The notes beneath the pieces were generated by a model that was given only the letters and a program-made list of their open reading frames with translations, did not search any database and was not told where the DNA came from. From positions 1-25,781 of the IMG/VR virus record IMGVR_UViG_3300028678_000015: 25,781 bases of DNA, one strand, 5' to 3'. The DNA is from a virus. Shown piece after piece: positions 1-25,781 of this stretch (position 1 is its first letter; every line of letters starts with the position of its first letter). The position numbers and the translations under genes were made by a program.

Positions 1-490
1 CGTCAACAGCATTTATAGTTATATTTTGAGTTCCGTCAAATGATACACCATTTATAGTCCTCGACGTTTGCAATTTTGTCGCAGTTCCCGCGTTTCCCGT
101 TATATCAGTTTGGTCTCCATGATTAACCCCCTGAACAGCATTAAGAGCGGTTATATTGGCGTGAATATCGGTAGAGTATGTGCCAGTGGGCTGTTTACCG
201 TTTAAAGCGGTCTGCGTAGCAGAACTAATCGGCTTATTTATGTCTGATGTATTGTCTACGTTTCCTAATCCTACTTGAGCTTTAGTAACTGAGTGAGGAT
301 TAGCTGTATTTGTAACGTGTGGCTGAATCTTAGCTGATAAAGTATCTGCGACAAGTGATTTGCCAGTCAGCTTATCAACTTTACCTGCCAGTGCAGCCGG
401 TAAACCGGTTACTTGAGGAATGGGAATTGTACCTTGCGAATACGCCATCGCACTGCACAAAAGGAATAGTGAAAAGATTAGTTTTTTCAT
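1..490 (-). CDS. Tail fibre protein, N-terminal part (runs off the window)
   Basis: The reading frame is open from ATG at 490 to the window edge, giving about 163 residues of a longer protein whose C-terminus is outside. Residues 1-16 look like a Sec signal peptide: a basic MKK, a hydrophobic LIFSLFLLCS stretch and an AMA-type cleavage site before YSQG. The rest carries typical phage tail-fibre repeats: HSVTKAQVGLGNVDNTSDIN followed by KPISSATQTALNGK, and later TATKLQTSRTINGVSFDG. Such repeats form trimeric beta-structured shafts that carry receptor-binding tips. The ATG overlaps the stop of the upstream collar-type gene as ATGA, so the two are co-translated, which fits a distal fibre gene at the end of the structural operon. 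A signal peptide on a tail fibre is odd, because virions assemble in the cytoplasm. The fibre family call is solid; the signal peptide is inferred from composition only. Confidence 0.85.
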   Translation of the reverse strand, partial: MKKLIFSLFLLCSAMAYSQGTIPIPQVTGLPAALAGKVDKLTGKSLVADTLSAKIQPHVTNTANPHSVTKAQVGLGNVDNTSDINKPISSATQTALNGKQPTGTYSTDIHANITALNAVQGVNHGDQTDITGNAGTATKLQTSRTINGVSFDGTQNITINAVD

Positions 491-1509
491 AATGGATAAT
501 ATTTTATAGTTATTTTATTTCCTGCTAGTGGTACTGGTGTGAATGTTGCAGTTTTTAAAACTGGGTCTAAAATTGGCTCAGTCAATAATGCCCCATCGAA
601 AAATGTTGAGTCCTGGTTATAATTGAAATCAAATGGTAAAGCAAATACTGAAGTACCCTCAATCACATAAGTGCTTTCATTCATAACTCCGTCAGTAGTT
701 ATGATGACGGCTTTTTTCATGTATACAGTACTTCCAACTCCTCCGCTAGTTACTTGAGTAACTACACGAATTATAAATGCAACTGTATAGTAAGGAGGTC
801 TATTCTCGTGTGGGGCTAATGCCGCTTTTGCATCTGATAGAGATGTTTTAAGCTTCGTCCCTCCGGTTGGTTTTATTCCTTGTTGAGATCCTGTTCCGTC
901 AACTGTGCCTGTGAAACAAGGTGTGTCATGAGCATGTGGCTGCACTCCTGATTGATTACCAGTAAGAAGTACCTCTTTTAATCCTCCAGTCTTACCGATT
1001 GTATTATAATCAGGTTCATTAGGGTCATAACCAACTAAGAAAAACTTTCGTAAGTCAGGGATAACAACCCCATTGACTGGAACTCCATTATTTCCGTTAC
1101 AAAGCCTATAGTCAGGTGATATGTCAGAAGCTAATCCAACATACAATTCTACTGCATTGTGATGACCATTGTAGAACTGTTGTGTTGGTACCGGATTCTC
1201 TGGTTGTGCCTTTACTCCTGTATCGGTCGTCCCTATAAACCAATTGCCATTCGAACCAATAGTAGGAGTTATTCCAGGCTGGCCGTAAAGAGATTCGATC
1301 CATTCCGACTCAGATTTAATCGGAACGTCAGTCGTTATGTCAGTGTATATTTCATAGGCTGATTTACCCTGATTAGTAGAACTTCCAACCAATGCAATAA
1401 AATCGCTATAAGTAACATATTTAGGAAGCCCGGAGAGAACATCACCAACCATAATTCGGTCAGTTCCTACCATCTCCGTTTTCCGTTCCATTCCATCCCA
1501 AAATCTCAT
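487..1509 (-). CDS. Phage tail collar-type fibre or baseplate protein
   Basis: This 340-residue protein has the layout of a short tail fibre. Residues 50-100 hold the linker common in phage fibres (SAYEIYTDITTDVPIKSESE, then EWIESLYG and GNWFIGTTDTGV). Residues 130-160 match the tail collar domain (DYRLCNGNNG, then VVIPDLRKFFLVGYD). Two histidine motifs follow (PHAHD at 191-195 and HENRPPYY at 234-241) before the typical end strand VAFIIRVV. About 90 further residues form a beta-rich C-terminal domain that I do not recognise. The start at 1509 is supported by an AGGAG sequence 8 bases upstream, which lies inside the last codons of the upstream connector gene. The next gene overlaps it by 4 bases. 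The role is probably host attachment at the tail tip or adsorption apparatus; the exact position in the virion is inferred. Confidence 0.85.
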   Translation of the reverse strand: MRFWDGMERKTEMVGTDRIMVGDVLSGLPKYVTYSDFIALVGSSTNQGKSAYEIYTDITTDVPIKSESEWIESLYGQPGITPTIGSNGNWFIGTTDTGVKAQPENPVPTQQFYNGHHNAVELYVGLASDISPDYRLCNGNNGVPVNGVVIPDLRKFFLVGYDPNEPDYNTIGKTGGLKEVLLTGNQSGVQPHAHDTPCFTGTVDGTGSQQGIKPTGGTKLKTSLSDAKAALAPHENRPPYYTVAFIIRVVTQVTSGGVGSTVYMKKAVIITTDGVMNESTYVIEGTSVFALPFDFNYNQDSTFFDGALLTEPILDPVLKTATFTPVPLAGNKITIKYYPL

Positions 1510-1512
1510 CGT

Positions 1513-2034
1513 TTAATCTCCTATGGCTTTAAATTTACATTTTGGTTTAAAATTGCGCTGATCTCTTTTTTCTTTTCCGAAATTCAAAAATTCAACACAT
1601 TGCTTTAAGTACTCAAGCCCTATTTTTTCGGCATCGTTAGCGATTATGATTATTGTTTTGTAATCGACCGGCTCACTGAATTGGCCTTGCTTTTGAACCA
1701 TTCCGAAAGCTGTAGCATTTACATTCTGATTACGGACGAAGCGAGAATAAACAAGATAACCCATAGCCTTTTTTAAGCCCTCACAATGTCTATTGTCTTC
1801 ATCGTAGAAGCAACCATTCAAAAGGTTAGTGATGGCCTCTGTTAACTCTACAGGATTTGGATCCTTGATGCTTTCAGAGATAGCAGTCTCTATTACTTTG
1901 AATTGCTTAGCTCCTAGTTTTGGAATGAGAAAGAGATTTTCGCACTCCTCGATATAAGGAATCAATCTTTTTTCATCGTTCACGTTTTCAGCTATCGGCC
2001 GAACGGATCTAATATCTTGCGGTGTAATTATCAT
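1513..2034 (-). CDS. Head-tail connector / DNA-packaging adaptor-like protein
   Basis: This 173-residue, mostly helical protein overlaps the portal stop by 4 bases (ATGA). Its N-terminal pattern, IRPIAENV-like followed by LIPYIEECENLFLIPKLG and an all-helical middle, resembles a Bacteroidetes phage connector family that I believe is labelled DUF6712. Members sit next to the portal and are thought to act like gp6-type adaptors that extend the portal for tail attachment. The C-terminus is basic (KEKRDQRNFKPKCKFK). Position directly after the portal is the strongest support. I see no catalytic motif. The function is inferred from gene order and general similarity, not from a diagnostic motif. 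Confidence 0.6.
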   Translation of the reverse strand: MIITPQDIRSVRPIAENVNDEKRLIPYIEECENLFLIPKLGAKQFKVIETAISESIKDPNPVELTEAITNLLNGCFYDEDNRHCEGLKKAMGYLVYSRFVRNQNVNATAFGMVQKQGQFSEPVDYKTIIIIANDAEKIGLEYLKQCVEFLNFGKEKRDQRNFKPKCKFKAIGD

Positions 2035-3377
2035 ACTACTGGAATTATTGGAATTAAACTGTTTGCCTCATCTTCAGAAAGTCCGAAAAGTGTTTTTGCA
2101 ATACTTCTTTTTAAATCAGGAGTGATCGCAGAATCATTTATGATTTTCATAAACTCGGTCAATTGTTTTTCCCCCAATCTATCTGCTAGTGTCATTTCGA
2201 CTTCATAAGAAAGTGGAGTGACTGAGTAATTACCGCTAGTAGGTTCGAACCAATGTTGGAAAATTGTTGCGAACACTCTCTCTACTGCCAACCTTTCATT
2301 TTCAGTTACTGAATTATAGTAATTGTAAGCGTTAAGCATTAAATCAGCTCCGAAATTGGCTCCTACGTCTTCTGCTCTCAATATTGGTGGTTGATTAAAT
2401 GACTTACCAATATTTGACTGAGAGCTTGTAAGGGTTACATTAAACTCCTTATCGTAATTAGTACCTTTGAAAGAAGTAAATACCGGCGCTGTCTCTCCTG
2501 TTCCGATTGTCACATGCATAATCTTGCATGCAGATTCATCTCCCTGGAATGATTTAAGAGCTACCTCTGTAGCCGTTTTCTCATCCTCTCTACTTTCTCC
2601 GCTTGACAATCTTCTTTCGTCCTCTGATTCGCTATCCCCTGGTTCTATGTTAGCTGCACTTTCATTATCATCGACTGTTTCAATCAGCATACCGGCTGCC
2701 ATAAAATTATTACGAGCATTGCGATTTGATACGTTAGAGATCCCCTCTTCTGTATTCATATCTGTCAGAACTGCATCATAAATTGGTAGAGGGTAAACCC
2801 TTTCTCCCTCATTTGAGAAATAAAGAATTTGTCCTTTATAGTTAGCCCATCCTTTAGATTCATCCACTTGTGCTTTTATTTCTTCCGGATCCGGATTAAA
2901 AAAGTCGACAAACTTAATATCGTCCTTTTTCCACTTGCGCAAATTTAAAAACCGTCTCCCCCAATCAGGGTGTATGGCTAGCTTGTCAAAATAACCTGAA
3001 TCTGGATCAAGTGCTTTAAATCGTAATTGTTCAAATGGGATGTGTTGAAGTTCGCATATTTGAAAGTTTGCATTATAATTTACATGAATAGCGAACCCTC
3101 CAAACTCTGCAAAATCTTTTGATATCTGATCAGAGATATAGTCATTTGTATGGCCAAATCGATTTACTATTTTTTTGTACAGATCAACATCCTCGAAGCC
3201 TTTCCCACTGATGAATTTTGCATATACACCAACGCAAGCCTTACCGGTTCCTGACGCGTTGACTATTTCCATAACCTGTTGAGGGTAGTCGTTTGAGTCT
3301 CCGTAAGATTGAACCCCTAGGCCTTTATCGTTCCTGAGTGCAAATCTGTTATCTCTCTTAAGTGTAGTTGCTTTCAT
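2031..3377 (-). CDS. Phage portal protein
   Basis: This 448-residue protein has the look of the portal family found in Bacteroidetes siphoviruses: an N-terminal YGDSNDYPQQVMEIVNAS segment, then ACVGVYAKFISGKGF (about residues 48-61), a central alpha/beta region, and a later QSNIGKSFNQPPILRAEDVG segment of the clip or wing type. Portals form the dodecameric ring at one capsid vertex through which the terminase pumps DNA. An acidic and serine-rich stretch lies at about residues 236-270 (DDNESAANIEPGDSESEDER and beyond), which looks like a disordered loop. The gene follows the tRNA at a 13-base gap and is coupled to the connector downstream. It lies after the capsid gene, whereas most siphoviruses place the portal before it. 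The start at ATG 3377 has no Shine-Dalgarno sequence. Confidence 0.8.
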   Translation of the reverse strand: MKATTLKRDNRFALRNDKGLGVQSYGDSNDYPQQVMEIVNASGTGKACVGVYAKFISGKGFEDVDLYKKIVNRFGHTNDYISDQISKDFAEFGGFAIHVNYNANFQICELQHIPFEQLRFKALDPDSGYFDKLAIHPDWGRRFLNLRKWKKDDIKFVDFFNPDPEEIKAQVDESKGWANYKGQILYFSNEGERVYPLPIYDAVLTDMNTEEGISNVSNRNARNNFMAAGMLIETVDDNESAANIEPGDSESEDERRLSSGESREDEKTATEVALKSFQGDESACKIMHVTIGTGETAPVFTSFKGTNYDKEFNVTLTSSQSNIGKSFNQPPILRAEDVGANFGADLMLNAYNYYNSVTENERLAVERVFATIFQHWFEPTSGNYSVTPLSYEVEMTLADRLGEKQLTEFMKIINDSAITPDLKRSIAKTLFGLSEDEANSLIPIIPVV

Positions 3378-3390
3378 GGTAAAAATTTAG

Positions 3391-3463
3391 AGCCTAATGA
3401 GGGACTCGAACCCCCGACCTATTCATTACAAATGAATAGGTCTACCAACTGAGCTAATTAGGC
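3391..3463 (-). tRNA. tRNA-Thr (anticodon UGU)
   Basis: The minus strand folds as a tRNA of 73 bases. The acceptor stem GCCTAAT/ATTAGGC is perfect over 7 bp. The D arm is GCTC-AGTTGGTA-GACC with one C-C mismatch. The anticodon stem ATTCA/TGAAT encloses the loop TTTGTAA, so the anticodon is TGT (reads ACA and related threonine codons). The T arm is GGGGG-TTCGAGT-CCCTC with one G-U pair. No CCA is encoded, so it would be added by the host enzyme. It is unusual in that the anticodon stem can extend to 8 bp (CCTATTCA/TGAATAGG) at the expense of the D stem. It sits inside the structural operon, between an unknown gene and the portal, so it is probably cut out of the operon transcript. Confidence 0.9.
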
Positions 3464-3466
3464 ATT

Positions 3467-3496
3467 AAGGTCTGTACATAAAATAGTACAGACCTT
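3467..3496 (-). other. Perfect 11-bp RNA hairpin between a gene and the tRNA
   Basis: AAGGTCTGTAC and GTACAGACCTT form a perfect 11-bp stem with an 8-base A/T loop. It starts 4 bases after the stop codon of the upstream minus-strand gene and ends 3 bases before the tRNA 5' end. On the minus strand no T-run follows, so it is not a standard terminator for the operon. A short T-rich stretch follows it only on the plus strand. A processing or mRNA-end-protecting role next to the tRNA is an inference. Confidence 0.6.
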
Positions 3497-3500
3497 TGTT

Positions 3501-4229
3501 TTAAACTTGCGTTTCGGTGTTTTCTAAGTCTTCAGTTTCTGAAGTGTCGACATTAGTTTCTGAATTCTCAGTCGATGCGTCCGAGGCTGGAGGAATAGCT
3601 AAAAAGATAGCATTAGCACGTTTGATGAAAGCGTCTAACGAACGTTGAGTTAGTTTTACCGAACCTACATTTTCAACATTTTTGAATGTTGATTTAATGT
3701 TTGTTTTTGTGACGTTATTTTTCAAAAGGGTTACGATCTGAGAAACAAAGTTTTCTTCAACTTCTTTCTGAAGTTCTAAGGCGGAGGCCTTTTCTTCATC
3801 TGAAAGCTCATCACCGGGCAAAACATAAGCAGCTATCAACTCATCTACGTTTTCTGGCAGTTCTTGAAAGTACTTACGACATCCGGGATTTGTTTTCAAA
3901 TGGTACAAAGCTAAATCATCTGTGATATTAGCATTCGAGCAAAGAAGATCGTTATCCTGGTTGATGACATCATGCAATAATGCACCTGCCAAAAGCAAAA
4001 AGAGACATTTAATTTTTTCCATTACAGTGTTAATATTTAAAGATTTCAATTGAATATAAGCATCGAAGTAACAGTTACTACATCCGCTTACTGATTTGTG
4101 AAAGATTGCTTTGCTTAAGAACTCGATTTCATTTCGCAATGCAAGATTTGTTTTTAAAGAGGTAATCAGTTCACTGGGATTAGCAAACTGATTACTTTCT
4201 TCTTGTAGTTTTTTTAGCCTACTGATCAT
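3501..4229 (-). CDS. Conserved phage protein of unknown function
   Basis: This 242-residue protein has no enzyme motif that I recognise. A CxxC pair is visible in SGCSNCYFDAY (C50, C53), followed by a hydrophobic stretch at 75-85 (CLFLLLAGALL) and then NITDDLALYHLKTNPGCRKY with FQELP. I associate this pattern with a protein in structural modules of Bacteroidetes phages. The C-terminal 35 residues are rich in Glu, Ser and Thr and look disordered. Its position between the putative tail tube and the tRNA-portal group suggests a structural or assembly role. It overlaps the upstream gene by 4 bases (ATGA). An internal Met at residue 70 starts a segment that resembles a signal peptide, but the conserved block spans it, so I keep the long start. 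Confidence 0.65.
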   Translation of the reverse strand: MISRLKKLQEESNQFANPSELITSLKTNLALRNEIEFLSKAIFHKSVSGCSNCYFDAYIQLKSLNINTVMEKIKCLFLLLAGALLHDVINQDNDLLCSNANITDDLALYHLKTNPGCRKYFQELPENVDELIAAYVLPGDELSDEEKASALELQKEVEENFVSQIVTLLKNNVTKTNIKSTFKNVENVGSVKLTQRSLDAFIKRANAIFLAIPPASDASTENSETNVDTSETEDLENTETQV

Positions 4230-4795
4230 GCGACTAATGCAGCCAACATAGCCTCAGTAGTTGTCAAGTCGTCTATGAATACTGATTTTGGAAGAGAGGT
4301 TTCTTTCGATTTAGCTCCTGATCCAATTTTCAATTCATAAACTACTTTGTCTGCCATTGCAGTACTTGACTTCATTTCCATAAGTTCAAGACCGGCATCC
4401 CATCCGTAAGCTTCGTACTTCACTTCACCGGCTGCACCAATTTCTTTGTTGTCGACAACGGCAACTACGCGGGCCAATTTCATTTTGTTGACAAACTTCT
4501 TACCGGCTTCTGTTTTTGCAAACACGCGAAGCATGAGACTATGATCAAAATCTGAAATGTATGTGCCTTTTGCAAGTGAGCTATCTCCATCTACTGAGTT
4601 ATCTACAGTTTCGAAATCATAAGCCTTTTTACCAGCTTTGAGAACGATAGCCGTAATTACTCCATCTACAATAGTAGATAAGTCCCTGTTGATATCTGAG
4701 TAGCTGATCAGACGAACTTTTCCGCCTGTTCCGGCTACAGATGCTTTGTCGCAATTCACTGCAACTAATCCTGATGTAATTTCTGAACAATCCAT
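4226..4795 (-). CDS. Putative major tail tube protein
   Basis: This 189-residue protein begins MDCSEITSGLVAVNCDKA, which matches a start pattern (C-x2-ITSGL, then a second C) that I associate with tail-tube-like structural proteins of Bacteroidetes phages. The rest is predicted to be mostly beta strand and moderately acidic, as expected of a tube subunit. It has one of the few strong ribosome binding sites in the window (AAAGGAG, 8 bases before ATG), which fits a highly expressed virion protein. A hairpin separates it from the upstream capsid gene. It could instead be another abundant virion protein, such as a decoration protein. Family assignment is from memory of the motif and from context. 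Confidence 0.6.
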   Translation of the reverse strand: MDCSEITSGLVAVNCDKASVAGTGGKVRLISYSDINRDLSTIVDGVITAIVLKAGKKAYDFETVDNSVDGDSSLAKGTYISDFDHSLMLRVFAKTEAGKKFVNKMKLARVVAVVDNKEIGAAGEVKYEAYGWDAGLELMEMKSSTAMADKVVYELKIGSGAKSKETSLPKSVFIDDLTTTEAMLAALVA

Positions 4796-4821
4796 AATTT
4801 TCTCCTTTCTTTAATTCTTCT

Positions 4822-4863
4822 CCTTAAAGCGAGACTAAACAATCAAGTTAGCCCGCTTTAAGG
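4822..4863 (-). other. 10-bp inverted repeat between capsid and tail tube genes
   Basis: CCTTAAAGCG and CGCTTTAAGG form a perfect 10-bp stem around a 22-base loop, inside which CTAA and TTAG can also pair. It begins 14 bases after the capsid stop and ends about 26 bases before the start of the next gene. No T-run follows on the minus strand, so full termination is unlikely. It may protect the 3' end of a capsid mRNA or lower the expression of the genes beyond it; this is inference. Confidence 0.55.
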
Positions 4864-4877
4864 ATCAGATTTTTTTG

Positions 4878-5942
4878 TTAGATTGCTAATTGAAAAAATG
4901 CAGGATTCAGAATCTTAGCATCCGCTTTTCCCATTGCTTCAGTTTTCACCTTACGCTGGTCATCGTTGTACCAAACTTTCATATCTCCAAATGAGCTGAT
5001 TGAATCAACACCAACGGCTAACAAGTCTTTCGAAATGAACAAAGCACGGTGAGGGTTATTCAATTTTGCACCTGTATCGTAAAACTCCCCGATCATGGCA
5101 TCCCAGGTTGGAACTGGGAACAATGGAATACCACCAATTTTCAGAACTTTTACGCCCTCAGTCAAGTTTGTGTACATTGATTCAATTACCGTTCCCTGTA
5201 GAGATTGCTCGTAAGCATCATATACAGTTTGAGTGCAAAGGATCATTGCAGTTTTTGAATTACGCGTCTGAAGAGGAGCTTTATATCTCAATCCTTGCAA
5301 AGCAGTTTTTGCACTTGCCGGAGCAAGTTCTTGCAGTGCATAGGTAGCTGCTGCATTCTCAGCGATAGCTACTTTTTGTTTAGGATTAACGGTGATTTGC
5401 AAAAGCAATTGTTTCCAGAAGCCATCAATCATGGTGAAGTACTTCTTATCAATCCCGGCTGTCAATTTACCACCATTGGCGATATTATCCTCAGCGGTAT
5501 CGTTGAACCAAAACAAACGGATAATGAAATCCTTTACCGATGTTGCCAAAGCTTCAAGGATAATATTCATGTAATCGCTTGATGTGAAGTCGTTGTAAGA
5601 AGTTCCAGTTTTCATGCTGTAAACAGCTGCTGTTGCTTCAATATCGACACGTTTTTGGTGGATAAGGATTTCCCAACCTTTAGGAGTCCATTTGATTTTG
5701 CGCGTACTGATAGAGTAGGCTTGTGCTACTGGATCACCATCGCCAGTTTGCTGAGCTACCCCAACTAAACCGCCTTTACCAATGAACCCAATTTCTTTGT
5801 CATACTCAATTCCCTCGAAAATTGTGTGTATCAAAGAAACTTCAGGAGCTTGAATCACTTCGTCCCATAGCAACTCCTTTACGGCTCTGATTTCTTCAGC
5901 GCTAAAGGTAAATTTTGTAAAATCTAATACTGGTGTTGCCAT
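4878..5942 (-). CDS. Major capsid protein (HK97 fold)
   Basis: This 354-residue protein resembles the major capsid proteins of Bacteroidetes siphoviruses. It has an N-terminal helical part (FSAEEIRAVKELLWDEV), a GFIGKGGLVGVAQQTGDGDP segment, a long central helix region (residues about 120-150), and a late segment with GIPLFPVPTWD and then NPHRALFISKDLLAVGVDS, the typical end of an HK97-fold A-domain. It directly follows the prohead protease with a TAATG overlap. It has the strongest ribosome binding site seen here (AAGGAGG, 9 bases before ATG), placed inside the last codons of the protease. Both the position and the ribosome site fit the most abundant virion protein. There is no obvious long N-terminal delta domain, in line with a scaffold supplied by the upstream protease fusion. 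Confidence 0.85.
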   Translation of the reverse strand: MATPVLDFTKFTFSAEEIRAVKELLWDEVIQAPEVSLIHTIFEGIEYDKEIGFIGKGGLVGVAQQTGDGDPVAQAYSISTRKIKWTPKGWEILIHQKRVDIEATAAVYSMKTGTSYNDFTSSDYMNIILEALATSVKDFIIRLFWFNDTAEDNIANGGKLTAGIDKKYFTMIDGFWKQLLLQITVNPKQKVAIAENAAATYALQELAPASAKTALQGLRYKAPLQTRNSKTAMILCTQTVYDAYEQSLQGTVIESMYTNLTEGVKVLKIGGIPLFPVPTWDAMIGEFYDTGAKLNNPHRALFISKDLLAVGVDSISSFGDMKVWYNDDQRKVKTEAMGKADAKILNPAFFQLAI

Positions 5943-7024
5943 TATTTCTTTCCTCCTTGCATTACGGCGCGTTTTTCGCGAGCCTCGTTTTTCAATTCTT
6001 CAGCCGTTAGGGCTTTTGTATTTTGCTTTCCAGGAACGCGGGTCCTAGGAGTTGCCACGAAATTGCTTGTAACGTGTTTATTAAGCTCGTTACTCATTTC
6101 AGTGATCAGGTTTTGAGCGTTAAGCAATTCATCTTTCAATGATTGATTTTCGGCTACAAGGTTTTCCACTTCGGTTGCATCGGCTTGCGGCTCTGTGATT
6201 TCTGTCACAACTCCACCGGCAACGATAACCGTTCTTTCATCGGGTAGTTCGTATGTTCCATCGGGAGAGGCAGCATCACCTACAGCGATGCTGTCATCCT
6301 CTTTTTCCGTTGTGAACAATACCATACCATCGGCATCCTTGAACTCGAAGTTCACAGGTTCGCCTCCCTCTAATAGGTTAGTGATACTCTTACCTAGCTC
6401 TTTGGCTTTGTTGAGTAACTCCTGAACCTTTCCAGTTGGTTTTGTCATTTGGTTTTTGGGTTTTAAATTAGTACTGTAAGTATTTATTTTTGAAATAAAT
6501 CCGTATTGAAGCAACTCTGAGGCTGTGCGTTGCTTTTCTTCTTTCATGAGAGTTTCAAGAGTCGCTCTATCATAGCCGGTTCTTTCTTCGTAAATGTCAA
6601 GAATAGCGTTTTGCTCTCTATCAATCTCATCGGCTAAAATTCTTAATTCATCGGCTTTCAAATAGTCCCATGAACCACCACGTACTTCGTGAATTAATGC
6701 ACGGCTGTTTGGGTTTGCCGTACGATTTTCTTTTGGGGCTGCCAATAGTAGGACAATAGCCATAGAGTGGCAACCTCCCTCAACATTGCAAAATAGAGTT
6801 TTACCTGAAGTCCGGAGTACATCATAAATCCTTAACCCCTCAGAGGTTGTACCGCCATCACAGTTTATATTAAATTTGAACTCAGTTTCCTCTGGATTTT
6901 CATCAAATATTTTGTGGATCGTATCAGCAGAAAAAGAGAAAGACTCTCCCCCGTCCATATCGGTCAACCAAGACCAAAATATGTCTTCTTTGTCAATCGG
7001 TTTGTAAACTTTAATCTCTTTCAT
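5942..7024 (-). CDS. ClpP-like (S14) prohead protease with fused scaffold-like C-terminus
   Basis: Residues 1-185 match the ClpP-type prohead protease fold: FNINCDGGTTSEGLRIYDVL (residues 51-70), the nucleophile region EGGCHSMA with Ser87, and the His region RALIHEVRGG with His112. The 25-residue spacing equals that of Ser and His in E. coli ClpP. The late motif is QRTASELLQYGFIS, where the usual catalytic Asp seems to be replaced by Glu163. Residues 193-360 are different: low complexity, acidic, with a short coiled coil at about 285-316 (VENLVAENQSLKDELLNAQN) and a basic end, like a scaffold protein. Met193 could act as an internal start for a separate scaffold. The gene starts after a terminator and a hairpin, and is followed by the capsid gene. 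Confidence 0.8.
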   Translation of the reverse strand: MKEIKVYKPIDKEDIFWSWLTDMDGGESFSFSADTIHKIFDENPEETEFKFNINCDGGTTSEGLRIYDVLRTSGKTLFCNVEGGCHSMAIVLLLAAPKENRTANPNSRALIHEVRGGSWDYLKADELRILADEIDREQNAILDIYEERTGYDRATLETLMKEEKQRTASELLQYGFISKINTYSTNLKPKNQMTKPTGKVQELLNKAKELGKSITNLLEGGEPVNFEFKDADGMVLFTTEKEDDSIAVGDAASPDGTYELPDERTVIVAGGVVTEITEPQADATEVENLVAENQSLKDELLNAQNLITEMSNELNKHVTSNFVATPRTRVPGKQNTKALTAEELKNEAREKRAVMQGGKK

Positions 7025-7027
7025 TGT

Positions 7028-7050
7028 CTCTATTTTTCACAAAAATAGAG
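7028..7050 (-). promoter_or_regulatory. Hairpin or operator-like repeat with a promoter-like box before the protease gene
   Basis: CTCTATTTTT and AAAAATAGAG form a perfect 10-bp inverted repeat with a 3-base spacer, ending 3 bases before the protease ATG. On the minus strand it contains TATTTTTG, which fits the Bacteroidetes -7 box TAnnTTTG, but no good -33 TTTG lies at the usual distance. It could be an operator over a promoter or an RNA hairpin that limits initiation at the protease start. A promoter is expected here, because a terminator lies just upstream. Confidence 0.35.
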
Positions 7051-7092
7051 GTGTTTAAAAATTAATGTTTGTAAAAATTCTTACAACATCGC

Positions 7093-7128
7093 TAAATAAA
7101 AATGGCCGAACTTCTCAGCCCAGCCATT
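7093..7128 (-). terminator. Intrinsic terminator after the tape measure gene
   Basis: On the minus strand AATGGCTG and CGGCCATT form an 8-bp stem (one G-U pair) around a 12-base loop, followed by TTTTTATTT. It lies about 30 bases after the tape measure stop. It would separate the packaging and tail operon from the protease and capsid operon. Confidence 0.7.
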
Positions 7129-7157
7129 CCATCAACAAATTATCACAACTTCAAAAA

Positions 7158-10100
7158 TTAAAAAGTTCCCCTCGCTTGCACATCGGTGTAGTTCTGATCT
7201 GCTTTCCTAATATCCTCGATTGCTATCCTGACATTTATTTTTGCGACTGCTCGCTCCATAGCGTCCTGAATGTCTTCTTTACTTATACCGCTTGACTCGT
7301 TTGATTTTCGAGCCGTATAACCTCCATCGTTTGTAAATTTTGGAGTTCCTCCGCTTGCGAATATTGTACTTGCGCTTTTGCTTCCCAATGGGATCCCTCC
7401 GCCCATCTCATTAATCATACTTGCCATCTGCCTAAGCGCCGGGTTACGATATACGCCTTTAGTAAGTATCATTTCGTCTCCCTCTACTTCGACTGGTATT
7501 CCTCCCTGCGCGTGAGAGTTTCCTTTGAATACATTACCTAGGGATGCCTTTGGAATTGGAGTAGCGACAATTGTCCCAATCTCTAAAGCCCCGGCTAAGC
7601 CTACTGCAATTGATAGAGGAATGTTTGGCAATGCTTCAACTACCGCTGAAGCTGTATTGATAATTGCCTTTACGACATTCAGTTCCTTTTCCCTTACGGC
7701 CTCATCGTGTGTTATCTTTGCTTTCTTCTTGTCAAGATCAGCCGTTGATGCAGCAACTTGCTTATCATGTTCTTTTTGACTGATTGATCCTTTCTTGAGT
7801 CTTGAGTCTAAATCAGCAATCTTTTTGGTATTGGCATCCTCGGCATCTTGTAGTTGCCCGGCCTCAATGGCTTTGTTTAGATCGTTCGCTCCACTAAGAA
7901 TCCCTACTACTGAATCAGCATACTTTTTAATTGACTCAAACTTAGCCTTGAATTTTTCAGTATCTAAATCAGTGTCAAGCTTTGCATACTTCGCATTGAT
8001 AAGAGCAACACTTTCACCGGTTAGTTTTGCAGCCTCAATTTCTTGTTTTCGTTCTTGCTCTAACTTTTCAGCCTTTAATTGAAACTCCAGGTCGATGTTA
8101 TCTATTACTGCTGCAAGCTGATTATTTAGGTTTGTTGTTTGAATGTCTTTATTTCGCTGACGTTCTTTTTCTTCCCAGTCTGCATTAGCCTGTGCTGTTG
8201 CTGTTCGCCCATTCTGCCTGATAAGTTCTACCTGTCTATCGTGTTCAGATTGGTATTCCGAGTCAGAGGATAATTTTGCATTCTGCTCTTTTATCTTTTC
8301 TTCCTCTTCCTTTTTTATAGTAGATAAAGTATTTTCATATTTCTGGAAATCAGTTTGTTTTGACATAGCGATTAACTCATCGCTCTTTGATTTATTTAAT
8401 TGTAATTCATACTGAAGAGATGAAACTATCGTATCAAGTTTAGATTTATTCAATTCCTTGATCGAGTCATTCTTTTTCTTTTCGGCATCTACATATTTAA
8501 GAGTGGCCTCCTCTGCATTGATTTTTTTATATGCTAGCTCTTTGTCAATTATCTTTTTTTCATCATTCCAATTTGACTCAATCATCCCGATACGTTCAGT
8601 GTAGTACGTATCATTTGTAAGTAACTCAGCATTGAAATCTTTTTGCTTTTTTACTTTAAGGTTATATATATTTTCAAGAGATTTTAATTCCTTTTCCTGT
8701 TGTTTCTCAACACTGGCTCTGTTCTTTTCCTGTTGCTGTTTTGCCTTTTCCTCTGCTTTCTCTTTTTTGGCAATTGCAGCATCTTCGAGTGTATCTTTTT
8801 TGTTTTGTGCTTTCTCCTGGATTGAAATATCCTGTTGATTGATATCCTCACGTTTTAATAATGCAGATGTTAGGGTTTTTATTTCATCATCTGATATTTG
8901 TCTTTTATCTTGAAGTTGACGTGCGTACGCTGATCCCTCAGTTCTAAGGCGTTTTATTTCTGTTGCAGTTAGATTTTTACCTATTATAATTTTATTTTCT
9001 GCTAGTTTTACCTCCTCATCATTTTGCGCTTTACTTCGCTTGAATATTTCAGTACTTTTTTTCTGAGCTTCATCGAGTAGTTTAATTCTTTCTTGTTCCG
9101 ATAAAGTTCTATTTTTTGATTGTAGCATTAATTTTTGAATCTGAGTTTCATCTCTCTTATTCTTAATGTCGATACCGTCTTGACTATCCTCTAATTCTTG
9201 TTGCGCTTTCTTTAATTCGGCCGCCTGCTTTGCGGCTCCAGCCATTGCTGAACCTAACCCCTTAGTGCTTTCGGTCAATGATTTTTGACCAGTGAATAAA
9301 GCTATCACAGTATTTTTTAAGACATCGAATATAGCTCCTAATGCCGCTAATGACTGTTCGACTGCATCTACTACCGGCTTGAAGTTTTTAAAAACTGAGT
9401 ACAGTCCAAATAAGGCTAATGCTATAGCTGCAATAATGGCTCCAATAGGATTAGCAACCATTAACCACATCTGTTTTGTAGTTGCAGAGAACCCCTCTTT
9501 CATTCCCTGAAGACCTGATCCAACCTGACCAAGAGTACCCGGCATTTTTGACATTGATCCAATCACTCCATTCGTTCCACCCTCAAGGGATTTTATTTTC
9601 GATTGGTTATCCTCTATACTTTTTGTTAGTAGCTTGTACTCATCGGTTCCCGTTTGATTTGTGCTTTGGAGCATTTTTTGCTCTTTCTCCATTTCAGCAG
9701 TAGTCTCTTTAAGTGCTGTAAGCTCCTTGACTGCTTTTATTATCTCATCTTTATAATCTCCAACTCTCCTAACATTTGAACCGGTTGCAGTGTCTACGTC
9801 TTTTAATTTATCGCTTAACTCCTTAGCTGATTTACTAGCTTCAACGGTTCTTATGTCCATAGATCCGTAAGTAAATGCCATATCTTTAGCTTTCTGATTC
9901 AAAACAGCCAGTTGCAACTCGGCTTTTCTATAAGCCCCAGTTTCGCCGTTCACGGATGCTGTATTTGCAAGAGCAATTTTCTGACTTGATGCTATTGATG
10001 CAGATAAGTTTTTTATCTGAATATTATTTACGGCGATAGCTTCAGAATTCTTTCCGTAATCCTTTGCCATTTCTCTGTTCTCTGCACGGAGTTTTTGAAT

Positions 10101-10190
10101 TCCCGCTTGAGCATCAGCCATGTTCTTTATGGCCTCCTCCGTTTTCATGTTTACGGTTAGGAGTATCTTTTTTTCTGTAGTATCTGACAT
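7158..10190 (-). CDS. Tail tape measure protein
   Basis: At 1010 residues this is the longest gene. Long stretches are highly charged helix with heptad-like spacing (about residues 15-230 and 310-800, for example KAEEKAKQQQEKNRASVEKQ). Two hydrophobic segments follow each other at about 246-267 (ANPIGAIIAAIALALFGLYS) and 281-299, and a third lies in the last quarter (PLSIAVGLAGALEIGTIV). Near the C-terminus is HAQGGIPVEVEGDEMILTKG, a pattern common at the end of Bacteroidetes tape measures. The protein sets tail length during assembly and may help DNA cross the membrane. At about 0.15 nm per residue it predicts a tail of roughly 150 nm, hence a siphovirus or myovirus; no sheath gene is visible, so a siphovirus is likelier. 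It is the last gene before a terminator. Confidence 0.9.
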   Translation of the reverse strand: MSDTTEKKILLTVNMKTEEAIKNMADAQAGIQKLRAENREMAKDYGKNSEAIAVNNIQIKNLSASIASSQKIALANTASVNGETGAYRKAELQLAVLNQKAKDMAFTYGSMDIRTVEASKSAKELSDKLKDVDTATGSNVRRVGDYKDEIIKAVKELTALKETTAEMEKEQKMLQSTNQTGTDEYKLLTKSIEDNQSKIKSLEGGTNGVIGSMSKMPGTLGQVGSGLQGMKEGFSATTKQMWLMVANPIGAIIAAIALALFGLYSVFKNFKPVVDAVEQSLAALGAIFDVLKNTVIALFTGQKSLTESTKGLGSAMAGAAKQAAELKKAQQELEDSQDGIDIKNKRDETQIQKLMLQSKNRTLSEQERIKLLDEAQKKSTEIFKRSKAQNDEEVKLAENKIIIGKNLTATEIKRLRTEGSAYARQLQDKRQISDDEIKTLTSALLKREDINQQDISIQEKAQNKKDTLEDAAIAKKEKAEEKAKQQQEKNRASVEKQQEKELKSLENIYNLKVKKQKDFNAELLTNDTYYTERIGMIESNWNDEKKIIDKELAYKKINAEEATLKYVDAEKKKNDSIKELNKSKLDTIVSSLQYELQLNKSKSDELIAMSKQTDFQKYENTLSTIKKEEEEKIKEQNAKLSSDSEYQSEHDRQVELIRQNGRTATAQANADWEEKERQRNKDIQTTNLNNQLAAVIDNIDLEFQLKAEKLEQERKQEIEAAKLTGESVALINAKYAKLDTDLDTEKFKAKFESIKKYADSVVGILSGANDLNKAIEAGQLQDAEDANTKKIADLDSRLKKGSISQKEHDKQVAASTADLDKKKAKITHDEAVREKELNVVKAIINTASAVVEALPNIPLSIAVGLAGALEIGTIVATPIPKASLGNVFKGNSHAQGGIPVEVEGDEMILTKGVYRNPALRQMASMINEMGGGIPLGSKSASTIFASGGTPKFTNDGGYTARKSNESSGISKEDIQDAMERAVAKINVRIAIEDIRKADQNYTDVQARGTF

Positions 10191-10193
10191 GAT

Positions 10194-12059
10194 TTATAGT
10201 TTAATTATTTCGCATTTAGTTAGTTGACCACTGATATAATTCTTAATTTTATTCACGTAAAAGAATGCTCCGTATTTTTGAATATAGACCGGGATAAAGT
10301 GGTCGAATTCTTCAATATCCTTATCAGTAAGCCAGAACTCTTCGTCTATCCATTTTGCCCGGTATAACATTTCGATTAATCGAGCGTAATAGTTATCAAC
10401 GAATGATTGAGCGTTTACGTGATTGGCTATCTTAGCATTCATTTGAGCACTCATAAATGTAACCTGACCATTGCTTATTTCAACGATGTGAGGCTTTCCA
10501 TCTTTGAACGCTCGTGTTGTTACCTCTCCATCTACTTTTACATCCTCAAGCGGAATGCTTGCCACTGAGGTTCCCATAGAGAGTGCATCAAATCCGGCTT
10601 CTAACTTGATAGAGAATAAATCTTTCTCTAGTGGTAGCGTTTCATTCATGATAGAGAACACGCCTTTATCCGTTACGATGTCGGTCGAGTTATCATCGAA
10701 TTTTATGTTGTTCTTTTGGCCGTAACTGCGAACGGTAAAATACTTGTCTGTTTTATTATCGTTGACCTTGTTACTCCAATCTTTCTTCAGTGATTTGTTG
10801 TCATACAATTTTTGCATCGTGTAAGCGAATACTTCTTTTGTATCGTTGTTTACCTGCACTGTCAATCCGTACAGCTGGGTGAACATTCGAAAGAAATCTA
10901 GTTGCGTATCAAAGCCTAGATTTGGAGCAAAAGGGATAACTCCAGTCAATGGGATTGTATCAGCAACTACGTTTGTGAATGTGATCGTATTTACAAAGAA
11001 GTTGTATTTAGCAACTGGCATTACTCGAACACTTTGCACCTTTACTTGAATTTGGTCTAGCTCTGCAAGCTCTACCTCCTGAGTAAACGTCCTTGTCTCT
11101 CCACTAACTGCCAGTGTAAAATCATTTGTGTAAATTACTATGTCTGTTGTTTTATTTCGGATCTCAACAACTTGTCGGCTTCCAATATTCCCGGTTCCAA
11201 CAACTGAAAAATTAATAGTAACCTTGCACGCTGCTGGTGCGTTGTAAAGTATCCCTATCGGACTAGTGCTTTGAACTAATGATCCTGTTCCGGTAGTAAG
11301 GATATCAAAGGCTACCAATGTAGTAGTATCAATTGAACCTCTATTCTCACACTTTGCTGATGCGTTGTAAATCAAAAGGCTATTGGTATCAGGAATAAGA
11401 GTGCTAATATTGATTGCCTTTTTTGACATTTCAATCAATGGGACATTGGTGATTAATGGCATGTAATTGTTTGCATGCAATATCTTATCAATAACATATT
11501 TCACAAAAACGAAAGGGTACTGATTTCCTCCGGCATTGTTAGGTATTATTTGTTCACCTTTGGTGTAGATAGCGGCTGCCATACACCAGCCTTTGTCGTT
11601 CGAAGAGTTGTAGTCATCAAAGAAACCATAGCCTGATCGTTGGCAATGTCCCTGATTTAATTCGCTCGTCAGATCAAGCTCACTCATTGGCTTTGATTCA
11701 AGCATTGAAAAGAAGTCAGCATTAGAACTGAGAATCTGAACTTCTAAATACTTGTTTGCTTTCGTAAGTATAAGATAGGATCCTATCCCGGCAATCAATG
11801 AGTCATTTGAAAATAATCTGCAATTATGTCGTTTGTAAGGAAAGTCAGTTATTACATCCAGCTGATCAGAAAAGCCGAACATCTGACAATTATTGTGAGT
11901 AGGAGGGAGCTTTAATGATTGGGAGTAATCCGCCTGTCTATCTTTTAACTCTGCGATATCATTCGCTTGTTTTGTCATTGCGGGTTTATCATCTCCCAGG
12001 TCTGCAAGTTTCCAAAAAGTAGTATCTCCAATTTCTATTTCAATGTAAAGTTTGTACAT
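10194..12059 (-). CDS. Large tail or baseplate structural protein
   Basis: This 621-residue protein is mainly beta-structured and has no catalytic motif that I see. Its N-terminal part (YSQSLKLPPTHNNCQMFGFS, then FPYKRHNCRLFSNDSLIAGI and YLEVQILSSNADFF) matches a pattern that I associate with distal tail or baseplate proteins of Bacteroidetes phages. The middle has strand-rich sequence with many Thr and Val residues. It lies just upstream of the tape measure, with a 3-base gap, and follows a small helix-turn-helix gene. A role in the tail tip, near the tube or tape measure, fits both size and position. The exact protein type (distal tail, hub or receptor-binding) cannot be told from the sequence alone. 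Confidence 0.6.
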   Translation of the reverse strand: MYKLYIEIEIGDTTFWKLADLGDDKPAMTKQANDIAELKDRQADYSQSLKLPPTHNNCQMFGFSDQLDVITDFPYKRHNCRLFSNDSLIAGIGSYLILTKANKYLEVQILSSNADFFSMLESKPMSELDLTSELNQGHCQRSGYGFFDDYNSSNDKGWCMAAAIYTKGEQIIPNNAGGNQYPFVFVKYVIDKILHANNYMPLITNVPLIEMSKKAINISTLIPDTNSLLIYNASAKCENRGSIDTTTLVAFDILTTGTGSLVQSTSPIGILYNAPAACKVTINFSVVGTGNIGSRQVVEIRNKTTDIVIYTNDFTLAVSGETRTFTQEVELAELDQIQVKVQSVRVMPVAKYNFFVNTITFTNVVADTIPLTGVIPFAPNLGFDTQLDFFRMFTQLYGLTVQVNNDTKEVFAYTMQKLYDNKSLKKDWSNKVNDNKTDKYFTVRSYGQKNNIKFDDNSTDIVTDKGVFSIMNETLPLEKDLFSIKLEAGFDALSMGTSVASIPLEDVKVDGEVTTRAFKDGKPHIVEISNGQVTFMSAQMNAKIANHVNAQSFVDNYYARLIEMLYRAKWIDEEFWLTDKDIEEFDHFIPVYIQKYGAFFYVNKIKNYISGQLTKCEIIKL

Positions 12060-12060
12060 A

Positions 12061-12282
12061 TCATCTCATTTTTTGAATTATTTTCGAAATAGATTCTTCA
12101 GACAGGTGGAAGTATTCGGCCGTGTTAGTTCGTGACTGCATACAAGTATTTGTTTTTCGCTCATTAATGTAGAACTCGTATATCTTGAAGTCCCTCGATA
12201 CAGTAGAGCGGAGCAAACCAGATGACATCATTTTGTCCAACATTGTTTGCTCCATTGATAATATGATTTCGTAGGCGCTCAT
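12061..12282 (-). CDS. Small helix-turn-helix-like protein in the tail operon
   Basis: This 73-residue protein starts with a TAATG overlap on the upstream tail gene. Its last 25 residues (TNTAEYFHLSEESISKIIQK) have the shape of a helix-turn-helix: a first helix ending in the aromatic-rich EYF, a turn at HLSEES and a recognition-like helix ISKIIQKM. The N-terminal half is helical (EIILSMEQTMLDKMMSSGLL). It could bind DNA or RNA and control late genes, or it could be a small assembly factor with a helical fold. I know of similar small genes in Bacteroidetes phage tail operons but not of a proven function. Confidence 0.6.
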   Translation of the reverse strand: MSAYEIILSMEQTMLDKMMSSGLLRSTVSRDFKIYEFYINERKTNTCMQSRTNTAEYFHLSEESISKIIQKMR

Positions 12283-13361
12283 TAAAATTGTAGTTGTGGG
12301 GTTGGGAGATTAAAAGTAAACTCAATGTCTTTTGATGTCGCGTTGGTGTCGTTCTCATTCTTTCCATCTCCGTCAAGCGTGATTGATTGCCAAAGCCCTG
12401 ATGCCTCATTGAACCATTCGATATATGGAGAGTAAATCAACCGGCTTACACACTCGTAATCATTTTCACTGATAGAGGATGATCCGGCCTTTATCTTTTC
12501 GCCCGCTTCCATTCCTACTACTTTTTCAAATCCTTTCACTAGCTCTTGATTTTGAACGTATGGATTGAAAGTGATTTGATTTGATACTGATCGGCTAGCA
12601 AATTGACGATAACCAAACATCCAATAGTCCCAGCCTCCCTGTTGATTGACCCAACGAATATAGAAAGGATTGTCCGGCATATCTGGTGAGTCAATAGGCA
12701 TCATGAATTGTTTGTAGTCATCGCCCGCCGGTACCGTGATAGGCTCGTAATCATTATCTGTGATAATCCGGCCCTGGTTATCTCTCAAAAATTTATCAAA
12801 GTTCTGATTTGATATTTCTATTGAGTTATGTTTATCAACAATAGGAATCACAAACACATTGGCAGCTACCTGAGTGAAGTCTAAGCCGTCAAATCGTATG
12901 AATGTATCACCGGTGCGAAATGCAAAGCTTACAATCTCCAGAGGATAACCAGCAAAGTATTTCAACCTGTCAAATTTTGTCATGAAATGTCCCCGCTTAT
13001 CAGTCAGAGCGGATGATTCTTGAACCTGAACAACTGCATTGACAGCCGTAGCGTTGTACATCTTTGCGTCAATATCATTAAAGACGGTGTATTCAACAAA
13101 AAACATCCGATCTACCCAACATGGAGTGCCGGATATTGGAGTGATGCCATCACTTATTCCGTTTCTAAGGATATTCTTTATATCAAAGTAAGCTTCATTA
13201 TTTAGGTATTCGCGCTCAAGCGTGATATACTCGACTGGCTTTGCTGTCCAGTTTCCAAAAGCGAGATAGATCTTAGCCTTTGTTTCTGCTTGCTTTTCAG
13301 CCTTGATAATACAAGGGTTGAAAATGGTGTGTAGATCTCCGGGGTATAGGGTTATGTTCAT
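12282..13361 (-). CDS. Tail or baseplate structural protein
   Basis: This 359-residue protein is beta-rich and has no enzyme motif. The segment FYIRWVNQQGGWDYWMFGYR (about residues 232-251) is the most striking: an aromatic-rich IRW-N-GGWDYW pattern that I associate with tail proteins of Bacteroidetes phages. The N-terminal part (YPGDLHTIFNPCIIKAEKQA) resembles a virion beta-domain. It follows the tail-completion-like gene at a 2-base gap and overlaps the next gene as TAATG. Together with the 621-residue protein it probably forms part of the distal tail. Placement before the tape measure is not the usual order. Confidence 0.55.
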   Translation of the reverse strand: MNITLYPGDLHTIFNPCIIKAEKQAETKAKIYLAFGNWTAKPVEYITLEREYLNNEAYFDIKNILRNGISDGITPISGTPCWVDRMFFVEYTVFNDIDAKMYNATAVNAVVQVQESSALTDKRGHFMTKFDRLKYFAGYPLEIVSFAFRTGDTFIRFDGLDFTQVAANVFVIPIVDKHNSIEISNQNFDKFLRDNQGRIITDNDYEPITVPAGDDYKQFMMPIDSPDMPDNPFYIRWVNQQGGWDYWMFGYRQFASRSVSNQITFNPYVQNQELVKGFEKVVGMEAGEKIKAGSSSISENDYECVSRLIYSPYIEWFNEASGLWQSITLDGDGKNENDTNATSKDIEFTFNLPTPQLQF

Positions 13362-13363
13362 GG

Positions 13364-13813
13364 CTAAAAATTAAAAATGTCGTTGACTAATTCCTGTTCG
13401 TAGTAGTTGATTATTCGGTCTGAGATCCTTTTGTTGAACTGCTCAATTGGTGTATCGAAAATGTCTTGCGTTTGCTCGGACCTATAAAGTTTCGTTCCCT
13501 CTTTCATTATTTTCCATTTGACAGCATTCACCCAAAGATTGAACTGCTCTTCGTTTTGGAAAGAAATCCCTTTCGCCTCCACCCATCGTTTTAAAATATC
13601 GATGAAGTCTTTCGGCACTTTCCCGGGCTTTCGTCCACCTTTCAAAACTCCCAAATAACTAGCCCCGAGTAATTGACCTGTCAGGCCTCCTATGTTTAGT
13701 TCGAAAGCTTCTTTTGTCTTTCCTGATGCAACCTGTCCGGCTTGTACGTGCCGTTGAACAATGTCCGATTCAAGCGACTGAAGCTCTTCGTAAAGGATTT
13801 GATCCGCGTTCAT
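13364..13813 (-). CDS. Putative tail completion protein (HK97 gp10-like)
   Basis: This 149-residue protein has the pattern GQVASGKTKEAFE, then LKGGRKPGKVPKDFIDILKR and WVEAKGISF, followed by a helical segment with VKWKIMKEGTKLY and DIFDTPIEQF. I associate this with small proteins of the HK97 gp10 or neck group in Bacteroidetes prophages, which join the tail to the head. It overlaps the previous gene by 4 bases (ATGA). The C-terminal helix is long and ends NDIFNF. The assignment is moderate: the motif is familiar, the exact function is inferred. Confidence 0.55.
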   Translation of the reverse strand: MNADQILYEELQSLESDIVQRHVQAGQVASGKTKEAFELNIGGLTGQLLGASYLGVLKGGRKPGKVPKDFIDILKRWVEAKGISFQNEEQFNLWVNAVKWKIMKEGTKLYRSEQTQDIFDTPIEQFNKRISDRIINYYEQELVNDIFNF

Positions 13814-14310
13814 CTTTTCGACTCGATTACTTTGTTGTATCTTACTTGAAATTTGTACTCTTCTAGATCGGTGTAGAGGATTCCGAATACTTTCCCATAC
13901 TCCCAGTGCAATATTTCATCAGGATCCTTACTGTATGCTTTAGCTAGCGCTTTTACAGTTCCGAATTCACCCACCTTTTTACTCAAGTCTTTGACTCCAG
14001 CTCTTTTCTCTTCAGGTGTGGGTTCGTAGTTCAGCAACTCGACTTCTTTCCCCATCCAAAAGCGAATTCCTTCTGTTATGTCTTTGAAATAGGTTACATA
14101 TTTCTTGTAACTTGTACTCCTGGGCTTGAAACCATGTAGGCAAATGAATATGCTTTCTATCTTTTCGAACTCCCCAGAGTCACTGGCTAGTATTTTACCT
14201 AGTTGGATCCGATGGCCGAAATTCATTTTACCCGCTTTAATATCAATCCGCTCTGATTTTGGAACGGTAAGTCTTAATTTCTTCCTAAGTTCTTTATAAA
14301 ATTTGCTCAT
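13810..14310 (-). CDS. Small tail-module protein of unknown function, possibly assembly chaperone-like
   Basis: This 166-residue protein starts MSKFYKELRKKLRLTVPKSE and is basic at the N-terminus and mixed afterwards. Recognisable stretches are HRIQLGKILASDSGEFEKIE, then a short CLHGFKP, and GEFGTVKALAKAYSKDPDEI with LHWEYGKVFGILYTDLEE. The size, helical content and place between terminase and tail genes recall the tail assembly chaperones, but no frameshift site for a longer product is evident at its end, and the following gene is a tail-completion type. I would call it a conserved tail-module protein. A 108-base gap, with no feature that I can name, separates it from the gene before it. Confidence 0.5.
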   Translation of the reverse strand: MSKFYKELRKKLRLTVPKSERIDIKAGKMNFGHRIQLGKILASDSGEFEKIESIFICLHGFKPRSTSYKKYVTYFKDITEGIRFWMGKEVELLNYEPTPEEKRAGVKDLSKKVGEFGTVKALAKAYSKDPDEILHWEYGKVFGILYTDLEEYKFQVRYNKVIESKR

Positions 14311-14418
14311 TCTGACTATTTGATATTAAAAATTGCGTTTTTGTTTCTTTTGTTTGATACTTGCCGATGGACAAACCTCATTTATTAGATTTAAACGTGT
14401 CGTTTTGCTTACGTTTTA

Positions 14419-14862
14419 TCAGCACATATTTTGTTTACAATCGAACTGAAGCATGATAGACACCTCGTTCGCATCAAAGCGGGGTAGAGGGGTGTAGAAC
14501 TTGAATATATCCACTCTGTCAAACTTTCCTGAATTGTTGTAAGCCTCCATAAATGGAAGTACGGCTTCACTTTCAATCTGATTCCTGAGTGCCTCTCTTT
14601 CCATTGCCGTGTTCTGAAGCTCACAGAACCTACAGAAGTAAATCTGCACCTGGGTAGTCTTTTGTTTGACGAATTTACCTTTAGCGTATGCACCACTGAC
14701 AAACTCCTCTATGTAGGCAAAGCGAGCATCTAGACTCTTTTCGTCTGCATTAAGATTCATCATTCTGTTTTCTTCGTACTCAACTGGATAAAGAGGACTA
14801 ACCACTTCATTTACTGTTACAGTAGCACACGTTTCAACGATTGTTTTTAATTCGGCTAGCAT
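14419..14862 (-). CDS. Small head-tail or tail-terminator-like protein, unknown
   Basis: This 147-residue protein carries VQIYFCRFCELQNTAMEREA, then a helical region and a beta-rich end (VDIFKFYTPLPRFDANEVSI). I have seen similar sequences in Bacteroidetes phage head-tail regions without a named function. The alpha/beta mix and size fit tail-terminator or neck proteins. It overlaps the upstream membrane-protein gene by 7 bases. There is a CxxC pair at CRFC. The function is inferred from position and size only. Confidence 0.5.
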   Translation of the reverse strand: MLAELKTIVETCATVTVNEVVSPLYPVEYEENRMMNLNADEKSLDARFAYIEEFVSGAYAKGKFVKQKTTQVQIYFCRFCELQNTAMEREALRNQIESEAVLPFMEAYNNSGKFDRVDIFKFYTPLPRFDANEVSIMLQFDCKQNMC

Positions 14863-15056
14863 TTTGTTATCTTTTTAGCAGTTCGTTCTTTGAGAATGAA
14901 TAATCCTATTGTTAGAATCAAATCTAATGTGACAGGAAGTGCAAAGGCCTTAGGATTAAACACAAGACCAAGGCCGCAAAGGAGTAGTAATACAATGGCT
15001 ATAAGTAGCATTCTGCTATAGATAGTGTAAAGTTCAACTAATTCTGATTTACTCAT
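14856..15056 (-). CDS. Small two-helix membrane protein
   Basis: This 66-residue protein has two hydrophobic segments (about 16-33, MLLIAIVLLLLCGLGLVF, and about 40-55, LPVTLDLILTIGLFIL), a short acidic N-terminus and a basic C-terminus (KERTAKKITKC). That topology would put both ends on the same side of the membrane. Small two-helix proteins of this kind can be holins, but the lysis genes usually found nearby (endolysin, spanin) are absent here and the gene sits between the large terminase and the tail genes. I therefore call it only a small membrane protein. There is no Shine-Dalgarno sequence; the gap to the terminase stop is 11 bases. Confidence 0.55.
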   Translation of the reverse strand: MSKSELVELYTIYSRMLLIAIVLLLLCGLGLVFNPKAFALPVTLDLILTIGLFILKERTAKKITKC

Positions 15057-15067
15057 GATTTCGATTT

Positions 15068-16402
15068 TTAGTAGGATATCTTTCGAATACCTTTTTGTTT
15101 TGGTTTTAATAAAAAATACATTCCCATGATTAGCATATCCAAGTAATCCGGTGAATTACCTAAGATTGCTTTCATTTCCTCTTTGGATATAATGCGTTTC
15201 TTCTGAGTATCATCTAGTCCGGAAACTTCCTTTAGAACTGCTAACTCCTCTTTTATTCGCTCTTCTTGCTCCTTTGTACAAATGATCCTGATTTCACGTT
15301 TATTAATCACATCAGCAAGTTTATAAGCGCATTCGGATTTTAAGTTTGCATACTTTGTTGAGTTGATAGCAGTTCCACCATTATGAAACTCTTTTATACC
15401 CTCAATATAACTTTCAAGAAAAGAACCTAATCCGTCACTATCTGCAACTGTTCTACTTCTTCCAACTCCATCTGATGCCATTAGTGATTTTAAATCAGTT
15501 TCAATCATCTTTCCAGGAGAGTAAGGCTTATCAATTGCAACCCTACAAACTAAACCTCTCCAAGATCCAGCAACAAATCTATCGCGACCTTTCATCGCTA
15601 AATCAGCACTTATACTTCTATCGCCACCTACTTTTACATGTTCATTCGTGAAGCAATCGCATATCGCATCGTAATCAACCAACAGTGTAGGATCATCGTC
15701 AAACTCCCAGTTTCCATACAGCAATCGCTCTTTCTGATTTTTTGAAAGCGTTCTTTCTAGATTTAGCAAATACCCTTCAGGAAGTTGTTTATTATCTTGT
15801 GGTAATGCCTGAACAAACCGCTTCCAGTTTTCCAGTTTTCCGTCTTTATGCTTTTTATAATAATCAGAATAAAGAAAGTTTTTTGCCGGATTACAGGTGA
15901 TTAGTAATTTTGGAGTTAGATTATAGACATCATTCTTCCATCGGCCAATGCTTGCCTGGAGATTACTTTTCGCCTCGATATTAAACTCGCCTCCCTCTTC
16001 AATCATACCACGAGTCATTTGCATTGATCCAAATCTTTGATACATTGGATCAGTTGGCTTATACGCTGCATCAAGCAAGTAGACTCGACTTTTATTGTAT
16101 AGCTGGAAGTAGTTATCATTACCTTGATACTTGAAGTATTTTTGCGACAACTTCCAATCCTCAAATACTTCATGGATAGACGGAATTGTATATTTCCTTA
16201 AATCAATCAGCTGTCTACGAGAAATAAAATAGAATGTTTCAGGATAAGTAAGAGCATCGCTGAATATCAAAGAGCAACCTAAATATGTTTTTCCTGAACC
16301 TTTTGATCCTCCATAAGCAATATCTGTTACTGAGTCATCGGTCCACAGTTTGCAAACTTCCTTTTGCTTTTCATTTCCGTATGTGTTGAATGTAATTTCC
16401 AT
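15068..16402 (-). CDS. terL: Terminase large subunit
   Basis: This 444-residue protein has the full layout of a packaging motor. Walker A is GGSKGSGKT at 31-39, and a Walker B-like GMIEEGGEF lies at 132-140 with the catalytic Glu. The coupling motif TCNP is at 169-172, and YGNWEF at 229-234 marks the linker region of TerL. The C-terminal RNase H-like nuclease shows Asp267 (SADLAMKGRDR), Asp321 (VADSDGLGS) and Asp419/Asp422 (SPDYLDMLIMG), as expected of metal-binding acids. It cuts the DNA concatemer and pumps it into the prohead, docking on the portal. It overlaps the small subunit as TAATG. The order small then large subunit is standard. Confidence 0.95.
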   Translation of the reverse strand: MEITFNTYGNEKQKEVCKLWTDDSVTDIAYGGSKGSGKTYLGCSLIFSDALTYPETFYFISRRQLIDLRKYTIPSIHEVFEDWKLSQKYFKYQGNDNYFQLYNKSRVYLLDAAYKPTDPMYQRFGSMQMTRGMIEEGGEFNIEAKSNLQASIGRWKNDVYNLTPKLLITCNPAKNFLYSDYYKKHKDGKLENWKRFVQALPQDNKQLPEGYLLNLERTLSKNQKERLLYGNWEFDDDPTLLVDYDAICDCFTNEHVKVGGDRSISADLAMKGRDRFVAGSWRGLVCRVAIDKPYSPGKMIETDLKSLMASDGVGRSRTVADSDGLGSFLESYIEGIKEFHNGGTAINSTKYANLKSECAYKLADVINKREIRIICTKEQEERIKEELAVLKEVSGLDDTQKKRIISKEEMKAILGNSPDYLDMLIMGMYFLLKPKQKGIRKISY

Positions 16403-16911
16403 TACAATACTTTCATTCCTGTTATCTGCTCTAGTTTTATCGGATCTCCATCCTTTCCGGTGAGTTCTTGACGCTCTGCAAGTCCCAGCTTACTCATCGT
16501 CAATCTGGAATTGAATGCTCCTGACATTCCACCCTCGAAATGTTGAGCGTCGATGATTTGTCTTACACGTAAGCAGACGTCCCAATACGTTTCGTACTCA
16601 GACTCCTTAGAATATCTTTCAAATGTTGATTTGCTAATATCTAGGTAGTTGCATAGTGCCTCAATGGAGTATGCTCTTTGTTGTGGAATCTTTACTACCT
16701 GACTTGTGAAGTTCTCAATACTTCCATACTTGCGTTTTGAATAATCTTTTGGTAGTTTTTGAGGTTGTCTTGGCTGTTCTATCAGCATCCATGGGTTTTC
16801 ATTTACCCATTCAAAATACTCACATGATACTTTCCAAAGCTTTTCGGGTGAATAGCTTTTTGGCTTTACTGGGTTTCCCCACATCTTGTGTCCTTTAGGT
16901 GCTGCACACAT
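16402..16911 (-). CDS. terS: Terminase small subunit
   Basis: This protein recognises phage DNA for packaging and regulates the large subunit. The sequence from MCAAPKGHKMWGNP is a start pattern that I know from small terminases of Bacteroidetes phages (often MAAPKGN-). A helix-turn-helix-like block lies at about residues 85-105 (AYSIEALCNYLDISKSTFER), followed by a helical oligomerisation part and GMSGAFNSRLTMSKLGLAER. I chose ATG 16911, which starts this conserved pattern just after the HNH stop; a longer start at 16920 (MFDM-) overlaps the HNH stop. The first codons share 12 bases with the HNH gene upstream, which suggests that the HNH gene is inserted at this gene's start. Confidence 0.85.
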   Translation of the reverse strand: MCAAPKGHKMWGNPVKPKSYSPEKLWKVSCEYFEWVNENPWMLIEQPRQPQKLPKDYSKRKYGSIENFTSQVVKIPQQRAYSIEALCNYLDISKSTFERYSKESEYETYWDVCLRVRQIIDAQHFEGGMSGAFNSRLTMSKLGLAERQELTGKDGDPIKLEQITGMKVL

Positions 16912-16912
16912 A

Positions 16913-17413
16913 TCAAACATATTTTAATGTTGTATAATTTGGATTTTGTCCATTCAACATTGACTTTAATGTTGAATATTTTATTCCATAATTTCCTATT
17001 CTAATCACTTGAGTTACTGAATCAAATATTTTACCAGTATTAGTGTCTTTCACTTTCTTTGAGAATCCATTTTTTGATTCAACATTGATAACTGGCTTTT
17101 TTAATCCAATCGAATATGCATGCTTTAAATTATATGATTGAGTACACCACTCTAAATTTGTTACCGAGTTATTTAATTTATCCCCATCTTTATGGTTCAC
17201 AACATTTAATTCATTTTCATTTGGGATAAAGTATAAAGCAACGAGCCTGTGTATTTTTACAGATTTCCCTTTTAGATTTACAAATGCATACCCCTCTGTA
17301 TTTACACCTCTTTTAAGTATCTTCCCGCTTTTGTCATTTATTACATTGCCGAAATCTGATATTTTATAATTCGTCCCTTTGATTTGTTTAAAGTCTTCTT
17401 TAGGTGCTGGCAT
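16913..17413 (-). CDS. HNH homing endonuclease (NUMOD4-HNH)
   Basis: This 166-residue protein has the modular order of a free-standing HNH homing endonuclease. A NUMOD4-like segment with YKISDFGNV lies at 16-24. HRLVALYFIPN starts at residue 55, and the HNH core VVNHKDGDKLNNSVTNLEW spans 71-89, giving H74 and Asn residues for metal and DNA contact. A NUMOD1-like DNA-binding tail is at about 123-155 (TGKIFDSVTQVIRIG and onward). I start it at ATG 17413; the TTG six bases earlier is less likely. Its N-terminus MPAPKED resembles the small terminase start CAAPKGH, and the two share a 12-base sequence. The gene lies directly before the small terminase. Homing nucleases often sit beside packaging genes; whether this one cuts there is inferred. 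Confidence 0.85.
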   Translation of the reverse strand: MPAPKEDFKQIKGTNYKISDFGNVINDKSGKILKRGVNTEGYAFVNLKGKSVKIHRLVALYFIPNENELNVVNHKDGDKLNNSVTNLEWCTQSYNLKHAYSIGLKKPVINVESKNGFSKKVKDTNTGKIFDSVTQVIRIGNYGIKYSTLKSMLNGQNPNYTTLKYV

Positions 17414-17451
17414 AGTCAATGAGTTTGCAAGTTTATTTGTATTATTCCTTA

Positions 17452-17481
17452 CAAATGTAGAAACTTTATTTCGTATAAAAA
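17452..17481 (-). promoter_or_regulatory. Promoter-like site for the packaging operon
   Basis: On the minus strand TACATTTG fits the Bacteroidetes -7 consensus TAnnTTTG exactly. A T-run at the expected -33 position (TTTT, about 18 bases upstream) is a weak match to TTTG. Predicted transcription would begin some 7 bases further on, leaving a leader of about 30 bases before ATG 17413. It follows a terminator, which favours a real promoter. Confidence 0.45.
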
Positions 17482-17522
17482 TGGATATAATTGATTGATA
17501 TTTAGCTTTTTATTCGTTTAGT

Positions 17523-17536
17523 ATTACAATTGTAAT
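17523..17536. promoter_or_regulatory. 14-bp perfect palindrome (operator candidate)
   Basis: ATTACAATTGTAAT is a perfect palindrome about 65 bases upstream of the promoter-like -7 box. That is a plausible site for a dimeric regulator of late transcription. Palindromes of this kind also arise by chance in very AT-rich DNA. Confidence 0.3.
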
Positions 17537-17649
17537 TCACTTTGTTTTCTTTTATTTTGCTTAATCATCTGATATCTAGATTTTTTGCATTTACATTTAT
17601 TTCATTAATTCTTCACAAAGTTTCACGAAAACTTTTTTCAATAAACATC

Positions 17650-17685
17650 AAAAAAAATACACCTTTGATTTCTCATTGGTGTATT
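17650..17685 (-). terminator. Intrinsic terminator after the replication operon
   Basis: On the minus strand AATACACC and GGTGTATT form a perfect 8-bp stem around a 14-base loop. The stem runs straight into a run of eight T. It lies about 75 bases after the last gene of the replication block and before the HNH and terminase genes, where two operons should be separated. Confidence 0.8.
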
Positions 17686-17758
17686 CATAACCCTAGGAAA
17701 GATATTCTACATCGCTAACTAAAGCGACATTCCTTTTATGCCGGTTTAATTGTTAGTT

Positions 17759-18229
17759 TTAATCCTGGGTTTGGTTTACTGATCTTAGCATTTCTTCCTC
17801 TGCAAATGCTAAGTTGGCTTGTTTCTGTTTTAGTTTATCTGCTAGTTTTAGATATAGCTCATCGGTGCTTTCATCAAAGAATAAAGTTTTCTTTCGCTCC
17901 TCTTTATATTTTATCATGTTGTTAGCAACCTTAGTCACTTGGCCTTTTGCCGATATGTATTTTTGGAGAAGTGTTCCATATCCTAGATCCATTCCCGATT
18001 TTTTATCAAAGTAGTGGTGATAAAGAGTAATCCTCTTTCTCGGCCATCTGCATTTATACTTTGCCGTTCTCCAATCAAACAACCACATCCACCGATCATA
18101 CATTGACCTTGGGATCTCTACGCTATGCAGGAACGTTTCTTTTTTATCTTGCATACATGGGTGAGCATCTCTTTCGAATGCATGCCACGATAATTCTATG
18201 TACGGTTCGATCTGAATATCTAAACTCAT
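17759..18229 (-). CDS. Conserved phage protein of unknown function
   Basis: The gene starts at ATG 18229 (MSLDIQIEPYIELSWHAF), giving 156 residues. That start overlaps the previous stop as ATGA and has AAGGAGG 9 bases upstream. A longer frame upstream has no such support. The sequence is rich in Trp, Arg and Tyr in the middle (YDRWMWLFDWRTAKYKCRWP) and then helical and charged (LYLKLADKLKQKQANLAFAE). It is the last gene before a terminator. I associate this Trp-rich block with small replication-region proteins of Bacteroidetes phages but do not know a function. Confidence 0.65.
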   Translation of the reverse strand: MSLDIQIEPYIELSWHAFERDAHPCMQDKKETFLHSVEIPRSMYDRWMWLFDWRTAKYKCRWPRKRITLYHHYFDKKSGMDLGYGTLLQKYISAKGQVTKVANNMIKYKEERKKTLFFDESTDELYLKLADKLKQKQANLAFAEEEMLRSVNQTQD

Positions 18230-18870
18230 TTCCTTTTCCTCCTTTTCTTTAAATTGAATATTCGTTTCCGTTTTGCTTTTCGGTACTCTGCAAGGCCGTT
18301 GATATTCTTTGCCCACATTTCCCGATTAGCGTCTGCAATCTCTTGGTTCTTTTTTGACTTATGTCTGTCAAGAGCCACTTTCCGATCTGATAAAAACTGA
18401 TTTTTAGCGTTCATGATTTTTAAAGGATCCACGACCCCGAAAAACTCTCCGAACTTCCCTAGTTTAAATTTTAGAAAGAATAGAGCGACCTCGGCAATGT
18501 TCAAGAAATAGCAATCGAAATAAAACAAACTTGATAATTGGTTTATCTGAGCTTCGTTTAGCTTTTCCTTTACCCCGGTGAAGTTGTTTAAATCAAAGAA
18601 TTGTATTTTGATCCATTCGATTATAGCTTCATTTCCGTACGTATGACCAATTAAAGACAGTTTCGGGTATCTCATATCAAAACAGTCTGCAAAATCAGCA
18701 CAGCGGGCAGCTATGGCATTCTGAATGCTTGGATTAAATCTAGTCAGGAACTGTTCATAATTTCCAAAATCAGTTCGTACGCGTTCTATCCTCAGCGATA
18801 AGTCGCTCGATATTGCTTTGGATGGTAGTAGTGATTGATTCACTTTCACTAATTTTCCTATCTTTTCCAT
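18226..18870 (-). CDS. Conserved replication-region protein of unknown function
   Basis: This 214-residue protein has a helical core that I recognise from Bacteroidetes phage and plasmid replication regions: YGNEAIIEWIKIQFFDLNNF, then helices with LNEAQINQLSSLFYFDCYFL and the patch FKLGKFGEFFGVVDP, ending in a very basic tail (RKAKRKRIFNLKKRRKRK). I believe that relatives carry a DUF label, perhaps DUF6633. A role as a replication accessory protein or helicase loader is possible but unproven. The ATG at 18870 lies 101 bases inside the upstream gene, an unusually long overlap. The next Met is too far in (FDMRYP) to be a better start. The ATGA overlap at the end is tight. Confidence 0.65.
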   Translation of the reverse strand: MEKIGKLVKVNQSLLPSKAISSDLSLRIERVRTDFGNYEQFLTRFNPSIQNAIAARCADFADCFDMRYPKLSLIGHTYGNEAIIEWIKIQFFDLNNFTGVKEKLNEAQINQLSSLFYFDCYFLNIAEVALFFLKFKLGKFGEFFGVVDPLKIMNAKNQFLSDRKVALDRHKSKKNQEIADANREMWAKNINGLAEYRKAKRKRIFNLKKRRKRK

Positions 18871-19528
18871 TTTGAATTTTTAAAGGAAGCCATCTCCCAA
18901 AGTGGGATTTAGCCTCCATGATTGTTTTTTCTGTTACACCCTCGTTCTCTTGTTGAATGAAGTAAGCATCTACCCAACTAAGCAAATCAACTTTATCAAG
19001 ATTGAAATTTTTTAATAACCGATGAATGTGTAATTCATCAGACAGGAATTCTTGTTTGCATTCATCAAGCGATAATTTATACTTTTTGATGAACTCATCG
19101 AAGACTGGGTTGTCGGGTTTCTCTTTCTTCTTTTCTTTTTTGTTTAGTTTATCTTGTTTAATGTTGTCTAAACTTTTTTCGTCACTTTGGGTACTACTTA
19201 GGGTATCACTTAGGTATACACTTTGGGTACTACTTAGGCTAAAATTATTTAAGCCTATTATTGCGTAACTTGTATATTGCCTCTTTACTTTTCCGCTTGT
19301 AAAATCTATCAGGCCCAATTGCTTTAAACTATTTCTAACCCTGATTAATGTTGGCTCACTCATACCGCACTCGGCACATATGAATAAATTTGATTGATTA
19401 AATGGATTTTTCCAGCCCAATGAATTACAGGTATCTAATAATTTAAAATACACTTGTGTCTCGTTTGATGTGAAAGAATGCTCTTTGTTCAATCTCCAAA
19501 AGTTATTAATCAATTCTATATAATTCAT
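18770..19528 (-). CDS. Winged-helix replication initiator-like protein
   Basis: This 252-residue protein has an N-terminal winged helix (about 1-95): FWRLNKEHSFTSNETQVYFK, then NSLGWKNPFNQSN, a helix that would face DNA (CGMSEPTLIRVRNSLKQLGL) and the wing with KRQYTSYAI. After a charged, Lys-rich linker (about 118-140) a helical C-terminal part follows (LLSWVDAYFIQQENEGVTEK and HFGRWLPLKI), similar in shape to DnaD-like or DnaT-like domains of phage replisome organisers. I infer that it binds the phage origin or loads the helicase. It lies 1 base from the previous stop. Repeated SSTQS segments in the linker are notable. Any origin would probably be inside or near it but I cannot locate one. 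Confidence 0.7.
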   Translation of the reverse strand: MNYIELINNFWRLNKEHSFTSNETQVYFKLLDTCNSLGWKNPFNQSNLFICAECGMSEPTLIRVRNSLKQLGLIDFTSGKVKRQYTSYAIIGLNNFSLSSTQSVYLSDTLSSTQSDEKSLDNIKQDKLNKKEKKKEKPDNPVFDEFIKKYKLSLDECKQEFLSDELHIHRLLKNFNLDKVDLLSWVDAYFIQQENEGVTEKTIMEAKSHFGRWLPLKIQNGKDRKISESESITTTIQSNIERLIAEDRTRTN

Positions 19529-19529
19529 G

Positions 19530-19736
19530 CTATAAAACCTTAATATATTCAGTGTTGATAGTTCTACCTACCATTATCTTTCTCTCTTTTACTAACTCCT
19601 TTAATTCAGCTATAAGTATTGATTTTTCAAGCCCTGAGACTTTATTAAATATCTCTACAACTGTTGCAAAGTGAGGCTCTATTTTGCGGCTTATCTTGTC
19701 CGCTTCTATCTGATTGATTATATCTATTGCCATCAT
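19530..19736 (-). CDS. Small protein of unknown function, possibly winged-helix
   Basis: This 68-residue protein (a second ATG directly follows the first, so 67 is also possible) is helical at first (IINQIEADKISRKIEPHFAT) and ends with a helix-turn-strand that looks like a small wing (LEKSILIAELKELVKERKIM, then VGRTINTEYIKVL). Its start overlaps the stop of the 59-residue gene. It may be a DNA-binding helper in the replication module; the function is not known. Confidence 0.6.
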   Translation of the reverse strand: MMAIDIINQIEADKISRKIEPHFATVVEIFNKVSGLEKSILIAELKELVKERKIMVGRTINTEYIKVL

Positions 19737-19912
19737 ACCGATTCTTTTATTAGGATTTTAGCATACCAAAGAATACTTTTCATCTGATCGAGGGAGAGAC
19801 TATTACAAAGAGTTGTAGCTATGTCTACCTTTTCAAGATCATCTCTGTTGAGTTGTTCCTTTTCAGCATTGCGCTGCTTCTTGAGTTGTTGTCTTTCGAG
19901 TTCTAGTGTCAT
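19733..19912 (-). CDS. Small helical protein of 59 residues, unknown function
   Basis: I find a short open frame that starts at ATG 19912, overlapping the SEC-C stop as ATGA, and ends with TGA inside the ATG-ATG of the following gene. It fills an otherwise empty gap of about 170 bases, and both its ends show the coupling overlaps typical of this operon, which is good evidence that it is real. The sequence is charged and helical at first (MTLELERQQLKKQRNAEKEQ) and then LCNSLSLDQMKSILWYAKIL. No family is recognised. Confidence 0.7.
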   Translation of the reverse strand: MTLELERQQLKKQRNAEKEQLNRDDLEKVDIATTLCNSLSLDQMKSILWYAKILIKESV

Positions 19913-20091
19913 TGCTTGAAGTATTTAGTTTCTGATCCACAACAGCTTTTTGATTTCTTTCCTGATCCGCACTTACACGGAGCATTTCTACCGATTGACT
20001 TTGCTCGCAATGGCTTACCATTACCTTTGATGATACCTACAACATGACTGACTGATTTTGTATCTGACTTCAAATGATATGATTTTCTCAT
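19909..20091 (-). CDS. SEC-C motif peptide
   Basis: This 60-residue protein ends in a SEC-C motif: GRNAPCKCGSGKKSKSCCG (Cys39, Cys41, Cys50, Cys51). This is the zinc-binding end also found in SecA and many small proteins. The N-terminal half is basic and probably flexible. It follows the NinG-like gene with an ATGA overlap. The motif binds zinc and may contact nucleic acid or a partner protein; a SecA function is not implied. The role in recombination is suggested only by the neighbours. Confidence 0.85.
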   Translation of the reverse strand: MRKSYHLKSDTKSVSHVVGIIKGNGKPLRAKSIGRNAPCKCGSGKKSKSCCGSETKYFKQ

Positions 20092-20489
20092 GATATCTCT
20101 TTTACTTTTCGTTTATACTCTTTGATTAATAACTCTAATTCAAATGCCCCCATTGTTGAGGTTCCGTGTTTTTTTACTTCCAGGAGATCAGTTTCTTTCT
20201 CTCCTATCTTAGCGAGTAACCCTCTGCGATAGCCTTGCATATTTCCCTCATCGAAACGATTGCATGAGCGACATTGAGCATTACAGTTCTTTTCATCGTA
20301 TCGGGTCGTCATGTGCTTTCTATTGATATAATGACCGCAATCTGAATCTTTGTAAGTGACTACTTTTCCACAAGAGATACACCGACCGAAACCTCCTTGC
20401 GTATCTCTCAGTCTAATGAACTGGGAGAATACTTTGTCGAGTGAAGCAACTAAGCTGCTTTTTGTTTTTTTCTTCTTAGTTGTTATCAT
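20088..20489 (-). CDS. ninG: NinG/Rap-like recombination nuclease
   Basis: This 133-residue protein matches the NinG (Rap) family, which acts on Holliday junctions and D-loops in lambda recombination. It has a Cys-x2-Cys pair in GRCISCGKV (C37, C40), then DCGHYINRKHMTTRYDEKNC and NAQCRSCNRFDEGNMQGYRR (C73, C76, N77), the zinc-finger and HNH-like core. The conserved end GLLAKIGEKETDLLEVKKHG fits the family. It lies in a recombination module with a NinB-like protein and a SNF2 helicase. It overlaps the previous gene by 14 bases. The symbol follows the lambda family name. Confidence 0.85.
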   Translation of the reverse strand: MITTKKKKTKSSLVASLDKVFSQFIRLRDTQGGFGRCISCGKVVTYKDSDCGHYINRKHMTTRYDEKNCNAQCRSCNRFDEGNMQGYRRGLLAKIGEKETDLLEVKKHGTSTMGAFELELLIKEYKRKVKEIS

Positions 20490-20700
20490 TTTTCTGCTCG
20501 GTGATTATTATGCTATCGTTTTCATCTCTTTTATAGCAATCAGGACAAAGGTGTTTTCCATCATGTTCTATCCAATCGTGATCCATTGCCTCATCTAGGG
20601 CATAAGATTCATCATTCCAACATGAATATTCAGAGTCTTGTCCTCTTGTTGTTTTGCAATTGTCGCACTCTACTGTGTACATTTCTACTTTTACTATCAT
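20476..20700 (-). CDS. Small zinc-ribbon-like protein
   Basis: This 74-residue protein has two CxxC pairs, CDNC (12-15) and CPDC (52-55), spaced as in a zinc ribbon, plus one more Cys at 27. The middle is acidic (DEAMDHDWIEHDG). It follows the helicase with an ATGA overlap and precedes the NinG-like nuclease. It may bind DNA or a protein partner; the function is unknown. I associate similar small proteins with Bacteroidetes phage replication regions. Confidence 0.7.
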   Translation of the reverse strand: MIVKVEMYTVECDNCKTTRGQDSEYSCWNDESYALDEAMDHDWIEHDGKHLCPDCYKRDENDSIIITEQKNDNN

Positions 20701-22355
20701 AATGATTTTTCAAATAAGTTTGCAATTAAATCTACTGTTGATTCTTCTACCTGTTCAGTGCTTCCGGTGATTGTTGAAGCCATATCCTTTTTGGTTTGAA
20801 TAATCTTATAAATCTTTTCATCAATGGTATTTCTACCAAGGAAGTAATAAGCCGTTACACTGTCTAATTGACCGATTCGATGTGCTCTATCCTCACACTG
20901 CTCACAGTCTGCAAATGTCCAAGGGAACTCCACGAAAGCAACATTACTCGAAGCTGTTAGGGTAAGTCCAACCCCTGCTGCCTTAATAGAGCAGATGATC
21001 AAAGTACAAGTAGGATCGCTTTGGAATCTGTCAACTGCTGATTGTCTTTGCTCTTTCGAGTCAAGGCCTGTGACTGCTACTGCTTTCGGGAAATGTTTTC
21101 TTAGCTCATTACCCACTTCATGTAGGTTGACAAATAAGATCACTTTCTCATCTTGCTCCAGCATATCATTTACAAACTCGACAACTTCTTTTACTTTTCC
21201 CCTGGCTGAGATTTGTCTTAGTACATTGATACGGACCATCACTTCTCCTTTCATTGACTTCTGTATCTTTTCGTCTGAAGCTTGCTTGTAGTCTTTGAGA
21301 TACCTTACAAGATCCGCCTCGGCATCTATGTACTCCTTTCGGTTGTTGATTTCGCAAATTACCGTTTGTCGAACCTTTGCCGGCAAGTCTTTTAGTACAT
21401 CGTGCTTTTCTCTTTGAAAGAAGCAAACTTTGTTGAGTCTGTAATTAAGCTCTCTTAAGTTACTCGCTCCACTAGTCCCGGCGCAATAGCGTTGAACAAA
21501 TCCGTTGTAGCCTCCAAAGTCCGGCAAGCGCCCCATAATGTGAAGCTGACTAACTAAGTCCTTTGGGTTGTTTATCACCGGTGTTCCGGATAGAAGAATG
21601 ACATATTCTTTTCCCTGTGATATTCCCATGCAGAATTTTGAACTTTGAGCAGATCCGTTTTTCACTCTGTGGCTTTCATCAATGATTATTGATTTGAACA
21701 TTGATATCTCCGGCTTGAATTGAATATGTTTCAATGTCAATCTTTGACCCTCTGTGTTCGTCATCCGGTGAACGAAGAATTTTTTCAAGCTCTCAAAATT
21801 CGTAATGAAAGTATCTGAAAGTCCGGTATTGTGAAACTGTGGAAAGGTTCTCTTATTTGAGTCCTCAAGAATCAACGATCTATCTTTCCCGGTTACCTTT
21901 TTAAATTCACGTTTCCAGTTCTCTTTTAGAGTAGATGGGCAAATCACTAAGCAAGGGTAAGCGTTAGCGGTGTGAACCGTTGCGATAGCTTGCATTGTCT
22001 TTCCTAGTCCTGGCTTATCTCCGTTGAGAAAGCGCTTTAATTCAAGTCCCTTTGCAATCCCTTGTTTTTGATAAGGGTATGGGTTAAACCCATCTGCAAG
22101 GTTAAGCTCTTTTTCAAGTTCCGGCATCGGTGGTAAATCATAAGCGACATCTTCGCTTGTCACTACCGTTCGTCCAAACTTGAAACCATATTTAGCGGCG
22201 AACTCTGTCACGCTGCCTTCGTACTCTATCGGTACCAACCAACATCTGTTGAGGCCATCCCAGTGTTTACCTGGGAGTAGTTTAACGGCCTCAACAAGAT
22301 TTGGTCTGTAATTAAAAGTTATGATAAAATACTTATCTGACTTTTGTATATTCAT
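20697..22355 (-). CDS. SNF2-family DNA helicase/translocase
   Basis: This 552-residue protein has all SNF2 motifs: motif I GDKPGLGKT (112-120), motif Ia-like CLVICPSTLKENWKRE, motif II DESH (226-229), motif III SGTP (256-259), a DNA-contact segment near 377-386, motif V AAGVGLTLTAS (460-469), and motif VI DRAHRIGQ (489-496). The first 60 residues (ITFNYRPNLVEAVKLLPGKH, then CWLVPI) form a small domain that resembles the HARP-type N-termini of annealing helicases such as SMARCAL1. This suggests fork remodelling or strand annealing during phage replication rather than chromatin work. It overlaps the ParB-like stop as TAATG and is linked to the zinc-ribbon gene downstream. The substrate is inferred. 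Confidence 0.9.
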   Translation of the reverse strand: MNIQKSDKYFIITFNYRPNLVEAVKLLPGKHWDGLNRCWLVPIEYEGSVTEFAAKYGFKFGRTVVTSEDVAYDLPPMPELEKELNLADGFNPYPYQKQGIAKGLELKRFLNGDKPGLGKTMQAIATVHTANAYPCLVICPSTLKENWKREFKKVTGKDRSLILEDSNKRTFPQFHNTGLSDTFITNFESLKKFFVHRMTNTEGQRLTLKHIQFKPEISMFKSIIIDESHRVKNGSAQSSKFCMGISQGKEYVILLSGTPVINNPKDLVSQLHIMGRLPDFGGYNGFVQRYCAGTSGASNLRELNYRLNKVCFFQREKHDVLKDLPAKVRQTVICEINNRKEYIDAEADLVRYLKDYKQASDEKIQKSMKGEVMVRINVLRQISARGKVKEVVEFVNDMLEQDEKVILFVNLHEVGNELRKHFPKAVAVTGLDSKEQRQSAVDRFQSDPTCTLIICSIKAAGVGLTLTASSNVAFVEFPWTFADCEQCEDRAHRIGQLDSVTAYYFLGRNTIDEKIYKIIQTKKDMASTITGSTEQVEESTVDLIANLFEKSL

Positions 22356-23980
22356 TACAGTAGTTTGATTTGTTCATCGATCTTTTCTTTTCTTTTGAGA
22401 TAGGTCTCTTCATGCTTGAGTTCGATCTTGAGTGAATCATCGTTGTAAGCCTCCTTACTTAGTGCAGTTAGCTGTTCTCTGACAGATGATGCATAACTAG
22501 TCACATGGTTTTTAATAAACGCCCTCGTTATTTTGGCTTCTAAAGGAGTTCCGATGATTGCTTTGCAATTTTCCAAGTAAGAGATGTTTTTGTCAAAATC
22601 GCGCTCAATTTGTCTTATAAAACTCCAATCACATTTGCTAATCATAGCAGCTATTACGATTTCATTCTCAAGATCTGTAGTCGGGTAGGAGTAAGTATCA
22701 TAATCACTTTTAGAAATGAGCATCTTAAGCTCCTCAGTAATTTTCTCTACTTTAATTTCAGCATTACGTTTATCTTTTGATTGAAGCTCTACGATCTTAT
22801 TGCTCTGTGCAAGTGCTTCAGGCGTTGCACCATCTTGCTGAATTCCATTATTTTTAATGTAGAAGAATTCATCCTTAGCATAGATATTTACCGCCCAACA
22901 TGGGATCAATTCACCGTTAGCAATTTGTTCGTTTTGTTCGTCAATTGCTTTTTGTGCCTCGGAGCATTCTTCTTGGTATTCTTCTTCAGATTGATGATCT
23001 TCATCGTCTTCGTCGTACTCCTCTCTTTCTGGAAGCTCTTCGATTCCAATCTTACGATATTTACTGTAGTCAAATGGTTTGAGTTCATATCCCAGCTCGG
23101 TTAGCTTTTCAGTTACTTCATTCTGGTAGTCTTTGCTAAAAAATAAAATTGAACCGGAATCAGCTTTTTCTTTTGCTAATTGAACTCTATAGTCATTGTC
23201 TTTCTGCTTATAGCATATAGGATTTTGACAACTGTTTGATTCATATTCCAGAAATAGGACATTAGCACCACATCGACTCTTACAATCAATACAATCAGTT
23301 TTGTCAAAACCTACTCTATCAAGATCTTTGAAAGTCTGCGATAGGTTTCTTTTAATTTTTTGTATGTTTTCATCACTCCATTTATTCCAATTTTTGGCAG
23401 ATGGAGAATAGTGATCACTAAAAATATTCGATTGCTCTTCAATAGATAGTTTGCAAATTTCTTGAGCGTGGCTTATCTGAAGTTCTTTCTTTTCAAGTAG
23501 TTCGGCTAGTTCAGGAACTAAATCATTCAACTTGATACGAAGTCGGATAAATGATACTGATTTTCCGAATCGAGCTGCTAACTCTTCAAATGAAGTTCCG
23601 CGTTTATGAAGTTCATTAAAAGCCCTGGCTTCATCCATTGGCTCCACATCTTTGCGTTGTAGGTTCTCGGTAATCATTGCATCGAAAGCCTCTTCATCTG
23701 TCATTTCGCGAACTATACAAGGAATGGTTTCAAGTCCTGCAAGTATTGAAGCCTTGTACCTGCGAGCTCCGCAAACAATCTGATAGCAGGGTTTACCTTT
23801 TAGGTGTTTTGGCGCTTCGATTTTCATTTCAGGGAATGGTCTAACCGTAATAGGCTGTAGTAATCCTTGTTTGCTGATGCTCTCTGATAGCTCCTGTACT
23901 GATTCTTTAGTAAAGAACCTACGTGGGTTCATTGCGCTTTCCGCTATAAGTAGCGGATTTATTAATTCTATTTGTGTCAT
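22355..23980 (-). CDS. ParB/Spo0J-like protein with Cys-rich segment
   Basis: This 541-residue protein has a ParB N-terminal domain: a first box (AESAMNPRRFF, LSESISKQGLLQPITVRPF), the CTPase-type motif GARRYKA (71-77) and ENLQR (105-109). A helix-turn-helix follows at about 130-150 (SFEELAARFGKSVSFIRLRI). Residues 230-257 contain a Cys cluster (C230, C233, C237, C251, C256), likely zinc binding, and the rest is acidic and helical. No ParA partner lies beside it, so plasmid-like partition is not shown. In phages such proteins can act as DNA-binding regulators or nucleases. It is coupled by TAATG to the SNF2 helicase, which implies joint action. The start at 23980 is 10 bases after the previous stop. 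Confidence 0.85.
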   Translation of the reverse strand: MTQIELINPLLIAESAMNPRRFFTKESVQELSESISKQGLLQPITVRPFPEMKIEAPKHLKGKPCYQIVCGARRYKASILAGLETIPCIVREMTDEEAFDAMITENLQRKDVEPMDEARAFNELHKRGTSFEELAARFGKSVSFIRLRIKLNDLVPELAELLEKKELQISHAQEICKLSIEEQSNIFSDHYSPSAKNWNKWSDENIQKIKRNLSQTFKDLDRVGFDKTDCIDCKSRCGANVLFLEYESNSCQNPICYKQKDNDYRVQLAKEKADSGSILFFSKDYQNEVTEKLTELGYELKPFDYSKYRKIGIEELPEREEYDEDDEDHQSEEEYQEECSEAQKAIDEQNEQIANGELIPCWAVNIYAKDEFFYIKNNGIQQDGATPEALAQSNKIVELQSKDKRNAEIKVEKITEELKMLISKSDYDTYSYPTTDLENEIVIAAMISKCDWSFIRQIERDFDKNISYLENCKAIIGTPLEAKITRAFIKNHVTSYASSVREQLTALSKEAYNDDSLKIELKHEETYLKRKEKIDEQIKLL

Positions 23981-23990
23981 ACGCTAATTA

Positions 23991-24629
23991 TTAAACTGCT
24001 GTTTCTAAATTCTCCTCTTCATCGACGATTATTTTACCCATAACTGGAACTTCGAATGTTTCCACTCCGTCTGTACTAAAGCTATCAACTCGTTCAAGTT
24101 GTTGGATTGCTACTTTTTTCTTTCTGCCTCGTTTCTTTGGCTCCTCACTGGTAGCGATGTTCACCTCTGAATTTTCGTCGCTCTCATCGAAGTTGATTTC
24201 GATTTGTTTTACAGCACACTTGCCATTTAAGTACTCTTTCACTTCAGCTGTCAGAACTTCAATGTCCGTGAATAAGTCATCCGCTGCTGCATAGTCCCCA
24301 TCGTAGAATTCAATGAAAGGAGTTACAAGATTTAAAACCTTTCCAGTACTTAATTTCTTGCTTCCAATAAGAACCACACCCTCTCCATCCTCTCCGCCAA
24401 GAGTGAAGCCCGACACATGAAAGTCTTCCGAGCTTCCGCCCATTTCGCAAACGCTCTGCAAGTGATGATCTAATTGTCCAAAGGCTGTGATTAGGTCGAT
24501 ATGTGCGAGATAATTACACTTCTTGCCGACTTCGTTTTCTACTGTTCCCTGGTCTACAGTAATGATTTCCGTAAGGGTGATTTCTAATGTTCTACCCTTT
24601 TTTAAACTCGCTTTTTTAATTTTGTCCAT
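23991..24629 (-). CDS. Unknown acidic protein with basic C-terminal patch
   Basis: I choose ATG 24629 (MDKIKKASLKKGRTLEITLT), giving 212 residues, because a start at 24716 lies deep in the upstream gene and this one leaves a 7-base gap. The core is mixed alpha/beta (GKKCNYLAHIDLITAFGQLD, then GFTLGGEDGEGVVLIGSKKL) and acidic. A short basic AT-hook-like patch, PKKRGRKKK, lies near the C-terminus and may contact DNA. It sits between a NinB-like and a ParB-like gene, so a role in recombination or replication is plausible. I do not recognise a family. Confidence 0.65.
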   Translation of the reverse strand: MDKIKKASLKKGRTLEITLTEIITVDQGTVENEVGKKCNYLAHIDLITAFGQLDHHLQSVCEMGGSSEDFHVSGFTLGGEDGEGVVLIGSKKLSTGKVLNLVTPFIEFYDGDYAAADDLFTDIEVLTAEVKEYLNGKCAVKQIEINFDESDENSEVNIATSEEPKKRGRKKKVAIQQLERVDSFSTDGVETFEVPVMGKIIVDEEENLETAV

Positions 24630-24636
24630 AATTTTT

Positions 24637-25056
24637 TTATTTGAATTGATTGTAAAATTCTTCCCAGTATAAGTCTTCAGGGATTGGAAGTATAACCCTG
24701 AACTCCGATGCTGCATCGGATTGTATCTTGTTTAAAAAATCTGTGAATTCGTTTGATTTGAGAGTGGATGTACCTCCTGATTTGAACTTATTACCAGTAT
24801 AGGTGCATCGCTCTGATAGGTATCTTTCGCAATAGTATTGATAGAATTCCCCAGGCTCGCTTTTAGTGTCTTCAGAAAGGCATCGGAACCACATCCACAT
24901 CAAAGCGTTTTGATCAATACTCCTTTTTGGCTTTCCGATGGAGATAACATGATCTCCATCGGTTGATTCATCAATCATATTTTCGATATTCGTCAATAGC
25001 TTATCCGGAAATTGAATTCTACCGTTTAGTTTTTGATAGCGGATAGTTTTTGCCAT
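24637..25056 (-). CDS. ninB: NinB-like recombination protein
   Basis: This 139-residue protein carries the RSIDQNALMWMWF segment (about 45-57), the signature also seen in lambda NinB (Orf), which binds single-stranded DNA and helps load recombination proteins. The C-terminal part, SNEFTDFLNKIQSDAASEFR followed by VILPIPEDLYWEEF, fits the second NinB helix region. It starts with a TAATG overlap on the repeat gene. The presence of a NinG-like gene in the same operon supports the call, because lambda also has both. The symbol is given from family similarity. Confidence 0.75.
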   Translation of the reverse strand: MAKTIRYQKLNGRIQFPDKLLTNIENMIDESTDGDHVISIGKPKRSIDQNALMWMWFRCLSEDTKSEPGEFYQYYCERYLSERCTYTGNKFKSGGTSTLKSNEFTDFLNKIQSDAASEFRVILPIPEDLYWEEFYNQFK

Positions 25057-25748
25057 TACGAAAAGAACTGGCTAAAAGTTGAGTTTCCGTATTCTCCTTT
25101 TGTAACTTCAATCATTTCAGCGATAGTGTACTCCTTTTCCTTTTTGATGAGTCTATTTGAAACAAAATCTTTAGTTCCAAAACTGCAAGCACCGGTTATG
25201 ATTCGATAGCATTCGATTGCTTTTTCAAAACTCATTTTACTTTCAAGAGTCAGGCCTTTGTAATCAGATTTATCACGATTTGAAATCTTGAAAATAAGAT
25301 CCTCTTTCGCCTCCTTGATCGTATCGCCATGCGAGAATTTTCCGTTTCCGTCAGTGACCAAATAAGACTCTTTTGTTTTTCCTATTTTCTGAATTTTGAA
25401 TACATTCCTTTTGTGTGAAATCACCTTAGAGAAAATACCGTCAGCTTTTATGTATTTGTTTTTTCTCCATGAAAAGAATGATTCTTCGTCAATGTTTCGA
25501 TTTACTTTGCTTGTGTCGATGGTTCCTTCCAAGTCGAGATAACCTCCCACTGTCAGGTTATCGGGCAATGAAGCGATTGCTGTTCCTCTCAAGTCGAGAG
25601 AACCTCCCACTGTCAGGTTATCGGGCAATGAAGCGATTGCTGTTCCTCTCAAGTCGAGATAACCTCCCACTGTCAGGTTATCGGGCAATGAAGCGATTGC
25701 TGTTCCTCTCAAGTAGAGAGAACCTCCCACTGTCAGGTTATCGGGCAA
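25056..25748 (-). CDS. Leucine-rich-repeat-like protein, C-terminal part, possibly interrupted
   Basis: The frame first shows about four copies of a 20-residue repeat (LPDNLTVGGSLDLRGTAIAS), similar in length and pattern to bacterial 20-residue leucine-rich repeats such as those of IpaH-type effectors. A unique C-terminal domain of about 150 residues follows (FFSWRKNKYIKADGIF; ESYLVTDGNGKFSHGD; TIAEMIEVTKGEYG). An in-frame TGA at 25769-25767 replaces the AGA (Arg) codon of the other copies. No ATG exists downstream of it until deep in the unique domain, so translation would need a TTG start (25748 or a later copy). The gene is therefore probably the 3' part of a longer gene broken by a nonsense change, or the base is a sequence error. 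The function is unknown. Confidence 0.6.
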   Translation of the reverse strand: MPDNLTVGGSLYLRGTAIASLPDNLTVGGYLDLRGTAIASLPDNLTVGGSLDLRGTAIASLPDNLTVGGYLDLEGTIDTSKVNRNIDEESFFSWRKNKYIKADGIFSKVISHKRNVFKIQKIGKTKESYLVTDGNGKFSHGDTIKEAKEDLIFKISNRDKSDYKGLTLESKMSFEKAIECYRIITGACSFGTKDFVSNRLIKKEKEYTIAEMIEVTKGEYGNSTFSQFFS

Positions 25749-25781
25749 TGAAGCGATTGCTGTTCCTCACAAGTAGAGAGA
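25521..25781 (-). repeat. Tandem 60-bp coding repeats reaching the window edge
   Basis: A unit of exactly 60 bp (TCGGGCAATGAAGCGATTGC at its start on the plus strand) recurs more than four times, with only a few changes between copies (for example CGAGAT, CGAGAG, TAGAGAG variants). It encodes the 20-residue leucine-rich-like repeat. Near identity at the DNA level, including third codon positions, means recent duplication or gene conversion, and the copy number probably varies. The array is cut by the window edge. Confidence 0.95.

Follow-up and report, generated by a model that had tools for sequence, protein, structure and literature searches.

Template switching at quasipalindromes, in which one arm of an imperfect inverted repeat templates changes in the other and so renders the repeat perfect, is established in E. 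coli, with first observations in T4 rIIB and in yeast (PMC7202029; this and the other papers named here are cited from extracts). The cases treated in the extracts are E. coli thyA and lacZ, T4 rIIB and yeast CYC1; a related kind of template switching, in ribosomal RNA genes, makes or keeps hairpins, rewriting several stem bases of an RNA gene per event (PMC8794818). Here we describe a phage tRNA-Thr(UGU) gene whose long anticodon stem is very probably the product of such a quasipalindrome 'correction', one arm having been copied from the other. It would share with the E. coli, T4 and yeast cases the passage from imperfect to perfect repeat and the templating of one arm by the other, and with the rRNA cases the rewriting of several stem bases in a single event. 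Unlike the former, as far as the extracts describe them, it concerns natural tRNA genes, a fixed position (24, plus 26/27) and environmental phages; and whereas the rRNA changes in the extracts are compensatory and keep structure, the change described here disrupts the D stem and sets up a competing hairpin. A literature search of partial coverage returned no description of such a scar in tRNA genes.

A tRNA-Thr gene with a long anticodon stem

The DNA analysed (the window) is a stretch of 25,781 nucleotides, positions 1 to 25,781 of IMG/VR record IMGVR_UViG_3300028678_000015. The features around its tRNA gene are listed below, with tRNA positions counted from window position 3463.

2031..3377, minus strand: portal protein gene (phrog_11226, E 1.8e-90)
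3391..3463, minus strand: tRNA-Thr(UGU) gene (ARAGORN; cmscan 60.6 bits), with C11xC24 in the D stem
3416..3442, minus strand: perfect 10-bp inverted repeat about the anticodon loop (tRNA 22-31/39-48)
3437..3440, minus strand: three clustered changes at tRNA 24, 26 and 27 (GCGG in relatives, CCTA in the window; alignment with contigs L002 and L003)
3467..3496, no strand assigned: 11-bp hairpin with an 8-nt loop, directly upstream of the tRNA
3501..4229, minus strand: gene of unassigned function, upstream of the tRNA slot (phrog_37138, E 7e-07)

An earlier note on this DNA had placed the tRNA gene between two genes of the same strand, and these prove to be the phrog_37138-like gene and the portal gene, the latter 13 nt from the end of the tRNA; the portal, capsid-region genes, protease and terminase all lie, like the tRNA, on the minus strand. 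That note had also looked to the covariance score, a poor one counting against the gene, and the score is good: the match to Rfam RF00005 reaches 60.6 bits, above the gathering cut-off of 29. The C-C mismatch that it saw in the D stem is confirmed as pair 11-24, and a four-pair D stem with this pair intact is absent from the window tRNA. The long stem is likewise real, although the eight pairs first reported understate its length, which is 10 bp. Its arms are GACCTATTCA and TGAATAGGTC (window 3416-3442); counted together with the two innermost pairs of the loop, they make up the longest perfect inverted repeat in the window (arm at least 10, loop at most 30), and the 27-mer of the repeat (tRNA 22-48) is found in IMG/VR in only two contigs, both of the same virus.

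The minimum-energy fold predicted for the window RNA is the long hairpin, with the D stem absent (-30.2 kcal/mol, z -4.9), against a normal cloverleaf for the L003 allele (-23.8 kcal/mol); because neither base modification nor tertiary contacts enter into such predictions, the difference indicates a tendency to misfold rather than proof of it. The covariance scores of the two alleles are 60.6 and 71.9 bits, respectively.

Three changes complete an inverted repeat

Over 485 bp (3322 to 3806) the window and L003 are identical except at 3440, 3438 and 3437. In L003 and L002 the anticodon arm is an imperfect inverted repeat, mismatched at 24:46, 26:44 and 27:43 among ten potential pairs; all three window changes fall in the 5' arm and all three complement the 3' arm exactly, giving a perfect repeat. 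L002 differs from both the window and L003 elsewhere in the 485 bp and agrees with L003 at the three sites. Because this outgroup has the ordinary state of L003, the window allele is derived by parsimony, and because two further contigs, L023 and L024, also carry it, it is no single-assembly error. Intermediate alleles number zero among only five records (the window, L002, L003, L023 and L024).

The completed repeat exceeds chance. By exact enumeration over the 485 bp, three scattered substitutions complete such a repeat in 100 of 510,207,390 outcomes (2.0e-7), and three substitutions within four bases do so in 22 of 39,069 (5.6e-4). On the alignment, then, there are three changes, clustered, fitting the opposite arm exactly and derived by parsimony, and the three-site change looks like one mutational event.

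For this single-event origin, and for the fold-back step within it, we infer the following course. The ordinary anticodon arm is a hidden quasipalindrome, in which positions 22-31 (GAGC, N26 and the stem) are nearly complementary to positions 39-48 (the stem, N44 and GGTC) and usually fail to match at 24:46 and 26:44. In the lineage of this phage, a replicating strand would fold back on the 3' arm, copy it and switch back, so that one event would overwrite positions 24, 26 and 27; the product would break the 11-24 pair of the D stem and favour a predicted hairpin of 10-12 bp.

A competing account is that a decaying tRNA gene collected point mutations one at a time and became palindromic by coincidence, and the broken D stem, together with the loss of one T-arm base in L002, suggests that constraint may be relaxed. 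Yet the 485 bp hold no other change, all three changes fit the complement, and the same pairing is present in 7/7 filtered C24 tRNAs (below), and we consider this account highly improbable.

The same pairing in other tRNA genes

In a scan of IMG/VR for stretches that resemble tRNAs and combine C24 with GGTC at 45-48, we found the strict D-loop C24 form in 3 contigs, two of the window virus and one, L195, with a tRNA-Asn; GGTAGACC is present in 3 IMG/VR contigs, against at least 120 for the ordinary G24 form, GGTAGAGC. A looser C24 form yielded 52 stretches, which, with one Bacteroidia match (L365) added and identical copies merged, give 47 distinct ones. ARAGORN calls ten of the 47 as tRNAs, eight of which are perfect 10-bp palindromes and two of which (L327 and L338) are non-palindromic. 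When the matches are filtered on acceptor, T stem and the 5' arm of the D stem, leaving the anticodon arm out of the filtering, 7/47 pass, and every one of the seven has the perfect 10-bp palindrome. Among the matches listed for ordinary viral G24 tRNAs, 11 of 100 filtered sequences are complementary at 26:44 (Fisher 1.2e-6 versus C24), and ARAGORN calls give 8/10 for C24 versus 12/111 for G24, the latter again among the matches listed; this G24 control comprises 80 loci among the matches listed and is no random sample, and because four of the ten pairs are set by the survey pattern itself, variation is possible only at 26:44 and in the stem.

The C24 stem change spans Ala, Arg, Asn, Met, Thr and Val tRNAs, several of which are attachment sites. 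L352 differs from phage CobraSix at one position in 193 nt, L339 from KM389253 at one position in the 200 columns shown (865/901 match overall) and L365 at one position in 67 bp from a second copy that its genome carries, the difference each time being G24 to C; one change sufficed in these three because 26:44 was already paired. L367 also shows G24 to C alone, within the tRNA. Any one of these single-change cases could be an ordinary point mutation. Among tRNAs with several changes, a close relative is available for that of the window alone; the unmutated relatives of L342, L343 and L195 are too distant to isolate the change, and for L326 coverage among the matches listed is limited to the neighbouring tRNA-Asp. 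The mechanism predicts symmetry, with copying from the 5' arm to the 3' arm as well; across 196 Bacteroidia genomes this reverse footprint was found in none, a zero that is uninformative because the forward footprint itself occurs in just one, at an attachment site. In L365 (1480-2883) the tRNA-Met with the perfect anticodon-arm palindrome stands directly before an integrase; the unmutated second copy is on a different contig of that genome, an arrangement like that at element junctions.

Four palindromic tRNAs, in L320, L342, L343 and L365, adjoin tyrosine integrases, so that selection for symmetry could have shaped them as core sites, each a 7-bp loop between 10-bp inverted repeats. Those integrase neighbours make the reading tenable for the four, though not for the window, where the Thr tRNA lies within the virion operon. 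The IMG/VR contig L023, which is 100% identical to the window over 7175 bp and runs beyond it, adds two features:

L023 11180-12364, minus strand: integrase-like ORF, 394 aa (reading of the translation)
L023 12500-12576, minus strand: tRNA-Pro(GGG), 135 nt upstream of the integrase-like ORF

The integrase-like ORF of the window virus thus adjoins a tRNA-Pro(GGG), away from the Thr tRNA, and as an explanation of the long stem we hold a symmetric core site to be extremely improbable. The 394-aa ORF reads as a tyrosine integrase, and the tRNA-Pro(GGG) is likely the attachment site of the window virus, beyond the window start; because L023 adds these two genes, the window phage is probably temperate. 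It shares with tRNA-dependent lysogeny, as the extracts of PMC10865867 present it, a tRNA of its own and a tyrosine integrase in a probably temperate phage, and differs from it in that the tRNA on the integrase side, Pro(GGG), is of another isotype than the Thr tRNA.

Decoding, decay and nuclease evasion

With the 11-24 pair broken and a hairpin of 10-12 bp predicted, template switching as proposed here would have left a tRNA whose decoding is probably impaired, although at a covariance score of 60.6 bits it could still be functional. None of the changes reaches the acceptor/T half, so that processing at both ends of the tRNA, 5' and 3', could go on beside the portal message. Gene decay, one of the fates that the earlier note had offered, fits these observations: the D stem is broken, the score lies 11 bits under that of the sister allele and the change has the look of one event. 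The best fit is with a lesion that is near-neutral or decaying, and most likely the tRNA now does little as a decoder and is an essentially neutral or slightly harmful scar. Thr(UGU) function would come from the host itself. Compensation for codon bias makes a weak case, as ACA and ACG are used nearly alike in late and early genes (ACA makes up 36% of late-gene and 31% of early-gene Thr codons; ACG, 13% and 16%).

The long stem might instead be an adaptation for nuclease protection or stabilization, selected in several phages. Its recurrence across isotypes and phages would suit such selection, and phage tRNAs are able to escape host defences (PMC10264068, PMC11555353), the pattern described in the extracts of PMC10264068 being mutation of the anticodon loop. 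The window tRNA has in common with those nuclease-evading tRNAs an altered anticodon arm; unlike the loop-mutated evaders, it keeps its loop (TTTGTAA) intact, and the new pairing is confined to the stem and variable region. The reduced cleavage once suggested for it is unsupported, since the anticodon loop is unaltered. The form is also rare in IMG/VR (the 3 contigs against at least 120 noted above), several of its cases are attachment sites, and a C-C mismatch was created and none repaired, so that we regard adaptation as very improbable. The earlier note had named the same stem in the host's own tRNA-Thr as a second finding that would count against it, and the stem was therefore sought in the tRNA-Thr genes of 198 Bacteroidia genomes, which may not be the host's group: the C24 form of Thr(UGU) occurs in none of them and the G24 form in 60, matched by a pattern in which the loop is likewise TTTGTAA.

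tRNAs in the gap before the portal gene

Among relatives of the portal gene, the gap before it is often occupied by a hairpin or a tRNA. A T-loop motif was found in 12 of the 70 loci examined (some loci share contigs, and four are without an upstream ORF), and L040 adds one more slot tRNA by covariance score; across 28 virus records Rfam has 12 matches to tRNAs, and 10 of these fall inside the pre-portal gap. The window clade of the portal tree comprises 15 rows, 10 of which have a slot tRNA: a tRNA-Thr in three (the window, L002 and L003) and a tRNA with a CAU anticodon in seven others (L006, L011, L012, L013, L015, L039 and L040). The constancy of that anticodon speaks for a decoding role in those seven rows. 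Several of the CAU tRNAs have A11:U24 and an unpaired 1-72, which we take to be initiator-type features; a GGG/CCC anticodon stem is present only in L011. The distance from the end of the slot tRNA to the portal start codon is 13-15 nt in the loci compared, and the slot tRNA may define the 5' terminus of the portal transcript.

Two further gaps (L018 4940-5000 and L053 4885-4957) hold pre-portal remnants with a T arm and acceptor pairing, the D and anticodon arms being absent; Rfam returned only sub-threshold matches for both, so 'tRNA-like' is here a reading of the acceptor/T pairing. The annotations of six cultured relatives list no tRNA near the portal. A prophage search found the portal family in 18 of 395 Bacteroidia genomes; it yielded 22 loci, and in the 15 of them run through ARAGORN no tRNA was found.

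Wider implications and other features of the window

A more general reading, which we think possible but doubtful, is that every tRNA combining GAGC at 22-25 with GGTC at 45-48 is a template-switch hotspot, at which fold-back during replication recurs and yields a 10-bp anticodon hairpin; the scars would be eliminated from cells and kept in phages. In the portal leader of this phage, on the same reading, only the acceptor/T half would be needed, as an RNA-processing signal. If true, this would explain the changes in identity of the slot tRNA, the loss of its D stem and its shrinkage to an armless remnant. The template-switch origin proposed above for the window tRNA itself accounts mechanistically for an unusual tRNA shape that might otherwise be read as adaptive. 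It predicts a palindrome-completing mutation at a fixed position in tRNA genes wherever selection on decoding is relaxed, a scar that should be countable in any genome collection and inducible in a reporter.

Elsewhere in the window, an HNH/NUMOD4 endonuclease gene (16913-17419, minus strand), probably a homing endonuclease, overlaps at its end the beginning of the gene for the small terminase. At the contig end (25056-25781), a tandem repeat encodes a leucine-rich protein of the 'SLPDNLTVGG(S/Y)LDLRGTAIA' type.
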